Positions 1 through 64,000 of a DNA stretch of 64,000 bases are shown here, one piece after another. Origin of the DNA: Tessaracoccus flavescens (GTDB lineage Bacteria; Actinomycetota; Actinomycetes; Propionibacteriales; Propionibacteriaceae); assembly GCF_001998865.1 (NCBI RefSeq), contig NZ_CP019607.1:1426001-1490000 (forward strand), read 5' to 3'. Under the pieces are notes generated by a model. The model saw nothing but the letters and a program-made list of their open reading frames with translations. It made no database searches and was not told the origin of the DNA. The position numbers were made by a program, and so were the translations under genes. Numbering within the stretch: the first letter of the stretch is position 1; the number at the start of each line of letters is the position of its first letter.

Positions 1-2
1 TC

Positions 3-637
3 GGATCGACGACTCAGAGCGGAGCGGCCACGAGCAGCACCTCGGTGATCTCGATGTCGATCGGTTCGATCCTCGCCGCCGCGGCAGGCGCACCCGTCAC
101 CCGGCGGTTCGGGGCCAGGACGACGGCAGCCGTCGGGTCGCTGATCATCGCCGCAGCACCGAGGCGGGCGCGGCCCTCGGCGCCGCAGGACTTGGCTACA
201 CCCTCGTGCTGCTCAGCCAGTTCATCGGACGGATACTCGGCGACCCGATGACGGACCGCTGGGGCCGGGGTCCGGTCGCCCGGCTCGGTGGAGTCCTGAT
301 CGCCGTCGCCGCATTGTGCGTCGTGCTCGTCCCCGGGATGGTGGCGCCCTTCATCGGCTTCGCCCTGATGGGTTGCGGCAGCGCGACCCTCGTGCCTGCC
401 GCCTTCGCGGCAGCCGGCCGGCTGCCGGGGCTCGCGCACGGCTCGGGGATCGCGCTGGTCGGCTGGCTGATGCGGCTCGGGTTCCTCTTCACCTCACCCC
501 TGATCGGGGTCACCTCCGACGCGTTCGGCCTGCGCACCGCAATGCTCTTGCCTGTGTTCAGCGGGCTGGCTGCGGCCGTCATCGCGCACCTCGTCTGGAG
601 GGTCAAAACACCTTCGACGGTCGCCGTCGAAGGCTAG
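3..637 (+). pseudogene. MFS transporter, C-terminal part, frameshifted, 5' end outside window
   Basis: This is the C-terminal portion of a major facilitator superfamily permease whose start lies before the window. The reading begins in frame 3 (IGSILAAAAGAP, RRFGAR, VGSLIIAA) and must switch to frame 2 near 150-158, where TEAGAALGAAGLGY continues into VLLSQFIGRILGDP and ends at a TAG at 635-637. Neither frame alone gives a full product. The later part holds several hydrophobic helices and an MFS-like D-R-x-G-R loop (DRWGRGP). The family exports or imports small solutes by proton coupling; no substrate can be inferred. The single-base shift could be a real mutation or a sequencing error. I am confident of the family and of the frame change, not of its cause. 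Confidence 0.7.
611..633 (+). terminator. Hairpin over the end of the MFS gene
   Basis: A perfect 10-bp stem, CCTTCGACGG and CCGTCGAAGG, with a 3-nt loop covers the last codons of the transporter. No T-run follows, so it may be only a weak terminator or a coincidental coding hairpin. Confidence 0.35.
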
Positions 638-691
638 GCTGGAGCCCAGGGCCCAACGATGTCGCCCGCAGTACCCAGGAGGTGCACAAGC

Positions 692-1090
692 ATGGAAGCA
701 ACCATGGAGGAGACCGGGGAAACCACAGGCTTGGAGGTGTCGCTCACAGTCCACAAGCAACTCAGAGACGTGTGGGCGGCGCTCATGACACCGGAGGGCA
801 ACGAGGCCCTGCTCGGTGAGGGAGGACGGCTGGGGTCGAAGGGTGACGACTGGCGCTCGGCCGACGGCGCCTACGGCGTCACCCGAAGCTTCCATCCGAT
901 GGAACAGATCCGGTTCTCCTGGCATGCCGATGACGACTCGCCACGCACGGTCGTCGATCTCCAACTCCACGACGAGGACGGTCGTACCAGGCTCGACCTC
1001 AGCCAGGACCATCTGCCGACGGAAGCCGATCTGGACGCGCTCTCTTCCCACTGGGAGGACGTGCTCGCACGGATCGCCGACCTGGGCTGA
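692..1090 (+). CDS. SRPBCC/START-like domain protein
   Basis: A soluble protein of about 132 residues. It looks like a SRPBCC (Bet v1/START/AHSA1-like) fold: an N-terminal strand (LEVSLTVHK), an L-R-D-V-W-A-A-L-M-T-P helix where AHSA1-like proteins have VWxALT-P, then strands ending in RLDLSQDHL and a long C-terminal helix with SSHWEDVL. These folds bind hydrophobic ligands; no ligand can be named. The ATG at 692 is preferred over an upstream GTG because AGGAGGTG lies 8 bases before it. It stops 3 bases before the convergent end of the first beta-propeller gene. Family assignment is by pattern and moderately sure. Confidence 0.7.
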   Translation: MEATMEETGETTGLEVSLTVHKQLRDVWAALMTPEGNEALLGEGGRLGSKGDDWRSADGAYGVTRSFHPMEQIRFSWHADDDSPRTVVDLQLHDEDGRTRLDLSQDHLPTEADLDALSSHWEDVLARIADLG

Positions 1091-1093
1091 GCC

Positions 1094-2467
1094 TCATCCC
1101 CAGACGGTGAGCGTTCCGTCCGGGCCGTAGGTGGCGAGCCTCGGCCCCAGCCGCATCAGGCTCCAGGAGTCCTGCTGGTCGTGCCACTGCCAGACCAGCT
1201 CTCCACTGCCAGGGTCGATGCCCGCCACCTCGAACGTCGGGTCCGGGTCGGTCGGCTCGTACATCCGCGTCACGAGCAGGTCGGTCGCGACCATGACGTC
1301 GAGGACGGGCGCCGGGGTGCGGGTGTGCCACAACTCGCGCCCGGTGGTGAGGTCGATTCCGGCGAGCCAGGCGTCCGCATAGTCGGCGGTCGTGGTGCCG
1401 AGCTCCGGGAAGATCGTCTGGGCGCCCTGGTACAGGATGAGGTGGTTGTCCCGGATGATCAGGTCGGTGTAGACCATCCGGATCTGCGCCGACCACTGCG
1501 TGCGCCCTGTGTACGGGTCGAGCCGGTACAGCTGACCCATCGACTCGGCCAGCAGCACCTCGAGGCTTCCGATGACGTAGGCCGCCCCCGGCGCGACCCG
1601 CCAGAGCCGCCTACCCGTCTCCAGGTCGTGTCCGACCATCTCCTTCTCGGAGGTGTAGATGGCGACGTCACGGGCGATCACGAACCGGTCGGTCTGCGTC
1701 GACCATGCTGGCCGCTCACCGGTCCAGGCGTCGAGCGCGAGCGCGTAACTGGCCGAGCCGCGCCACCCGTCGGAGGTCCGCGCGAGCAGCAGACCGTCGC
1801 GCTCAACCACCTCGGCCTCGCGCAGCGCGAGGGAGACTGCGGCGGTGAACGGCACCTCTGTGGTCCAGGTGACGGCGCCCGGGTCGGGACGCGACAGCCG
1901 GCTGATGCGCAGCCGGTCGCCGTCCGGCACCGCGAGGATCAGCGTCCCGCGGCTGCTTGAACCGAACCACGCGCGCTGATCCGGGAGGGTGAACCGGTGG
2001 CGCTCCTCCCCTGAAAGTCGGTCGAGCACCCTGACGCTTGCACCGACCTTGAGGCTCACCCAGGGTGTGCCCGGCAGGTCGCACACCTCCACCTGGCCGA
2101 CCTCGCCGTCGACGCTCTTTCGCCACAGTTCGCGGCCGCCCGCGGCGGAGAGTGCGCGCACCCTCGCCCGACCCGTCACGGCCTGGCGGGTGGAGATCAG
2201 GATCAGGGAGTCGCCGACCGCCGTGGCCGATTCGTCGCTGCGGAGCTCGACGCTCCACGCGGCGTCGGGTGCGGCACCGAGTCCGACGAGATCGGTGCCC
2301 GCCTCGGAGGTGGGGGCAGTGACCACAAGGTACCCGGCGAAGAAGGCGGCGAGGAGGGTGACGGCCGTGACGATGAGCCCGGTGTGACGCTCAAGCCAGC
2401 CGGGTTCGGGAACCCGCCTCGTCGGTTCCGCGAGTTCCAGCACCTCATCATCGAACGTGCCACCCAT
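1094..2467 (-). CDS. Membrane-anchored PQQ-like beta-propeller protein, paralog 1
   Basis: 457 residues. A cytoplasmic N-tail of about 27 residues (D-D-E-V-L-E-L at 6-12) is followed by one membrane helix (about 28-49) and then a long extracytoplasmic domain made of beta-propeller blades. Blade signatures of the PQQ/quinoprotein type recur: A-G-G-R-E-L-W-R-K, LETGRRLWR, DPYTGRTQW, LTTGRELWH and DPGSGELVWQW. The last strand is DGTLTVWG, as in the paralogs upstream. It is the last gene of a five-gene minus-strand array (1094-8089), 107 bases after paralog 2's stop. Such propellers often act as scaffolds or binding platforms; no enzymatic residues are evident and function is unknown. It has the most diverged N-tail of the five. 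Confidence 0.85.
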   Translation of the reverse strand: MGGTFDDEVLELAEPTRRVPEPGWLERHTGLIVTAVTLLAAFFAGYLVVTAPTSEAGTDLVGLGAAPDAAWSVELRSDESATAVGDSLILISTRQAVTGRARVRALSAAGGRELWRKSVDGEVGQVEVCDLPGTPWVSLKVGASVRVLDRLSGEERHRFTLPDQRAWFGSSSRGTLILAVPDGDRLRISRLSRPDPGAVTWTTEVPFTAAVSLALREAEVVERDGLLLARTSDGWRGSASYALALDAWTGERPAWSTQTDRFVIARDVAIYTSEKEMVGHDLETGRRLWRVAPGAAYVIGSLEVLLAESMGQLYRLDPYTGRTQWSAQIRMVYTDLIIRDNHLILYQGAQTIFPELGTTTADYADAWLAGIDLTTGRELWHTRTPAPVLDVMVATDLLVTRMYEPTDPDPTFEVAGIDPGSGELVWQWHDQQDSWSLMRLGPRLATYGPDGTLTVWG

Positions 2468-2574
2468 AGTTCAGGCTACGACTTTTGGCCGCCTGACAGA
2501 AGGGTTCGGGCTCAGCGGTACACGCGCAACCCGCCGTCGGCGACCGCGACCAATCGGCCACCGACCACGGACGG

Positions 2575-3897
2575 CTAGCCATCGGGCTCAAGGTCCCACC
2601 TGATCGAGCCCGTCATCAGATCGAGCGCGGAGACGCTCGACCGGCCGAACCCCTCGTCGAGAAACCTGCTGAGCAGGACCTGCTCCTCACCAAATGCGCT
2701 CCAGGTGAGCTGCCCGGTACCGAGGGATGCCGTCCACAGGACGGCGCCGTCTGCCGGATCGATCCGGGAGAGCTGCAGGTCGATGGTCATCCGGTTCGAC
2801 GGCGACTGGCTAAGGGCGAGCACGACGTCGCCGAAGGTCCGCACCTCCGCGACGGGGTGCGGGGTCTCGCCCGTCCACAGCTCACGGCCCGTCCTCGGAT
2901 CCAGCCGGGTGATCGGCGAGACGAGGTCGCCCTCCCCGGGGTCAAGGAAGGCGAAGTCCGGGTCGGGCACCGCGTAGAGGGCGTCGCCGCTTGTCACGAC
3001 GAGTTCGCGCTCGACCTGCCTTGTCCACAGCCGCCTGCCACTGCCGAGATCGACGCCAGCGACATCGCTGCCGTCACGACCAACGGCGACATTGCCGACG
3101 AAGTTCATCTGCCGCAGCGAGGTCGACCATTCGGGGCGGGTGCCGTCATCGAACTCGAGCACGAAACCGAAGCCTCCTGCGGCGTCGGGATACCAGAGGA
3201 GGCCGCGGTACTCGATGAGGGGGTTGCCGGTCGGAATGGCCGGCACGTCGTCCTCGCGGAGTTCTGCGGTCCAGACCCGATCGAAGACGTCCCCGCCGCG
3301 CAGCCGGCTGATGCTGGTCGTGCGCCCGTCGGGGGTGCCCTCCGGTGCGGCGAGGAAGAGGTCTCCCGCGTCCGAGCTGAGGAGCCGGGCCTGGGTCACG
3401 GTGTCTCCCGTGGAGGGGGGCAGGTCCAACGTCGCGACGCTCACCCCATCGCCGCGGTCCACCAGGCGGGCGCTCGTGTCGTCGGTGAACAGCAGGAAGT
3501 CGGTCCCGGGGAGGTCCTCGACCCATGCCCACGGCTCCGTGGCGAGATCACTGCGCCACACCTCCGTGCCGTCGTGGAGGCTCAGACAGCGCACCGACAG
3601 ATCGACGTCCTCCCGCTCGAAGGCGACGATCCGTCCCTCCCCGCACCGCTCGAACGACAGGCGGGGTACGCCCGGGGCACTGTCGAGCCGCCAGGCGACT
3701 GTCGGCTCCTCCGGCAGCCCGACGACCTCCGGCTCGGGCTGCCGCTCGGGCCAGACAAAGACGGCGACGAGGGCTGCGGCGACCGCGAGCACGATGGCGG
3801 CCAGCCACCCGGACTGGCGCCGTCCCCATCCGCCCCCAGCCGGGGGCTGTTCCCCGGAGTCGAGGTCGACGGCGTCCAAGGGCGCGAGTTCAGCCAT
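2575..3897 (-). CDS. Membrane-anchored PQQ-like beta-propeller protein, paralog 2 (premature amber stop)
   Basis: 440 residues starting at ATG 3897, chosen because it begins MAELAPLDAVDLDSG like its paralogs and overlaps the stop of paralog 3 by 8 bases (ATGGCTGA), suggesting translational coupling. Residues 1-29 are cytoplasmic, about 30-47 form one helix ending in V-W-P-E, then the propeller follows with blade ends LGSGRRLWTR, DPRTGRELW and DPADGAVLW. The frame ends WDLEPDG then TAG. Without that TAG the frame runs on through PSVVGG, RLVAVADGG and LRVYR to a TGA at 2512-2514, matching the final strand of the other copies. The gene therefore appears truncated by a nonsense codon 21 residues early. 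Function unknown. Confidence 0.8.
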   Translation of the reverse strand: MAELAPLDAVDLDSGEQPPAGGGWGRRQSGWLAAIVLAVAAALVAVFVWPERQPEPEVVGLPEEPTVAWRLDSAPGVPRLSFERCGEGRIVAFEREDVDLSVRCLSLHDGTEVWRSDLATEPWAWVEDLPGTDFLLFTDDTSARLVDRGDGVSVATLDLPPSTGDTVTQARLLSSDAGDLFLAAPEGTPDGRTTSISRLRGGDVFDRVWTAELREDDVPAIPTGNPLIEYRGLLWYPDAAGGFGFVLEFDDGTRPEWSTSLRQMNFVGNVAVGRDGSDVAGVDLGSGRRLWTRQVERELVVTSGDALYAVPDPDFAFLDPGEGDLVSPITRLDPRTGRELWTGETPHPVAEVRTFGDVVLALSQSPSNRMTIDLQLSRIDPADGAVLWTASLGTGQLTWSAFGEEQVLLSRFLDEGFGRSSVSALDLMTGSIRWDLEPDG

Positions 3898-5266
3898 AGA
3901 TCTCCAGCCCTTCCTCGGCGATACCCACCAGGTGGCCGAGCCAGACGAACAGGTAGCTCTGCGACCCCGCGAGGCGCCACCGCTCGGCACCGGTGCGCGG
4001 GTCGAGGGCCGTGGCCGTCGAGGCCCCGATACCGTCCTCCTCGTCACCCGGAGGGCCGACCATCGTGACGACGACCTGGCCTTCCCCCAGGTAGGCGCCC
4101 GTCACCGCACCGCCAACCTCGGCCTGACGCGTCCACAGCGCCCTCCCGTCGGCCGGGTCGACCGCGGTGACCGCCGACAGTCGACCGTCAGGCCACAGGT
4201 TGGCTCCCTCGTGGCTGAACGCGAGGATGACGTCGTCGAAGATCTTCAGCTGGGCGGCGACGTGCGGAAGCTCGACGCTCCACACCTCGCGACCGGAGCG
4301 GGGGTCGAGCCGGGTCAGCGAGCCAGGGGTGTCGCTGTCGATGGCGCCGGCGATCGCGTCGTGCAGGTAGAGGCCGTCGTCGCTGCCAACCGCAGCCTGA
4401 CCTGAGGACGGCCGGTTCCAGAGCTCGCGACCACTTCCCAGGTCGTGGGCGCGCAGGCCGTCCGGTGAACCCCCGGCGACGACGTTTCCCGCGAAGGTCA
4501 TGTTGCGCAACTGCCGGGCCCATTCGGGGATCTCGGCGTCGGAGTCGCGGACCGCAAGGCCGAAACCGCCGCCGTAGCCCGTCTCGGACAGCCGCAGATA
4601 CCCGCGATGTTCGACGATCTCCGACGGCAGGGCGTCCAGGTCGACGTCGGCGCCCTCCAGCATCGTGGTCCACTTCACGTCGGCTGTGTCGTGGTCGGTG
4701 AGCCGACTGAGTTCGACGATCTGCCCGTCAGAACCCGGCCGCCTCGTCCCGATCATCAGCACTCCTGAGTCCGCGGCGAGGATGGCGGGCGGCTGGCCAG
4801 AGGCGTCGAACGGTAACGAGATCAGCCGCTCTCCCGAGCCGGCGTCCAGAAGTGTGATCCGGTCGGCCACCACGCGCACGTGGCTGCGTCCGACCGGCTC
4901 GACGAAGGCCTCCACGCCGGGCAGAGTCTCGACGGTGGCCTCCCAGCCGCGCGCGTCACCGAGGAGCGGGCTGCATTCGAGCCGCACTGCCAGGTGCTCG
5001 GTGTGCTGGGTCAACAGGCCGTCTTCGCCGCAGCCGGCGACCATCGAACCTACGGGCATGACGCGCTCCACGACGCTCGGCCTGGTCAGGAGGCCTTCGA
5101 CCTCGGGCGAGACAGCCGGCTTCGGCCAGACGAGGACCGCGATCAGCGCCGCGAGGACGATCAGCGCCGCGCAACTGACGAGCAGGGTGTGGCGGACGCT
5201 CCAACCCCGGGCGCGCGCCGGTTCCGCGTCCTGCGCGGCGTCCAGATCGACGAAGTCGTCACCCAT
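3890..5266 (-). CDS. Membrane-anchored PQQ-like beta-propeller protein, paralog 3
   Basis: 458 residues: N-tail MGDDFVDLDAAQD, a basic R-A-R-G-W-S-V-R stretch, one long membrane helix (about 27-47, ending V-W-P-K-P) and an extracytoplasmic propeller. Blade signatures are LGSGRELWNR, DPRSGREVWS, DPADGRALWT and DPRTGAERW, and the protein ends GLEIYG. It appears intact and is the best reference for the array. The start is supported by the conserved N-tail shared with paralogs 4 and 5. Its stop overlaps paralog 2's start by 8 bases and it begins 22 bases after the end of paralog 4, so the genes look co-transcribed. A pair of Cys residues early in the ectodomain (A-G-C-G-E-D and L-E-C-S) also occurs in paralogs 2, 4 and 5. 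Function unknown. Confidence 0.85.
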   Translation of the reverse strand: MGDDFVDLDAAQDAEPARARGWSVRHTLLVSCAALIVLAALIAVLVWPKPAVSPEVEGLLTRPSVVERVMPVGSMVAGCGEDGLLTQHTEHLAVRLECSPLLGDARGWEATVETLPGVEAFVEPVGRSHVRVVADRITLLDAGSGERLISLPFDASGQPPAILAADSGVLMIGTRRPGSDGQIVELSRLTDHDTADVKWTTMLEGADVDLDALPSEIVEHRGYLRLSETGYGGGFGLAVRDSDAEIPEWARQLRNMTFAGNVVAGGSPDGLRAHDLGSGRELWNRPSSGQAAVGSDDGLYLHDAIAGAIDSDTPGSLTRLDPRSGREVWSVELPHVAAQLKIFDDVILAFSHEGANLWPDGRLSAVTAVDPADGRALWTRQAEVGGAVTGAYLGEGQVVVTMVGPPGDEEDGIGASTATALDPRTGAERWRLAGSQSYLFVWLGHLVGIAEEGLEIYG

Positions 5267-5288
5267 GACCGAATGCTAGGCCGACCGG

Positions 5289-6674
5289 TCATCCGTACAC
5301 CGTGAAAGCGCCTTCACCGCTCACCACGAGACGGTGCCCGACGACCGTCGGCTCGCCAGGAAGCCTGGTGTCCCAGAGGCTCTTCCCGGTCTCAAGGTCC
5401 AGCCCCGCGAGGCGCGTCCCCCCTCCATCGGCGGGGTTGTACACGACAAGCACCTGTCCCTCACCGAACAGCAGCTCGCTGAGGGAACCCCCGATCTCGC
5501 TCGTCCACCGCACGGCACCGTCGCCGCGCTCAAGGAGCGTGAGGACCGGGGACGAGCCCTCGGCCTGGCCGGCGACCAGGACGCAGTCGTCGAACGGCTC
5601 GACCGTGCCGACGGGCTGAGGAAGGGTGACGCTCCACACCTCCCGGCCGGAGCGCGGATCGAGGCGGGTGACGACCCCACCGGGTTCGGGTTCCGCGGGC
5701 TGCGGCTCGGCCGTGAGATAGAGCGTCTTCGAGTCGGGCACGATCCCCTGCGTCCGCGCGTCGCGCTCCCACAGGGTCCGGCCCGAGGTGAGGTCGACGG
5801 CGCGCACCCCGGTCCCGGAGTGGCCGACCGCGACCCCGTCCACGTGGACCAGGTTCCGGAGCCCTCGGCTCCATCCGGGAACCTGCCCGTCGGTCGCGCG
5901 CACCACGTCGGAGGCCCCTGTGCTCCAGGCTCCATCCGGCTCGGGGATCCACAGGAGCCGCCATACTCGCTGATGGCCGCACCGTCGAGCAGCGAGCCGC
6001 CGCGTTCAAGCTCGGCCGTCCATTCGGCATCGGCGGGGTCGGTGCCCCGCAGCCTGCTCAACCGGACCGGGCCGGGACGGTCCTTATCCCCGATCTCTGC
6101 CCAGAACAGGGTGCCGGTGTCGGACGCGACCAGCGCAGGCAGCGGCGGCGGCTCGCTCTTCTGACCGGGTGGAACGCACGGCCACGACTCCGCGGGGCAG
6201 CGTTCGAAGTTGCTGACCAGGTCGCCGGTGCCCCGGTCGAGGAGCCGGTCGGGTCTGCCGTCAGCAACGCGGATGTAGGGGGTGCCGACCAGCTCCGTGA
6301 CCGTCGGGTCCTGGGGCAGTTTCTCCGTCGCCCACACCACGTGCCCGTCCTCCAGGTCCAGGCAGCCGACCCAGTTGCTGCGCAGCGTGTGGGCGCACCA
6401 ACACGCCCGCGTTCCCGCAACCGCCAGCCGCCCAGAGGTCCTCGTCCGTGGTCGGCAACTGCCAGGCGACGACCGGCCCACCCTGCAGGCCTACGACCTC
6501 GGCGACCGGGGCGGCCTTCGGCCGGAGGACGAGGTAGGCGCCCGCCACGGCGAGGACGACCGCCACACCCACCACCGCGAGGCTCTGCCAACGCGGCCAC
6601 GACCGCAAAGGCCTACCCGACGGTGGTGCGTCGAGATCGACGACTGCGTCGTCGCCGGTTGCGTGTCCGCCCAT
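5289..6674 (-). pseudogene. Membrane-anchored PQQ-like beta-propeller protein, paralog 4, with two compensating frameshifts
   Basis: The gene starts at ATG 6674 (MGGHATGDDAVVDLDAPP), with a membrane helix around residues 27-45 and the early ectodomain in one frame to G-N-A-G-V-L-V. Near 6391-6398 an extra base moves it to a second frame (AHTLRSNWVGCLDLEDG onward to ISEYGG). Near 5956-5962 a missing base returns it to the first frame (LLWIPEPDGAWSTG), and it ends FTVYG at 5289. Joining the three pieces gives about 460 residues, colinear with paralogs 3 and 5, with blades LTSGRTLWER, DPRSGREVWS and LETGKSLWD. The two shifts are about 430 bases apart. They could be a decayed copy with compensation or two assembly errors. 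Confidence 0.8.
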
Positions 6675-6748
6675 GTCACCAGGGTATTGCCTGACTTCGC
6701 GCAGGGCTCTCCGGGCCGGCATCCAGCGGCGGCCATGCGGCCCGGGAC

Positions 6749-8089
6749 CTACCTGTAGACCACGAACCCGTCGTTGTCGTCGGTCACGAGCCGACCCCCG
6801 ATGACGAACGGGTAGCCCTCGGGGTCGAGCTCCCATCTCGTCTCACCGGTCGCGAGATCGAGCGCGATCACACGCATGTCCTCGCCCCAGTCACCTCCGG
6901 TCGGCATCATGACGAGGACCTGCTCCTCGCCCCATTTCAGATCGGAGAGCCACTCCCCCTCGAACTCGCGGGTCCAGCGCGCCGCACCCGTTCCGGGATC
7001 GACCGCGGTGAGGTGGAAGGGGACGTGGGTCGTCTCCCGGCCCGCCTGATCGATCGCCAGCACGACATCTAGGAAGGTCTCGACTGCGCCAACGGGGTGC
7101 GGGAACGTGGCGTTCCAGATCTCCCTCCCGGTGTGCGAGTCGAGCCGGACCAGCTTTCCCTCGACCGGGCCCCATCGCGGGTCCACCTCGCTGCTGTCCG
7201 GGCTCTGGGTCGCGAAGAGGGCGTCTCCGGAGGCCACCGGCTCCTCCCGCCACTCGTCACGCTCCCACAGGGTGCGGCCGCTGCCCACACTGACCGCCCT
7301 GAGGCCGGTACCCGAGCTGCCGATGACGACGCCGTCCAACAGGACCATGTCGTGCAGTTGCCTTGACCACTCGGGGATCGTCCCGTCCTCGAGATCGACT
7401 GCGAGGGAGAATCCCTGCGCGAGGGGGATACTCGCCCCGCAGAACCAGGCGAGGCCATGGCTCTCGATCGGGCTCCCTACGGCGAGCCAGCCCGCGACCA
7501 CGTTGCCGAACTGGACGTCCCAGACGCGGTCGTCGGGGTCGGTCCCATTGAGTCTGCTGAGGTGCCACTCAGGCTCCAGCTCGCCCCAGGTGGGCTCGGC
7601 GTAGAAGAGTGTCCCCTTGTCGGAGGCGACAAGGACCGGGCGGTCGTCCCCCAGCGGATCGAAGTCGATGCGATCGACGAGCTCTCCATTCCGGGCGTCG
7701 AGCAGCCGGACGGTGCGCTCGCCCTGCAGCGTCAGATATCTGGTTCCGGGCAGCGTCGCGACCCATCCGAACCCTCCATCGAGCTCATAGGTCGACTCCC
7801 ACCTCATCCTCCCGTCCTCAAGCCCGAGGCAGGCGACCACGACGAAGCCCTCGCCGCTCTCGTCGCTCGTGAGCAGGCCCCGATCTCCGCACGTCCCTGC
7901 CGGGTAGGCGGCACCGGCCAGAGTCCAGGCCGGCACGGGCGTCTGCCGCAGGCCGAAAACCTCCGGCACGGGACGGGGTTCCGGCCAGGCGAGGACGGCG
8001 ACGACGAGCGTCAGGCTGTTGCGCCGGCTCCACCCCTTGAACGGGGCAGATGACGGCGCGGCATCGAGGTCGATGAGCCGCTCGCCCAT
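6749..8089 (-). CDS. Membrane-anchored PQQ-like beta-propeller protein, paralog 5 (short membrane helix)
   Basis: 446 residues, first gene of the array. The N-tail MGERLIDLDAAPSS matches the others, then G-W-S-R-R leads into a hydrophobic run of only about 10 residues (LTLVVAVLAW) before the conserved P-E-P, where paralogs 2 and 3 have about 18-20. This looks like an in-frame loss of roughly 27-30 bases and may prevent membrane spanning. The propeller has blades VGSGRTLWER, DSHTGREIWN, DPGTGAARWT and LATGETRWEL, ending GFVVYR. A promoter for the array should lie between here and the sugar-transport operon that ends at 8133, but the 43-base gap is short. Function unknown. Confidence 0.82.
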   Translation of the reverse strand: MGERLIDLDAAPSSAPFKGWSRRNSLTLVVAVLAWPEPRPVPEVFGLRQTPVPAWTLAGAAYPAGTCGDRGLLTSDESGEGFVVVACLGLEDGRMRWESTYELDGGFGWVATLPGTRYLTLQGERTVRLLDARNGELVDRIDFDPLGDDRPVLVASDKGTLFYAEPTWGELEPEWHLSRLNGTDPDDRVWDVQFGNVVAGWLAVGSPIESHGLAWFCGASIPLAQGFSLAVDLEDGTIPEWSRQLHDMVLLDGVVIGSSGTGLRAVSVGSGRTLWERDEWREEPVASGDALFATQSPDSSEVDPRWGPVEGKLVRLDSHTGREIWNATFPHPVGAVETFLDVVLAIDQAGRETTHVPFHLTAVDPGTGAARWTREFEGEWLSDLKWGEEQVLVMMPTGGDWGEDMRVIALDLATGETRWELDPEGYPFVIGGRLVTDDNDGFVVYR

Positions 8090-8132
8090 GGCCGCATGCT
8101 ATCTACGACATCCACCCCGACGGGTGCGATGC

Positions 8133-9347
8133 TCAGCTGCCTGCAGAGCGGTTCTTGTTCATCAGGTCGAAGGCCACGGCCAGCACGAGGACGAGGCCCT
8201 TGATGATGAACTGCCAGGACGGATCGACGCCCATGATCGACAGGCCCATGTTGAGCACGCCCATGATCAACGCGCCGATGATGGCCCCCGACACCCGCCC
8301 GATGCCGCCCGTGACCGCCGCGCCGCCGATGAAACAGGCGGCGATCGCGTCGAGCTCGTAGTTCTGTCCGGCCGCCGCCGTCGCGGCACCGGCACGCGAG
8401 GTGACGACGATCGCGGCGAGCGCGCACAGCACGCCCATGTTCACGAACAGCCAGAAGTTGACCTTGCGGGTGTTGATGCCCGAGAGCTTCGCCGCGGCGA
8501 GGTTGCCGCCGATCGCGTAGATGTGGCGGCCGAAGACCGTGTTGCCCATCAGCCAGGCGTACAGGAAGATGATCAGCCCCACGATGACCAGCACGTAGGG
8601 AAGGCCGAGCGCGCTGCGGGCGATCCAGTAGGTCGCCAGACCGATCAGCACGGTCAGGCCGATCAGCTTGACCAGCAGCAGCGGAAACGGTTCGACCTCG
8701 AGGCCGCGCCTGTGGTTCCTCGCGCGCCGCGTGAGGGTGCTGAGGATCAGGCCGGCAATGCCGACGATGCCGACGATCAGGGTGAAGGCGTCCAGGTCAC
8801 CGACGAACCCGGTGAGGCCCGCCACGCCGCCGTTGGAGATCGACAGGAACTGCGAGTCGAAGCCGGCGCGCGTGTAGCCGACCAGCACGAGTGCGACACC
8901 GCGGAAGATCAACATGCCACCGAGGGTCACGATGAATGCGGGTACCCCGACGAAGGCGACCCAGAACCCCTGCCAGGCGCCGATCAGGGCGCCGACGGCG
9001 AGGCCGACCAGGATGGCCAGCCACGGGTTGAGCCCGAAGTCTGCCATCAGCACGCCGATCACGCCGCCGACAGCAGCGACGACCGAGCCGACCGACAGGT
9101 CGATGTGCCCGGCCACGATGATCATCAGCATGCCGACGGCGAGGATGAGCACGTAGGCGTTCTGCTGGACGAGGCTCGTCACGTTGTTCGGCTGCAGCAG
9201 CCGCCCACCGGTCATGATCTGGAACAGCAGCACGATCAGGACGAGCGCGCCCATGATGCCGTACTGGCGCATCCCCGAGCCGAGCCCGCTCCAGACCCTC
9301 GGGCCCTTCGTCTCGGCGACCGCCTCCGGAGTCGTGGTGGTAGTCAT
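8133..9347 (-). CDS. gguB: Sugar ABC transporter permease (GguB/XylH type)
   Basis: 404 residues, inner-membrane permease of the BPD_transp_2/RbsC-like family with about ten hydrophobic helices. The hallmark A-G-x-I-D-L-S-V-G-S motif follows the third helix ([13 protein letters not shown]), and the loop G-G-N-x-x-A-A-x-L-S-G-I-N, which contacts the ATPase, is present ([17 protein letters not shown]). Length and the extra central loop fit the multiple-monosaccharide group (GguB/MmsB, XylH) rather than ribose permease. Its ATG overlaps the ATPase stop by 4 bases (ATGA), so the three genes 12288-8133 form an operon importing a monosaccharide such as xylose, arabinose, galactose or glucose. The exact sugar cannot be told from the sequence. 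Confidence 0.9.
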
Positions 9348-11095
9348 GCGCGCGGTGCCTCCAAAGTCATAAGTTCCATGAGCGACTCCTGTGTCGCCTC
9401 TTCTCGCGGCAGCTGGCCGGTGATCCGTCCCTCGCTCAGCGCGTAGATCCGGTCACACACCCCCAGGAGCTCTGGCAGCTCCGAGGAGATGACGATGACG
9501 CCGCGGCCGCTCGCGGCGAGTTCGTTGATGATCTGGTAGATCTCGTACTTGGCGCCGACGTCGATGCCGCGGGTGGGCTCGTCGAGGATCAGCACCTCAG
9601 GGTCGGAGAACATCCACTTGCTCAGCACGACCTTCTGCTGGTTGCCGCCCGACAGGTTGCGCGCCGGCTGCTGGATCGATGACGAGCGGATCCGCATCTT
9701 GTCGCGGTACTCGTGGGCGACGACGTCCTCGCGGTTCTTGTCGATCACGCCCTTGTTGCTCAACTTGCCGAGCGCGGCGGCAGAGATGTTGTGCCGGATC
9801 TCCGCGATCAGGTTGAGCCCGAACTTCTTGCGGTCCTCGCTCACGTAGGCGACGCCGTTGGCGATCGCCTTCTGAACGGTTCCGGTGTCGATCTCGACGC
9901 CGTTCTTGAGCACGCGACCCGTGATCCGCGAGCCGTACTGGTGGCCGAAGACGCTCATGGCGAGCTCGGTGCGTCCTGCGCCCATCAGCCCTGCGATGCC
10001 GACGACCTCGCCGGCGCTGACGGTGAGCGAGGCGTCGTCGACGATCACCCGGTGGGTGTCCTCGGGGTGGTGGACCGTCCAGTTCTCGATCCGCAGCAGC
10101 TCTTCGCCGATGTGCGGGTCGCGCGGCGGGAACCGGTGGTCGAGCGGTCGGCCGACCATGGAGCGGATGAGCCGCTGTTCCGTGACGGGTTCGTCTGGTG
10201 CGGCGACACTGGCGCCTGGCGCATCGGAGATCGCCTCGAGCTCCTCGTCGACCGAGTCGAGGACGCTGCCGATCCGGCCGAGTTCCTCTCCCCCATCCAC
10301 GACGCCGTCTTGACCCGCTTCCGGCTCCGGTTCGGCCCTCGTCGGCTCGGGAGAGGCGACCGGGGTAGCGACGGGTTCGGGGATCGGGGCAGCCTCGCGG
10401 CGGGCACCCGGCTGGTTGTCGAGCGTCTCGACGACGGAGCCGTCGCGGATGACGGTGATCGCGTCCGCGATGGCCATGATCTCGTTGAGCTTGTGGGAGA
10501 TGATGATCTGCGTCACCCCCTCGGCCTTGAGCGATCGCATCAGGCCGAGCAGGTGGGCGGAGTCCTCGTCGTTGAGGGCGGCGGTCGGCTCGTCGAGGAT
10601 GAGCAGGTGCACGTTCTTCGAGAGCGCCTTGGCGATCTCGACCAGTTGCTGCTTGCCGACGCCGATGTCGAGCACCCTGGTCTCCGGGCGTTCCCTCAGG
10701 CCGACGCGCTGCAGCAGGGCCTTCGCCTCGGACATGGTGGTGCGCCAGTCGATCACGCCACCCTTTGACCGCTCGTTGCCGAGGAAGATGTTCTCCCCGA
10801 TGGAGAGGTACGGGGAGAGGCCCAGTTCCTGGTGGATGATCACGATGCCGTCCGCCTCGCTGTCACGAAGCGACCTGAACCGTGCCTCCCTCCCCTCGTA
10901 GACGATCTCGCCCTCATAGGTGCCGTGCGGGTAGAGCCCGGAGAGGACATTCATGAGCGTTGACTTGCCTGCGCCGTTCTCGCCGCAGATGGCATGGATC
11001 TCCCCGGGCATGACCGTCATGGTCACGTCGCTGAGAGCGCGCACCGGGCCGAACGTCTTTCCGATGCCGCGCATCTCCAGGATGGGTTCGCTCAC
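9344..11095 (-). CDS. gguA: Sugar ABC transporter ATP-binding protein (GguA/XylG type) with acidic insertion
   Basis: 583 residues, two fused ABC domains. Domain 1 has Walker A GENGAGKS (38-45), the Q-loop region [11 protein letters not shown], a signature-like [10 protein letters not shown] (146-155) and Walker B LLILDEPT (164-171). Domain 2 starts near 330, with the degenerate Walker [11 protein letters not shown] usual in this family, LSGGNQQKV and a second LILDEPTRG. It energises the permease encoded downstream. Homologues are about 500-515 residues; the surplus is a Pro/Glu/Ala-rich segment at about 227-303, between VVETLD and [12 protein letters not shown], exactly at the inter-domain linker. 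It stays in frame and has similar base composition, so it is probably a lineage-specific linker, not a foreign insertion. The substrate-binding gene is 32 bases upstream. Confidence 0.92.
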
Positions 11096-11127
11096 GTGTT
11101 GCTCCTGTCCTCTCCGGGCTCAGTGAC

Positions 11128-12288
11128 TCAGAGGCCGAGGTCTTCTGCCTTGTAGAAGCCCGAGTCGACGAGCGCGGTCTTGACGGTGTCCTTGGTGACG
11201 ACCTCCGGCTCGACCAGGTAGGTGGGCACGACGAGCTTGCCGTTGTCGTAGGTCTCGGTGTCGTTGACCTCGACCTCTTCACCCTTGATGATCTGCTCGA
11301 CCATCTTGGCCACCTGCTCGCCTAGCTTGCGGGTGTCCTTCCACACCGTCATCGACTGCTTGCCCTCGAGCATGGCCTTGGTGTTGGCGAGGTCGGCGTC
11401 CTGGCCGGTGAGCAGCGGCCAGTCGGTGCCGACCTTGTAGCCCGCACCGTCGAGGGCCTGCTGGATGCCGAGCGCGAGCGAGTCGTTGGGCGACAGGACG
11501 ATGTTGACCTTCTTGCCGCTGTAGAACGAGTTGAGTCGGTTCTCCATCTCGGCCTGCGCCTTGGCGGACTCCCAGCCGGGGATGCCGATCGACTGCCACT
11601 CCTCGTTCGACTTGGGCGCCTTGCCCGACGGCACGGTGAACTCGCCGCTGGTGACCTTCTCGCCGATCTTGTCCCACGCACCGGAGAAGAAGAACTTGGC
11701 GTTGTTATCGTCGGGAGACCCGGCGAAGGGCTCGAGGTTGATCGAGCCGTCTGCGCCCTTGTACTGGTCGATGTTGTCGAGGATGAACTGCCCCTGGAGC
11801 TGGCCGACCTTGTAGTTGTCGAAGGTGGCGTAGTAGTTGACGTTCTCGGAGCCGTTGATCAGGCGGTCGTAGGCGATGACGGTCGCGCCCTGCGACTTGG
11901 CCTGGTCGAGGACGGGGCCGAGCGCCGTGCCGTCGATCGAGGCGATGACGAGCACCTTCGCGCCGTCATTGAGCATGTTCTGCAGCTGGTTGTTCTGCTG
12001 GTCCTGCTTGTTGTCCGCGTACTGCAGGCTCGTCTTGAAGCCTGCGGCGGTCAGCAGTTCGACGAGGTGCGAGCCGTCGCGGTTCCAACGCTCGAGGCTC
12101 TTGGTCGGCATCGCGATGCCGATCAGTTCCCCACCCGTGGCGGCGCTCTCGGTGGAGGCGGGCTCGGTGCCGGCGTCCGTTGCGGCCGCAGTGGTGGCCG
12201 TCTCACGCTCGGCGCTGCAGGCGCTGAGCATGCCGACGGCGGCTGCAGCAGAGGAGAACGCGAGCAGGCTACGACGCGAAATATCCAT
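11128..12288 (-). CDS. chvE: Sugar ABC transporter substrate-binding lipoprotein (ChvE type)
   Basis: 386 residues. ATG 12288 is chosen because it opens a signal peptide (MDISRRSLLAFSSAA, then G-M-L-S-A-C) with a lipobox ending at Cys23; a longer frame upstream would bury this. The mature part is a periplasmic-binding-protein-1 fold: IGIAMPTKSLERWNRDG, NQLQNMLNDGAKVLVIAS, VIAYDRLI and NDSLALGIQQAL are typical of ChvE/XylF-like multiple-monosaccharide binding proteins. A Thr/Ala-rich linker of about 30 residues joins the lipid anchor to the domain. It is the first gene of the transport operon, as usual for binding proteins. A promoter and palindrome are visible about 90-120 bases upstream. Confidence 0.93.
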   Translation of the reverse strand: MDISRRSLLAFSSAAAAVGMLSACSAERETATTAAATDAGTEPASTESAATGGELIGIAMPTKSLERWNRDGSHLVELLTAAGFKTSLQYADNKQDQQNNQLQNMLNDGAKVLVIASIDGTALGPVLDQAKSQGATVIAYDRLINGSENVNYYATFDNYKVGQLQGQFILDNIDQYKGADGSINLEPFAGSPDDNNAKFFFSGAWDKIGEKVTSGEFTVPSGKAPKSNEEWQSIGIPGWESAKAQAEMENRLNSFYSGKKVNIVLSPNDSLALGIQQALDGAGYKVGTDWPLLTGQDADLANTKAMLEGKQSMTVWKDTRKLGEQVAKMVEQIIKGEEVEVNDTETYDNGKLVVPTYLVEPEVVTKDTVKTALVDSGFYKAEDLGL

Positions 12289-12376
12289 GACGAAGGTCCC
12301 TTCTGTGCGGCTCCATCGCCGCACCCTTTGGCACGAGCCGCGCACCGTTGCGGGGCCCGCCAGGTTTTGTTGTCTA

Positions 12377-12410
12377 CTAATACTTAGCCCTCTTCGCGGG
12401 CCCACGTCAA
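12377..12410 (-). promoter_or_regulatory. Promoter and palindromic operator candidate of the sugar ABC operon
   Basis: Reading the minus strand, TTGACG (12410-12405) is followed after 18 bases by TAAGTA (12386-12381). The likely -10 is overlapped by the inverted repeat CTAA-TAC-TTAG (12377-12387). A repressor of the ROK or LacI kind binding here would block RNA polymerase. The identity of the regulator is inference. Confidence 0.45.
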
Positions 12411-12537
12411 GTTCATGGGCCCCCTGGGAGATAACGATTTCGACACAATGTGCCGACAAGCACCGGGGTTGGACCAGCCACGGCGGGTCGCGCGAGGGAT
12501 GCCCGACCCCCCCGGACTTGCTCAATACGACGACGCG

Positions 12538-12543
12538 TAGTAT
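12538..12543 (+). promoter_or_regulatory. Possible -10 element of the pyrophosphatase gene
   Basis: TAGTAT lies 55 bases before the start codon in the divergent interval between the sugar operon and the pyrophosphatase. The only -35-like hexamer (TTGCTC at 12518) is just 14 bases away, so the call is weak. Confidence 0.25.
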
Positions 12544-12597
12544 GACGAGCGACGGCAACGACGCCGTCGTGACCTGATTTCAGGAGAAGTGGTCGCC

Positions 12598-15063
<2,466 letters not shown>

Positions 15064-15072
15064 CCCTTGACG

Positions 15073-15102
15073 CCGGCGCCCCACAGACCCGTGGGGCGCC
15101 GG
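15073..15102 (+). terminator. Terminator of the pyrophosphatase gene
   Basis: A perfect 12-bp stem (CCGGCGCCCCAC with GTGGGGCGCCGG) and 6-nt loop begins 10 bases after the stop codon. It is very GC-rich with no long T-run, as is common in high-GC genomes. Confidence 0.75.
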
Positions 15103-15121
15103 TTCCATGTCTGGGCATGGA

Positions 15122-15162
15122 GACGCCCCGCGACCCAGGGGGAGAGGTGGTCGCGGGGCGTC
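15122..15162 (-). terminator. Terminator of the M23 peptidase gene
   Basis: A perfect 14-bp stem, GACGCCCCGCGACC and GGTCGCGGGGCGTC, with a 13-nt loop lies 18 bases after the minus-strand stop at 15181. Two hairpins back to back separate the convergent genes. Confidence 0.7.
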
Positions 15163-15180
15163 GGTCCTGCCGGGCCGGAC

Positions 15181-16362
15181 TCAGAGAGTCAGCCCGAGGC
15201 TGTTCAGGAACGCGGCCGGGTTGGACGCCGAGTAGACGTCACCGGGACGCACGCCCGGCTTGTAGTACTCGAAGTGCAGGTGGGCGCCGAAGGCGCGGCC
15301 GGTCTCACCGACCTTGCCGATCTGCTGTCCTGCGGTGACCTTCGTCCCTGGCGCGACGGTCTTGGCGCTGAGGTGCGCGTAGAGCGTGTGCGAACCGTCC
15401 TCGGCCTGGATGACGACGTGCGTGCCTGCCCAACCGCCTGCGCTCGAGGCGACGATGGTTCCCGAGACGACCGCGTAGACGGGGGTTCCGGTGGGGGCGG
15501 AGAAGTCGAGCCCGGTGTGGTAGCGCGACCAGGATCCGGTGGCTCCGAAGCCTGCGCTGTTGCGGTAGGTCCCCTTCGCGAGCGGGAGCGAGGCCCCGTC
15601 GACCGCGAGGTTGCTGGAGGTCGCCGCGACCGTCTGGTCGGCAGCCGCATCGGAGGCAGCGCGACGCGGGGTCGAGTCCGACGACCCGGAGGAGTCACCG
15701 TCGTAGTTGCGCGAGGAGCGCTTGGGCGTGTAGTCCGACGAGTCATAGGAGCGGTCGGAGTCGCCGGAGTACCTGTGGGAGCTCTTCTTCGTGGAGCTCT
15801 TCTTGGTGGAGGTCGACTTCTCGGGGGTCGACTTCTCGGAGGTCGAGCTCGTGGTGGTTTCCTTCGACGAGGTGGCCTGCTCGGTGGAGGTGCTCTCCTG
15901 CGTAGGCGCGGGGGTCGGGGTGGGCTCAGGGGTTGCCTCGACGGTGAGCTCGTCGACCGAACCGATGGGCTCGTCCGGGGTCGAGGGCTGCTCGTACTCC
16001 CAGTCGCCGTCGGAACCCGAATCGCCGGACCCCTCGTCAGAACCGTTGTCCGAGCCCGAGCCATTGTCCGAACCGGAACCGTTGTCCGAACCGGAACCGT
16101 TGTCCGAGCCGGAGCCGTTGTTCCCGGAGTCCGAACCCGAACCGGAGTCGGAGCCCGAGTCGTTGGAGTCGCCCGATGAGCTGCCGGTCTGGACAGTCGT
16201 GACGGGGGCGGTGTCGTCCGCCGAGGCGGTTCCGACGCCGAGTCCGGCCAGACCGATGGTGGCTGCAGCCAGGCTCACAGTTGCCTTGCGCCACCAGGTG
16301 CCCTGCTCGTTCGGCGCGGTGTAGCCGAGAGCACGACGGGGGTGGATGGAGTGGTTCTTCAC
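15181..16362 (-). CDS. Secreted M23 (LytM-type) peptidoglycan endopeptidase with Ser/Asp/Gly repeat linker
   Basis: 393 residues from GTG 16362, preceded by AAGGAG at a 6-base distance. A long N-terminal region with basic residues leads into a signal peptide (VSLAAATIGLAGLGVG, cut near TASA-D). Residues about 55-110 are a low-complexity tract with repeated S-D-N-G-S-G, then a Pro/Glu/Thr region and a Lys/Ser/Arg-rich stretch. The C-terminal M23 domain (about 270-385) has H-T-G-L-D-F (metal ligands His and Asp), Y-A-H-L-S and H-L-H-F-E. Such enzymes cleave cell-wall crossbridges during division or remodelling. The gene stands alone and has a 220-base upstream region with palindrome and direct repeats, suggesting regulated expression. 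Confidence 0.92.
   Translation of the reverse strand: MKNHSIHPRRALGYTAPNEQGTWWRKATVSLAAATIGLAGLGVGTASADDTAPVTTVQTGSSSGDSNDSGSDSGSGSDSGNNGSGSDNGSGSDNGSGSDNGSGSDNGSDEGSGDSGSDGDWEYEQPSTPDEPIGSVDELTVEATPEPTPTPAPTQESTSTEQATSSKETTTSSTSEKSTPEKSTSTKKSSTKKSSHRYSGDSDRSYDSSDYTPKRSSRNYDGDSSGSSDSTPRRAASDAAADQTVAATSSNLAVDGASLPLAKGTYRNSAGFGATGSWSRYHTGLDFSAPTGTPVYAVVSGTIVASSAGGWAGTHVVIQAEDGSHTLYAHLSAKTVAPGTKVTAGQQIGKVGETGRAFGAHLHFEYYKPGVRPGDVYSASNPAAFLNSLGLTL
16043..16120. repeat. 18-bp tandem repeats coding S-D-N-G-S-G
   Basis: About four copies of an 18-bp unit (CCGTTGTCCGAACCGGAA on the plus strand) encode the repeated S-D-N-G-S-G of the M23 protein linker. Copies differ at a few third positions. Copy number is likely variable between strains. 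Confidence 0.8.
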
Positions 16363-16394
16363 TGTGGTCTCCTTGGATTGAGTGCTCCTACAGT

Positions 16395-16409
16395 CTGAGA
16401 GTTTCTCAG
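16395..16409. promoter_or_regulatory. 15-bp palindrome upstream of the M23 gene
   Basis: CTGAGA-GTT-TCTCAG lies 33-47 bases before the GTG start of the peptidase gene, where a promoter or operator is expected. No regulator can be named. Confidence 0.4.
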
Positions 16410-16506
16410 GGAAAACTCAAACTTCTTGAGCGCTTCCCACAGGATTCCACCCACAGCAGACGACCACTATCGCTCAGAACACGCTCACCTTTACCTGAAA
16501 TCCTCT

Positions 16507-16523
16507 CAGGTTCCTCACAGGTT
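16507..16523 (-). promoter_or_regulatory. Direct repeat AACCTG with 11-bp period
   Basis: On the minus strand AACCTG occurs twice, exactly 11 bp apart (16523-16518 and 16512-16507), each followed by G/A-AGG. Direct repeats with one-turn spacing are typical for OmpR-family response regulators. MtrA controls M23 peptidase genes in corynebacteria and mycobacteria, so an MtrA-like site is possible but inferred. Confidence 0.35.
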
Positions 16524-16547
16524 CACCGTCGACTGGAGGGCATGGAA

Positions 16548-16575
16548 AAGGGCCGTGCCCTCAGGCACGGCCCTT
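16548..16575 (-). terminator. Terminator of the FKBP gene
   Basis: A perfect 12-bp stem (AAGGGCCGTGCC and GGCACGGCCCTT) with loop CTCA lies 11 bases after the minus-strand stop codon. The minus-strand transcript then reads CTTTTCC, a short T-run. Confidence 0.8.
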
Positions 16576-16585
16576 GAGTCTCGGC

Positions 16586-16966
16586 TCAGTTGAGGCCGAC
16601 GAGGTCACACACGAAGATCAGGGTCTCGCCGGGGCCGATGACGCCACCGGCACCGCGATCGCCGTAGGCGAGGTGGGACGGGATGGTGAGCTGACGGCGA
16701 CCGCCGACCTTCATCCCCTGGATTCCCTGGTCCCAGCCCTGGATGACCCGGCCGCCGCCGAGCGGGAAGGACAGCGGTGCGCCACGGTTCCAGGAGGAAT
16801 CGAACTCCTCGCCGGAGCTGAAGGCCACACCCACGTAGTGGACGTGCGCGACGTCGCCGGCCTTGGCCTCTGCGCCGTCGCCCTCGACGATGTCGGTGAT
16901 GACAAGGTCAGCCGGGGGCTCGCCGCCCGGGAAGTCGACCTCTGGCTTCTCGTTCATGTTGGTCAT
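16586..16966 (-). CDS. FKBP-type peptidyl-prolyl cis-trans isomerase
   Basis: 126 residues, one FKBP domain without signal peptide, so cytoplasmic. Hallmarks are H-V-H-Y-V-G, E-F-D-S-S-W-N-R-G, V-I-Q-G-W-D-Q-G-I-Q-G-M-K-V-G-G-R-R, L-T-I-P-S-H-L-A-Y-G and L-I-F-V-C-D-L at the C-terminus. It catalyses isomerisation of X-Pro bonds and may assist protein folding. Length fits single-domain actinobacterial FKBPs. The start MTNMNEKPEVDFP is used; the second Met is an alternative. It is followed by a clear terminator and preceded by the convergent end of the same-strand GT87 gene only 10 bases away, so the two may be co-transcribed. Confidence 0.95.
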   Translation of the reverse strand: MTNMNEKPEVDFPGGEPPADLVITDIVEGDGAEAKAGDVAHVHYVGVAFSSGEEFDSSWNRGAPLSFPLGGGRVIQGWDQGIQGMKVGGRRQLTIPSHLAYGDRGAGGVIGPGETLIFVCDLVGLN

Positions 16967-16976
16967 GGTGCCGAGC

Positions 16977-18326
16977 CTACCCGGCCGCGACCTCCGGGTC
17001 AGGCCGACGTCGGGGCCAGCACGCCGCCAGGAACAGCGTGGCGAGCGCGAGCAGGGCCCACAGCGTCTGAGCGTTACCGAGCACCTGCTGCCACGGTGTC
17101 CACTGGACCACGCCGTCGTCGACGATCGGCTGTTCCCAGATGATCCGCGAGTAGAAGACCCACACGCCGAGCGCTGCGACCGCTCCCCCGACCCAGGCGA
17201 CAGGGGCCGGTTCCGTGCGCCACAGGAACGCGAGCACGAGGATGGCGGGGACGCACCAGACCCAGTGGTGCGACCAGGACACCGGCGAGGCGAGCAGCGA
17301 GTACAGGCCCATCGTCACGATGGCCGCCGCCTCGAGGCCAACGGCGGAGAGTCGCCACATCAGCCAGAGCAGGCTGAGCCCGAGCACTGCGCAGGAGGCG
17401 AACCAGACGATGCTCGCGGTGGTGTCGTCGAGGATCAGGCGCTGGACGAGGCCGTTGATGGACTGGTTGGCAAGGTAGGCCAGGTTGCCGATCCGGTCGG
17501 TCGAGACGATGGTCTCGGTCCAGTAGGTGACCGAGTCACGCCACGTGACGGCGAACCCGATCGCGGTGTAGACGAGTGCTGAGGCGATCCCGACGAGCAT
17601 CGCCCGCCACTGCTTCCGGACCAGGAAGTAGGCGAGGAACACCGCCGGGGTGAGCTTGATCGCCAGCGCGAGGCCGACGAGGCAGCCCTGCCATTTCCGG
17701 CCACGCAGGGCGATCAGATCGATCACCACGAGGGCCATCAGCACGTTGTTGATCTGCCCGAACCAGATGGTCTCGCGCATCGGTCCGATCCACATCGTCG
17801 CGCCGGTGAGCGCGACGGCGAACCAGGCGGCGCGGCTCCCGGTGAGCCCGCTCACCTCCTTCGACACCACCCACACCCCTACCGCGAAGGCGACGATCGA
17901 GACGACGGTGAACAGCGCGGAGGCGACCTTGAGCGGCATCAGCGCGAGCGGCGCAAACAGAATCGCGGCGATCGGCGGATAGGTGAACGGCAGGTTGGCG
18001 CCCAGCTCGATGTCGGGCAGTCGTCCATAGAGGTCGCCGCCCTGCAGCAGCACCTGTCCTCCGAGCCGGTAGACGTCGAGGTCGGTGCGGTAGACGTTGG
18101 CACCCCGCTTCGCCATCCAGAACTCCTCGAGTCCCGGCACCCCGTAGAGCAGCAGGAACGCCCCCACCCCGACCGAGGCGAGCGCGAGGATCCGGAAGGC
18201 CCAGTTGTCCAGGACCCGTCCCGCGATCTCGGCGACACGGGCCCGGGCCGGGTGCGGCGAGGTCTCCATGGCGGCCATTGTGTCACTGCCAGGAGGGGCA
18301 CCGCTTCTGCGATCAGACCGCGTCAA
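16977..18326 (-). CDS. GT87 polyprenyl-phosphate mannosyltransferase (PimE-like)
   Basis: 449 residues with about ten membrane helices. It belongs to the GT-C family GT87 (DUF2029). After the first helix comes DLDVYRLGG with the catalytic-type acidic residue, then L-Y-G and the family signature LPFTYPPIAAILFAPLAL; a later loop has SPVSWSHHWVW. In mycobacteria PimE uses polyprenyl-phosphate-mannose to extend phosphatidylinositol mannosides; a role in PIM, lipomannan or related glycolipids is inferred. Starts at 18326, 18278 (MAAMETSP) or 18269 are possible, and the later ones look better because the first 16 residues are unlike the family. It precedes the FKBP gene on the same strand. Confidence 0.85.
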   Translation of the reverse strand: MTRSDRRSGAPPGSDTMAAMETSPHPARARVAEIAGRVLDNWAFRILALASVGVGAFLLLYGVPGLEEFWMAKRGANVYRTDLDVYRLGGQVLLQGGDLYGRLPDIELGANLPFTYPPIAAILFAPLALMPLKVASALFTVVSIVAFAVGVWVVSKEVSGLTGSRAAWFAVALTGATMWIGPMRETIWFGQINNVLMALVVIDLIALRGRKWQGCLVGLALAIKLTPAVFLAYFLVRKQWRAMLVGIASALVYTAIGFAVTWRDSVTYWTETIVSTDRIGNLAYLANQSINGLVQRLILDDTTASIVWFASCAVLGLSLLWLMWRLSAVGLEAAAIVTMGLYSLLASPVSWSHHWVWCVPAILVLAFLWRTEPAPVAWVGGAVAALGVWVFYSRIIWEQPIVDDGVVQWTPWQQVLGNAQTLWALLALATLFLAACWPRRRPDPEVAAG

Positions 18327-18353
18327 ACCGCCCGGTGGACACCGAGGCCCGAT

Positions 18354-18893
18354 TCACGCGGCGGTCGGGGGCTCAGCCGGGTCCAGCGCGGCAAGCGCCG
18401 CAGCCAGGACATCCACCGGCGCCGCCGAGGTGTCCAGCACGGCGTGCTGGCCCTCCCATGGCTCGAAGGCCCGGGCCCTGGCCTCCACCTCGGTCCAGTC
18501 GGGCTCCGGCACGTGGGCCAGACCGCGGTCGCGGCCGTTGAGTCGCTCCCGATGTTCGTCGAGGTCGGCGAGGACGAGCAGGAGCGTGATCAGCTGCGCC
18601 CCGGTCGCCTCGGCTGCCCGCTGCCAGGTCTCACGCGCGGGCGACGAGTCGTTGACCGCGTCCACCACGACGGTGTGCCCCAGCGCCAGGTTCTCCTCCG
18701 CCACCGCCCGAGCGGCCTCGTAGGCCGCGACGCCCGTCGTCCAGTCGGCGGGGAGCCCGGCGCCGAGGAGGGCGTCCTCGACGAGGTCGACGCTGACCCG
18801 AACCGCCCGCAGAGTCGACCCGAGACCGTCCGCGAGCGTCGTCTTCCCCACGCCCGGCAGCCCGGACACCACGATCAGCCTCGACCCGTCCAT
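18354..18893 (-). CDS. P-loop kinase/AAA ATP-binding protein
   Basis: 179 residues from ATG 18893. A Walker A at the N-terminus, VVSGLPGVGKTTLA, is followed by S-V-D-L-V-E and a VVVDAVN strand with D-S-S-P-A-R, the arrangement of small zeta-toxin or gluconate-kinase-like P-loop kinases that phosphorylate small molecules. A lid-like basic stretch E-H-R-E-R-L-N-G-R-D-R is visible, and the C-terminus is Ala/Pro-rich. A far longer open frame exists upstream on this strand, but it runs antisense through the FemX gene and is not real. The substrate is unknown. The GT87 gene begins 27 bases downstream. Confidence 0.8.
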   Translation of the reverse strand: MDGSRLIVVSGLPGVGKTTLADGLGSTLRAVRVSVDLVEDALLGAGLPADWTTGVAAYEAARAVAEENLALGHTVVVDAVNDSSPARETWQRAAEATGAQLITLLLVLADLDEHRERLNGRDRGLAHVPEPDWTEVEARARAFEPWEGQHAVLDTSAAPVDVLAAALAALDPAEPPTAA

Positions 18894-18968
18894 CCCCGAG
18901 ACGCTACGACATCGCGGTCGCACACGCCGAAATGATCCCCGGCCGGGCCCGCCCGGTAGCCTGTTGCT

Positions 18969-20096
18969 GTGAGCATCACCTGTCGTCCCATCTCCGCCGA
19001 GGAACATCTCGGCTTCATCGACCAGCGCGGATCGGCCTCGTTCCTGCAGACGCCGGCCTGGGCGCGCGTGAAGTCCGAATGGCGTGGTAAGTCCGTCGGC
19101 TTCTTCGACGGCGACCAGCTGACCGGCGTCGGTCTCGTGCTCTACCGGCAGCTGCCGAAGCTGAAGCGCTACCTGGCCTACCTTCCAGAGGGGCCGGTGC
19201 TCGACTGGTCCCGCAGTGACCTCGGCGAGCACCTCTCCGCCCTTGTCGCCCACGCGAAGAAGCGGCGCGCCTTCGCGGTCCGGATCGGACCGGCCATCGT
19301 CCAGCGGCGGTGGTCGCCCGCCACCATCAAGGCCGCGATCGCCGATGAGAGCATCACGCGTCTCTCCGAGATGACGCCGGATGAGACCGTCCTGGTCGCC
19401 ACGCGTGCCCGCAACGAGCTGATCCATGCCGGCTGGGTGACCGACGAGACGGGCCACGGCTTCGCGGCCGGCCAGCCGATGTTCAACTTCCAGCTCCCGC
19501 TGCGCCACCCCGACGGCACGCAGAAGTCCGAGGATGAGCTCCTCAAGGGCATGAACCAGCTGTGGCGGCGCAACATCAAGAAGGCCACCAAGGAGGGCGT
19601 CACCGTCCGAACGGGCACGCGCGCCGAGCTGGCCGACTTCCATCGGATCTATCTCGAGACGGCCGAGCGCGACGGCTTCACCGGCCGTTCGCTTGGGTAC
19701 TTCGAGAAGATGTGGGACGAGCTGAACGCCGAGCGCCCCGACCGGATGAAGCTGTACCTCTCCGAACACGAGGGCGATCTGGTGGCGGCCACGACGATGG
19801 TGCAGGTCGGTGAGCATGCCTGGTACTCCTATGGCGCCTCCACCAACGCCAAGCGTGAGGTTCGCGGCTCGAACGCCATCCAGTGGCAGATGATCCGCGA
19901 CGCGAACGCGGCGGGCTGCGCCGTCTACGACCTGCGCGGCATCACGGAAGGGGTCGGGGCCGACGACCCGGAGATCGGGCTGATCCAGTTCAAGGTCGGC
20001 ACGGGAGGCGAGGCTGTCGCCTACCTCGGCGAATGGGACTACGCGATCAACAAGCCCCTGCACTTCGCCTTCAACCTCTACCTGAAGCGGCGGTGA
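18969..20096 (+). CDS. FemX/FemAB-type peptidyltransferase for peptidoglycan crossbridges
   Basis: 375 residues from GTG 18969. Two GNAT-like subdomains of the FemXAB family: an N-terminal half with FLQTPAWARVKSEW and LPEGPVLDW, a pair of helices with L-W-R-R-N-I-K-K-A, and a C-terminal half with LYLSEHEGDLVAATT, AWYSYGAS and a Y-D-L-R-G-I-T-E motif. These enzymes use aminoacyl-tRNA to add an amino acid to the lipid II stem peptide, at the cytoplasmic membrane face. The alanine-racemase-like gene starts 4 bases after its stop, so the two probably form one operon serving cell-wall amino-acid supply. Which amino acid is added is unknown. Confidence 0.9.
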   Translation: MSITCRPISAEEHLGFIDQRGSASFLQTPAWARVKSEWRGKSVGFFDGDQLTGVGLVLYRQLPKLKRYLAYLPEGPVLDWSRSDLGEHLSALVAHAKKRRAFAVRIGPAIVQRRWSPATIKAAIADESITRLSEMTPDETVLVATRARNELIHAGWVTDETGHGFAAGQPMFNFQLPLRHPDGTQKSEDELLKGMNQLWRRNIKKATKEGVTVRTGTRAELADFHRIYLETAERDGFTGRSLGYFEKMWDELNAERPDRMKLYLSEHEGDLVAATTMVQVGEHAWYSYGASTNAKREVRGSNAIQWQMIRDANAAGCAVYDLRGITEGVGADDPEIGLIQFKVGTGGEAVAYLGEWDYAINKPLHFAFNLYLKRR

Positions 20097-20100
20097 CCCG

Positions 20101-21123
20101 ATGCCCCTCACGCTGACCATCGACCGCGAACGCTGGACCTCGCACCAGAGGGATCTGCTGGGCGAGGTGCCCGGACTTGTCCCCGTCGCGAAGGGCAACG
20201 GCTACGGCTTCGGCCTCGCGCAGCTCGCCGGGCAGGCCCAGGTGCTCGGTCTCGGCACGATCGCCGTCGGCATCGCCCAGGAGGTCGACCTCGTCCGCGC
20301 AGGGGGCTGGACCGGCGACGTCGTCGTCCTGAACCCGTGGCGTCCGTTCGACGAGCTCGCCACCGCGCAGCTGGTCGACCCGTCCGTCATCGTGACCATC
20401 TCGCGGGTGGAGGACCTGAAGGCGTTGGCCGAGCAGCATCCGGGCACGCGGGTGATCGTCGAGATCGAGACGTCGATGCACCGTCACGGCCTCGAACCGG
20501 GTCAGATCAACCCCGACGACCTCGACCGCCTGCGCTTCGAGGGCTGGACGATCCACCTTCCCGCGACGGGTTCGCTCGCCGAGGCGCGTCGGCTCGCGCG
20601 GGCCGGCCTCGCCGTGCGGCCCGGACCGATCTGGGTGTCCCACCTGAGCGTCGCCGACTACAGGGCCCTCCACGACGAGCTCGATGTCGAGACCCACATG
20701 CGGGTGGGCACCCGGCTGTGGCTCGGCGACAAGGGCGCCTACCGGACCACCGCGACGGTGCTCGACGTGCACCCGATCGCCAAGGGCGCCGCTCTCGGCT
20801 ACCACCAGCACAAGGCACCGAAGGACGGCCACCTCCTGATCGTCTCCGGCGGCACGGCGCACGGGGTCGCGATGGCGGCCCCCGTCCCGCAGCGGTCGCT
20901 GCGCCAGCGAGGCGTGACGATCGCCCAGGGCGTGCTCGACGCGGTCGGCCGGACGTTGTCGCCCTACGAGGTGGCAGGCAGGAAGCGCGACTTCGCGGAG
21001 CCCCCGCACATGCACTCGTCGATGATCTTCATGCCGGGCGAGGCCCGAGTGAAGGTGGGCGACGAGATCCCGGTGACCACACGGATGACGACGGTCACCA
21101 CCGACGAGATCCGCTGGGCCTGA
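20101..21123 (+). CDS. Alanine-racemase-like PLP enzyme
   Basis: 340 residues. The N-terminal TIM-barrel half of a fold-type III PLP enzyme: VPVAKGNGYGFG with the Schiff-base Lys31, VGIAQEVDLVR, and a later HLPATGS, MRVGTRLWLGDKG phosphate-side loop. The C-terminal half is shorter than in canonical alanine racemases (usually about 370-390 residues) but has GAALGYHQHKA, resembling the V-G-Y-G region carrying the catalytic Tyr. It could racemise alanine or another residue used in the crossbridge built by the FemX protein encoded just upstream (4-base gap). The pairing supports a cell-wall role. Activity is inferred from family and context. Confidence 0.82.
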   Translation: MPLTLTIDRERWTSHQRDLLGEVPGLVPVAKGNGYGFGLAQLAGQAQVLGLGTIAVGIAQEVDLVRAGGWTGDVVVLNPWRPFDELATAQLVDPSVIVTISRVEDLKALAEQHPGTRVIVEIETSMHRHGLEPGQINPDDLDRLRFEGWTIHLPATGSLAEARRLARAGLAVRPGPIWVSHLSVADYRALHDELDVETHMRVGTRLWLGDKGAYRTTATVLDVHPIAKGAALGYHQHKAPKDGHLLIVSGGTAHGVAMAAPVPQRSLRQRGVTIAQGVLDAVGRTLSPYEVAGRKRDFAEPPHMHSSMIFMPGEARVKVGDEIPVTTRMTTVTTDEIRWA

Positions 21124-21200
21124 CCCACCGTTCCTCGTGCGGTCCGCCCTGAAGCAGCGGCGCCGCCGTCCGCGATCCCGGCCACAGCCCTCAGGCGGGT

Positions 21201-21270
21201 CTGCGGTCGTGGCCAGAACCTTTCGACGAGGCCTCGCGTGACTGCGTCGAGCGGAGGCTGCTCAAGGAAC
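21201..21270. repeat. Dispersed 70-bp repeat, copy A
   Basis: This 70-bp stretch is repeated at 54716-54785 in the same orientation with eight substitutions and no gap. Both copies lie just outside coding regions, in short intergenic spaces. The minus strand of both can be read as F-L-E-Q-P ... R-F-W-P-R-P-Q-T, but no start codon or domain supports a gene. Confidence 0.75.
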
Positions 21271-21284
21271 ACAGAGGGGTCGCC

Positions 21285-21827
21285 TCACTCCCCCGTGAGG
21301 CCGTCGATGCTCTCGCGCAGCAGGTCGGCGTGGCCGGCGTGACGGGCGTACTCCTCGACCATGTGGGTGAGGATCCAGCGCAGGCTGTAACGACGACCCT
21401 CAGGCCCGTGGACGGCCTCCATGGCGCCCGGCTGGTACTCGATCAGCCCATTGACGAGGGTGCGTGAGCGGTCCATCGCCGTGCGCCACAGCGCGCGCAG
21501 TTCGTCGCCGCCGTCGTGGGCGGCGCTGTTCCAGTCGAAGTCCTCATCAGCGTCCCAGTCGGCGCTGTTGAACGGCTCGATCGGCTCGCCGCGGCCGATG
21601 GTGTGGTTGAACCAGTAGTCCTCCACGAAGGCGAGGTGCTTGAGCATCCCGCCGAGCGTCATCGAGGTAGGGGGAAGGCTGTGGCGAAGCTGGGCGTCGG
21701 TCAGGCCGTCGGTCTTCCAGGCGATGGTCCCGCGCAGCCACTCAAGGAACCCGAGCAGCGTCGCCGCCTCTCCTGCCGAGGCAGGGGGCTCGGGTCGGCC
21801 CTGTTCGTCAATCATGATCTCGGACAT
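21285..21827 (-). CDS. DinB/DUF664 family protein
   Basis: 180 residues. A four-helix-bundle DinB fold of the DUF664 group: FLEWLRGTIAWKTDGLTD, MTLGGMLKHLAFVEDYW with the first metal-ligand His, RYSLRWILTHMVEEYARHAGHADLLRE with the His-x3-E-x2-R-H-x-G-H-x-D ligand pattern. Actinobacterial relatives include mycothiol-dependent enzymes and enzymes of unknown role, and many are annotated only by fold. The start MSEIMIDEQG is supported by family-like length. It is a single gene on the minus strand between a repeat-containing gap and a small unknown gene. Confidence 0.88.
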   Translation of the reverse strand: MSEIMIDEQGRPEPPASAGEAATLLGFLEWLRGTIAWKTDGLTDAQLRHSLPPTSMTLGGMLKHLAFVEDYWFNHTIGRGEPIEPFNSADWDADEDFDWNSAAHDGGDELRALWRTAMDRSRTLVNGLIEYQPGAMEAVHGPEGRRYSLRWILTHMVEEYARHAGHADLLRESIDGLTGE

Positions 21828-21898
21828 GTTCCGACGCTAGCGCCACCGCAGCCGCGCGCGCAGGACCTGCGTGGGAATCCCGACGAAGCCAGCAGACT

Positions 21899-22294
21899 TC
21901 AGCGGACGAAGCGTCCCCAGCGCACGGAACCGTGCGCGAAGACCACCCGTCGTTGGCCTGCCTGCCACAGACCTGCCCAGTCGAACCGTGGCTCCGCCTC
22001 ACCGAGCTCGTCGATGTCTGGCCACTCCAATTCCCCGCAGTCGGTGTCGCCGCAACCGCACCCACCCCACACCACGAGCGCGCCCGACTCCACCTCGCTC
22101 CGGGCCACCTCGGGGTCGATCTCGTCGAACAGCAGCTCCATGGCGGTGCCGTCCGGGGTGCTGATGATGTCGTCGGCGTTGCGCTGTCCGGGGACGAGGG
22201 CTGCCCGCCACTGCACGTACGGGTTGGCACGCGCGTCGGCGACGAGCTCGGCCATCGTGCGGCGGCTAGCCGGTCGCCTGCGGTGCGACGCCAT
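21899..22294 (-). CDS. Unknown small protein with C-x-C-x3-D-C motif
   Basis: 131 residues if started at 22294, or 118 from the Met at 22255 (MAELVADARANPYVQW). I do not recognise the family. It has a central acidic region with a cysteine cluster (W-G-G-C-G-C-G-D-T-D-C-G-E), suggesting a metal or structural role, and an aromatic C-terminal part (FDWAGLWQAG, FAHGSVRWGRFVR). No signal peptide or membrane segment is visible. The longer start overlaps the end of the upstream membrane gene by 29 bases and adds an Arg-rich tail; the shorter start is 10 bases after that stop. Neither has a convincing ribosome-binding site. It has balanced composition and reads like a real protein. Confidence 0.6.
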   Translation of the reverse strand: MASHRRRPASRRTMAELVADARANPYVQWRAALVPGQRNADDIISTPDGTAMELLFDEIDPEVARSEVESGALVVWGGCGCGDTDCGELEWPDIDELGEAEPRFDWAGLWQAGQRRVVFAHGSVRWGRFVR

Positions 22295-23726
22295 GGTCCG
22301 TTAGGAGGTCGGTCTCGGCCGGCGCGGCCACCGGCGCCAGCACGTCGCCGTCATTGAGCACTCCGCCGAGCGGATCGGGCGCGTCGGGTGAGCGGAGGGC
22401 ATCGCGGGCGGGACGGACGATGTCCAGCATGGACTCGACGAGGATCCAGGCCTGGACTCCTGCCCGCAGCGCAATGGCAAGCCAGTACAGCAGGTACGGG
22501 CCCGACTGGTTGGTGGTCAGCGCCCCTCCGAGCCAGCCCCAGATCGCCAGGTAGTAGCCGACCTCGGCGACGGTCAGCGCGATCAGTTCAGGCGGGAACG
22601 GACGCGCGAGGATGGCCGCGACCAGCACCCACAGCGACGCCTGAGGCGGATAGGCGGGGCCGAGGATGGTGGCGGCGAGGATCACGACGGCGACCAACGA
22701 CCCGATCCTCGGGCGCTTGCCAGAGACGTACAGCCAGGCGATCAGGATGCCGAGGAAGGCGACGAGCAGGAGAAACGCTAGCGAGCCCGTGTCGCGGGTC
22801 GGCGCCCCCAGCAGCGAGGCGAGGTACCAGATGGAGCCGTACCCCGTCTGCTTGTTGATCTCCTGGTGGTAGAAGGCGTAGACGGCGTCGAAGTTGTCGA
22901 TCAGCAGCGGGAGGTGGACGAGCGTGAAGGTGGCCACGGAGGTGAGCCCGAACCTGAGCGCCGTCCGCCACCCGGAACGCAGCCCGCAGGCGACGGTGAT
23001 GGCGAGCACGACGGCGATCGGCATGGTGCCCGCACTCGCGGCGAGGCCGAGGATGATCGCCGACTCGAAGACGCGGCCGCGGGCGAACTGGACGAGGCCG
23101 AGCAGGGTGAACGCGATCGGCACCAGGTCCCAGGAGATCAGCCCGGACGCGAGCACGATCGGCGAGGCGGCGAGCAGCATGCCGTCCCACGATGGCCTGC
23201 CCACTCGCGCGTCGCGGCCCAGGTAGGACATGGCGAGGGAGGCGATCACGAAGCAGATGAACAGCCCGACGGTGGTGAGGGCCAGGAAGGTGAGGCTCGA
23301 GTCGATCTGGGCCTGCAGGTCGGCGCTGCGCGTGACCGGCGCGTTGAAGATGCCGGAGGAGACCTTCCTCGTGAGCAGGATGATGACGGCGATGAGGGGC
23401 GAGAACAGCAGCGAGTCCGCGCCGAGGGGCGAGCGGCCCTGGCCGAACCCCTGGCTGAGGAAGGTCGTCTGGATGTCCGAGTAGCAGACCCGGATGTAGG
23501 CGTTGACCGCGTTGGCTGCGTCGGTCTGGACGCAGGGGATGTGGCGCAGGAAGAGGATGACGAACAGCACGCTCGCCGCGAGCACGATCGTGGGTCGCGG
23601 GTCGAACCAGGCGCCCCGAGGGCGCGCATGTCGGCCCATGGGGCCGCCGAGGCGGGGCAGCATCGCGTTGTCCACGCGCCTCACTGTAGCCGCAGCCACG
23701 GCGAAACCCGTCGTGGCTGCCACCAC
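22266..23726 (-). CDS. Polytopic membrane protein (Rv0051-like, GT87/DUF2029-like)
   Basis: Up to 486 residues with ten or more hydrophobic helices; starts at 23663 (MLPRLGGPM) or 23639 are also possible. After the first helix there is a C-V-Q-T-D-A loop and CYSDIQTTFLSQGFGQG, then PLGADSLLFSPLIAV, resembling GT-C type membrane glycosyltransferases; a second half has SWDLVPIAFTLLGLVQF, YHQEINKQTGYGSIWYLAS and PPQASLWVLVAAI. It begins 10 bases after the end of ponA on the same strand. In mycobacteria ponA1 is likewise followed by Rv0051, a conserved membrane protein, so a shared cell-wall role is plausible. The donor and acceptor are unknown. Confidence 0.78.
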   Translation of the reverse strand: MVAATTGFAVAAATVRRVDNAMLPRLGGPMGRHARPRGAWFDPRPTIVLAASVLFVILFLRHIPCVQTDAANAVNAYIRVCYSDIQTTFLSQGFGQGRSPLGADSLLFSPLIAVIILLTRKVSSGIFNAPVTRSADLQAQIDSSLTFLALTTVGLFICFVIASLAMSYLGRDARVGRPSWDGMLLAASPIVLASGLISWDLVPIAFTLLGLVQFARGRVFESAIILGLAASAGTMPIAVVLAITVACGLRSGWRTALRFGLTSVATFTLVHLPLLIDNFDAVYAFYHQEINKQTGYGSIWYLASLLGAPTRDTGSLAFLLLVAFLGILIAWLYVSGKRPRIGSLVAVVILAATILGPAYPPQASLWVLVAAILARPFPPELIALTVAEVGYYLAIWGWLGGALTTNQSGPYLLYWLAIALRAGVQAWILVESMLDIVRPARDALRSPDAPDPLGGVLNDGDVLAPVAAPAETDLLTDHGVAPQATG

Positions 23727-23735
23727 TGTGAGCGA

Positions 23736-26108
23736 CTACGGAGCAGCCGTCTCTCCGCCGGAGGAGTCCCCACCGTTGCCCTGGTTGCCTCCGCCGCTGT
23801 TGCCACCCCCGGAGGTATTGCCACCCCCGGAGTTGTCGCCCTGCTCAGGGGGCGGTGCCTGGGTGGTCGGGGCCTTCGTCGGCTCGACCGGTTCGGAGGT
23901 GTTGGGCGGAGGCGTGGTCGCCTCCTTGGTGGGTTCCTTGGATGGCTGCTTCGACGGCTGCTTTGAGGGCTCCTTCGTCGGCTCGGTCGACTCCTGCGTG
24001 GGAGGCGGTGTCGATGCAGGAGCGCTCGTCGGCGCCTCGGTTGCCGTCGGCGAACTGGAGGGCTCGGGGCTCGGCTCGTCGGACTTCTCCGGGTCCTCGG
24101 TCTCGTCGCGAGCAGGACGCTGGCTCTCGTCGGTGGTGTCGCCCTTGTCCGCCTTGATCGGCTTCGGCTCGTCGAACTCCTCGACCGGCATGCCTGCAGA
24201 GGCGAGCTCCATGAAGTCGACCCAGGTCATGAGTGGGTAGGTCGATCCGAAGAAGGTGGAGTCCTGCGGCCGCTTGTAGTCCTCAAGGTCCTCGGTACCG
24301 CCATCGCCTGCGACGAACATCACGGCCGTTGAGATCTGCTTGGTGTAGCCGACGAACCAGGCCGACGTGATGGCGCCGTTGAAGTCGTTGGTGCCGGTCT
24401 TTCCTGCGACGGGACGCTCGAGCCGTTCGGCGCGGCGTCCGGTGCCCTCCTCGACCACCGAGGTGAGCGAGTCGGTGACGTTCGCGGCGACATTGCTGTC
24501 GATGGTCTGCTCGTTGGCAGGCTTGGCCTCGTAGAGCACCTCGCCCTTCGAGTTCAGCACCTGCTTGACGATGTGCACCTCGTTGCGCTGGCCGGAGTTG
24601 GCGAGCGTCGCGTAGGAGTTGGCCATGTTGTTGGGGCTGACCTCCGCGAAGCCGAGGGCGACGCGGTTGATCGGGTCCCATGCCTTGTCCTTCAGCGTCG
24701 GGGCGCCTGCGTCGTTCGCGGCCTTCATCACCTGGTTGGGGCCGTCCTCCATCTGCTGGGTCATGTCCACGAAAGCAGTGTTGATCGAGTCGGCGGTCGC
24801 CTTGCGCAGGGTGACTGCGCCGTACTGGCGCCGGAACTCGTTGCGGATAGGGGTGTCGTCGCCCTCAGGGGTGAACGTGTTTCCGTTGAACACCGACTTG
24901 AGGGAGAACCCGTTGCGCAGGCCTGCGATGGTGGCGAACGTCTTGAACGTGGAGGCAGCGGGGCGCGGGGTCGTCGCCCAGTTGCGGCTGTTGGCGACGT
25001 AGTCGGCGCCTCCGTACTGGGCGAGCACGCCTCCGGTTGCGGTGTCGACGGAGGAGATCGCGACGTGCAGGTCGGCCGGGTCGGGATTACCCTCGGCGTT
25101 CTCCGCCGCCTCCGCGGTGTACTTCTGCGCCGTCTGGATCGCGGCGGTCTGCATGTTCTTGTCGAGAGTGGTGACGACCTTGAGCCCGCCACCGTGGATC
25201 TCGGCCTCGGTGAACCCCTTTGCGGCCAGTTCGTCCTCGATCTGCTTGATCAGGTAGCCCTTCGGGCCGCCGTAACGGTTGTTGATCGGCACCTCGGGGA
25301 ACTCCGGCAGCTGCGGCTTCGCCTCGTCGTACTGGGCCTGGGTGATGGCCCCCATCTCGAGCATGCCCGACAGCACGTAGGTGTAGCGGCCGTAGAGGCG
25401 GTCGAGCTTCTCCTGGCCACCGGACGGGTTGAACCCGGCCGGGTTGTTGAGGATGGCTGCGAGCGCGGCCGTCTCGGCGACGGTGAGCTCGCTGGCAGGC
25501 TTCAGGAAGTACGACTTCGCAGCGGCCTGGATGCCGTAGGCACCGCGGCCGAAGTAGATCGTGTTCAGGTAGCCCTCGAGGATCTGCTCCTTGCTCATCT
25601 CACGACCCATCTTGGTGGCGAGGAGGAGCTCCTTGATCTTGCGCTGCATGGTCTGGTCGGACTCGAGGTACAGGATCTTGATGTACTGCTGGGTGATGGT
25701 CGAGCCGCCCTGGACCTCACCGCCGGTGGCGATGGACCAGGCGCTTCGCGCGATTCCCGTCACGGAGAACCCGGGGTCCTCCCAGAAGCTGCGGTTCTCG
25801 GCCGCGATGACGGCGTCCTTCGCAAGCTGCGGCATCTCGTCGTAGGTGAGGCTGACGCGGTTCTGCACGGCGAGCGAGCCGAGCTGGTTGTTGCCGTCCT
25901 GGTAGTAGAGGAACGTCGTGTTCGTCTGGAAGTCGCTGTGCGCGTCCGGCAGTCGGGTGTCGTTGTAGAGGTACAGCATGGTGCCTGCACCGCCCAGCCC
26001 GAGCACGATGAACAGGATGAGGAGGGTGACGCCTATGCGTCTCCAGATCCTGCGGGCGCGCGACTTCGTCTTCTTGCCGCGTTTCGCCTTTGCGCCAGAT
26101 TTAGCCAT
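23736..26108 (-). CDS. ponA: Bifunctional class A penicillin-binding protein
   Basis: 790 residues. A basic cytoplasmic tail (K-A-K-R-G-K-K-T-K-S-R-A-R-R) and one helix (about 24-47) precede the GT51 glycosyltransferase domain: AAENRSFWEDPGF with catalytic Glu104, QGGSTITQQYIK, and RKIKELLLATKMGREMSKEQ. The transpeptidase domain has S-T-F-K (Ser about 386), D-S-I-N (S-x-N) and GKTGTND (Lys about 570). The last 120 residues are a Pro/Thr/Glu/Lys-rich tail with P-S-K-Q/E repeats, ending in a Gly/Asn/Ser stretch, on the outside of the membrane. It polymerises and crosslinks peptidoglycan. A GAGG ribosome site supports ATG 26108. All catalytic motifs are intact. Confidence 0.95.
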   Translation of the reverse strand: MAKSGAKAKRGKKTKSRARRIWRRIGVTLLILFIVLGLGGAGTMLYLYNDTRLPDAHSDFQTNTTFLYYQDGNNQLGSLAVQNRVSLTYDEMPQLAKDAVIAAENRSFWEDPGFSVTGIARSAWSIATGGEVQGGSTITQQYIKILYLESDQTMQRKIKELLLATKMGREMSKEQILEGYLNTIYFGRGAYGIQAAAKSYFLKPASELTVAETAALAAILNNPAGFNPSGGQEKLDRLYGRYTYVLSGMLEMGAITQAQYDEAKPQLPEFPEVPINNRYGGPKGYLIKQIEDELAAKGFTEAEIHGGGLKVVTTLDKNMQTAAIQTAQKYTAEAAENAEGNPDPADLHVAISSVDTATGGVLAQYGGADYVANSRNWATTPRPAASTFKTFATIAGLRNGFSLKSVFNGNTFTPEGDDTPIRNEFRRQYGAVTLRKATADSINTAFVDMTQQMEDGPNQVMKAANDAGAPTLKDKAWDPINRVALGFAEVSPNNMANSYATLANSGQRNEVHIVKQVLNSKGEVLYEAKPANEQTIDSNVAANVTDSLTSVVEEGTGRRAERLERPVAGKTGTNDFNGAITSAWFVGYTKQISTAVMFVAGDGGTEDLEDYKRPQDSTFFGSTYPLMTWVDFMELASAGMPVEEFDEPKPIKADKGDTTDESQRPARDETEDPEKSDEPSPEPSSSPTATEAPTSAPASTPPPTQESTEPTKEPSKQPSKQPSKEPTKEATTPPPNTSEPVEPTKAPTTQAPPPEQGDNSGGGNTSGGGNSGGGNQGNGGDSSGGETAAP

Positions 26109-26611
26109 GTTCTACCTCGACCGTCTTCGACCCTCGTTCCGGGTGGGGCCCGGGACCGACGGGTGCCTTCTTCGTGTGGTCTTCCCCACCTGCCGCCGAT
26201 TGGCGTGCCGTCGGCACCGCATGAGCCGGGTCGGGGCGGAGGTTTCCGCCGGGGCGACGCGGATCGAGTGGCTCGACCGGGGTTCCTGAGTCGCGGGATG
26301 AACACCCGTGGGACGCCGCGAACCGCCGGAGTTCACCCGGGGGTGCAGCGCGCCGACGACCGTCCCGCGCTCGGACCACATGCATCCAGACTACGATGCG
26401 ACGTCAAAAAACCTGTCCTCCGCGGTCGTGCGGGGGTCGGCCCCGGTCGTCAACGAGGCCGGTCGCCGTCCCGCCGTGGTCGCTGATCGCCATCGTCTGG
26501 GCCCTGCCGCGGAGGGGGGTGGATCCCGAAGGTCGCGGCGCTGACCGGGTGGCTCCCGTTCCAGGCGCGCACGAGCAGGAACCCGAAGAGAGCAAGACCG
26601 GCGCGGCCCAC
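26109..26611. other. Intergenic region upstream of ponA, no gene recognised
   Basis: About 500 bases between ponA and the SnoaL-like gene. It should contain the ponA promoter, but no clear -35/-10 pair stands out. A hydrophobic reading around 26460-26500 (W-S-L-I-A-I-V-W-A-L) could be the remnant of a small membrane protein, yet frames change nearby and no start or family fits. Confidence 0.5.
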
Positions 26612-27001
26612 TCAGGCAGCGTTCCAGAAGCCGTCCTCGGCCGCCTGGTCCTCGCTGATCAGCCAGATCTTGCGGATCAGGCCGTCCTCCACATTGAAGA
26701 TGTCAGCGCCGTGCTGATCGAGGGGCTCCACGCCCGGGCGCTGGGCGCTGAACCGGATGGTCGTGACAACCAGGTCCCCCGCCGGGGCGACGTTGTCGGT
26801 CGCGAGCGCGAAGGGGCCCCGCTGAGCTCCATGAAGCGGCCGAGGTGGGCAAGGATCGCGTCCGGGCCGACGTGGTCCCCGGAGGACGTTGGCGCCCGGC
26901 TGGTGCCACACCGCATCCTCCGCGAGGACCGCGCGCACGCCTTCCAGGTCGCCTGTCGCCATCGCAGCGCCGTAGCTGGCCACCGTGTCCATCGCAGTCA
27001 T
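26612..27001 (-). pseudogene. SnoaL/NTF2-like protein with two frameshifts
   Basis: Starts at ATG 27001 after AGGGGAA. The first about 42 residues (MTAMDTVASYGAAMATGDLE, then VRAVLAEDAVWHQPG) are in one frame; near 26875 the reading moves to another frame for about 21 residues (HVGPDAILAHLGRFMELSG), and near 26813 it returns for PFALATDNVAPAGDLVV to the end (AAEDGFWNAA). Joined, this is about 130 residues of a SnoaL/limonene-epoxide-hydrolase-like alpha+beta barrel. Both shifts fall at runs of G and C, so assembly indels are as likely as decay. It lies divergent from an HxlR-type regulator, a pairing in which the regulator usually controls the neighbour. Confidence 0.7.
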
Positions 27002-27128
27002 CTGGTTTCCCCTGTCTGGTAGTTGTGCTTGCCCTTCGAAGCTATCCGGGGGCAGGGTGGTTACCTCAACGTGACCTGGGGTGAAGCCGGCTTCCGCACC
27101 TTCGGCAGACACCACGGAAGGTGGGCGC

Positions 27129-27514
27129 GTGGCCGACTTCAACGTGTTTCAGCGAGCTGCCCTTCGCGCGCCTCGCCTGCCCGGATCGCGAACCAGCGGA
27201 CGGCGATGCTCGTCGTCATGCCTAATGACGGACCGCGCAGGTTCGGCGAGGTGCACCGCGCGGTAGAGGGGATCAGCAAGAAGGTGCTGACCGACACCTT
27301 GCGGGCGCTGGAACGCGACGGGATGGTCGAACGCTCGACCGATGGTGAAGGCGTCGTGCGCCATGGGCTCACCGACCTGGGACGCACCCTGCATGAGCCC
27401 CTGCAGGCGCTGCGGGTGTGGGCCGAGTCGCACGTCGAGGACGTGCACGCGGCACAGGACCGCTACGACGAGCCGGTCGACGATGCGATCCTGCGATCCG
27501 TCCAGACCACCTGA
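27129..27514 (+). pseudogene. HxlR-family transcriptional regulator with frameshift
   Basis: Begins at GTG 27129 (VADFNVFQRA) in one frame and must shift near 27157-27162 to C-P-S-R, then IANQRTAMLVV in the next, consistent with one missing base in the sequence cgagctgccc. The rest is a typical winged helix: DGPRRFGEVHRAVEGISKKV, LTDTLRALERDGMVERS and HGLTDLGRTLHEPL, then a C-terminal helix. HxlR proteins carry a conserved Cys near the N-terminus (here the Cys of C-P-S-R) that can sense electrophiles or oxidants. It is divergent from the SnoaL-like gene (127-base shared promoter region), its probable target. Confidence 0.75.
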
Positions 27515-27521
27515 GGTCCGG

Positions 27522-28397
27522 TCAGAGCGTTGGCGCACCTCCGGGGAGGATCGGACCGCGGATGCCCGCCTCCGCGAGCGCCCGCTGGGCGCGCTCGCGG
27601 ACCGCGCGGGTCGGCCCCCACTGCTGATCCGGCCCGGTCTTGAGGCTGATCTGCATGGTCATCGTCCCGCCCGACGTGGAGCCGACGCCGAGCACGTTCG
27701 GGTTCTCGAGCAGCTTGGTCGACCATTCGGGCTCCTCGGCCATGCTGCCGACCGCCTTGCGCAGCACCGCCTGCACCTTCTCCGGGTCCTCGTCGATGGC
27801 GACGGGGATGTCGATCGTCGCGGTGGAGAAGCCCTGCGAGACGTTGCCGAGGGTGAGCACCTCTCCGTTGCGGACGTACCAGACGGTTCCCGTCGGATCG
27901 CGCAGCTTCGTGACCCGCAGGGTGACCTCCTGGACGGTGCCGGTGAGGTCGCCGACCTTGATCAGGTCGCCCACCCCGAACTGGTCCTCGGTGAGCATGA
28001 AGATGCCGGAGAGGTAGTCCTTCACCAGCGACTGGGCCCCGAAGCCGAGGGCGACGCCGCCGACACCCGCCGACGCGATGAGCGGGCCCATCGGGACGCC
28101 GAAGATGGCGAGCACCGTGAGCAGCGTGATCACGACGAGCACGACATCGACGACGTTGCGCAGCAGCGAGCCGAGCGTCGCGATTCGCTGCTTCTGCCGC
28201 TGCGAGGCCAATCCGCCCGCCCGGGTGAGGATCTGCCTGGCCCGTGAGCCGAGCTCAGCGTCAGGCTCGCGGGTGTTCTGCTTGGCCGTGAGCACGCGCA
28301 CCGACCGCTTGATCACGAAGACGAGCACGAGGCGCAGCACCAGCGCGACCAGCACCACGATCCCCGCCATCAGGAGCTTCTCCCAGAGATCTTCCAT
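27522..28397 (-). CDS. MscS-family mechanosensitive channel
   Basis: 291 residues from ATG 28397. A first helix (about 8-28), a second segment (about 78-96), and the pore-lining TM3 A-S-A-G-V-G-G-V-A-L-G-F-G-A-Q-S-L-V-K-D with alternating Gly/Ala packing, then the MscS beta domain: DQFGVGDLIKVGDLTGTVQEV, LRVTKLRDPTGTVWYVRNGE, and the C-terminal alpha/beta domain. It opens under membrane tension during hypo-osmotic shock to release solutes. Longer readings upstream overlap the cca leader and lack family similarity. It ends 8 bases from the HxlR gene end (convergent) and is divergent from cca. Confidence 0.92.
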   Translation of the reverse strand: MEDLWEKLLMAGIVVLVALVLRLVLVFVIKRSVRVLTAKQNTREPDAELGSRARQILTRAGGLASQRQKQRIATLGSLLRNVVDVVLVVITLLTVLAIFGVPMGPLIASAGVGGVALGFGAQSLVKDYLSGIFMLTEDQFGVGDLIKVGDLTGTVQEVTLRVTKLRDPTGTVWYVRNGEVLTLGNVSQGFSTATIDIPVAIDEDPEKVQAVLRKAVGSMAEEPEWSTKLLENPNVLGVGSTSGGTMTMQISLKTGPDQQWGPTRAVRERAQRALAEAGIRGPILPGGAPTL

Positions 28398-28551
28398 GGG
28401 CCAAGCCTGCCAGCCCCGACCTCCGCCGCGCTGGAGGGCCCGCGCGTGAGGCTCGGTGGGCGGACGAAGGCGACCTCCGCACCGGGGCGGGCGTCGACCC
28501 GCAGCCGGAGCGAGTCGGTCGATCGCACCGCTCCCGGTAGACTTGTCCCCC

Positions 28552-29991
28552 GTGCCAAGCCTGACCCAAGCCCAGACCAACGCGATGCAGGAACTCCTGC
28601 GCATCGCGCCAGTCATCGACGACCTTGGCAACCTCTTCTCCGACGCCGGGCACGAGATCTACCTGGTGGGCGGTTCCGTGCGCGACGCCCTGCTCGGCGT
28701 CCTCGGGCACGATCTCGACTTCACCACCTCGGCCTCGCCCGATCAGACCGAGGCCCTGCTGAAGCAGTTCACCCCGACCACCTGGGCGATCGGCAAGGAG
28801 TTCGGCACCATCGGGGCGCTCAAGCGCTCCGAGGGCAACGACTGGCAGATCGAGGTCACCACCTTCCGCGCCGACGTCTACCGCAGCGAGTCCCGCAAGC
28901 CGGAGGTCGCCTTCGGCGACAACATCGACGGCGACCTGGTGCGTCGCGACTTCACGGTCAACGCGATGGCCATCAACATCGCCACGCGCGCCTTCGTCGA
29001 CCCCTACGGCGGCCTCGACGACCTGGCCGACGGCATCCTGCGCACGCCGTCGACGCCCGAGATCAGCTTTTCCGACGATCCCCTGCGCATGCTGCGCGCC
29101 GCCCGCTTCGCCGCCCGGCTCGGCTTCTCGGTCGAACCCGGCGTCGTCCAGGCGATGAAGGAGATGGCCGAGCGGATCGACATCGTCTCCGTCGAGCGGA
29201 TCCAGGCCGAACTGACCGGCCTGCTGCTGACCGACTCGCCGCGCGAGGGTATCGACCTGCTCGTGCGCACCGGGCTGGCCGACCGGTTCCTCCCCGAGCT
29301 GCCCGCGCTGCAGCTCGAGGTCGACGAGCACGCCCGCCACAAGGACGTCTACGAGCACTCCCTGACCGTGCTCGACCAGGCCATCGAGCTGGAGAAGGCA
29401 CGCGGCCACGAGCCGGACATCGTCAACCGGCTCGCGGCCCTGCTGCACGACATCGGCAAGCCGGCCACGAGGCGCTTCGAGGGTCCGAAGGTGACGTTCC
29501 ACCACCATGACGTGGTCGGCGCGAAGCTGGTCACCAAGCGGCTCAAGGCCCTCTCGTACCCGACTCACGTCGTGAAGTCGGTGGCGAAGCTGATCGATCT
29601 GCACCTGCGCTTCCACGGCTACTCCGACGGCGGGTGGAGCGACGCGGCCGTCCGTCGCTACGTGCGCGACGCGGGCGACGAACTCGAGCGGCTGCACATC
29701 CTGACGCGTGCCGACTGCACCACGCGCAACCGTCAGCGCGCGACGCGGCTGCGTCGCGCCTACGAGGAGCTGGAGTGGCGGATCGACGAGCTCGCCGCCC
29801 AGGAGGAGCTCAACTCGCTTCGCCCCCATCTGGACGGGACCCAGATCATGGAGGTGCTCGACCTCAAGCCGGGCCGAGAGGTGGGCCAGGCTTACGCCTT
29901 CCTGCTCGAACACCGCACCGAACACGGCCCGATCCCCGAGGACGAGGCGGTCGACCTGCTGCGCGCCTGGTGGGCCGAGCGCAACGGCTAG
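28552..29991 (+). CDS. cca: CCA tRNA nucleotidyltransferase
   Basis: 479 residues from GTG 28552; an ATG at 28585 is an alternative. The nucleotidyltransferase head has LVGGSVRDALLG, the metal-binding D-L-D-F-T-T, R-R-D-F-T-V-N-A-M-A and DPLRMLRAARFAARLGF, typical of class II CCA-adding enzymes. A central HD domain follows (LLHDIGKPATR, then the long insertion with H-H-D-V-V-G-A). It adds or repairs the 3'-CCA of tRNAs. The stop codon TAG lies in the CTAG tetranucleotide duplicated by the adjacent insertion element, so the reading frame just survived the insertion: the last residues are A-E-R-N-G. Any downstream terminator has been displaced. Domain set is complete. Confidence 0.95.
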   Translation: MPSLTQAQTNAMQELLRIAPVIDDLGNLFSDAGHEIYLVGGSVRDALLGVLGHDLDFTTSASPDQTEALLKQFTPTTWAIGKEFGTIGALKRSEGNDWQIEVTTFRADVYRSESRKPEVAFGDNIDGDLVRRDFTVNAMAINIATRAFVDPYGGLDDLADGILRTPSTPEISFSDDPLRMLRAARFAARLGFSVEPGVVQAMKEMAERIDIVSVERIQAELTGLLLTDSPREGIDLLVRTGLADRFLPELPALQLEVDEHARHKDVYEHSLTVLDQAIELEKARGHEPDIVNRLAALLHDIGKPATRRFEGPKVTFHHHDVVGAKLVTKRLKALSYPTHVVKSVAKLIDLHLRFHGYSDGGWSDAAVRRYVRDAGDELERLHILTRADCTTRNRQRATRLRRAYEELEWRIDELAAQEELNSLRPHLDGTQIMEVLDLKPGREVGQAYAFLLEHRTEHGPIPEDEAVDLLRAWWAERNG

Positions 29992-30006
29992 GAGGGCGCT
30001 GAACAA
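29992..30006 (+). repeat. Left inverted repeat of the IS1182-type element
   Basis: GAGGGCGCTGAACAA, paired with the right end at 31866-31880 with three mismatches. It directly follows the CTAG that supplies the cca stop codon. Confidence 0.7.
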
Positions 30007-30185
30007 GGTGTGATCTGAGGCGGGTATGGCGTGAGGGGGGCGGGCGGAGCGCCGCCAAGGCCGTCTTTGCGGCAGTGAGGTCAGCACCCTGGGGTGCGAC
30101 AGTCGGGGTCGTTCCGCCCGCCTGAGGCCATCCTGCGCTCGATCGGGGCGGCGTGGCAAGGGCCCAGCGGCCCCCGGTCCCACCC

Positions 30186-31816
30186 TCAGGCGATGGCCCA
30201 GGTCCCGTCCTGGACGGTGAGCCCGAGGTTGAGGAGGCGTCGCAGGTTGAGACCGGCGGCGCGGTGGTGCAGCCAGGCGTCGTTCTTGGCCACGCCCCGG
30301 TAGGGCACGCGGCGTGCTCCGCGCGTGAGCCAGGCGATGGAGCGTTCGACCATCGGCCGGTGCCGTCGGTAGACGGCCTGGAAGTCCGGGTCGGTGGCTC
30401 GTTCGCGGTGCTGTCGTTGGAGCTGGTGGTGCTCACCCAGGGTGACCTTGCGGCCACGTTCGGCGGTGGTGCACCGCTGCCGCAGCGGACAGCCGGCGCA
30501 CGCGGCGCCGAAGGTCACCTTGCCCTTGGCACTGACGCCGCGGGTGAGCCCGGCCGGGCAGGTCAACGTCCCGGCGACCGGGTCGTGGATGAAGTCGTCC
30601 AGGGTGAACCCGCCCTCGACAGCCGGCCGCAGCGGCCAGGGTTTGAGGACCGGTTCCCACTTGCGGGCATCGAGCGTGGCCAGCATGTCACCGGAGGCGT
30701 AGGCGGAGTCGCCGAGCACCTGCACCGGCGCGTCAGGGGTGGCGGTGAGGGTGGAGTCGGTGGTGACCAGGTCGGCACCCACCGCGGCGTCGGAGTGCTC
30801 GGCCCCGTTGGTCTTCGTCAGCTTCACATCGTCATCAGCCCGGTGTCCGGCTCGACGACGACATGGGCCTTGAACCCGTCCTGACGCCGTTCGCGGGTCT
30901 TGTGCGCGTGCCGGGCATCGGGGTCGACGGTGGAGATCATCCGGTCCGGCGCGGTCTTGCGGGCGATGCGCCACCGCCCGTCGGTGCCGTCGGAACCCTC
31001 CGCCGGCTCGACGTCCTGCCCGGCGACCAACGCCAGCAGCGCGAGGGCCTCGGCCGGTTTCCCACCCGCCTCGGACAGCAGCGCCAGGCCGTCCGGGTCG
31101 CCGTGCTCGTCGTGGTGGGCGGCGTCGAGAGCGGCCAGCAGGGCCAGGGCGTCGCCCACCAGTGCGCTCACCAGCTCGGTCCGGGCGGCCTCGTCCTCCC
31201 AGGCGATCCGCGGCTTGCCAGCGACCGTGTAGTCACCGCCGGTGACCTCGGCCAACCGGGTGCACTCCTGGACCACCAGTGCGTGCGCGCCCGGCACGTC
31301 GCGGCCGACCCGGCGGATCGAGGCGATCAGCTGGGTGACCGTGTCCTGCCGGGCGACCGCGTCGTCGAGCACCGTGGAGTCCAACGCCCGCCGCGTCTTG
31401 CCCGACAGGACACCGGTAGCCATGACGACCTCGCGGACCGCCTCGAAGATCCGGTCCGGACGTTCGCTGGCGGCCAGCCGCTTACGCCAGTACGTCAACG
31501 TCGAAGGGTGGAACCCGGCCCCGTCGACCGCGTACCCGCACGCGGCCTTCCAGCGCAGGTCGAACGTGAGCGCCTCGACCGCTTCCCTGTCAGAGTGCCC
31601 GTACAAGGACTGCAGCACCAGCACCGAGGCGATGACCTCTGGCGGGATCGAGGGCCGACCCCGCCCCGAGGGAAACAGGTCGGCGAACAGCTCCGGCGGG
31701 AACAACCGCAACCGGTGCTCGGCCAGGAACGCGAACACGCTCCCCGGCACCAACAGATGTCCCGCCAACGCCTCCACGTCCAACAGCTCCCGCTGCCGAT
31801 CAGCCTCACCCTGCAT
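30186..31816 (-). pseudogene. IS1182-family transposase, single frameshift
   Basis: The first piece (31816 to about 30835) begins MQGEADRQRELLDVEALAG and has the N-terminal DUF772-like region: FLAEHRLRLFPPELFADLFP, GRPSIPPEVIASVLVLQ, LYGHSDREAVEALTFDLRWK, and a first catalytic Asp in R-A-L-D-S-T-V-L-D-D. It reaches GFKAHVVVEPDTGLMT and stops. The second piece continues with DVKLTKTNGAEHSDA in the next frame, then VLGDSAYASGDM with the second Asp and the C-terminal DDE_Tnp_1-type domain with CPAG, CAGCPLRQRC cysteines and RRHRPMVERSIAWL with the Glu. One missing base near 30835 (ATGACGATG instead of ATGACCGATG) explains the break; joined length is about 543, as expected. Likely inactive unless the base is a sequencing error. 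Confidence 0.85.
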
Positions 31817-31865
31817 GAAACAAGGATCGCAAGCCCACCCCGATCAGCACCCCGCGACGCGCGGG

Positions 31866-31880
31866 TTATTCAGCACCGTC
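31866..31880 (-). repeat. Right inverted repeat of the IS1182-type element
   Basis: Reads GACGGTGCTGAATAA on the minus strand, matching the left end at 12 of 15 positions. CTAG follows at 31881-31884. Confidence 0.7.
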
Positions 31881-31923
31881 CTAGGGCCACACCGCGTCCT
31901 TGCCGTGACCCACCGATGCGGGC

Positions 31924-33558
31924 TCAGCGGCGGAAGGACCCCGTCGTGGTCGACTCCGGGGTCGACGCAAGGCAGTGGAACAACCGGCTTCCGCCCTCGA
32001 AGGAGGCCTCGCTCGGAGGCAGCACCTGAATGTCGAAAGTGTCGGCAGGCAGGCCGGTGTAGGTCCCGAGGTTGGCGTAGGTGCACGCCTCGATGACCGC
32101 CGGGTCGTTGGCCACGTCGTCGATGTTTGCCGAGGCGATGTCGTCGTCGAGCGAGCCGTACGCGAACGCCTCCCAGGCGTGTTCCTCCGAGCAGTCGACC
32201 TGGTTCGCGGTGTAGAACCCGCTGATCGTGACGAGGCCACCGAAACAGGTCGGGGTGGACGGTACGAGCACCCCCTCTGGGAGGCTCGGGTCCAGCGGGC
32301 TCGGCTCCGACTCGGTCGGCGCCGGGGGCTCGAGCTCAGACTCCTCGGGCGAGAGTTCGGGCGACTTGGGCGTGCTGTCGACCGGCGTGGTGTCCGAGAC
32401 GGGTGGCGTGTCGGCGGCGTTGGTGCCTCCGAGGAGCTGCGCGGTGGCGAAGACGCCACCACCGACGGCGACGAGCGCAAGGGCCCCGACGACGACCGGC
32501 CACGCCCGACGTGGGCGGGTCGCGCCGTCGATCGAGGCGGCGAATGGCTGCGGAGCACTCCCCGGCGAACTCAGCGGGGCGTTGGGCGTCGGAGGGAGCG
32601 GCGGACCGCCACCGGAGCCGGGGGTCGGCGTCGCCGCGGGAAACTTCTGCCTCTGCAGCTGCCCGGGGGTGAGGCGGGTCACCTCCGAACCGGCAAGCAC
32701 GTTGTGCGGCCGCCCCAACTGGCCGCGCAGCTCGAGCAGTGCGGAGTTGAGTTCGGAGCCGTCCGCGAAACGCAGCTCGGCCTGCGGCGCGGTGGCCCGC
32801 CAGATGATGCTGAGCAGCGGGTCGGAGCCCTGGATGTGCGGGGCGGCAGGCAGCGGGCGGTACAGCGTCTGGATGATCTCGGCGACGGTCTGCGGAGAGC
32901 CGTCCTCCTGATGCCGTGGCGCGACGCCGGTCAGCACCGAGTAGAGGGTGGCGCCGAGCGCCCAGACGTCGGCGCGCTTGGACGGCTTGGCCTGCTCGAA
33001 GGCCTCGGGCGCGGCGTAGGCAGGGGTGAGGGCCTCGAGCGTGACGGAGACCTCCCCCTCGGCGGGGAGGGCGGCGAGGCCGAAGTCTCCGAGGCGTGGG
33101 GTGCCGTACGGGTCGATCAGGATGTTCGACGGCTTGATGTCGCGGTGCAGGATGCCCTTCTCATGGGCCGCGGCGAGGGCGCTGGAGATGGCGATGCCCA
33201 GCTCGACCACATCGGGGGCTGGCATCGGGCCGCTCCGCTTCACCAGTTGCCCCACCGACCCGTTGTCGCACAGTTCCATCACGAGATAGGGGCGGTTGTC
33301 GCGCGTCGTGCCCGCATCGATCAGCGAGACGACGTGCGGATGAGAGGAGATCAGCGCCGAGGCGGTGGACTCCCGCAGGAAGCGTCGCTGGTTGCGTTCG
33401 TCGTCGAGGACCCGGGAGTCGATCTTGATCGCGACCTCACGGTCGAGCGAGATCTGCCGTGCGCGATAGACGGTGGCGAACCCGCCCTTGCCGATCGCGG
33501 CGCCCAACTCGAAGCCAGGAACGAGGCCCTCGGGCCCGTGCTGAACTCGGTTGGACAT
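31924..33558 (-). CDS. Membrane Ser/Thr protein kinase with extracytoplasmic domain
   Basis: 544 residues from ATG 33558, with AGGAG 6 bases upstream. The kinase domain has IGKGGFATVYRA (Gly loop), Lys45 in V-A-I-K, HRDIKPSNIL with Asp140, DFG at 158-160 and an activation segment ending TPAYAAPE. A Pro-rich juxtamembrane region precedes one helix (about 358-378). Outside the cell is a Pro/Glu/Ser linker, then a domain with CFGGLVTISGFYTANQVDCSEEHAWE and two further Cys, resembling septum-formation-type domains. Such Hanks kinases relay envelope signals by phosphorylating cytoplasmic targets. It is divergent from marR; the IS element lies just beyond its stop, so an original terminator may be lost. 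Confidence 0.93.
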   Translation of the reverse strand: MSNRVQHGPEGLVPGFELGAAIGKGGFATVYRARQISLDREVAIKIDSRVLDDERNQRRFLRESTASALISSHPHVVSLIDAGTTRDNRPYLVMELCDNGSVGQLVKRSGPMPAPDVVELGIAISSALAAAHEKGILHRDIKPSNILIDPYGTPRLGDFGLAALPAEGEVSVTLEALTPAYAAPEAFEQAKPSKRADVWALGATLYSVLTGVAPRHQEDGSPQTVAEIIQTLYRPLPAAPHIQGSDPLLSIIWRATAPQAELRFADGSELNSALLELRGQLGRPHNVLAGSEVTRLTPGQLQRQKFPAATPTPGSGGGPPLPPTPNAPLSSPGSAPQPFAASIDGATRPRRAWPVVVGALALVAVGGGVFATAQLLGGTNAADTPPVSDTTPVDSTPKSPELSPEESELEPPAPTESEPSPLDPSLPEGVLVPSTPTCFGGLVTISGFYTANQVDCSEEHAWEAFAYGSLDDDIASANIDDVANDPAVIEACTYANLGTYTGLPADTFDIQVLPPSEASFEGGSRLFHCLASTPESTTTGSFRR

Positions 33559-33627
33559 GGTGCTCCTGAGGCGTCGGTGTTGTGAGGCGAGTGTATCGGC
33601 CGCCCAGTCCTCCACCATCTGGTTGAG

Positions 33628-33649
33628 TCTTCATCAAACCCGGTGAAGA
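33628..33649. promoter_or_regulatory. Imperfect palindrome, candidate MarR operator
   Basis: TCTTCATC-AAACCC-GGTGAAGA, arms matching at 7 of 8 positions, ends 16 bases before the marR start. A TATATG -10-like hexamer sits at 33652-33657, so a bound dimer would block the promoter. Autoregulation is typical of MarR-efflux operons; this site is inferred. Confidence 0.5.
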
Positions 33650-33665
33650 GATATATGCTTGCACC

Positions 33666-34112
33666 ATGCAAATAAACCAGGGTCTGTCTGAAGAGCTGTT
33701 CCGGCTCTTCTCCAACCTCGGTCAGGCGGCACACCAGACGTCGGCGAAGGCCCTCGCGAGCCCCATCCAGTTCACGCTCATGGTCACCCTCGCCGACCGG
33801 CCCCGCCGCGGAAGCGATCTCGTCGAGGTCGTCGGACTCGACCAGTCGACGATCTCGCGCCGGATCGCCGGACTGTGCGACGCCGGCCTCGCGGAACGGA
33901 TCCCCGACCCGGTCGACGGCCGTGCCCAGTTGACGCGGCTCACCCCGGCGGGCCTTCAGCTCATCGAGGCCGAACGCGCCCGCCGCGTCCGCACCGTCAC
34001 CGACGCACTCGACGACTGGTCGGACGGTGACCGCGCCGACCTCTCCCGCCTGCTTTCACAGCTCAATTCCTCGCTCGAGGCTCGCCGCGGCCTCGGCCTC
34101 CAAGGAGACTAG
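33666..34112 (+). CDS. MarR-family transcriptional regulator
   Basis: 148 residues. Winged helix-turn-helix of the MarR family: helix 3-4 with RPRRGSDLVEVVGLDQSTISRRI, recognition helix ending IAGLCDAGLAERIPDP, and a wing with D-G-R-A-Q-L-T-R-L-T, followed by the long dimerisation helices. The stop TAG is immediately followed by the ATG of the exporter gene, so the two are cotranscribed and coupled. It probably represses the exporter and releases on binding a drug-like ligand. A palindrome lies in the promoter region. ATG 33666 is the first start after the -10-like sequence and has no strong ribosome-binding site. Confidence 0.92.
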   Translation: MQINQGLSEELFRLFSNLGQAAHQTSAKALASPIQFTLMVTLADRPRRGSDLVEVVGLDQSTISRRIAGLCDAGLAERIPDPVDGRAQLTRLTPAGLQLIEAERARRVRTVTDALDDWSDGDRADLSRLLSQLNSSLEARRGLGLQGD

Positions 34113-36182
34113 ATGTCTGAACCAACCGAGACCTTTCGTCTCTCACCCGAGTCGAAACGCGTCTTCATCGGCCTGATCATCGGCATGTTCGCGGCGTCGA
34201 TCAGCCAGACGATCGTCGGCCCGGCGATGCCCCGCATCGTCGCCGAACTGGGCGGCATGGAGCACTACTCGTGGGTCGCGACCGCGGCAATGCTCATGTC
34301 GGCCGTGGTCGTCCCCATCGCGGGAAAGCTCTCCGACCAGTACGGGCGCCGTCCGTTCTTCCTCGCCGGCCTGATCATCTTCATGATCGGGTCGCTGCTT
34401 TCGGGTCTTTCCGCGAACTTCTGGATGCTCGTCGCCGGGCGCGCCATCCAGGGCATGGGCATGGGCACGATCATGCCGCTGTCGCAGACCATCATCGGCG
34501 ACATCATTCCGGCCCGTCAGCGCGGCAAGTACCAGGGCATCATGGGCGCCGTCTTCGGCCTGACCTCGGTCGCCGGCCCGCTCGCAGGCGGCGTGATCAC
34601 CGACAACCTCGGTTGGCGCTGGCTGTTCTTCATCGCTCTGCCGGTCGGCATCGCAGCGTTCATCCTGGTCGCCCTGTTCCTGCACCCGCCGCACACCCCA
34701 CGCGACGCGAAGGTCGACGTCGCAGGCATGGTGACGCTCAGCGCCGCGCTCGTCGCGATCCTGCTGGCCACCAGCTGGGGAGGCACCACCTACCCGTGGG
34801 CCTCGCCGATGATCATCGGCCTGTACGTCGTGGGTGCGTTGCTGCTCGCGCTGTTCATCTTCATCGAGACGAGAGCCGAGGAGCCGGTGCTCCCGCTGCG
34901 TCTGTTCCGCTCGTCGATCTTCACCCTCACCAACATCGCGGTGTTCGCCTTCGCGATGCTGATGTTCGGCGCCATCATTTACATCCCCGTCTACGCGCAG
35001 GGTGCGCTCGGCGTCAACGCGACCAGCTCGGGCCTGATCCTGATGCCGCTGATGATCACGTTCGTGGTGCTCGGCATCGTGACCGGCCAGGTCGTGACCC
35101 GCACCGGCCGCTACAAGGAACTGATGCTCGCCGGCATCGTGATCATGGGCGTCGGCGTGGCCTTCCTGACCCGGCTCAACCACACCTCGACCCCGTGGCA
35201 GCTGTCGCTCGCGATGGTGATCCTCGGCACCGGCATGGGCATGGTCTCGCAGCAGTACGTCCTGGTGATCCAGAACGCCTCCACCAGGCGGGACCTCGGG
35301 GTGGCGACGGCGTCGACCCAGTTCTTCCGCAACGTCGGTTCGACCGTCGGCGTTGCGCTGATGGGCACCGTGATGAACTCCGGTCTGCAGCAGGCGATCG
35401 CCTCCCATCTCCCCGAGGGCGCGGGCTGGGCGCGGCCGGAGGGCGGGCTCGACGCCGGCTCCGTGCTCGACCCGACGGCGCTCAGCGGGCTGCCTCCCGT
35501 GGTGGCCGACGCGGTGCGTCAAGGCATCGCCGACCAGCTGCACTGGGTGTTCCTGCTCCTGTACCCGCTGCTGGCGATCCAGTTCATCGCGACGTTCTTC
35601 ATCAAGGTCCTTCCCCTGCGCGAGACGCTCGACGACCCCGGGCGCGAGATGCTCGACTCGATGGCCCAGACCGCCGCCCATGAGGGCGACGTGGTGCCGG
35701 TGTTCCACTCCTCCAGCACCACAGGCGCCAGGTCACGCGAGCGCGTCATGGGCTACCGGTTCCATCTGATGGCGGAGCAGTCCGAACAGCCGCAGCACAC
35801 CATGCTTCGCCGCGCCGTCGAGGAGATCGGCTCCGGCGACCTGGTCCGCGGGCAACGGCTGCTCCACATCGCGGGCGACATGCTCGTCACGGAGGATCCG
35901 GAGATCGCAGCCGACCGCGAGAAGTACGCGGCCGAGGTCGCCTCGAGGGTCAAGGGCGGATCGATCCTGTCGCCCGACCTGCGGATCGACCTCGCCACCG
36001 TCTTGTCCGACGTCGACCGCAGCGCCGTCGTGGGGAGCGTCGAGCCGACGGTGGCCGAGCAGCACGTGGCGGTCGACGTGAGCCGCCTCCAGGAGGCCGC
36101 GACCGACCTCGCGGTCGCGTTCCTCGCCGACATCTCAGGCCGGAGCGGTCGGCTCAACCGCACGGACGACGAGCGGGTCTGA
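34113..36182 (+). CDS. MFS drug exporter (DHA2/EmrB-type, 14 helices) with C-terminal cytoplasmic domain
   Basis: 689 residues. The N-terminal about 500 residues are a 14-helix MFS exporter: motif A-like GKLSDQYGRRPFFLAG, motif C-like GPLAGGVITDNLGWRWLFFIALPVG and a late ASTQFFRNVGSTVGVALMGT. It would export drugs or metabolites using the proton gradient. The remaining about 180 residues are hydrophilic: YRFHLMAEQSEQPQHTMLRRAVEE onward to G-R-L-N-R-T-D-D, containing an AADREKYAAEVASR helix. Such a long tail is not usual in the family and may be a regulatory or partner-binding domain. AAGGAG lies 6 bases before its ATG, inside the marR end. A strong hairpin follows the stop. Confidence 0.93.
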   Translation: MSEPTETFRLSPESKRVFIGLIIGMFAASISQTIVGPAMPRIVAELGGMEHYSWVATAAMLMSAVVVPIAGKLSDQYGRRPFFLAGLIIFMIGSLLSGLSANFWMLVAGRAIQGMGMGTIMPLSQTIIGDIIPARQRGKYQGIMGAVFGLTSVAGPLAGGVITDNLGWRWLFFIALPVGIAAFILVALFLHPPHTPRDAKVDVAGMVTLSAALVAILLATSWGGTTYPWASPMIIGLYVVGALLLALFIFIETRAEEPVLPLRLFRSSIFTLTNIAVFAFAMLMFGAIIYIPVYAQGALGVNATSSGLILMPLMITFVVLGIVTGQVVTRTGRYKELMLAGIVIMGVGVAFLTRLNHTSTPWQLSLAMVILGTGMGMVSQQYVLVIQNASTRRDLGVATASTQFFRNVGSTVGVALMGTVMNSGLQQAIASHLPEGAGWARPEGGLDAGSVLDPTALSGLPPVVADAVRQGIADQLHWVFLLLYPLLAIQFIATFFIKVLPLRETLDDPGREMLDSMAQTAAHEGDVVPVFHSSSTTGARSRERVMGYRFHLMAEQSEQPQHTMLRRAVEEIGSGDLVRGQRLLHIAGDMLVTEDPEIAADREKYAAEVASRVKGGSILSPDLRIDLATVLSDVDRSAVVGSVEPTVAEQHVAVDVSRLQEAATDLAVAFLADISGRSGRLNRTDDERV

Positions 36183-36203
36183 TCGACCACCCGAGGCCAT
36201 GAT

Positions 36204-36233
36204 GGCGGCATCGCGCTCAGGCGCGGTGCCGCC
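36204..36233 (+). terminator. Terminator of the marR-MFS operon
   Basis: A 13-bp stem (GGCGGCATCGCGC with GCGCGGTGCCGCC, one G-T pair) and loop TCAG lies 22 bases after the exporter stop codon. Confidence 0.7.
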
Positions 36234-36281
36234 GTCGGCGTCCCCCGTCCGCTGCCGAAGCGCCACGGATAGGGTTGCCTC

Positions 36282-37226
36282 ATGCGAACCCTGCGGACCG
36301 TGACCATGAACACCGGCTACGACGACTACTACAGCGTCAGCGGCCTCAGCTGGGGCGGCCGCGGCACCCAGCACAGGTTCGTGAGCGTCTGCTCGGGCAA
36401 GGGGATCAGCTGCGCGAGGACCGCGACCGCGCTGGCCATCCCCCACGTGGCCTACGGACTGATCGGGGAGCACGACCACGACGACTTCTCCAGGCGGCTC
36501 GCGGACGAGCACATCGAGCACCGCCTGTTCCGCGTTCCGGGCACCGCGCGCCACAACCTCACCCTCGTCGACGCCACGGGCGAGAAGGTGGCGGCCCACT
36601 TCATGGCGTCCGGTTACAGCTTCGACTCGCCCATGGTGGTCGCCCCCATGGTCGAGACGGTGCTCGCCGAGACCCGCCCGGGCGACATCGTGACGTTGAA
36701 CGGTTCGACGTCAAAGGGGCTCGCGTCGCAGACCTGGGCCGCGCTCGCCGCCGGCCTGATCGAGCGAGGCGCAGACGTCATCGTCGACGCCCAGAACGAG
36801 GCCCTCATGGATGCGCTGGAGGTGCGTGGCGTGCTCGCCTTCAAGCCGAACGACGACGAGATCATGGCGATCCCCGCCGTCGCGGAGGCATACGACCATG
36901 TCGGCGCGGCCCTCGACCTGTTCCGCTCCGCCGGGGTGAGGATCCCGCTGGTGTCGCTGGGCGCGGACGGCGTGCAGTACCTCGACGAGTCCGGGAAGCG
37001 GATCCATGCGACGTGCCGCGTCGAGGCACCGATCCAGTCGGTGATGGCCGGCGACGCGTTCGTCGCGGGCTTCGTGTGGGGCGTGATGAGCAGCCAGGAC
37101 CAGCAGGAGTGGGTGCGCCACGGGCTCGCCGCCGCAGCCGCCCACGTCGCAGGTCTCACCGGTGACGGCCTCCTCGCCCGCGCGAAGGCCAACCTCTCCG
37201 AGGTGCGGTTCGAGCCGGTGGGCTGA
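36282..37226 (+). CDS. PfkB-family sugar kinase (1-phosphofructokinase/LacC-like)
   Basis: 314 residues. The order of motifs fits the PfkB ribokinase superfamily, subgroup of 1-phosphofructokinase and tagatose-6-phosphate kinase: TVTMNTGYDDYY at the N-terminus (where these enzymes have T-L-N-P-A-x-D), C-S-G-K-G-I-S-C-A-R-T-A (P-G-G-K-G-x-N-V-A-R in most), F-K-P-N-D-D-E (K-P-N-x-x-E) and the catalytic S-V-M-A-G-D-A-F-V-A-G-F. The catalytic Asp and anion-hole Gly are kept, but the first Gly of GAGD is Met-Ala here and several substrate-side residues differ, so the substrate may be unusual. It stands alone between the exporter terminator and the convergent VanZ gene. Confidence 0.85.
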   Translation: MRTLRTVTMNTGYDDYYSVSGLSWGGRGTQHRFVSVCSGKGISCARTATALAIPHVAYGLIGEHDHDDFSRRLADEHIEHRLFRVPGTARHNLTLVDATGEKVAAHFMASGYSFDSPMVVAPMVETVLAETRPGDIVTLNGSTSKGLASQTWAALAAGLIERGADVIVDAQNEALMDALEVRGVLAFKPNDDEIMAIPAVAEAYDHVGAALDLFRSAGVRIPLVSLGADGVQYLDESGKRIHATCRVEAPIQSVMAGDAFVAGFVWGVMSSQDQQEWVRHGLAAAAAHVAGLTGDGLLARAKANLSEVRFEPVG

Positions 37227-37256
37227 CCCGGTAGGCCGGAGGGCACGGTTGGGGCT

Positions 37257-38360
37257 TCAGTCGCGCTCCGACGCCGAGCGGGAATCGATCAGCTCGCCTC
37301 CGGAGGACCACAGCGAGAGTCCCTTGGCCGAGCGCTCCACGAGGACGCCGACGACGCAGGCGATCGCCAGGCCGGTCCCGCTGAAGTCGACCATCCGGTC
37401 GAGGGTTCCGGTCCCCGGCAGCTCGGATAGCAGGACGAGCACGCCCCAGCCCCCGAAGCCGAGCAGGAACCGCGGGACGATGCCCCATCCGATCCCTCCC
37501 GGCCAGGTCGGGCGGAGCCAGACCGCACGCTGGCCGAGCGACTCGCGGCCCCTACGGAACGCGAGCAGGGCCGCGAGGACAACGGCGGTCGCGATGAAGC
37601 GGTCCCACGCACCCTCGGTCTGCGTCTCGTCGCTGAACACGAACGTCGAGATCACGCGCCAGATGGTCAGGCACAGCGAGGGGAGCACGATGAGAAGGCT
37701 CGCGTCGATCACCATCCCGACCAGTCGGCGGGTCCGGGTCACGGGGCGCGGACGGCGGCGGGTGCGGGCCGACTCATCCGGGTCGGGAAGGAAGAACAGC
37801 ACGACGGGGGCGGCGACCGCGCCGATCAACGCCCCGGCCGAGTTCAGGATCAGGTCGTCGACGTCGCCCACGCGGTAGCGACAGGGGAACAGTCCGAAGC
37901 CGCCCGTGGTCTGGGTCGCCTCGATGAAGGCGGAAAGGGCGACGCCGCTGAGGAAGGAGAACACGATCCCGCGCCCGAAGAAGCGACGCATGAGGGCTCC
38001 CCAGGGGATGAAGAGCAGCACGTTGAACGCCACCTGCAGGAAGACGAAGCTCGTCAGCAGGGCCCGCGCCCCGTGCTGGGCGTGGTACTCGATCAGGTCG
38101 CCGACGAAGGCGAACGGTGTGAGGTTCCGGCCTGGCACGGGGTGGGTCGAGCACCACTCCTGCGTGGGGATCGGCAGCAGCGTGTAGGCGATCAACGCCA
38201 CGCCGTAGACGGAGACCATGGCCGCGCCGATCAGGCGGATGAAGCGGATCTGACCGTGACTGCGCGACTCCCACACGAGGATGGGCACGATGAGCGCCGC
38301 GAAGGCCAACACCCCGAACAGCACCCCCACGAAGGCGGGCCAGGTCCACGCATCAATCAC
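37257..38360 (-). CDS. VanZ-like / RDD-like membrane protein
   Basis: 367 residues. The first half is a VanZ-family domain with about five helices: VYGVALIAYTLLPIP, ARALLTSFVFLQVAFNVLLFIPWGALMRRFFGR, IEATQTTGGFGLFPCRYRVGDVDDLILNSAGALIGA, which is the R-x-x-D-V-D-D-L-x-x-N-x-x-G core. After a basic loop (RTRRRPRPVTRTRRLVG) the second half has RDD-like helices (MVIDASLLIVLPSLCLTIW, FRRGRESLGQRAVWLR). VanZ proteins are linked to teicoplanin resistance but most are of unknown role. Start MIDAWTWP follows a divergent 150-base region shared with the gene at 38511. Convergent with pfkB at 30 bases. Confidence 0.85.
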   Translation of the reverse strand: MIDAWTWPAFVGVLFGVLAFAALIVPILVWESRSHGQIRFIRLIGAAMVSVYGVALIAYTLLPIPTQEWCSTHPVPGRNLTPFAFVGDLIEYHAQHGARALLTSFVFLQVAFNVLLFIPWGALMRRFFGRGIVFSFLSGVALSAFIEATQTTGGFGLFPCRYRVGDVDDLILNSAGALIGAVAAPVVLFFLPDPDESARTRRRPRPVTRTRRLVGMVIDASLLIVLPSLCLTIWRVISTFVFSDETQTEGAWDRFIATAVVLAALLAFRRGRESLGQRAVWLRPTWPGGIGWGIVPRFLLGFGGWGVLVLLSELPGTGTLDRMVDFSGTGLAIACVVGVLVERSAKGLSLWSSGGELIDSRSASERD

Positions 38361-38510
38361 GCCACCCGAGTATTCCGTCTCCGGAGCACCCGCTCAATGC
38401 CGGGTGCGACACGCGCCCGCACCGGACACCCTCGTCGCAGAGGGTAGCGACCCGGGTCGCAGGCAGCCTGTGCAAGGCTGTGACCAGGCACGATGCCCAG
38501 GAGGTGCACG

Positions 38511-39089
38511 ATGGACGGATCGCCGCCCACCCGCGATGGGTGGCGCTCGACACCGCGTGACGGTGCGAGGCTTGGCGCGACCGGGCATGGCCGGTGGGGG
38601 GTGGCTGCCGTCTTGGGGGCGTCAGCGGTCGTCTGCTGGTCCGTGCTGGCGATGCTGCAGGTGCTGATTCTGAACCCCCTCGCCGCCATGCCGGGCTGGA
38701 CCCTCGCCGAGATCGGCGACGGGGTCCGCGCCGCAGGCGACTCCATGGGGACGCCGGCGAGCGTCGTCATGCTCGGCTTGCCGATCGTGGCGGCGCTCGT
38801 CGTGTGCTGCGTGTTCGCCGCCGGGCGGATCAGCGTCCGCCAGATGGTGAACTCGCTGCTCGGCGTGCTAGCGGCATCCGGCCTGATCTACCTCTGGGCG
38901 TCGGCCGGGCCGGCCATCGCGATGGCGGACGCCTTCGGGATCAGCGGCGGCGACCACACGGGCTGGGGCTGGACGCTGCCGGCCGTCAGCGCGGCGGCCC
39001 TCCTCATGCTGATCGCAGGCGAGGTGAGGTGGTGGCGGGGTTCAGCGGTGCGGACCCGCCGCCCCGGACGACCGGCTACCGCCCGCTGA
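38511..39089 (+). CDS. Unknown four-helix membrane protein
   Basis: 192 residues from ATG 38511, chosen because AGGAGGTG lies 5 bases before it; an ATG 18 bases earlier lacks this. After a basic hydrophilic N-terminus there are four hydrophobic segments: WGVAAVLGASAVVCWSVLAM, VVMLGLPIVAALVVCCVFA, SLLGVLAASGLIYLWAS and LPAVSAAALLMLIAG, with a short basic tail. No family is recognised. It resembles other small actinobacterial membrane proteins only in layout. Its end overlaps the convergent efeB end by 14 bases. Conventional codon use and a good ribosome site make it likely to be expressed. Confidence 0.7.
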   Translation: MDGSPPTRDGWRSTPRDGARLGATGHGRWGVAAVLGASAVVCWSVLAMLQVLILNPLAAMPGWTLAEIGDGVRAAGDSMGTPASVVMLGLPIVAALVVCCVFAAGRISVRQMVNSLLGVLAASGLIYLWASAGPAIAMADAFGISGGDHTGWGWTLPAVSAAALLMLIAGEVRWWRGSAVRTRRPGRPATAR

Positions 39090-40343
39090 AGAGCGCCTGC
39101 CCGACGTACTCGCCCTCGGCGACGCCGGGTGGTACAGCCCAGAGCCCTGAGCCGACGTGCTGCAGGTACTCCATCATCAGGTCGTTGCGGCTGAGCTTGG
39201 ACTGCATCGGGATGTAATGGGTGCGCGGGTCGGTGACGAACGCGATGAAGAACAGTCCGGCAGAGAGCCGGCCGAGCGAGTCGTTGCCGTCGACGTAGTT
39301 GTAGCCGCGTCTGAGCAGGTGCACGCCGTCGTTGTGGTCGGGGTGGGCGATGGCGACGTGCGAGGCGGCGTCGACGATGGGCACACCGCCGCGGCCCTCG
39401 AGCCGGAAGTCGGGCTGGTCGAACTCAGTGCCGCCCGACAGGGGAGCACCCTCGCGCTTGGTGCGCCCGACGATGTTCTCCTGCTCGCGCATCGGGGCGC
39501 GGTCCCAGGTCTCGACCTGCATCCTGATCTTGCGGGCGACCAGGTACGACCCACCGGTGAGCCAAGCGGCGTTCGGGTCGGCGCCTTCGGGCACCCACAC
39601 GTGCCTGTCGACCAACTCCGTCTGTTCGCCCCGCACCCCCATGGTCCCGTCCTTGAAGTGAACAGGTTGCGCGGGGTCGACTGGCTGACGCTCGTCGAGG
39701 ACGTGCGGCCGAAGCCGAGCTGCGACCAGCGCAGGCTTGCGCGCCCGAACGCGATCCGCGTGAGGTTGCGCACCGCGTGCACTGCGACCTGCGGGTCGTT
39801 GGCGCAGGCCTGGATGCAGAGATCACCGTCGGAGAGGGCCGGATCGAGGTTGTCTGCGACGAAGTGCGGCAGCCGCTCGAGCGCCGCCGGACGCCTCGAG
39901 GCGATCCCGAACCGGTCGTTGCCTGAGGCGTCCTCGAAGAGCGTCGGCCCGAAGCCGAACGTGATGGTCAGGCCCGTAGGCGGAAGGTCATAGGCCTCCC
40001 CCGTGTCCTCGGGCGGGGCGTCGTAGCTGCCGGACATGGCGTCCAGCTCTCCTGCCGATCCGCCCTGGGTCATTCGCGCGGCGGCGACGGTCCACTCGGT
40101 GAGCAGGCCGATCAGGCCTTCGCGGTCGAGCCCGTCCGCGACGTCGAGGGCGGCGAAGTGCATCCGGTCCTGGGCAGGCGTGACGATCCCCGCCTGGTGC
40201 GGGCCGTGGTAGGGGTAGGCGTCGGAGGCCTCGGGCTCCGCGTCCTCTTGCCGCGAGCCGGCCGTGGCGAGGACGAGCGCGCCCGCTGCGGCGCCGCCCA
40301 CCCCTCCCGCTCCGAACAGCCCGCGGCGGCTGAGGTCGCTCAT
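39076..40343 (-). pseudogene. efeB: EfeB Dyp-type heme peroxidase, one frameshift
   Basis: Starts at ATG 40343 with a twin-arginine signal (SDLSRRGLFGAGGVG), fitting Tat export of EfeB. The first frame holds G-P-H-Q-A-G-I-V-T-P, then LTITFGFGPTLFE and FGRTSSTSVSQSTPRNLF. Near 39661 one base is missing, and the second frame continues with F-K-D-G-T-M-G, then RHVWVPEGADP, GGSYLVARKIRMQVE, heme-side H-x-R-R-x-Y region (LLRRGYNYVDG) and GLFFIAFVTDP to the end. Joined it is about 422 residues, the usual EfeB length. It extracts or oxidises iron/heme for the EfeUO importer. Start overlaps the efeO stop by 4 bases (ATGA). Frameshift may be real or a sequencing error. Confidence 0.88.
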
Positions 40344-41054
40344 GACAGGATCGCGCCGGACATCTTCGACAGAGGCTCGGAGAGCGCGTTGACTGCGTCG
40401 GCGAGCTGCTTGACATCCTCGTCGCTGAGCTTGTCGTAGGTGACGAAGCCCTCGCCTTCGCGGTGCTTGTCCAGCAGGCTCTGCAGCTTCGTGAACGCCT
40501 CCTCGATCTGCTTGTCCAGCGCCTCGTCCTTGCGCTGCAGGAGCGGACGAAAGCCCTCCCACTCGACCTTGGCGCCGTCGACGTTCGCCTGGAAGTCCCA
40601 CAGGTCGGCTGGGCGGTCGCGCCCGAGTCGCGGGCGGCCGCCTTGGACGCTGCCCAGATGAACAGTGCGGTCTCGAGCCCTTCGCGGCCGACGGCGAGGA
40701 GGGCGACGACGACGAGCGGCCAGGGTCGCGTGGCCTCGTCGAGGCGCCGCGCAGGCTCCTGCTGAGGCCGCGGGCCGCGGTCGCCATCCAGAGGATCATC
40801 CAGGTGACGAACGCGACCGCGACGATCGAGAGAGTGCCGCCGATGAACTCCTGGGCCTCGAAGGTGAGGCCCTTGGGGCCGTAGGTCAGGACCGCCCCGA
40901 AGAGCAGGGAGATGCCGACGGCGACGCCGACCCCGGTCCAGATGTAGCGCAGGTCGCTGTGGCGGTCGGACTTCACCAGGTAGGCGATGAGGATACTGAC
41001 GATCGGCGCGGCTTCCAGACCTTCTCGGAGCCCAATCAGAAAATTAGCCAACAT
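40340..41054 (-). pseudogene. efeU: efeU-efeO deletion fusion, frameshifted
   Basis: The first about 103 codons from ATG 41054 are the N-terminus of EfeU (FTR1-type iron permease): LIGLREGLEAAPIVSILIAY with the R-E-G-L-E iron motif. A missing base near 40744 shifts the frame; LDEATRPWPLVVVALLAVGR, then EGLETALFIWAAS (second R-E-G-L-E) continues to about codon 140. At about 40607-40625 the sequence jumps to the C-terminus of EfeO: DLWDFQANVDGAKVEWEGF, RPLLQRKDEALDKQIEEA, ending KMSGAILS with TGA at 40340-40342. About half of EfeU and most of EfeO, probably over 1 kb, are missing. The operon cannot make a normal importer. A DtxR-like box lies upstream. Confidence 0.85.
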
Positions 41055-41071
41055 CGGTATTGCCTTTATTC

Positions 41072-41090
41072 ATCGGTAAGGTGCACCTAA
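41072..41090 (-). promoter_or_regulatory. DtxR/IdeR-like iron box upstream of efeU
   Basis: This 19-bp site matches the DtxR/IdeR consensus TTAGGTTAGGCTAACCTAA at 13 positions and contains the near-palindrome TAAGGTGCACCTAA. It lies 18 bases upstream of the efeU start, where it would repress transcription in iron-replete cells. Iron control of efe genes is well known; this site is inferred. Confidence 0.55.
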
Positions 41091-41290
41091 AGACCTCCGA
41101 CGGGGTGCAAAGTCAATCCGTGGCGCTCACGAGTCCGTTCCGCGGTCGGTTTCGCCGTGACCAGGGACGTCGTCGCTCCGGGGTCGGGCTTCAGGGCCGA
41201 ACCGGCTCGACCGGCACACACCATCGCTTCCGCCGGCCCGCTGAAGCCCACGGAAACGCGGCCATTATCCGGGCCGTCTACGATGGGAGG

Positions 41291-43195
41291 GTGATCGTCC
41301 GACGGGTGCTGCGCGCCATGCTTGCGGCGCTGCTGGTGGCGCTGGTGGCCGTGACGACCCCTCTCACCGCCTCCGCCAAGCAGGAGTACCTGGACGTCAG
41401 GATCACGTCTGTCTCCACTCCCGTGCTTGATCTCAGCGATCCCGACCAGGTGATCGAGCTCAAGGGAACGTTGACCAACACCTCCACGGTCCCAATCAGC
41501 TATCTGGTCGTCCACTTCTGGCGCGACGCGAGCGAGATCAGGTCCACGGAGCAGTTGGCGGAGGCGAATGAGAACGTCCCGCTCGGGGCCCGGCTCTTCA
41601 ACGAGTCGCTCGGCAACCTCGACATCATCACGCGGGAGGAGGCCTTCGGCCCGGGCGAGCGCGCCGACTTCACCGTCCGCACGACCGTCGCCCAACTCGC
41701 CGACGAGTCACCCGAGCTGACCCGCGACCAGGCGGCGTACCTCCTCGGCGTGCATGTGCGCGGCATCCCCCAGGACGGCCCCAACCAGGTGGTCGGCCGC
41801 GACCAGCTCGCCCTGGCCGCCACGACGGATCCCGTCACCTCGTCCGCGGTCGTCGCCCTGACGGCCACCCCCACGTGGCTTGCGGACGGCAGCTTCGTCG
41901 ATGACTCGTTGGCCGGTGAACTCGACGGCCGCCTCGACACCCTGCTGACCAGCGCGGAACGGCCGTCGGTCCAGTCGGCGATCGACCCGGCCCTCTACGC
42001 GGCGGCCAGACGGCTCGCCGAGCCACACACGGTCGCGGGCGAGGACAGGCCGGGCAACGGCATCGCGCTGCGCTGGGTCGCCCGGGTAGACAAGCTCGCC
42101 TCGGAGGGCCGCCTGTGGCGCCTGCCCTTCGGCAACCCCGACCTTGCCCGGGCCGACGCGACCGGACAACTGCAGCAGGCGCTAGCGTGGAGCCGCGACG
42201 CGCGCGGCGACATCCTCGACGACCTCGACTCGGTGGTCATCCTCAACCCGGGCGTCAGCGAGTCGCTCGTCGCGAAGCTCGGCGAGTTCGACACGGTCAT
42301 CGTCCGCGACGCGACGGGCGCGAAGCCGGGCCCGCCCCGGCTCCTTGGTGCCGCTCCGGAGGATCCGCTCGCCGCGGAGCCCGCCGGGATCCGGCTCGCG
42401 GGCCGCATCGCGGACGAGTTCCTCGCCGCCAGGGCGCCGCTCTACGTGATCGAGTCGGCCGATGACGCCGAGATCGACGCCGAGCTGGGCGCGTGGCGCA
42501 CCCACGTCGTCCCGACGGCCACCCCGGCCGAGCCCGTCCGCTGGGAGCCTGGCAAGGAGCCGGCCGCCTGGAACGAGGTCTCGGCGGCCCTGCGCAGGGC
42601 GGCGGAGGACGCTGAACTGCTGGGCGACCTGACCGGAGGTGAAGTCGCCAGCCTCAGCCCGGTGGCCGCCTACGCCTTCTCCATGGGCTTCCCCACCCAG
42701 TCGGCCGCGGTGTCCTACATCACGCAGGCCTCCCCCGCTCACGTCGACCTGGACAAGATCACCCTCAAGGCCGTGTCGTCGGTGGTGATGGGTGACAGGG
42801 CGAACCAGTTCCCCGCCACGCTGACCAACGGGCTCACGGTTCCGGTCACCGTCGGCGTCCGGTTCACCTCGGACGCCCCGCAGCGAATCCGCGTGCCAGA
42901 CCTCGAGCCGCAGGTGATCCCCCCGGGCGAGTCGATCACCGTGAACATCACCCCGGAAGCCACGGCCAACGGCGTCGCGCTCGTGCAGGCCCAACCCGTG
43001 ACCGCCGGAGGGGTCGCCCTCGGAAAGAGCACCACAATCGAGATCACTGCGACCGACTTTGGGCGCGTCGGCTGGATCATCATCCTCGTCTCGGGTGCAG
43101 TACTCCTAGGAGGGACGGCGTGGCGGATCCGCGCAGTGCGGCGCGAACGCGGCAAGGCCTCCGAGAAGGAAGACATTGAGCGAGCAAGTCAGTAG
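41291..43195 (+). CDS. DUF6049-type secreted/membrane protein upstream of MurJ
   Basis: 634 residues if started at GTG 41291; GTG 41306 or ATG 41318 are alternatives. A signal peptide (MLAALLVALVAVTTPLTASA) leads to a large extracytoplasmic part with a beta-rich N-terminal domain (LKGTLTNTSTVPISYLVVHFW), a glycoside-hydrolase/deacetylase-like middle (DDLDSVVILNPG, FLAARAPLYVIES) and a C-terminal beta domain (VPVTVGVRFTSD), then one helix near the C-terminus and a basic tail. It matches the layout of Rv3909, which precedes the murJ homologue Rv3910 in mycobacteria. The stop overlaps the murJ start by 20 bases, so they are coupled. Likely linked to cell-wall synthesis; mechanism unknown. Confidence 0.8.
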   Translation: MIVRRVLRAMLAALLVALVAVTTPLTASAKQEYLDVRITSVSTPVLDLSDPDQVIELKGTLTNTSTVPISYLVVHFWRDASEIRSTEQLAEANENVPLGARLFNESLGNLDIITREEAFGPGERADFTVRTTVAQLADESPELTRDQAAYLLGVHVRGIPQDGPNQVVGRDQLALAATTDPVTSSAVVALTATPTWLADGSFVDDSLAGELDGRLDTLLTSAERPSVQSAIDPALYAAARRLAEPHTVAGEDRPGNGIALRWVARVDKLASEGRLWRLPFGNPDLARADATGQLQQALAWSRDARGDILDDLDSVVILNPGVSESLVAKLGEFDTVIVRDATGAKPGPPRLLGAAPEDPLAAEPAGIRLAGRIADEFLAARAPLYVIESADDAEIDAELGAWRTHVVPTATPAEPVRWEPGKEPAAWNEVSAALRRAAEDAELLGDLTGGEVASLSPVAAYAFSMGFPTQSAAVSYITQASPAHVDLDKITLKAVSSVVMGDRANQFPATLTNGLTVPVTVGVRFTSDAPQRIRVPDLEPQVIPPGESITVNITPEATANGVALVQAQPVTAGGVALGKSTTIEITATDFGRVGWIIILVSGAVLLGGTAWRIRAVRRERGKASEKEDIERASQ

Positions 43196-46100
43196 TACCC
43201 GCAAACTCGTCTCCGCGAGCGCCCTGATGGCCTCGGGGACGCTGATCTCGCGAGTCCTCGGCATGGTCCGCGTCGTCCTGATCGTCATCATCCTCGGCTC
43301 GTCCACCCGGCAGGCCGACATGTTCGAGCTGGCCAACACCGTCCCGAACGCCATCTACATCCTGTTCGCGGGCGGCGCCCTCAACACGGTCCTCGTGCCC
43401 CAGATCGTGCGGGCGATCAAGAAGGATCCGGACGGCGGCGAGGCCTACACCAACCGGATCATGACGGCCTTCATGCTGATCGTGGCCGCGGTAGCGGTGC
43501 TCATCACCGCGGCCGCCCCGATCGTGACGTCGATCTACTCGTCGAGCGCGTGGCGGACCCCGGAGCTCAGCTCCCAGTACGCCTCCCTCGTCGCGCTCGC
43601 CTACCTGACGCTTCCGCAGATCTTCTTCTACGGGGCCTTCTTCCTGCTCGGCCAGGTCCTCAACGCGCGCGACAAGTTCGGCCCCATGATGTGGGCCCCC
43701 ATCGCCAACAACGTGGTCTCGATCCTCGTGCTCGGCCTCTACTTCGTCATCTGGGGCAACGACGGCGACACCTCACTCGCCTTCACAACGGGCCAGATCT
43801 GGGTGCTCGGCGCCGGCTCGACGCTCGGCATCGCCGTCCAGACGGCCATGCTGTTCCCCTATCTGCGCAAGGTCGGCTTCACGTTCCGGCCCCGGTTCGA
43901 CCTGAAGGGGACCGGCCTCGGCAAGACGTTCAAGCTGGCGATCTGGACCATCGGCTTCGTCGCCGTCAACCAGCTGGCCCTGATCGTCGTCCAGCGGCTT
44001 GCGACCTCCGCGACGGCCGGCGGATCCGGTGCAGGCCTGCAGGTCTACAACAACGCCCACCTGTTGTGGATCCTTCCGCACTCGCTGATCACGGTGTCGC
44101 TCGCGACCGCGATGCTGCCGAACGCCTCACGCCTGGCGGCGGCAGGCGACCGGGAGGGCGTGGCGGCCGAGTTCACCAAGACGACGCGGCTCGCGCTGAT
44201 CATCATCGTCCCCGCGACCGTCGTCTTCCTCGCGCTCGCCGGCCCGATCTCGGGCATCCTCTTCGGCCACGGGCCCAACGGGCAGGCAGACGCCGCACTC
44301 ATCGCGTGGACGCTGATGGCCTTCGCCGTCGGACTGATCCCGTTCACGGTGCAGTTCGTCTGCCTGCGCACCTACTACGCGCTCGAGGACACCCGCACCC
44401 CGTTCCTGCTGCAGGTGCTGATCGCCGGGCTCAACGCGCTGGGCGCCGTCCTGCTCGTCCAGTTCGTCGACTCGCCCCGCTGGGTGGCCCCAGCGCTCGG
44501 CCTTGCCTACTCGTTCGCCTACCTGGTCGGCGTTCTCGTCTCCTGGCAGCTGCTGCGCCGTCGAGTCCCCGGCCTCAACGGCGGAAGACTGATCCTGCAC
44601 ATCGTGCGTCTCGCGATCGGCTCGGCGGCGGGAGGCGTGGCGGCCTACCACCTCGCGAAGTGGCTGACCGCGCTGATCCCGAACCAGTTCCTCGGCGAGA
44701 TCGTGGCGTGCGTCGTTGGCGGCCTCGTCGTCCTCGGCGCCTACCTCTTCGTCGGCAAACTGCTGAAGGTCCGTGAGCTGAACAGCCTTGGCGACCTCGT
44801 CCGCAGCAGGCTCGGCCGCGGGAAGGGCACCCCTGCGGTCGCGGCGGCCGAGTCCGCAGACGACCAGGTCACGATGATGCTTCCCGCGATCTACGACGAC
44901 CGGCCCACGCGCATCTCGCCCGTCGTCGACGACATCGGCCCCCTGGACGACGGCGGCCCGGCGACGATCATCCGCAACCGCCCGCCGATCAGCAGACACA
45001 CCTTCGATGAGCCAGCCCAGGAGGCCAGCATGGACGACGACATCTTCCGCCGCCCGAGCAGGGCCGAGGAGACCGAAGACGAGGAGGTCGAGGACAGCCT
45101 CGCCGATGCCGCCGACGGCGTCGAAGACTCCGGCTGGCAGGACGAGCCGACCTCTGCGGAGCAGACCACCGGTCGCATCGATCTCGACTCCCTGTTCCGG
45201 GAGGAGGCGAGCCGCGGCATCGCCACGGTCGGCACGCTGCTCAGCACCCGCTACGAACTGATCCAACTGCTGGCGGGGCGGCATGGGACCGAGACCTGGC
45301 GCGCCCACGACCAGGTGCTCTCCCGCGACGTCGTCGTCCACGTGATCGCCCCCGGCGATGAGCGCATCTCCGAGTTGATGATGGCAGCCCGCAAGGGTGC
45401 GGTCGCCACGGACTCGCGCTTCCTCAGGGTGCTCGACGCCGACGAGATCACCGATCCCGATCAGGGAATCGGGGCCTACGTCGTCGCGGAGTACACCACG
45501 GGCCGCTCGCTCTCCGCGCTGCTCGCGAAGGGCCCGTTGAGTGCCATCGAGGCGGCATACGTCGTGCGCGAACTGGCGGACGCGCTGGTCGGGGTGCACG
45601 CTCAGGGCCTCTTCCACGAGCAGCTCAATCCCGAGAACGTGATCATCACCAGCTCCGGGGCCGTGCGACTCGTCGGCTTCGGCGTCGAGGCGACGCTTGC
45701 CGGGCACGAGGAGGGCGGCAACGCCTGGGCCTGGCGGGAACGCGCAGACGTCGTCGGTCTCGGCAAGCTGTTGTACGCCGCCCTTGTCAGGCATTGGCCC
45801 GACGGCGCAGCCTACGGCCTGCCAGCCGCCCCGATCGTCGCTGGGGAGCCCGCGGCCCCCTACACGGTGCAGGCGGGCATCTCGCCCGCCCTCGACCGGA
45901 TCTGCGTGACCACGATCACCGAGCGTGGGGCCATGTCCGAGCGTCGGATCACGACCGCCTCGCAGCTCGTCAACGAGCTGACCCAGGTGCTCGGCACCGC
46001 CGACGCCTCGGCCGATCTCGAGCAGCGCGTCCGCTCGCGGCGCACCGACGAGGACCAGCCTGTAGCCCGCGTCGCCCCGGCGGCGGTGACGGCGACCCAG

Positions 46101-46805
46101 CCCGCGCGCGCCATGGATCTGGAACCAGAGACGGTGGTCGTCGAGCCGAGGCCGCAGCCCTCGCCCGGGCAGCCGCCCGCCGAGCGGGCGCAGCGTTCCC
46201 GCCCGGTGCTGTGGGTGCTGCTCGCGCTCGCGGTGATCGCCCTGGTGGTGTCGCTGATCATCGTCGGCGTCAACAGCGCGCGGGAGAACAGCGCTCAGGA
46301 GCCGCCGACCCCGGCCAACGGCCCCAGCACGACGGCCAGCCCCACCGCGTCCGCGATCACCATCGTCGGGGCCCGGGACTTCGACCCGGAGACCGACGGA
46401 GGCAACGGCGAGGAACTGCCCGAGCTGGTCGGCAACGTCTTCGACGGGGATCCGGCGACGTCGTGGAAGACGATGTCGTACAAGAACCGGCCGAACCTCG
46501 GCGGGCTGAAGCCCGGCGTCGGCGTCATCCTCGACCTGGGTGAGCCGCGCACCGTCACGGCGGCCGAGCTGACCCTCACCGGCGGGGCGACGAGCATCGA
46601 ACTGCGCGTCCCGAGCGGGGACGAGCCGTCGATGCGCACGGAGGCGGACTGGATGCTGGTGGGCGCGAACGAGGCCGCCACCGGCACCGTCTCCGTCCCG
46701 CTGACGGCACCGACCGAGACCCGCTACCTGATGGTGTACTTCACGAACCTGCCGCCGGTCGGCGACCGGTTCATCGGCGAACTCAACGAGGTAAAGCTCA
46801 GCTGA
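43176..46805 (+). CDS. murJ: MurJ lipid II flippase fused to pseudokinase and discoidin-like domain
   Basis: 1209 residues from TTG 43176, with GAGAAGGA just upstream. Residues 1-530 are a MurJ/MviN flippase of 14-15 helices (SGTLISRVLGMVRVVLI, FAGGALNTVLVPQI, LDTRTPF-like EDTRTPFLLQ). An acidic linker (S-M-D-D-D-I-F) leads to a protein-kinase fold at about 688-950 in which H-R-D is replaced by F-H-E-Q-L-N-P-E-N and D-F-G by V-G-F-G: catalytic Asp residues are missing, so it is a pseudokinase. Then a helix at about 1010-1032 and an extracytoplasmic domain (about 1065-1209; VFDGDPATSWKTMSY, GVILDLGEP). This is the architecture of mycobacterial Rv3910, whose pseudokinase recruits FhaA. It flips lipid II for peptidoglycan synthesis. 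Confidence 0.95.
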   Translation: MSEQVSSTRKLVSASALMASGTLISRVLGMVRVVLIVIILGSSTRQADMFELANTVPNAIYILFAGGALNTVLVPQIVRAIKKDPDGGEAYTNRIMTAFMLIVAAVAVLITAAAPIVTSIYSSSAWRTPELSSQYASLVALAYLTLPQIFFYGAFFLLGQVLNARDKFGPMMWAPIANNVVSILVLGLYFVIWGNDGDTSLAFTTGQIWVLGAGSTLGIAVQTAMLFPYLRKVGFTFRPRFDLKGTGLGKTFKLAIWTIGFVAVNQLALIVVQRLATSATAGGSGAGLQVYNNAHLLWILPHSLITVSLATAMLPNASRLAAAGDREGVAAEFTKTTRLALIIIVPATVVFLALAGPISGILFGHGPNGQADAALIAWTLMAFAVGLIPFTVQFVCLRTYYALEDTRTPFLLQVLIAGLNALGAVLLVQFVDSPRWVAPALGLAYSFAYLVGVLVSWQLLRRRVPGLNGGRLILHIVRLAIGSAAGGVAAYHLAKWLTALIPNQFLGEIVACVVGGLVVLGAYLFVGKLLKVRELNSLGDLVRSRLGRGKGTPAVAAAESADDQVTMMLPAIYDDRPTRISPVVDDIGPLDDGGPATIIRNRPPISRHTFDEPAQEASMDDDIFRRPSRAEETEDEEVEDSLADAADGVEDSGWQDEPTSAEQTTGRIDLDSLFREEASRGIATVGTLLSTRYELIQLLAGRHGTETWRAHDQVLSRDVVVHVIAPGDERISELMMAARKGAVATDSRFLRVLDADEITDPDQGIGAYVVAEYTTGRSLSALLAKGPLSAIEAAYVVRELADALVGVHAQGLFHEQLNPENVIITSSGAVRLVGFGVEATLAGHEEGGNAWAWRERADVVGLGKLLYAALVRHWPDGAAYGLPAAPIVAGEPAAPYTVQAGISPALDRICVTTITERGAMSERRITTASQLVNELTQVLGTADASADLEQRVRSRRTDEDQPVARVAPAAVTATQPARAMDLEPETVVVEPRPQPSPGQPPAERAQRSRPVLWVLLALAVIALVVSLIIVGVNSARENSAQEPPTPANGPSTTASPTASAITIVGARDFDPETDGGNGEELPELVGNVFDGDPATSWKTMSYKNRPNLGGLKPGVGVILDLGEPRTVTAAELTLTGGATSIELRVPSGDEPSMRTEADWMLVGANEAATGTVSVPLTAPTETRYLMVYFTNLPPVGDRFIGELNEVKLS

Positions 46806-46810
46806 CGCGA

Positions 46811-46841
46811 CGACGCCGCCGTGGCTGGCACGGCGGCGTCG
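46811..46841. terminator. Bidirectional terminator between murJ and the TM2 gene
   Basis: A perfect 13-bp stem, CGACGCCGCCGTG and CACGGCGGCGTCG, with loop GCTGG, lies between two convergent genes and can serve both. Confidence 0.75.
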
Positions 46842-46851
46842 AGGGTATGGT

Positions 46852-47247
46852 TCAGCGGAGCGCGCGGCCCTCGGCGTCCGGCAGCTTGCGCGTGGCGATC
46901 AGGATGATGTCGATCAGTGCCCAGACCCCGAAGCCACCCATGGTGATCAGCTTCAGGAAGCCGAGGCCGATCTGGCCGAGGTAGAACCTGTCGACGCCCA
47001 GCGTGCCGAGCACGATGCTCAGCACGAGCGCCACCGTCCAGTCGCGCGTGGAGAACAGCCCCGGCATCTGGCCTGCGGGGAAGTAGTTGCCTCCGTTGAC
47101 GTCGCGGATCATCGTGTCGGCGCGCAGCGCCCCGCTGTTGGCCATGCCGGCGAGCGCCTGTACCGGGTAGGGACCGTGCTCCTGCCCGTAGGCGGCAACA
47201 TAGAACATTCCAGGGACCGGCACCTGACCGTACATGTCGTAAGTCAT
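46852..47247 (-). CDS. GYF_2 and TM2 domain membrane protein
   Basis: 131 residues. The N-terminus has a GYF_2-like domain (FYVAAYGQEHGPYPVQALAGM, MIRDVNGGNYFPAGQMPGLF). The C-terminal half is a TM2 domain: two helices around the conserved turn LGTLGVDRFYLGQIGLGFLK, followed by GGFGVWALIDIILI. Proteins of this layout are widespread in actinobacteria; GYF domains bind Pro-rich sequences, so it may tether Pro-rich partners at the membrane, but no partner is known here. The 83-base gap to the divergent FMN-protein gene contains its promoter. It ends 11 bases before the shared terminator. Confidence 0.88.
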   Translation of the reverse strand: MTYDMYGQVPVPGMFYVAAYGQEHGPYPVQALAGMANSGALRADTMIRDVNGGNYFPAGQMPGLFSTRDWTVALVLSIVLGTLGVDRFYLGQIGLGFLKLITMGGFGVWALIDIILIATRKLPDAEGRALR

Positions 47248-47330
47248 GGATCGATTTTACGGCGTGGCCCCCGAGCAGACATCGGCGCCCGGTCGTATCC
47301 GACCCTGACTCCCGGCCTAAGGTGAGGGGC

Positions 47331-48062
47331 GTGAACGACCCGTTGAGCTACGTCTACTGTCCGCCGAGCCAGAGGGTGGACGCCGACGCGTGTCGCGGGC
47401 TGCTCGACCGGGTCGGGGCAGCACTGTGGATCACCCCGATGCCGGACGGCGTGCCGAGCGCGACACACCTGCCGACCCTCTGGCGCGGAGACCGTCTGAT
47501 CGCCCACGCCTCCGACCACAACCAGCAGTTCGCCACGCTCACCGACGGGGTCGCCTGTCGGGTCGTGGTGCAGGGAGACGGGGCCTATGTCAGCCCGCGG
47601 TGGTACCCGAGCATCCAGCCGAGGAGCGAGGGCGGCGCCGCGCGGGGGCGGGCTGAGGGACGCGCCGTCGGCACGTGGAACTACGAGCAGGCCCAGTTCG
47701 CTGGGGTGCTGCGCGTCCACCACGACCGCGACCGGTTGCGCGAGGAGGTCACCCAGCTCGGCCACACGCACGACGACCGGCGCATCGCTGAGGGCTGCCC
47801 CGCCGATGCCGGGCGAGGAGCCTGGCGCACCGACGAGCTGCCGCCGGACTTCTTCGACGCCATGCTGCGCGGCATCGTCGGGCTCGAACTGGAGATCACC
47901 GACGTCGTCGGACGCTTCAAGCTGGCCCAGAACAGGACCCAACTGGACCGCGACGGCGTCATCGACGGCCTCACCGAGCGGGGACGCCCCAACGACCTGT
48001 CGGTCGCCGGATCGATGCGTGCCGCCACCCCGCTGTACGACCCGTCGGACACATCCGACTGA
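47331..48062 (+). CDS. PaiB-like FMN-binding protein
   Basis: 243 residues from GTG 47331; an in-frame GTG 9 bases earlier is possible. It has the split-barrel flavin fold of the PaiB/FMN-binding negative transcriptional regulator family: ATHLPTLWRGDRLIAHASDHNQQ, VVVQGDGAYVSPRWYPS, VGTWNYEQAQFAGVLRVHHD, and GIVGLELEITDVVGRFKLAQNR near the end with the conserved K-L-x-Q-N-R. In Bacillus PaiB affects sporulation and protease genes; elsewhere it is a putative flavin reductase. Its stop and the next ATG share bases (TGATG), so the downstream small gene is coupled. Confidence 0.88.
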   Translation: MNDPLSYVYCPPSQRVDADACRGLLDRVGAALWITPMPDGVPSATHLPTLWRGDRLIAHASDHNQQFATLTDGVACRVVVQGDGAYVSPRWYPSIQPRSEGGAARGRAEGRAVGTWNYEQAQFAGVLRVHHDRDRLREEVTQLGHTHDDRRIAEGCPADAGRGAWRTDELPPDFFDAMLRGIVGLELEITDVVGRFKLAQNRTQLDRDGVIDGLTERGRPNDLSVAGSMRAATPLYDPSDTSD

Positions 48063-48304
48063 TGTCGGGTCCGAGCGAGTGGGAGACGCGCACCCACGTC
48101 TGGGCCCATCCAGTTGACACTGATCATCTGGCCGAGGTTCGCTCGTGCACTCCCCCGTCGGCGCTGCACGCCGTGCTGGAGGTGCTGGCCCATGCGGACG
48201 AGGAGGCCGCCTCCCGCGGAGCCCGAGGCTCCGTCGTGGTGACGCTGGCGGAGGCGGCAGCGGGGTTCGCGCACCTGGGCGTGGAGATCCTCGACCGGCC
48301 GTGA
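48062..48304 (+). CDS. Small protein resembling the N-terminus of a GyrB/ParE-type ATPase (fragment?)
   Basis: 80 residues, ATG overlapping the preceding stop. The part P-V-D-T-D-H-L, then SALHAVLEVLAHADEEAASRG and ARGSVVVTLAE resembles the first helix and strand of a GyrB/ParE-like GHKL ATPase, where the region should continue into D-D-G-R-G motifs. Here it ends with a short unrelated tail (AAGFAHLGVEILDRP), so the ATP-binding core is absent. It is either a truncated remnant or a small protein with chance similarity. It ends 3 bases from the convergent end of ligD, leaving no room for the missing part. Moderate doubt remains that it is a functional gene. Confidence 0.5.
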   Translation: MSGPSEWETRTHVWAHPVDTDHLAEVRSCTPPSALHAVLEVLAHADEEAASRGARGSVVVTLAEAAAGFAHLGVEILDRP

Positions 48305-48307
48305 GGA

Positions 48308-50473
48308 TCAGTCGAGACCCGCGACCAGGACCTTCGAGAGGTCGTAGCTGACCGGTTCCTCCAACTGTTCGTAGGTGCAGGAACCGGGCTCGCGGTCGTC
48401 GCGCCAACGCACGAACTGGGCCGTGTGACGGAACCGGTCGCCCTCCATGTGGTCGTAGCGCACCTCGACGACACGCTCCGGGCGGAGGGGAACGAAGGAG
48501 AGGTCCTTCTTCGCGTTCCAGCGGGAGTGCGCCGCCGACGTCGGGGTACGCGGGATCGACTGGTCGCGGTTGTCGGGCAGCGTCTCCTCGGGTTTCGCCC
48601 AAGCCCACGGATGTCCGTCGAAGTCGGTGACGAGCGGCTGCAGTTCCTCGAAGAGCTCCCGACGCCTCGCCATCGGGAAGGCGCCGATGACACCGACGGA
48701 GTTGAGCGAGCCGTCCTCGGTGTAGAGGCCGAGCAGGAGCGAACCGATGGCGTCCGTCTCGTCCTTGTACAGCCGGTAGCCGGCCACGACGCAGTCGGCC
48801 GTGCGTTCGTGCTTGAGCTTGTACATCACGCGCTTGTCCTCAACGTACGGCTCGTCGAGCGGCTTGGCGATGACGCCGTCGAGTCCCGCCCCCTCGAACT
48901 GGCTGAACCAGTCCATCGCGACGTCCTCGTCGTGGGTGGCCTGTGTGAGGTAGATCGGCGGCCTGGCGTCGCGCAGGGCGAGTTCGAGCGCACCGCGTCG
49001 TTCGCGGAAGGGCTTCTCAGTGAAGTTGTCCTGCCCGAGCGCGAGCAGGTCGAAGGCGACGAAGCTGGCCGGCGTCGCCTCGCTGAGCTTCTTGATCCGG
49101 GACGCGGCGGGGTGGATCCGTTGCTGCAGCGCGTCGAAGTTGAGCCGGTCGCCCGTCTCGGGGTCGATCATGATGATCTCGCCGTCGATGACGCTGTGGT
49201 CGGGGAAGTTCGCGATCACGGCCTCGACCAGCTCGGGGAAGTACCTGGTCATCGGGCGCGAGTTGCGCGACCCGATCTCCACCATGTCACCGGAGCGCCA
49301 GATGATGGAGCGGAAGCCGTCCCATTTCGGCTCAAACAAGAAGTCGCCCTCAGGCAGCTTCTTGACCGGCTTGGCCAGCATCGGACCGTACGGCGGCGCG
49401 ATGGCGGTGCCCCACTCCGCGTCGCGCTCGGCCTTGGGAGCCATGTAGTCCTCGTCGGCCCGATCGGCCTTGCGCTTGCTCGGTGGCACGCGCGGCGGCT
49501 CTCCCGGCATCTTGGGGTAGTCGGGCGGGAAGTTCAGTTCGCCGAGGCCTCGGTCGAGATCGGCCTGCCACAGCGCGAGCGCGCCCGCGATGTCGCCCAC
49601 ATGCTCGTCCATGTCCGCCCAGGGGCAGGGTCGGCTCTCCAGGAGGGCGGGCACCGTGCGGACGGTGAACTCGCGCGGGTCCGCGTCGGGCAGTTCGTCC
49701 CAGGTGAGCGGGGTCGACACGGGTGCCCCTGGGAGCGGGCGGGGCGAGTAGGCGCCGGCGATCGTCCGGTCGCGGTTCGCCTGGTTGAAGTCGACGAAGA
49801 CGCGCTCGCCGCGTTCCTCCTTCCACCACGACGTGGTGACGAGGTCCGGCATCCGGCGCTCCAGTTCGCGGGCGATGCCGATCACCGCGTGCCGCACGTC
49901 CTGGAACTCGTGGTCGGGCCGGATCCTCGCGTAGACGTGGATCCCACGGTTGCCGGAGGTCTTCGCGTAGGCGGTCAACCCGTTCTCGGCCATCACCTTC
50001 CGGAGCTCGAGCGCGGCAGTGACGGCATCGCGGAAGTCGCGTCCGGGCTGCGGGTCGAGGTCGATGCGGAACTCGTCCGGGTTGTCGAGGTTGGCGGTGC
50101 GCACGGGCCAGGGATGGAACGTGATGGTGCCCATCTGCGCGGCCCAGGCCAGCTCCGCCGGTTCGTCGAAGACGAGCTGCTCGTGGCGCCTGCGCGACGG
50201 GTAGGTGCACATCACGGCCCGCAGATAGTCCGGGGCACCGCGCGGTGGACGCTTGGAGAAGAACTCCTCGCCCTCGATCCCGTCGGGGAACCGCTGCAGA
50301 GTCATGGGGCGGTCACCGTTGATGGCGAGGAACGGGTCGGCGACCGACAGCAGATATTCGGCGAGGCCCTGTTTCGTGATCGGGTCGTCGCCTGGCCACA
50401 GGACCTTGTCGGGGCTGCTGAGTTTCACGGAGCGCGGTTCGGGTCCGGGCACCTCGAGGATCAGATCGGCCAT
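48308..50473 (-). CDS. ligD: LigD, polymerase-ligase of bacterial NHEJ
   Basis: 721 residues from ATG 50473. The N-terminal archaeo-eukaryotic-primase-type polymerase domain (about 1-300) has QRFPDGIEGEEFFSKR, FRIDLDPQPG with the metal-binding Asp pair, AKTSGNRGIHVY and W-K-E-E-R-G-E. After a Lys/Arg-rich linker the ATP-dependent ligase domain has MLAKPVKKLPEGDFLFEPKWDGFRS with nucleophile Lys383, VIDGEIIM and LDGVIAKPLDEPY, ending with an OB fold (YDHMEGDRFRHTAQFVRWRDD). The 3'-phosphoesterase domain of mycobacterial LigD is absent. It repairs double-strand breaks together with Ku, which is not in this window. It is convergent with the small gene at 48062 and divergent from the Imm5-like gene. 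Confidence 0.95.
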   Translation of the reverse strand: MADLILEVPGPEPRSVKLSSPDKVLWPGDDPITKQGLAEYLLSVADPFLAINGDRPMTLQRFPDGIEGEEFFSKRPPRGAPDYLRAVMCTYPSRRRHEQLVFDEPAELAWAAQMGTITFHPWPVRTANLDNPDEFRIDLDPQPGRDFRDAVTAALELRKVMAENGLTAYAKTSGNRGIHVYARIRPDHEFQDVRHAVIGIARELERRMPDLVTTSWWKEERGERVFVDFNQANRDRTIAGAYSPRPLPGAPVSTPLTWDELPDADPREFTVRTVPALLESRPCPWADMDEHVGDIAGALALWQADLDRGLGELNFPPDYPKMPGEPPRVPPSKRKADRADEDYMAPKAERDAEWGTAIAPPYGPMLAKPVKKLPEGDFLFEPKWDGFRSIIWRSGDMVEIGSRNSRPMTRYFPELVEAVIANFPDHSVIDGEIIMIDPETGDRLNFDALQQRIHPAASRIKKLSEATPASFVAFDLLALGQDNFTEKPFRERRGALELALRDARPPIYLTQATHDEDVAMDWFSQFEGAGLDGVIAKPLDEPYVEDKRVMYKLKHERTADCVVAGYRLYKDETDAIGSLLLGLYTEDGSLNSVGVIGAFPMARRRELFEELQPLVTDFDGHPWAWAKPEETLPDNRDQSIPRTPTSAAHSRWNAKKDLSFVPLRPERVVEVRYDHMEGDRFRHTAQFVRWRDDREPGSCTYEQLEEPVSYDLSKVLVAGLD

Positions 50474-50552
50474 GAGAGCAAACGTAACCGGAACCGGGTA
50501 CCAGGTGAGCAGGAATGCCCCGCGCCGCGCCGTGCGTGGCAGTGTGTCGTCC

Positions 50553-51092
50553 ATGGCGACACATCCACCGATCGAGCTCAGCATCGCCGAACTGCGCGGC
50601 GTCAGCGCGTTCGCCTTGCGGTGCGCCGAGGGCGTGCTGCCCATTTTCGCGGAGGCCTTTCCCGACGATGAGCGTCCGGCGCTTGCGATCCTCGCGGGCC
50701 ACCGCTTCGCCGACGGCGGCACCCGCGACACGGCACTGCGCAAGGCCGCGATGGATGCGTGGAGGGCGGGCACCGCCGCGAAGGACGAGCCTCGGGCATC
50801 GCATGCGGGGTTCTCGGCGTCGATGGCGGCGTCGGCCGCGTTCCTGCACCCCTACGCCGAGGCACATCAGGTGCGTCACATCCTCGGTTCGGGTGGACAC
50901 GCCGTCGCGGCCCTTGAGCTGGACGGCGCTGTGGTCGACGAGTCGATCGACTGGGTCGTCTCGCTCGCAGACGACGTGATGCGCAGCGTGCTCTCACGCC
51001 AGCCTCCCGCACCGGAGAAGGGCGGTCGGGTCGGCGAGCTGATCCGGCGGCTGGACTCGGCGCTGCGCTCAGCTGACGCCGAGGCCCCTTAG
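50553..51092 (+). CDS. Imm5-like (putative immunity) protein
   Basis: 179 residues from ATG 50553. An all-helical protein matching the Imm5-like pattern of actinobacteria: IELSIAELRGVSAFALRCAE, LPIFAEAFPDDERPALAILAG, G-T-R-D-T-A-L-R-K-A-A-M-D-A-W, SASAAFLHPYAEAHQVRHILG and a C-terminal GRVGELIRRLDSAL. Proteins of this family are annotated as putative immunity proteins of polymorphic toxin systems on comparative evidence only. No toxin is adjacent: neighbours are ligD (divergent, 79-base gap) and a TetR gene (convergent, 24-base overlap). It is probably an orphan. Family naming is by my recognition of the helix pattern and is moderately sure. Confidence 0.68.
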   Translation: MATHPPIELSIAELRGVSAFALRCAEGVLPIFAEAFPDDERPALAILAGHRFADGGTRDTALRKAAMDAWRAGTAAKDEPRASHAGFSASMAASAAFLHPYAEAHQVRHILGSGGHAVAALELDGAVVDESIDWVVSLADDVMRSVLSRQPPAPEKGGRVGELIRRLDSALRSADAEAP

Positions 51093-51665
51093 CAGGACGC
51101 GGACCCGGGCGCTGAGCGCGGCCTGACGGTCGCCGGTGCCCCTTCCCACGACGTCGCGCAGCAGTTCGCTGACCAGCGCCGAGAAGACCCACCTGGCCGC
51201 CTCATCGAGGCCCATGCCCTCTAGCCTCGCCTCGTGGGGCCGCAGCGTCTCCGCGATCCGGTCCACCACCTGGTCCACGAGTTCGAGCGACTCGCGTCGC
51301 TGCGGCCCGTCGTCACCGAAGAGCACCTCGCGCAGGAACGGCGCCGCGTTGTCGGGTTGGCTCTCTGCCAGCTCGACGATCGGCTTGAGCAGGTGCAGCA
51401 CCTTGTCCTCCAGCGCCGGGCCGACATCGTCCTGGGATTCGGCGACGAGAGGGCGGAGGTGTTCGTTGATCACCATCAGGAGCAGCTCCGGCTTGCTGCT
51501 GGCGTAGCGGAAGAGCGTCCCCTCGGCGACGTCTGCGGAGCGCGCGACCTGCTGGGTGGTCGTCCCGGCATAGCCGTTGGCCGCGAAGAGTTCGGCCGCG
51601 GCTCGAGAGATGGCGAGGCGTTTTGCGGCCTTGTTCCGGTCGCGCCTGCCCATGGGCGGTTGCAT
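51069..51665 (-). CDS. TetR-family repressor of the adjacent export operon
   Basis: 198 residues. N-terminal HTH: KRLAISRAAAELFAANGYAG, TTTQQVARSADVAEGTLFRYA, S-S-K-P-E-L, then a helical ligand-binding domain (LEDKVLHLLKPIVELAES, AARWVFSALVSELLRDV). Starts at 51665 or at the Met four residues later are both possible. It is divergent from the ABC ATPase/YhgE operon; the 55-base gap carries three alternating ACTCA/TGAGT half-sites, its likely operator. It probably represses that operon and responds to an exported or toxic molecule. Its end overlaps the end of the Imm5-like gene by 24 bases on the opposite strand. Confidence 0.9.
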   Translation of the reverse strand: MQPPMGRRDRNKAAKRLAISRAAAELFAANGYAGTTTQQVARSADVAEGTLFRYASSKPELLLMVINEHLRPLVAESQDDVGPALEDKVLHLLKPIVELAESQPDNAAPFLREVLFGDDGPQRRESLELVDQVVDRIAETLRPHEARLEGMGLDEAARWVFSALVSELLRDVVGRGTGDRQAALSARVRVLLRGLGVS

Positions 51666-51684
51666 GGCAACATCATAGCTTCTT

Positions 51685-51715
51685 TTTTGAGGACACTCAG
51701 TTTTGAGTAGACTCA
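51685..51715 (+). promoter_or_regulatory. Promoter with overlapping TetR half-sites for the export operon
   Basis: TTTTGA (51685-51690) and TAGACT (51708-51713) are 17 bp apart, and the GTG start at 51721 lies 7 bases after the -10, so the transcript may be leaderless. ACTCA-N4-TGAGT (51695-51708) and TGAGT-AG-ACTCA (51704-51715) form two overlapping palindromes covering the -10, a likely TetR operator. Confidence 0.55.
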
Positions 51716-51720
51716 GCTTT

Positions 51721-52401
51721 GTGGACGAACCTCAGCACGCACAACCAACCCCCGTCGAGGAGCCTCTCGCGACCGCGAGGGGGCTCAGCCTGCAGGGCCC
51801 GAAGGGTCCCGTCTTCGGCCCGCTCGACCTGGACCTCCCCCGCGGCGCGGCCATTGCCCTCGCGGGGAAGGCGGGGTCGGGCAAGTCCGCCCTGCTGCTC
51901 GCCCTCACCGGTCGGATGCGGGGCGTGACCGGAGAACTGAGCGTCGACGGGCACGACGCGATCCGCCACTCGAGGCAGGTCAGGAAGATCACCTCGGTGG
52001 CGCGGATCGACGATCTGGTCGAGCCCGAGGACTCGTTGTCGCTCGAGGACTGCATCACCGAGCGCACTCTCGCCGATGCGGCGCCCGCACGTGCACGGCT
52101 GGCCAACTATCTGCACGTCGCTCTGTTGCTCGGCCTGGATGAGCCCCGCTCGACCGCCTATGGTCAGTTGTCGCCGTCCGACCAGGTCCGCGCGGCGGTG
52201 GCCCTCGCGTCGATCCGGCCGGCCCCGATGATCGTGCTCGACGACATCGACCGCGAGACCACGCTCGCCGAGCAGGAGATCCTCTGGAACGGGTTGGTCA
52301 AGCTCGCGGCCGAGGGCGTGACCGTCATCGCGTCCACCTCTGAGCGGGCCGCCGTCCCGCTGGAGGTCACCACGATCGAGATGGAGGCCCTCCATGCCTA
52401 G
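51721..52401 (+). CDS. ABC-type ATP-binding protein of a YhgE/Pip export system
   Basis: 226 residues from GTG 51721; a TTG at 51703 is possible but overlaps the operator. The ABC fold has Walker A LAGKAGSGKSALL, a T-G-R-M-R-G-V-T-G-E-L-S-V-D-G loop, a degenerate signature (YGQLSPSDQVRAAVALAS in place of L-S-G-G-Q) and Walker B MIVLDDIDRE, with Asp-Asp instead of Asp-Glu, so hydrolysis may be altered. It is coupled to the following membrane gene by an 8-base overlap (ATGCCTAG). Such small ATPases accompany YhgE/Pip proteins under TetR control. The substrate is unknown. The unusual signature and Walker B are the points to note. Confidence 0.82.
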   Translation: MDEPQHAQPTPVEEPLATARGLSLQGPKGPVFGPLDLDLPRGAAIALAGKAGSGKSALLLALTGRMRGVTGELSVDGHDAIRHSRQVRKITSVARIDDLVEPEDSLSLEDCITERTLADAAPARARLANYLHVALLLGLDEPRSTAYGQLSPSDQVRAAVALASIRPAPMIVLDDIDRETTLAEQEILWNGLVKLAAEGVTVIASTSERAAVPLEVTTIEMEALHA

Positions 52402-54538
52402 CCCGAGCAACCCGTTGGCCCTCGCCCGCTACGAGCTCAAGCGCTTCAGGGGCCCGCTCCCGCGCCTGGCGCTGGTGTTCATCCTCCTGATCCCGCTGCT
52501 GTACGGCTGCATCTACCTCGCGGGCAACTGGGACCCGTACGGCAGGCTCGACAACGTTCCGGTCGCCGTCGTCAACCATGACGTGCCCACGACGGTCAAC
52601 GACGAGGAGGTGCATGCGGGACAGGACTTCGTCGACAGCCTTCACCGCACCGGCACCTTCGACTTCATCGACACCGACTCCGACGACGCGCAGCAGGGCC
52701 TTGAGGAGGGGCGCTACTACCTGGTGATCTCTGTGCCGGAGTCGTTCTCCACCGACCTGGTCAGCGGCCAGGGGGACGACCCGACCCGCGCGCAGATCAT
52801 GCTGCAGCGCAACGACGCCAACGGCTTCGTGATCGGCACGATCACGAACTCGGCACAGACGTCGATCGCGAAGGCCATCGATGAGACCGCGGTCAGCAGC
52901 TACTTCGAGGCCGTGTTCGCCAATCTGGCCAAGATCAGGGAGGGCCTGGTCGATGCCTCAGACGGCGCGGCCCAGCTCGACGCCGGCCTGAAGGACGCCC
53001 ATGAAGGGAGCAAGCAGCTGCGTTCCGGCGCCGCAGATGCGCGGGCAGGCGCTGACAAGCTGGCCACCGGTGCGGAGAAGCTCGCCACTGGCGCGGCGAA
53101 CGCGGCGGACGGCAGCGGGCAGCTGGTCGACGGGCTGGGACAGCTCGACGACGGGGCGGCAAGGCTGGCCGACGGCTCACGCCAGGTGGCCGACGGGACC
53201 CAGCAGCTCGCAGACACCCTCGATCCGGTCCTCACGGTGGCCGCCGAGCGTCTCCCGGAGGCCCAGCAGAGGCTGACCGCCGCGGCAGATGCCACGGCCG
53301 ACCTGACCGCCATCGCGGCTGACGGGACGGGCACCGTCGCCACGACCAGCGCGTCGATCTCCTCCGAGGTGGACGCACTGCTCGCCGCCCACCCGGAGCT
53401 GGCCGACGATCCGGCGTTCACCCGGATCCAGACGCACACCACCAACCTCGCCGAGGCGACCGGGACGATCGCTGATCGGGCAGGCACCATCGCAGGCGCC
53501 GTCGCCGACGCGGACGAGGCGATTCGCAACACGGGCGATCTCTCGACGAAGGCCACCGAGGCGAAGACGAAGATCGACGCGCTCAACGACGGAGCCCAGC
53601 AGGTCGCCTCCGGCGCCGCCGATCTGAGCGAAGGCACCGGCGACGCGCTGAGCGGGGCGACCACGCTCGACAAGGGGCTCGGCGAGTTGTCCTCGGGCGC
53701 GGCCGAACTCTCCACCGGCGCGGGGACCCTGGCCACCGGCCTGCACACGCTGTCCGACGGCACCGTCACCCTCGACGACGGGATCGCCCAGCTCTCCGAG
53801 GGCGCCACGCAACTGTCGGCCGGGCTCGCCGACGGCGTCAAGCAGATCCCGGTACTCACCGAGGATCAGGAGGCGGAGGCGGTGCACGTCCTGTCGGCGC
53901 CGGTGGATGTGTCGATGGAGGTCGACAACCCGGCGCACGTCTACGGCCGCGGCCTCGCCCCGATGTTCTTCTCGATCGCCCTGTGGGTGCTCGGCATCTC
54001 GGCGTTCTTCATCGTCCGCCCGATCACCGGCCGGATGCTTGCCGCGCGTGGCAGCGACCTGCGGATCGGGGTGACGGCATGGGCCCCGCTGGGCTTCATC
54101 TCGGTCGTGGCCGGTTGGCTGATGCTCGCCGCGGCCTGGATCGGGCTGGGGCTCGACCCGGTGCACCCGTGGCTGATCATCCTGCTGGTGACGGTCGTCG
54201 CGCTCGCCTTCTCGGCGGTGGCGCATCTGATGCGGACCTGGCTCGGGTTTGTGGCGACGGCCGCGATGCTTGTGCTGCTGATCATCCAGCTCACCTCGGC
54301 AGGCGGAACGTATCCGCCGGAGTTGCTGCCGCCCTTCTTCTCCGCGATCAGCCACTTCGTCCCGATGAGCTACTCGATCGACGCGTTCCGGATCGCGATC
54401 TCGGGCGGCCTGATGTCGAAGTTCACGCGCGACCTCTCGCTCCTGCTGATCCTGTTCGTCTCGTGCATGGCCCTGCTCGTGCTCGTGGTGAACCGCAAGC
54501 GCCGGTTCGGCGTCAAGGACCTGCACCCGCCGCTATGA
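52394..54538 (+). CDS. YhgE/Pip-domain membrane protein
   Basis: 714 residues. One N-terminal helix (LALVFILLIPLLYGCIYLAGNW) with the family's W-D-P-Y-G-R-L-D-N-V-P-V-A-V-V-N-x-D, a large extracytoplasmic region rich in repeated L-x-x-G-A/S segments (about 180-460; D-G-A-A-Q-L-D-A-G-L, K-L-A-T-G-A, Q-L-V-D-G-L) predicted as coiled-coil repeats, and five C-terminal helices of an ABC-2-type transporter (FFSIALWVLGISAFFIV, FVPMSYSIDAFRIAISGG). Family members include phage infection protein and the EsaA-like subunits of type VII-type systems. Here it pairs with an ABC ATPase under a TetR regulator, suggesting drug or lipid export. Substrate unknown. Confidence 0.9.
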   Translation: MPSPSNPLALARYELKRFRGPLPRLALVFILLIPLLYGCIYLAGNWDPYGRLDNVPVAVVNHDVPTTVNDEEVHAGQDFVDSLHRTGTFDFIDTDSDDAQQGLEEGRYYLVISVPESFSTDLVSGQGDDPTRAQIMLQRNDANGFVIGTITNSAQTSIAKAIDETAVSSYFEAVFANLAKIREGLVDASDGAAQLDAGLKDAHEGSKQLRSGAADARAGADKLATGAEKLATGAANAADGSGQLVDGLGQLDDGAARLADGSRQVADGTQQLADTLDPVLTVAAERLPEAQQRLTAAADATADLTAIAADGTGTVATTSASISSEVDALLAAHPELADDPAFTRIQTHTTNLAEATGTIADRAGTIAGAVADADEAIRNTGDLSTKATEAKTKIDALNDGAQQVASGAADLSEGTGDALSGATTLDKGLGELSSGAAELSTGAGTLATGLHTLSDGTVTLDDGIAQLSEGATQLSAGLADGVKQIPVLTEDQEAEAVHVLSAPVDVSMEVDNPAHVYGRGLAPMFFSIALWVLGISAFFIVRPITGRMLAARGSDLRIGVTAWAPLGFISVVAGWLMLAAAWIGLGLDPVHPWLIILLVTVVALAFSAVAHLMRTWLGFVATAAMLVLLIIQLTSAGGTYPPELLPPFFSAISHFVPMSYSIDAFRIAISGGLMSKFTRDLSLLLILFVSCMALLVLVVNRKRRFGVKDLHPPL

Positions 54539-54715
54539 CCCGACACGGGCGGCTCCGCGTCACTCGGCCGCCCGCCGCGGCGCCTACCCCGTTCCTTGGG
54601 CAGGGCCGGACCTGCGCCGCCCGTTCCCTGAGCAGCCGCCCCGCGAAACGGCGGCGCCCGTCGTCGAAAGGCCCCGACGGTCGTCCGCTGTCATGGCCAC
54701 AACCCTTCACATCGT

Positions 54716-54785
54716 CTGCGGCCGTGGCCAGAACCTTTCAACGACGCCTCGCACGACTACGTCGGGCAGAGGCTGCTCAAGGAAC
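54716..54785. repeat. Dispersed 70-bp repeat, copy B
   Basis: Matches 21201-21270 at 62 of 70 positions without gaps. It lies in the 346-base gap between the YhgE gene and glpK, which otherwise holds only a terminator. The related words GGCCACAACCC at 54696 suggest a partial further copy. Confidence 0.75.
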
Positions 54786-54826
54786 GGGAGGAGTCGGCCG
54801 CAGGCAGCGTCAACCAGCCCAGGGCG

Positions 54827-54855
54827 AAAAGGGCGCCGGCACAAAGCCGACGCCC
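54827..54855 (-). terminator. Terminator of the glpF-glpK operon
   Basis: On the minus strand GGGCGTCGGC, loop TTTGT, GCCGGCGCCC (one G-T pair) is followed by TTTT at 54830-54827. It begins 29 bases after the glpK stop codon. Confidence 0.8.
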
Positions 54856-54884
54856 CTTCCGGAAACGAACTCAGAGGATGAACC

Positions 54885-56405
54885 TCACTCGACGACGTCT
54901 TCGTCGACCCAGTCGAAGGTCCGCGTGACGGCCTTCTTCCAGTTCCTGAACAGACGATCGGCCTCGGCGCGGTCCATGTCCGGGGTCCAACGCTTCGACT
55001 CTGCCCAGTTGTCGATGACGTCCTGCTCGCCCTCCCAGTAGCCGACTGCGATGCCGGCTGCGTAGGCGGCGCCCAGGGCGGTCGTCTCGGCGACGACGGG
55101 GCGAACCACGTCGACGTCCAGCACATCAGCCTGGAACTGCATCAGCAGGTTGTTGGCGGTCATGCCGCCGTCGACCTTGAGCTCTGCCAGCTTCACGCCC
55201 GAGTCGGCCTCCATGGCTTCCAGCACCTCGCGCGTCTGGTAGGCGGTGGCCTCCAGGACGGCGCGGGCGATGTGGCCACGGTTGACGTAACGGGTGAGGC
55301 CGACGAGCGCGCCACGGGCGTCGGAGCGCCAGTAGGGAGCGAAGAGGCCGGAGAACGCGGGCACGAAGTACGCGCCACCGTTGTCCTCGACCGTCGCGGC
55401 GAGCTGCTCGACCTCGGGAGCCGAGGAGATCATCTTCAGGTTGTCGCGCAGCCACTGAACCAGCGAGCCGGTGACGGCGATCGAGCCCTCGAGGGCGTAG
55501 ATGGCCGGCTTGTCGCCGATCTTGTAGCAGACGGTGGTGAGCAGGCCGTTCTTCGAGGGAACGATGTCCTCGCCGGTGTTCATCAGCATGAAGTTGCCGG
55601 TGCCGTAGGTGTTCTTCGCCATGCCCGACTCGAAGCAGGCCTGGCCGAAGGTCGCGGCCTGCTGGTCGCCGAGGATGCCTGCGATCGGGACGCCGGGGAG
55701 CATGCCCTGGGCGCGGCCCTCACCGTAGACCTCTGCCGAGCTCTTGATCTCGGGGAGCATCGACATCGGGATGGTCATGTCGGCGGCGATCTCAGGATCC
55801 CAGTCCAGGGTCTTGAGGTCCATCAGCATGGTGCGCGACGCGTTGGTCACGTCGGTGATGTGGATGCCACCGCTGACGCCACCGGTCATGTTCCACACGA
55901 CCCAGGTGTCCATGGTGCCCATGACGAGATTGCCTGCGTCGGCCTTCTCGCGTGCGCCCTCGACGTTGTCGAGGATCCACTTGACCTTCGGGCCACAGAA
56001 GTAGGTCGCCAGCGGGAGGCCGACGCGGTCCTTGTAGCGGTCCTGGCCGATCTCGCCGCCGAGTTCCTCGACGATCTTGCCGGTGCGGGTGTCCTGCCAG
56101 ACGATGGCGTTGTAGACGGGCTCACCGGTCGTCTTGTCCCACACGACGGTGGTCTCGCGCTGGTTGGTGATGCCGACCGCTGCGATGTCGTTGTGGTTCA
56201 GTTCGGCTGCGCTGAGGGCTTCGGCCACGACGTTGCGGACGTTCGCCCACACCTCGACCGGGTCGTGCTCGACCCAGCCTGCACGCGGGAAGATCTGCTC
56301 GTGCTCCTTCTGGCCGGTGGCGACGATGGTGCCCTTGTGATCGAAGATGATCGCACGAGAGCTGGTCGTGCCCTGGTCAACTGCGAGTACGTACTTGTCA
56401 GACAT
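54885..56405 (-). CDS. glpK: Glycerol kinase
   Basis: 506 residues, the usual length of GlpK. FGGY-family motifs are all present: [18 protein letters not shown] at the N-terminus, [39 protein letters not shown] (split by normal variation), [40 protein letters not shown], and the signature region [21 protein letters not shown] with [15 protein letters not shown]. It phosphorylates glycerol to glycerol-3-phosphate in the cytoplasm, trapping glycerol brought in by GlpF. It is 36 bases downstream of glpF, in one operon, and followed by a good terminator. Nothing unusual is seen. Confidence 0.97.
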
Positions 56406-56441
56406 GTACTAACACTTCCTTGGGTGTTTGATTTGTGCGGG

Positions 56442-57203
56442 TCAGGGGAGAAGGACGTTGGACAGGAGACCGGCGAGAACGCCACCGATGATCGGGCCGA
56501 CGACCGGAACCCACGAGTAGCCCCAGTCGGAGCCGCCCTTGCCCTTGATGGGAAGGATGAAGTGGGCGATGCGGGGGCCGAGGTCACGCGCGGGGTTGAT
56601 GGCGTAACCGGTGGGGCCACCGAGGCTGGCGCCGATGCCGACGATCAGCAGGGCGACGCCCAGGGCGCCGAGCCAGCCAAGGTTCGCGGGCTCGACCGTG
56701 GTGTTGCCTGCGAATTTGCCGGAGGAGAGGACGACGAAGACCAGCACGAAGGTGGCGATGATCTCAGTGACGAGGTTCCACGCGTAGCTGCGGATGGCGG
56801 GGCCGGTGGCGAAGACGCCCAGCTTGGTGGCCTGGTCCTGCTCCACATCGAAGTGGTCCTTGTAGGCCAGCCAGCAGAGCGCAGCGCCGATGATGGCGCC
56901 GAGCATCTGGGCGGCGATGTAGACGAGGATCGAGGCGACACCGACGGCGATGCCGGGCACGAACTCCTTGGCGCCGGACGAGGCGATGCCGATCGTCACG
57001 GCGGGGTTCAGGTGACCGCCGGACTTGTAGGACACCAGGACGCCTGCGAAGACCGCGAGACCCCAGCCCCAGTTAACGAAGAGGAATCCGGTGCCGTTGC
57101 CCTTGGTCTTAGCGAGTGCGGTGTTAGCGACGACACCACAGCCCAAGAGGATAAGCATCGCGGTGCCCACGACCTCCGAGAGGAAGATGACTCCCAACGA
57201 CAT
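56442..57203 (-). CDS. glpF: Glycerol uptake facilitator (aquaglyceroporin)
   Basis: 253 residues, MIP family, six helices and two half-helices with the NPA boxes GGHLNPAVT and GYAINPARDLGPR. The Asp after the second NPA-R (N-P-A-R-D) marks the glycerol-conducting branch. It allows glycerol to enter by facilitated diffusion for phosphorylation by the product of the next gene. Start ATG 57203 (MSLGVIFLSEVVGTA) fits the first helix. Two perfect palindromes upstream (57220-57235 and 57323-57338) suggest operon control by a glycerol-responsive regulator. The tRNA cluster lies beyond the promoter region. Confidence 0.96.
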   Translation of the reverse strand: MSLGVIFLSEVVGTAMLILLGCGVVANTALAKTKGNGTGFLFVNWGWGLAVFAGVLVSYKSGGHLNPAVTIGIASSGAKEFVPGIAVGVASILVYIAAQMLGAIIGAALCWLAYKDHFDVEQDQATKLGVFATGPAIRSYAWNLVTEIIATFVLVFVVLSSGKFAGNTTVEPANLGWLGALGVALLIVGIGASLGGPTGYAINPARDLGPRIAHFILPIKGKGGSDWGYSWVPVVGPIIGGVLAGLLSNVLLP

Positions 57204-57219
57204 AGTTGAAGCTCCATTC

Positions 57220-57235
57220 CTGACAGCTTTGTCAG
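57220..57235. promoter_or_regulatory. Perfect 16-bp palindrome upstream of glpF
   Basis: CTGACA-GCTT-TGTCAG lies 17 bases before the glpF start codon, a position expected for an operator in the leader. The regulator is not identified. Confidence 0.45.
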
Positions 57236-57322
57236 CTCAGCGCCGAAGAGACGCGTGTGCGGACGACCTTCTGTCGCCCTGCCTCCAAGAGAACCGCTAC
57301 TGTGCACGTCCTTGCAAGTGTG

Positions 57323-57338
57323 CTGCACGTTCGTGCAG
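57323..57338. promoter_or_regulatory. Perfect 16-bp palindrome in the glpF promoter region
   Basis: CTGCACG-TT-CGTGCAG. Further TGCA-containing half-sites occur on both sides (57302-57318, 57347-57360), as if several dimers bound side by side. It may be an operator or activator site for glycerol genes; inferred only. Confidence 0.45.
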
Positions 57339-57363
57339 GCGCCATCTGCAACGGTGCACCTTG

Positions 57364-57686
57364 ACCCGCGGGTCAATTCGCTTCAACTACCCGGGCCGGG
57401 CAATGCTCATCGGTGAAGGTCCCAGTCAGAGCCGCGTCGCCGTCGCAGATCGCGGCGGGCCAGGCCTGACGAGCGAAAGCACCCGAGGAGGGCCCTTGCG
57501 GCGGCAGCACAGGATGCTCGGCGAAGACGCCCGCAATCGGCCCCATCGAGCCCGTGCCGACAGGCGCCACCCCGGTCAACGGAAGGCAGCCTCCTGACGG
57601 GGGTTGGACGCGCACCACCGCATCGACGACCAAGGCTCGGCCACAGAGAACTCCGGCAAGGGGCAGCTCCGCATGTCGTCGTCGAG
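57364..57686. other. Intergenic region between the glpF promoter and the tRNAs
   Basis: About 320 bases. The minus strand has an open stretch with some protein-like composition (CGRALVVDAVVRV, DGDAALTGTFTDEHC), but no recognisable family, start or ribosome site. I see no gene I can support here. Confidence 0.4.
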
Positions 57687-57758
57687 CACCCTGGGCCGGA
57701 CTCGAACCGGCACCCGACCGCATAGAAGGCGGCTACACATCCTTCGTGCTTCCAGGGC
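57687..57758 (-). tRNA. tRNA-Arg (anticodon TCT)
   Basis: 72 nt folding into a full cloverleaf on the minus strand: acceptor GCCCTGG/CCAGGGT (first pair G-T), D stem GCAC/GTGT, anticodon stem GCCGC/GCGGT with loop CTTCTAT giving anticodon TCT, 5-nt variable loop, T stem GCCGG/CCGGC with loop TTCGAGT, discriminator G. CCA is not encoded. It reads AGA codons, rare in such a GC-rich genome. Confidence 0.93.
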
Positions 57759-57784
57759 ATAGGAGAGCCGCAACTCTTCCTACG

Positions 57785-57857
57785 AACCCTCGACCGGGTT
57801 CGAACCGGTTACCTGCCGCTTACAAGGCGGCTGCTCTGCCAAGTGAGCTACGAGGGC
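57785..57857 (-). tRNA. tRNA-Thr (anticodon TGT)
   Basis: 73 nt, minus strand. Acceptor GCCCTCG/CGAGGGT, D arm starting GCTC, anticodon stem GCCGC/GCGGC with loop CTTGTAA (anticodon TGT), T arm CCGGTTCGAACCCGG, discriminator T. All stems pair well. It lies 26 bases upstream of tRNA-Arg, so both probably share a transcript that once began at tRNA-Lys. Confidence 0.95.
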
Positions 57858-57954
57858 GGGGTCCCCCGCCACCGGGTGTGGGTGACGAGGGTCCTCGGTG
57901 TGTGACTAAGGAGACCGAGGACACCTTCATGGTGTGCGGCACGGCAGGGACTGA

Positions 57955-58137
57955 TCCGAGCCCTGCACCACCGACGAGGACCTCGGGCGTACCGATCCCA
58001 CCACCCCGGTGGTGTGGCACTACGGCGGCCAGGGAGCCGAACTGGCCTGGAAGAACGGCGAACCGTTCCTCCGTGACGTGGACGACCCGCCGTGCGAATG
58101 CACCGACGACGAGTACGAGGCACGATTCTTCGGCTGA
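57955..58137 (+). pseudogene. Possible remnant of a small accessory gene
   Basis: This frame, opened by a TGA at 57952, reads DEDLGRTDPTTPVVWHYGG, then QGAELAWKNGEPFLRDVDD and P-P-C-E-C-T-D-D-E-Y-E-A-R-F-F-G to a TGA. Composition and the regular acidic pattern look like a genuine protein C-terminus, but the only in-frame starts are GTG at 58009 and 58012, and no ribosome site or family is seen. It may be the tail of a decayed gene brought in with the neighbouring accessory genes. Low confidence. Confidence 0.3.
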
Positions 58138-58214
58138 TCCTAGTATCGCTCATTGTCAGTGGGCATTTGAGAGTTTCTCCACCTTCTTGTTGGCTGTGGC
58201 TAGAGGCTGGGCCC

Positions 58215-58613
58215 ATGAGAACACGAACCAGGCTCGCAGTAGCCCTCATCACCCCGTTCCTTCTAGCCGCCAGCGCATGCTCCTCAGTCGAAGTGGCCCC
58301 ACCCATCACCAGCTGTAAGGATTACCGCGTGAACTCGTCCTACGGCCGGTTCGCCATCCAGCAGGCAGGCAAGGGGCAGGCCATTCAGTGGGGTGCGTAC
58401 CCCAACGCCACCTACAGCGGCACCTACTACACGGCCGTCGTTCGTGCCGACGGCACCAAGATCGATTCCAAGTCACAGAACTACGCCCCACACGGCAGCG
58501 TCGGCGCAGACAAGGCCAAGAAGTACAGCGGTAAGATCCTGCAAATCAGCGGCAACGTCACGAAGGGCAAAGACACGGTGCTCGTCTACAACATGCAGTG
58601 CAGAATCCTGTGA
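58215..58613 (+). CDS. Small secreted lipoprotein of unknown function
   Basis: 132 residues from ATG 58215; GAGG lies 9 bases upstream, and an earlier in-frame ATG has no signal peptide at its start. The N-terminus MRTRTRLAVALITPFLLAAS then A-C-S-S is a lipoprotein signal with Cys22 as the lipid site. The mature part is about 110 residues, with an isolated Cys pair (S-C-K-D-Y near the start, M-Q-C-R-I-L at the end) that could form a disulfide, and a beta-rich middle (GRFAIQQAGKGQAIQWGAYP). I do not recognise the family. Codon choice is less GC-biased than in neighbours, hinting at transfer. Its stop overlaps the next GTG by 4 bases. Confidence 0.7.
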   Translation: MRTRTRLAVALITPFLLAASACSSVEVAPPITSCKDYRVNSSYGRFAIQQAGKGQAIQWGAYPNATYSGTYYTAVVRADGTKIDSKSQNYAPHGSVGADKAKKYSGKILQISGNVTKGKDTVLVYNMQCRIL

Positions 58614-59023
58614 ACGAACCTCGAAGGGGGATTGAGCTCGGGCGGGTGATTGAACTCGCCCGAGCCGATCTCGCGCGCCACCACATGAGCCTCGAAATTG
58701 GGCTGTTCGACCTGCGTTCCCGCCGATGGCTTACCGGAGGTGGGGCCGATCCGGAGGGCTTCCCGACAGACGGGTACGTTCTCGCCTTGGGAGCCAACGA
58801 GACGCTGCTCTTGGCCTCCACGCCCGCTGATGTGCTCACCGAGGAAATTGTCTCCCTGATCCAGGACCGGGTTATTGACGAGACCGGCCGGCCATGGCCG
58901 ACAGTGCAGGTGGACGGAGAGACACCAGCAGTGCTCGAGCCACGTCTGGTCGACGGTACACTCGTGTGGATGAGCCACGGCACACCTGTAGCGCGGCTGG
59001 GTCAACTTGCACCGGAGGCCTGA
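58610..59023 (+). CDS. Unknown protein, coupled to the lipoprotein gene
   Basis: 137 residues from GTG 58610 (GTGA overlap with the preceding stop); an ATG at 58598 is also in frame. No family is recognised. It begins with an amphipathic helix (ELGRVIELARADLARHHM), then alternates short strands and turns: LEIGLFDLRSRRWLTGGG, YVLALGANETLLLAST, then LTEEIVSLIQDRVIDETGR and TVQVDGETPAVLEPRL. No signal peptide or membrane segment is seen, so cytoplasmic. It probably belongs to a three-gene accessory operon (lipoprotein, this protein, CPBP protease) located between tRNA genes. It has no strong ribosome site and may depend on coupling. Confidence 0.6.
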   Translation: MNEPRRGIELGRVIELARADLARHHMSLEIGLFDLRSRRWLTGGGADPEGFPTDGYVLALGANETLLLASTPADVLTEEIVSLIQDRVIDETGRPWPTVQVDGETPAVLEPRLVDGTLVWMSHGTPVARLGQLAPEA

Positions 59024-59762
59024 CCAAAAGGCAGCCTTGGCTGCGAGAGGCTGGATCACCGGCGTCTTTCTGGCGCTGATGATCGTCGCGGTTCACCACG
59101 GCTGGTATCTCACCCTCGCAGCCGCGCTTGTGGCGATCATTGCCGCGCGGGAGCGTGCCACTCGCATAGGCCTTGGTGTCCTGGGCATGCTCCTCATCTT
59201 CGGGGTGCCGTGGATCATCGCTCCGTGTCTGGCCGGCGCGGTCTGGGTTATCTGGTGGGTTCGGTCTAGTCCCGTGAAGGTGTCAGCTTTGCGTCCCCGC
59301 TGGCGGAGCGGGACGATTCTGCTGATTCTCTGCTGTGGCGCGATTTCCGGCGTCCTGGCAGCGCAGGTCTCCCTGGTTCAGTATCGGGACAATCCGATCC
59401 AAATCGATACGGTCCAGCCCAGCCCGGTAGCCCTCTGGCTAGGGATCGTCGTGCTGTCGTTGGCCAACGCCTTCGGTGAAGAAGTGCTCTGGCGCGAGAT
59501 GCTGGCCCGCGAGATTCGTGGCCTTCGAGCGGTTTCGGCAGCGCTGCTGATGTTCGTTTCATTCGGTCTGGCTCACTGGTACGGGCTCCCCGCAGGGCTG
59601 ATCGGGGCGGTCCTCTCTGGCGTGTACTCCGTAGCCTTGTTCTGGCTTCGCTCGAAACACGGGCCGTTCGCCAGCATGCTCGCGCACTTCGTGACTGACA
59701 CAGTGCTGTTTGCGGGCATGGCTCCCGCCCTTCTGTTCACGGGCTGGTACTCGGGCACCTAG
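59007..59762 (+). CDS. CPBP-family intramembrane metalloprotease
   Basis: 251 residues from TTG 59007 (overlapping the previous gene by 17 bases); a TTG at 59037 with AAAGG upstream is an alternative. About six to eight hydrophobic helices. The CPBP/Abi catalytic motifs are complete: AFGEEVLWREML (E-E-x3-R), FGLAHWYG (F-x3-H) and LAHFVTDTVLF (H-x3-D). These proteases cleave prenylated or other membrane substrates; in bacteria they are linked to bacteriocin self-immunity and signalling. It is the last gene of a small accessory operon between tRNA genes. Substrate unknown. Confidence 0.82.
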   Translation: MHRRPDQKAALAARGWITGVFLALMIVAVHHGWYLTLAAALVAIIAARERATRIGLGVLGMLLIFGVPWIIAPCLAGAVWVIWWVRSSPVKVSALRPRWRSGTILLILCCGAISGVLAAQVSLVQYRDNPIQIDTVQPSPVALWLGIVVLSLANAFGEEVLWREMLAREIRGLRAVSAALLMFVSFGLAHWYGLPAGLIGAVLSGVYSVALFWLRSKHGPFASMLAHFVTDTVLFAGMAPALLFTGWYSGT

Positions 59763-59971
59763 CCTTCCGCGCCTTCTCAGGACGCCCCTGTGTTGGTTCC
59801 GGTCGAAGCAGACGGGCTTCCAGGTGCGACGGGCAATCCTGGGTGATGGTGGCGGCACCTGCTGTTCGGCCAGGGTGGCCGGATCGGTGGCGAGGTCAGC
59901 GCGGAGCGCGTGAGCCTGCATCGGTCCGCTCCCCGTTTCGTCGTAGCGGGTCCGTAGCTCCAGTGCTCCTC
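59763..59971. other. Spacer between the CPBP gene and the 35-bp repeats
   Basis: About 210 bases. No gene, terminator or known RNA is evident. The minus strand has an open stretch (AHALRADLATDPATLAEQQ) that might be a gene remnant, but nothing supports it. Confidence 0.4.
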
Positions 59972-60111
59972 TCCTGGGAGTCGTCTGAGCCTGCGAAGTG
60001 CTCCCATCCTGGGAGTCGTCTGAGCCTGCGAAGTACTCCCATCCTGGGAGTCGTCTGAGCCTGCGAAGTACTCCCATCCTGGGAGTCGTCTGAGCCTGCG
60101 AAGTACTCCCA
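59972..60111. repeat. Four tandem 35-bp repeats next to the tRNA-Lys 3' end
   Basis: Copies at 59972-60006, 60007-60041, 60042-60076 and 60077-60111. Copies 2-4 are identical and copy 1 differs at one base. Each starts with TCCTGGGAGT and ends with ACTCCCA, so the junctions form perfect 7-bp hairpins (ACTCCCA-TCC-TGGGAGT). The last copy's final seven bases are the acceptor 3' strand of tRNA-Lys. There are no spacers, so it is not a CRISPR array. Confidence 0.9.
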
Positions 60112-60143
60112 CAGGGGCTCGAACCCTGGACCCGCTGGTTAAG
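60104..60143 (-). tRNA. tRNA-Lys (anticodon CTT), 3' half, interrupted by IS21-type element
   Basis: On the minus strand this holds the end of the anticodon loop, the stem strand CCAGC, the T arm CAGGG-TTCGAGC-CCCTG, acceptor strand TGGGAGT and discriminator A. Joined to 62482-62514 it gives a 73-nt tRNA, but acceptor pair 3-70 (C-A) and anticodon-stem pair 27-43 (C-C) do not match, so the gene may have been degenerate or decayed after insertion. Confidence 0.8.
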
Positions 60144-60300
60144 TGACGGCGCTCACTGAAATTCCCCAGTTCTGCTCATCGAAATTCCTCACCCTGGGTC
60201 GCTCCGCCGCATGAGGCGGGCCCTCCCCGAGACTGGTGGTCTCTGACCACACACCACCTCGAGGAAGGCCCTTGTTCTTATGCTCTCAGAAAGGAGCAGC

Positions 60301-61608
60301 GTGGATATCCACGCTCTGAAACGGCAGGGGATGACGATCAGCGAGATCGCCCGCCGCACCAACCATGACCGCAAGACGATCCGCGCGTACTTGAACGGGG
60401 ACCGGGTCCCGGGGCGGCGGCAACGCGCCGTGCCGGACTCGTTCGAGGCGTTCGTCGACTACGTTAGCGCGCGCCTATCGGAGGACCCGCATTTGTGGGC
60501 GGCGACGTTGCTCGACGAGCTGCGCCCGCTGGGCTACGCGGGGTCGTATCCGACGTTGACCCGACAGATCCGTGACCGCGGGCTGCGGCCGGCCTGCGCC
60601 GCCTGCGCGCACGTCACGAAGCGTCCGAACGCGGTCATCGAGCATCCGCCGGGTGAGGAGACCCAGTTCGACTGGCTCGAGCTGCCCGATGCGCCCACGC
60701 ACTGGGGGTTCCCGACGAAGAAGGCGTTCCTGCTGGTCGGCTCGCTGGCCCACTCGGGGGTTTGGCGGGCGGTGCTCGCCCCGTCGATGGATCTGCCGCA
60801 CCTGTTGGCCGCGATGAGCACCTTGCTGCGTCTGCTGGGTGGGCTCACTCGCGTGTGGCGCTTCGATCGGATGCGCACCGTGCTGGACCCGGTCACGGGG
60901 GATCTGACGGCGATGTTCGCCGGGTTCGCGAAGCACCACGGCGTCCAGGTGGTCGCCTGCCGGCCCCGCTCCGGCAACCGCAAGGGCGTGGTCGAGAAGA
61001 ATAACCACACCGCCGCGCAACGCTGGTGGCGGACTCTGCCCGACGAACTCACCCTCGAGCAGGCCCAGGCCGGTGTCGAGGCGTTCGCCCGCCGACAAGA
61101 CCAGCGACGCCGGGAAGACGTGTCCGGGTGGAGCACCGCGAAGGCGATGTTCGCCGCCGAACGGCTCCGAGCGTTGCCACCGACGGTGTTCCCGGTGATC
61201 CTCACCGAGGAACGCACCGCCACCCGGCAGGCGCTGATCGACTGGCGCGGCAACCGGTATTCCGTCCCACCCGAACTCGCTGCCGGGAAGGTCGTCGTCC
61301 ATCACCGCCACGGCAGCGACACCATCGACATCGCCACCCTCTCCGGCGCGGTCCTCGCCCGACACCGAGTCGCCGAACCGGGCCTGGGGGTCACGATCCG
61401 CGACACCGGACACGTCACCGCCCTCGAAACGATCGCCCTCGCCTCGGCACCGCCGGGACGCTCCCACCGCCGCAAGGAACGCATCCCACCCGGCGCCACC
61501 GCCCTGCGCGCCGCCGCCGTGCTCACCGGCGCCGCGGAACCGCTCTCGACCGTGATCAGCCTGGCCGCCTACGAGCAGGCCGCGAAGAACAGGAACACCC
61601 TCCCATGA
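60301..61608 (+). CDS. istA: IS21-family transposase IstA
   Basis: 435 residues from GTG 60301, which follows AAGGAG by 4 bases; ATG 60280 is also possible. The N-terminal HTH reads VDIHALKRQGMTISEIARRT, NHDRKTIRAYLNG. The RNase H-like catalytic core has the first Asp in ETQFDWLELPD, the second in VWRFDRMRTVLDP and the Glu in R-K-G-V-V-E-K-N-N-H-T-A-A-Q-R-W-W, giving a D-D-E set, followed by the C-terminal beta-barrel domain (ALIDWRGNRYSVPPELAAGK). It cuts and joins element ends with help of the ATPase IstB. It appears intact. Stop overlaps istB start by 4 bases (ATGA). Confidence 0.95.
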   Translation: MDIHALKRQGMTISEIARRTNHDRKTIRAYLNGDRVPGRRQRAVPDSFEAFVDYVSARLSEDPHLWAATLLDELRPLGYAGSYPTLTRQIRDRGLRPACAACAHVTKRPNAVIEHPPGEETQFDWLELPDAPTHWGFPTKKAFLLVGSLAHSGVWRAVLAPSMDLPHLLAAMSTLLRLLGGLTRVWRFDRMRTVLDPVTGDLTAMFAGFAKHHGVQVVACRPRSGNRKGVVEKNNHTAAQRWWRTLPDELTLEQAQAGVEAFARRQDQRRREDVSGWSTAKAMFAAERLRALPPTVFPVILTEERTATRQALIDWRGNRYSVPPELAAGKVVVHHRHGSDTIDIATLSGAVLARHRVAEPGLGVTIRDTGHVTALETIALASAPPGRSHRRKERIPPGATALRAAAVLTGAAEPLSTVISLAAYEQAAKNRNTLP

Positions 61609-62411
61609 CCACCACCACGAACACCGCCGCCAGCGTCTACCAACAGCTGCGCAACCACCTCACCGACCTGAAACTCGCCGACGCCGCCGACGCCCTCCCG
61701 AAGGTGCTCGACCAAGCCCAAACCGAGGGCTGGAGCCTCACCCACACCCTCGAGCACCTACTGCGCATCGAGGTCACCGCCACCGAAGCCCGACGCCTCG
61801 CCGGCCGGTTCCGTTTCGCGAACCTCCCCACCGGCGCCACCCTCGACGACTTCGACCTCGACCACGCCTCCGGCATCGACCGAAACCTGCTCACCGAACT
61901 CGGCACCTGCCGCTACCTCGACACCGCCACCAACATCCTCCTCATCGGCTCACCCGGCGTCGGGAAGACCCACATCGCCACCGGCCTCGGGCACGCCGCC
62001 GTCACCGCCGGCTACCGCGTCTACTTCACCTCCGCCGCCGACCTCGCCGCCCGCTGCCACCGCGCCGCGATCGAAGGCAAGTGGTCCACCATGATGCGTT
62101 TCTTCGCCGGTCCGACCCTGCTCATCATCGACGAGCTTGGCTACCTCCCGCTGCCCGGCGAGGCCGCCTCAGCCTTGTTCCAGGTCATCAACCAGCGCTA
62201 CCTGAAGACCTCGATCGTGATCACCACGAACCGGCCGGTCGGAGCCTGGGGCGAGATCCTCGGCGACACCACCGTCGCCGCCGCCATGCTCGACCGGCTC
62301 CTCCACCGCTCCGTCGTCATCACCCTCGACGGCCCCTCCTACCGACTCCGCAACCACCACGCCGCAGCCGACGAACTACGCCGCGCCACAACCGGCACCA
62401 ACCTGCGCTAA
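61605..62411 (+). CDS. istB: IS21 helper ATPase IstB
   Basis: 268 residues from ATG 61605. A DnaC-like AAA+ ATPase: N-terminal helices (VYQQLRNHLTDLKLADAADA, LEHLLRIEVTATEARRLAGR), then ILLIGSPGVGKTHIATGLG (Walker A), LLIIDELGYLPL (Walker B), VINQRYLKTSIVITTNRP (sensor 1 region) and HRSVVITLDGPSYRLR. It assembles on target DNA and stimulates IstA. Coupled to istA by overlap; appears intact. The 63 bases after its stop hold only the right end of the element. Confidence 0.95.
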   Translation: MTTTTNTAASVYQQLRNHLTDLKLADAADALPKVLDQAQTEGWSLTHTLEHLLRIEVTATEARRLAGRFRFANLPTGATLDDFDLDHASGIDRNLLTELGTCRYLDTATNILLIGSPGVGKTHIATGLGHAAVTAGYRVYFTSAADLAARCHRAAIEGKWSTMMRFFAGPTLLIIDELGYLPLPGEAASALFQVINQRYLKTSIVITTNRPVGAWGEILGDTTVAAAMLDRLLHRSVVITLDGPSYRLRNHHAAADELRRATTGTNLR

Positions 62412-62474
62412 CCTAACCCCGCGACCTGAGGAACTTCGACGAGCAACTCTGGGGAAATTCGCTGAGCACCGTCA

Positions 62475-62514
62475 GGTTAAGAGCCAGGTGCTCTACCGAC
62501 TGAGCTATAGGGGC
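62475..62514 (-). tRNA. tRNA-Lys (anticodon CTT), 5' half, interrupted by IS21-type element
   Basis: Minus strand: acceptor GCCCCTA, D arm GCTC-AGTCGGTA-GAGC, anticodon stem CCTGG and loop CTCTTAA with anticodon CTT. The last seven bases (62475-62481) are the duplicated target GGTTAAG. Transcription from its own promoter would now run into the element. Whether the genome has another tRNA-Lys(CTT) cannot be seen here. Confidence 0.85.
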
Positions 62515-62616
62515 TCTTCGGAATCAAGGGTGTACCTGTCGCTCAGTTCACCGGTCCACGGGGGATCGCGCCTGCGGATCCGCGAGCCGCCCCACCGTGC
62601 AAGACTCTGGGACCCG

Positions 62617-63498
62617 TCAGCGGGGGGCGCCGCCTCCTCCTGCGCCGGGCACATTGTTCGTCTGGCTGGGATTAACCCCATGTTGCGACCCGCCGGAAGG
62701 CCACCCTTCGGGAGTCAGCAGCGCGGGCGAGTTGCGGGTCGCGGCGATCTGCGACTGCAACTCGTCCGAGGCGGCCGCGAGGTCGGGGTTGTTCGTGGCC
62801 TTCGCAATCTCGTCGAGCAGCCGCGCGAGGATCTTCGTGGCCTTTACGGTGCGGGAGTACAGGCCGCCCCCCGTGGCCGTCGCGGCCATGGTGTCCACCG
62901 TCGCGCGACGGATGGCCTGCCTGCACTCGAGGAAGATGGCGCGGTTGAAGCAGGCGATCGCTCCGAGGGCGTTGGCCACGGCAGAGGCCACACCCGAGAG
63001 CTCAGTGCTCGCCCCGGCCTGCACCTTGCTCGCGTTGCCGTAGCTCTCGGCCGACTTGCCGGTCCAGCCCTCGAGCTTCGAGACGCCGTTGATCTCGACG
63101 GTGAAGCCACCGATGGTCGACGAGGCCGACTCCCAGGTGGCCGCATCCCGCTCGAGCGCCGCCGGCACGTGTGCCGCCTTGTCACCCAACTGGTTGATCG
63201 CCTCCGCGATCTCCCGCAGCGCCTTGTCGCAGGCGGCCTTGATCATCGCGCCGGAGTCGAAGAAGGGCTTGAACATCTGTTCGACGATGGTGCCCGAGAG
63301 CTTGGCCTGGAGGAAGTGGAGCCTGCGCCGCTCGGCGTCCTTCTTGTCGAGGCGGTAGGCCGTCCCGACGGCCTCCATCAGTCCGGAGAGTTGATCGACC
63401 ACCTCCTCGAACTCCGTGGTGGCCCGGAGGTCGAGCTCCGCCTTTGCCGCATACTGCTTGATCGCTCCTACGACCGCGTCGGCCTGCATGGCAAGCAT
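62617..63498 (-). CDS. WXG-like protein, possible type VII secretion substrate or partner
   Basis: 293 residues from ATG 63498, which shares a base with the preceding stop (TGATG) and follows AGGAGGTG by 7 bases. It is almost wholly helical: MQADAVVGAIKQYAAKAELD, LDKKDAERRRLHFLQAKLSG, CDKALREIAEAINQLGDKAAH, then L-E-G-W-T-G-K-S-A-E-S-Y-G-N-A, where the W-T-G turn between two helices is like the W-x-G motif of ESAT-6/WXG100-superfamily proteins. The tail is Gly/Asn/Pro-rich. No signal peptide. Together with the next gene upstream it suggests a type VII-associated pair, but no secretion component is present in this window. Function unknown. Confidence 0.65.
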   Translation of the reverse strand: MLAMQADAVVGAIKQYAAKAELDLRATTEFEEVVDQLSGLMEAVGTAYRLDKKDAERRRLHFLQAKLSGTIVEQMFKPFFDSGAMIKAACDKALREIAEAINQLGDKAAHVPAALERDAATWESASSTIGGFTVEINGVSKLEGWTGKSAESYGNASKVQAGASTELSGVASAVANALGAIACFNRAIFLECRQAIRRATVDTMAATATGGGLYSRTVKATKILARLLDEIAKATNNPDLAAASDELQSQIAATRNSPALLTPEGWPSGGSQHGVNPSQTNNVPGAGGGGAPR

Positions 63499-64000
63499 CA
63501 CTGCACCTCCTGGACGAAGAAGACGTTCTGCTCTTCCACATAGTTGTAGTCCTTGGCCGCACTCGTCAGCCGATCACCGACGGCGGTGAACTCGGTGCCG
63601 GCCTTCGACGACCATTCGGCGCTCATGGTCGACAACTCGGTGACCCCGAGATCCGGGATGAGCCCGTAGTCCTGGGCGACGGGGGCGGCAGATGAGGTCT
63701 TCGTGGCCTCCCCGCTCAGCGCGTACCAGGTCTGTGCCGCCTTGGTGAGTTGCTCGGGTGTGACTTCGTAGTCGCCGGGCGGCTCCGGCTTCTCGCCGGG
63801 GGGTTCCTGCTTCTCGCCAGGAGGTTCCGTGGGTGGCTCGCCCGGAGGGTCGCTCTGTTCGCCCGGAGGATCCGCGGGTCCCGGCGGATCGGTGGGTCCA
63901 GGGGGATCCGTGGGACCAGGGGGGTCCGTGGGTCCAGGGGGATCGGTCGGTTCGCCCGGAGGATCCGTGGGGATCGTCGGGGGTTCCGTGGGGGTCGTCG
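63498..64000 (-). CDS. DPPG-repeat protein with WXG-like C-terminus, 5' end outside window
   Basis: Only the last about 167 codons are present; the stop TGA is at 63498-63500 and no start lies within the window. The upstream part is a Pro-rich repeat tract (P-T-D-P-P-G-P/E) of about 60 residues, then G-E-K-Q/P-E-P-P-G. The C-terminal 100 residues are helical: YEVTPEQLTKAAQTWYALSG, LGVTELSTMSAEWSSKAG, TEFTAVGDRLTSAAKDYNYV, similar to WXG100-type helical hairpins. Overlap with the next ATG (TGATG) shows coupling with the gene at 62617. A Pro-rich tract before a small helical domain is typical of type VII partners or surface proteins. Family placement is tentative. Confidence 0.6.
   Translation of the reverse strand, partial: TTPTEPPTIPTDPPGEPTDPPGPTDPPGPTDPPGPTDPPGPADPPGEQSDPPGEPPTEPPGEKQEPPGEKPEPPGDYEVTPEQLTKAAQTWYALSGEATKTSSAAPVAQDYGLIPDLGVTELSTMSAEWSSKAGTEFTAVGDRLTSAAKDYNYVEEQNVFFVQEVQ
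63840..64000. repeat. 18-bp tandem repeats coding D-P-P-G-P-T
   Basis: Repeated 18-bp units (GGGGGATCCGTGGGACCA and variants on the plus strand) encode the D-P-P-G-P/E-T tract of the partial gene. At least six units are seen before the window edge, so the total length of the repeat is unknown. Confidence 0.8.

What the first reader, a model, noticed from the sequence alone, without database searches (positions are those of the whole stretch)
1094..8089. Tandem array of five membrane-anchored PQQ-like beta-propellers with a shared cytoplasmic D-L-D motif
Five adjacent paralogs on one strand share the same plan: short N-tail with (V/I)-D-L-D in four of them, one helix, then an ectodomain of blades with G-R-x-L-W type ends. 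Ectodomains have diverged while the N-tail motif is kept, as if different sensors or binders outside the cell feed one cytoplasmic partner. I know of no described system with this layout. Two of the junctions overlap or nearly abut, implying co-expression.
Basis: partly seen in the sequence, partly recalled or inferred. Interest (0 to 1): 0.72.

Follow-up and report, generated by a model that had tools for sequence, protein, structure and literature searches.

The report
Decaying tandem copies of membrane propeller
In a bacterium of the genus Tessaracoccus, a gene predicted to make a membrane-anchored propeller-shaped protein stands in five tandem copies, but three copies carry an early stop, frameshifts or a deletion in the assembled sequence and only one undamaged copy fits the whole plan described, so this is likely ordinary duplication and decay rather than a set of sensors feeding one partner.

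Summary
Five adjacent PQQ_2 (BamB-like) paralogs are really there, on the minus strand at the stated coordinates, and four carry D-L-D near the N-terminus. Only g3 is undamaged and fits the full plan: g1 has E-L-A, g2 a TAG stop 20 codons before the paralogs' C-terminus, g4 two frameshifts, and g5 has lost about half its transmembrane helix. The genome is a Tessaracoccus. Nine of 39 Tessaracoccus genomes hold a strong family member, always beside the PPDK-regulator gene and, where the contig reaches, hppA: one gene in seven genomes, an array in two (five here, four in G028, which also has one broken relative elsewhere). g1 is the locus ortholog; g2-g5 appear lineage-specific. Lesions: 4 of 7 extra copies, 0 of 8 locus copies. 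A tail core, [VILF]-[DEN]-L-[DAVT], is kept in 16 of 16 tails, but the tail as a whole is no better conserved than the ectodomain, and in 39 genomes only family members match the tail profile at E below 1e-7. Best reading: birth-and-death duplication of a fast-evolving membrane-anchored propeller that likely binds an envelope partner. The shared-cytoplasmic-partner idea is untested and weakened.

The parts
1094..2467 (-). g1: intact PQQ_2 propeller protein, 457 aa, tail motif L-E-L-A; ortholog of the single gene of T. bendigoensis (G011) and of the last array gene of G028
2575..3897 (-). g2: tail V-D-L-D, TM helix, propeller cut short by an in-frame TAG at 2575-2577; ATG at 3897 overlaps the end of g3 by 8 bp
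2512..2574 (-). 20 codons plus stop after the TAG of g2 that still resemble the C-terminal end of the paralogs
3890..5266 (-). g3: intact, tail V-D-L-D, one TM helix, full propeller; the only copy that fits the whole described plan undamaged
5289..6674 (-). g4: tail V-D-L-D and TM helix, then two frameshifts (near 6390 and near 5950); net length divisible by 3, codon composition kept in each of the three pieces measured
6749..8089 (-). g5: tail I-D-L-D, in-frame loss of about 10 residues of the TM helix relative to the paralogs, propeller otherwise complete
8133..12288 (-). chvE-gguA-gguB sugar ABC transporter genes directly upstream on the same strand (43-bp gap to g5; start of chvE at 12288 is my choice); GguA and GguB over the curated cut-off, ChvE just under (442.8 of 460)
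12589..15063 (+). hppA, membrane pyrophosphatase: one flank of the ancestral locus
659..1090 (+). AHSA1-like (PF08327) gene, convergent with g1; a similar gene (by eye) faces the single gene in G011
206..637 (+). fragment of an MFS transporter, next to the PPDK-regulator gene that lies just outside the window

Best explanation
The array is likely one ancestral locus gene (g1) plus four lineage-specific tandem copies of a BamB-like PQQ_2 gene, three of which carry lesions in the assembled sequence, and it would have arisen by birth-and-death duplication of a protein predicted to be anchored by one helix and to hold an eight-bladed propeller outside the membrane. Shown: the paralogy, the lesions as assembled, the single-gene state in seven other genomes at the same place (beside the PPDK-regulator gene and, where the contig reaches, hppA), and the retention of a four-residue tail core. 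Inferred: the undamaged copies act as extracytoplasmic scaffold or binding proteins for an envelope partner, as BamB does for BamA (recalled) and as mycobacterial Rv3035 is reported to do in the FecB-AftB complex; the extra copies diverged fast and are being lost. The tail core most likely helps membrane insertion or orientation, or docks one inner-face partner; the data do not separate these.
For: Tree: g1 groups with G028_d and G011 at 100/100; own g2-g5 group at 93/95, which is not starred. A clade of all five own genes is rejected, p-AU 1.6e-43. Locus: 9 of 9 genomes with a strong member have it beside the PPDK regulator, 8 of them with hppA on the other side; G060's contig ends first. Lesions: 4 of 7 extra copies against 0 of 8 locus copies, Fisher p 0.026, a grouping made after seeing the data and leaving out G008 and the dispersed G028 relative. 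Constraint: the single gene of G033/G020 has dN/dS 0.27, against 0.06 and 0.01 for its neighbours PpdR and PPDK, so it is likely functional but fast. Fold: g1 model pLDDT 78.3, pTM 0.71; the top 13 Foldseek rows are BamB or chain B of BAM complexes (best E 1.9e-15), and the Rv3035 homologue 9p3g is rank 29.
Confidence: 0.62

Rival explanations
1. Modular sensor array: different outer propellers bind different ligands, and their shared D-L-D tails recruit one cytoplasmic partner.
For: Tail core kept in 16 of 16 tails; by similarity it is more alike than any of 366 four-column ectodomain windows; leucine and pre-membrane tryptophan invariant in 13 of 13 aligned tails; an array also exists in G028.
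Against: Seven of nine genomes have one gene. Three of five copies here and one of four in G028 are damaged. The tail as a whole is not better kept than the ectodomain, and by identity 8 of 366 ectodomain windows equal or exceed the core. Only family members match the tail profile at E below 1e-7 in 39 genomes.
Confidence: 0.13
2. Assembly artefact: g2 and g4 are intact in the cell and the array is five working genes with one short-helix member (g5).
For: Each of the three g4 pieces measured keeps GC3 of 0.84-0.87 and the whole span is divisible by three.
Against: Neighbouring genes (hppA, chvE, gguA, gguB, PpdR) are full length without stops in the same assembly; the g5 deletion is in frame and not a typical read error; a truncated MFS fragment lies next door; completeness is 100%.
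Confidence: 0.2
3. The propellers are accessory parts of the ChvE-GguA-GguB sugar uptake system, made from the same transcript.
For: In both array genomes the array follows chvE-gguA-gguB on the same strand, 43 bp from gguB to g5 here. The scan found no terminator-like site on the minus strand, but it found fewer sites than its own shuffles, so this says little.
Against: GguB matches (44) occur in 27 of 39 genus genomes, and only 2 of the 44 lie beside the family. Six genomes hold the propeller gene with both sides visible and no transporter beside it (G060's contig ends); G016 has gguB at this place without any propeller gene.
Confidence: 0.12
4. Orphan immunity or surface-variation family: diverged outer domains protect against, or vary a target of, rival toxins or phage.
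For: Fast divergence, tandem gain and loss, and no full-length member found outside the genus in the genomes sampled.
Against: No toxin, secretion or phage gene was recognised by eye among the gene starts listed beside the nine loci, but most of those genes were not annotated and no defence library was searched.
Confidence: 0.07

Closest known systems
BamB (YfgL) of the BAM complex
   Same: PQQ_2 propeller (eight-bladed: recalled) outside the inner membrane; best Foldseek rows and best PDB sequence match.
   Different: BamB is an outer-membrane lipoprotein of Gram-negatives (recalled); these have an N-terminal helix and a predicted inner-face tail and score 27-44 bits against the 285-bit BamB cut-off.
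Rv3035 / MMAR_1667 propeller of the mycobacterial FecB-AftB complex (PMC12802301, passages read)
   Same: Predicted eight-bladed propeller of an actinomycete envelope, reported in a complex with the lipoprotein FecB and the enzyme AftB; solved homologue 9p3g is Foldseek rank 29.
   Different: Not among the PDB sequence matches at E up to 0.01; MMAR_1667 has a predicted lipoprotein signal; FecB and AftB were not searched for here; no tandem copies mentioned in the passages read.
YxaL of Bacillus
   Same: BamB-like propeller in a Gram-positive; Foldseek rank 24.
   Different: Secreted according to the listing, not membrane-anchored, and no tail motif mentioned in what I saw.
PQQ-dependent alcohol dehydrogenases
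   Same: Same repeat family.
   Different: Catalytic-family cut-offs are not reached by the five.

Membership tests
PQQ_2 / BamB-like propeller domain (PF13360) | Score over Pfam's gathering cut-off of 27.6 bits | tested here: met
   g1 59.2, g2 53.1, g3 44.1, g4 C-piece 62.1, g5 55.1 bits
BamB equivalog | TIGR03300 score of at least 285.2 bits | tested here: not met
   26.8 to 43.7 bits
BamB equivalog | Outer-membrane lipoprotein with lipobox, partner BamA | tested here: inconclusive
   A simple lipobox pattern in the first 70 residues hits 1 of 18 sequences examined: g3, L-V-S-C at the start of its helix, with no hydrophobic stretch before it; no signal-peptide predictor was run and BamA was not searched for
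PQQ-dependent dehydrogenase | PF01011 or TIGR03075 over cut-off | tested here: not met
   PF01011 at most 18.1 of 26.7 bits and TIGR03075 at most 16.2 of 480 bits in the five; the G011 ortholog of g1 just passes PF01011 (26.9)
Rv3035-type scaffold of the FecB-AftB complex | Homology to Rv3035 | tested here: inconclusive
   Fold match only, rank 29, TMq 0.43; not in the PDB sequence list at E up to 0.01
Rv3035-type scaffold of the FecB-AftB complex | Binds FecB-like lipoprotein and an arabinosyltransferase | not testable with these tools
   No interaction data
   One of five (g3) does, undamaged

The most novel reading that the evidence does not exclude
A genus-specific family of membrane-anchored propellers keeps an inner-face docking core, [VI]-[DE]-L-[DA] with a pre-membrane tryptophan, through which rapidly replaced outer propellers plug into one conserved inner partner at the pyrophosphatase / PPDK locus; tandem copies are raw material that is tried out and discarded.
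Probability: 0.12. Interest if true: 0.6.

Novelty: new member of a known kind. Interest (0 to 1): 0.3.

Why it matters
It turns a claimed new sensor layout into a readable case of gene birth and death: an ancestral place, a conserved founding copy, extra copies and their damage can all be seen in one genus. If the tail core does dock a partner, the single-gene relatives (G011, G031, G033) offer a simpler system in which to find it than the array.

Tried and rejected
Protein-database search (search for homologous proteins) with A3, A4, g3 and a region of g1 failed or timed out each time, so spread beyond the genus rests on six-frame genome searches: 197 family genomes, about 160 of them outside the genus (8 candidates scored per genome in the rows shown), and 394 class genomes (4 per genome in the rows shown). 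Two weak partial matches in other family genera (G070, G124) and the class matches listed align only with parts of the profile, mostly positions 260-450; none is full length.

A genome-contig scan with g3 alone found no relative; A4 found one, T. bendigoensis. The tail profile in 293 order genomes matched 69 at E 0.001, with hits outside the family down to E 1.9e-6. Of 16 non-family loci first read by eye none showed the D-L-D tail, though my frame picker may have chosen the wrong ORF in some. I then read 12 further matched stretches in their own frame, most of them chosen because they reach into tail positions: none has the motif by pattern, but two look alike: a stretch in G341 with V-L-E-L-G, a tryptophan and a helix (E 8.1e-5), and an N-terminus in G011 with M-V-D-L-S and a helix (E 0.023). 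These are hints of a wider use of such tails, or chance; I did not follow them. The remaining weak matches were not read.

Weaker genus matches to the whole family (13 genomes at E 1e-8 or better beyond the nine) have other tails without the motif where the start could be read; starts of L064, L065 and L074 are unsure. A dispersed relative in G028 (L046), itself with frame breaks, lacks the motif. dN/dS for g1 against its orthologs is near saturation (dS 0.87-1.07) and was not used. Co-expression was not tested beyond spacing; the promoter scan is uninformative. G008's copy is in pieces, but its PpdR is split too and its completeness is 60%, so I left it out of the lesion count. VIA-align gave higher Z to unrelated propellers than to BamB, so I draw only the fold class from it.

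Full report
Place and identity. The window is G000:C1:1426001-1490000 of a 3.65-Mb genome, 100% complete. A same-genus genome, G011, carries the family on a 20,388-base contig; the named record of Tessaracoccus bendigoensis DSM 12906 that matched g1 (NZ_FQZG01000078.1) has the same length, so the genus is Tessaracoccus.

Observation. All seven PQQ_2 matches reported for the genome lie in the array. All five genes score over Pfam's cut-off, g4 by its C-terminal piece. Gaps from gguB to g1 are 43, 74, 22, -8 and 107 bp. The four D-L-D tails are real. But g4 changes frame twice; g2 ends at a TAG, after which 20 codons still resemble the paralogs' end; and g5's hydrophobic run is 11 residues, KD-19 maximum 0.87, against 18-23 residues and at least 2.19 in the 17 other proteins examined. 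g1 has L-E-L-A. Only g3 is undamaged and fits the whole plan.

Relatives. With the 12-sequence alignment A3, 22 of 39 Tessaracoccus genomes match at E 1e-8 or better. Eight match strongly (6.7e-63 or better): G000, G028, G011, G031, G029, G033, G020 and G060. G008 has a broken copy in a poor assembly, which I count as the ninth. The other 13 are weaker, and those whose start could be read lack the tail motif. In 197 family genomes, 18 matched at 1e-12, 16 of them in the genus; the two others are partial matches. In 394 class genomes 33 matched at 1e-10, and those listed outside the own genome cover only part of the profile, mostly 260-450. Few candidates were scored per genome in those two searches (8 and 4 in the rows shown), so distant full-length members may have been missed.

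Locus. PpdR (PPDK regulator; NF003742 and PF03618) was found in 38 and hppA in 39 of 39 genus genomes. All nine genomes with the family have it between these two genes (eight) or beside PpdR near a contig end (G060). G028 has in addition one broken relative elsewhere (L046). I computed gaps for 24 of the 39 genomes, those with both genes on one contig that I picked from the lists: 22 have the two genes under 15 kb apart, 8 with the family and 14 without; G024 and G032 are 17 and 26 kb apart. Among the 14 the gap is 126-224 bp in six and 688-1091 bp in five; three hold larger cargo: PTS genes in G021, a similar pair by eye in G030, and gguB with gguA- and chvE-like genes in G016. So the place takes different cargo in different species. 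Here it also holds an MFS fragment.

History. The tree of 18 proteins joins g1, G028_d and G011 at 100/100 with short end branches (0.3-0.5), and own g2-g5 at 93/95, with G028_a and _b at 98/94. Holding all five own genes together is rejected (p-AU 1.6e-43); g2 with G028_a is rejected (0.004), g3 with G028_c is not (0.081). End branches of extra copies are 0.6-1.4; single genes of G060, G031 and G029 are 0.8-1.5, so long branches are not confined to extra copies. The simplest account is a founding locus gene with additional copies gained separately, at least in part, in two species. Lesions fall on 4 of 7 extra copies (g2, g4, g5, G028_a) and 0 of 8 locus copies, p 0.026; the grouping was made after the fact, and G008 and L046 were left out. 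The single gene of G033/G020 shows purifying selection (dN/dS 0.27), but weaker than on PpdR (0.06) or PPDK (0.01).

Tail. In 13 tails aligned, a leucine and a tryptophan just before the helix are invariant. Sixteen of 16 tails read match [VILF][DEN]L[DAVT] and ten have strict D-L-D. Over 12 proteins the 28 tail columns have mean identity 0.302, the ectodomain 0.280; the four-column core has similarity 0.875, above all 366 ectodomain windows, but by identity (0.576) eight windows equal or exceed it. Gap placement by the aligner favours the core somewhat. A profile of tail plus helix finds only family members at E below 1e-7 in 39 genomes, apart from G028_a and G008, which are family members with broken frames and reach 3e-7 and 4.5e-8; the first other match in the own genome has E 0.005 and covers only profile positions 21-47 (105-150 candidates scored per genome). 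In 293 order genomes weaker matches occur; of 12 read in frame, two look alike (G341; a second protein of G011) without meeting the pattern. The tail thus appears to be inherited with the gene rather than a tag shared by different sensors, though the look-alikes keep that open.

Structure and function. The g1 model (pLDDT 78.3; residues 1-23 under 50) shows one helix, 24-50, then about 35 strands, which fits about eight blades by my count. Foldseek's best 13 rows are BamB or chain B of BAM complexes, with TM-scores of 0.38-0.46 by query length; 9p3g, a homologue of Rv3035, is rank 29. In the passages of PMC12802301 that I read, Rv3035 / MMAR_1667 is a predicted eight-bladed propeller reported in a complex with FecB and the arabinosyltransferase AftB. 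By analogy I infer an envelope scaffold or binding role; this is not shown. Coupling to the ChvE-GguA-GguB transporter is suggested by spacing in the two array genomes but not by the six other genomes in which both sides are visible, and GguB matches occur in 27 of 39 genomes, over the curated cut-off in 20.

Literature. Searches for PQQ-like propellers with actinobacterial, tandem or membrane terms, for AfsK/PQQ, and for Tessaracoccus with propeller listed no paper whose title or abstract start describes such an array; I saw listings only, except the passages. Only open-licence papers are held, and supplements were not read.

Noticed in passing
window 1-15063 and L128-L135: The interval between hppA and the PPDK-regulator gene holds different cargo in different Tessaracoccus species (PTS genes, gguB-gguA-chvE, propeller genes, or nearly nothing), like a small insertion spot.
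   Followed up: partly
window 206-637; L123 13900-14637: Fragment of an MFS transporter with its N-terminal part missing or out of frame, beside the PPDK-regulator gene.
   Followed up: partly
window 9344-11095: GguA here is 583 aa against 514 in G028 and G016; the extra residues appear to lie in a Pro/Glu-rich linker between the two ATPase halves.
   Followed up: no
L038 9120-9300: In G028 the first array gene has its D-L-D tail in one frame and its helix and propeller in another, with a short G run between.
   Followed up: partly
L046 6300-8300: A dispersed, frame-broken relative in G028 without the D-L-D tail, away from the array.
   Followed up: no
L158 1143-1253; L163 1087-1251: Two tails on other proteins that look like the family's tail (V-L-E-L-G then W and a helix in G341; M-V-D-L-S then a helix in G011).
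   Followed up: no
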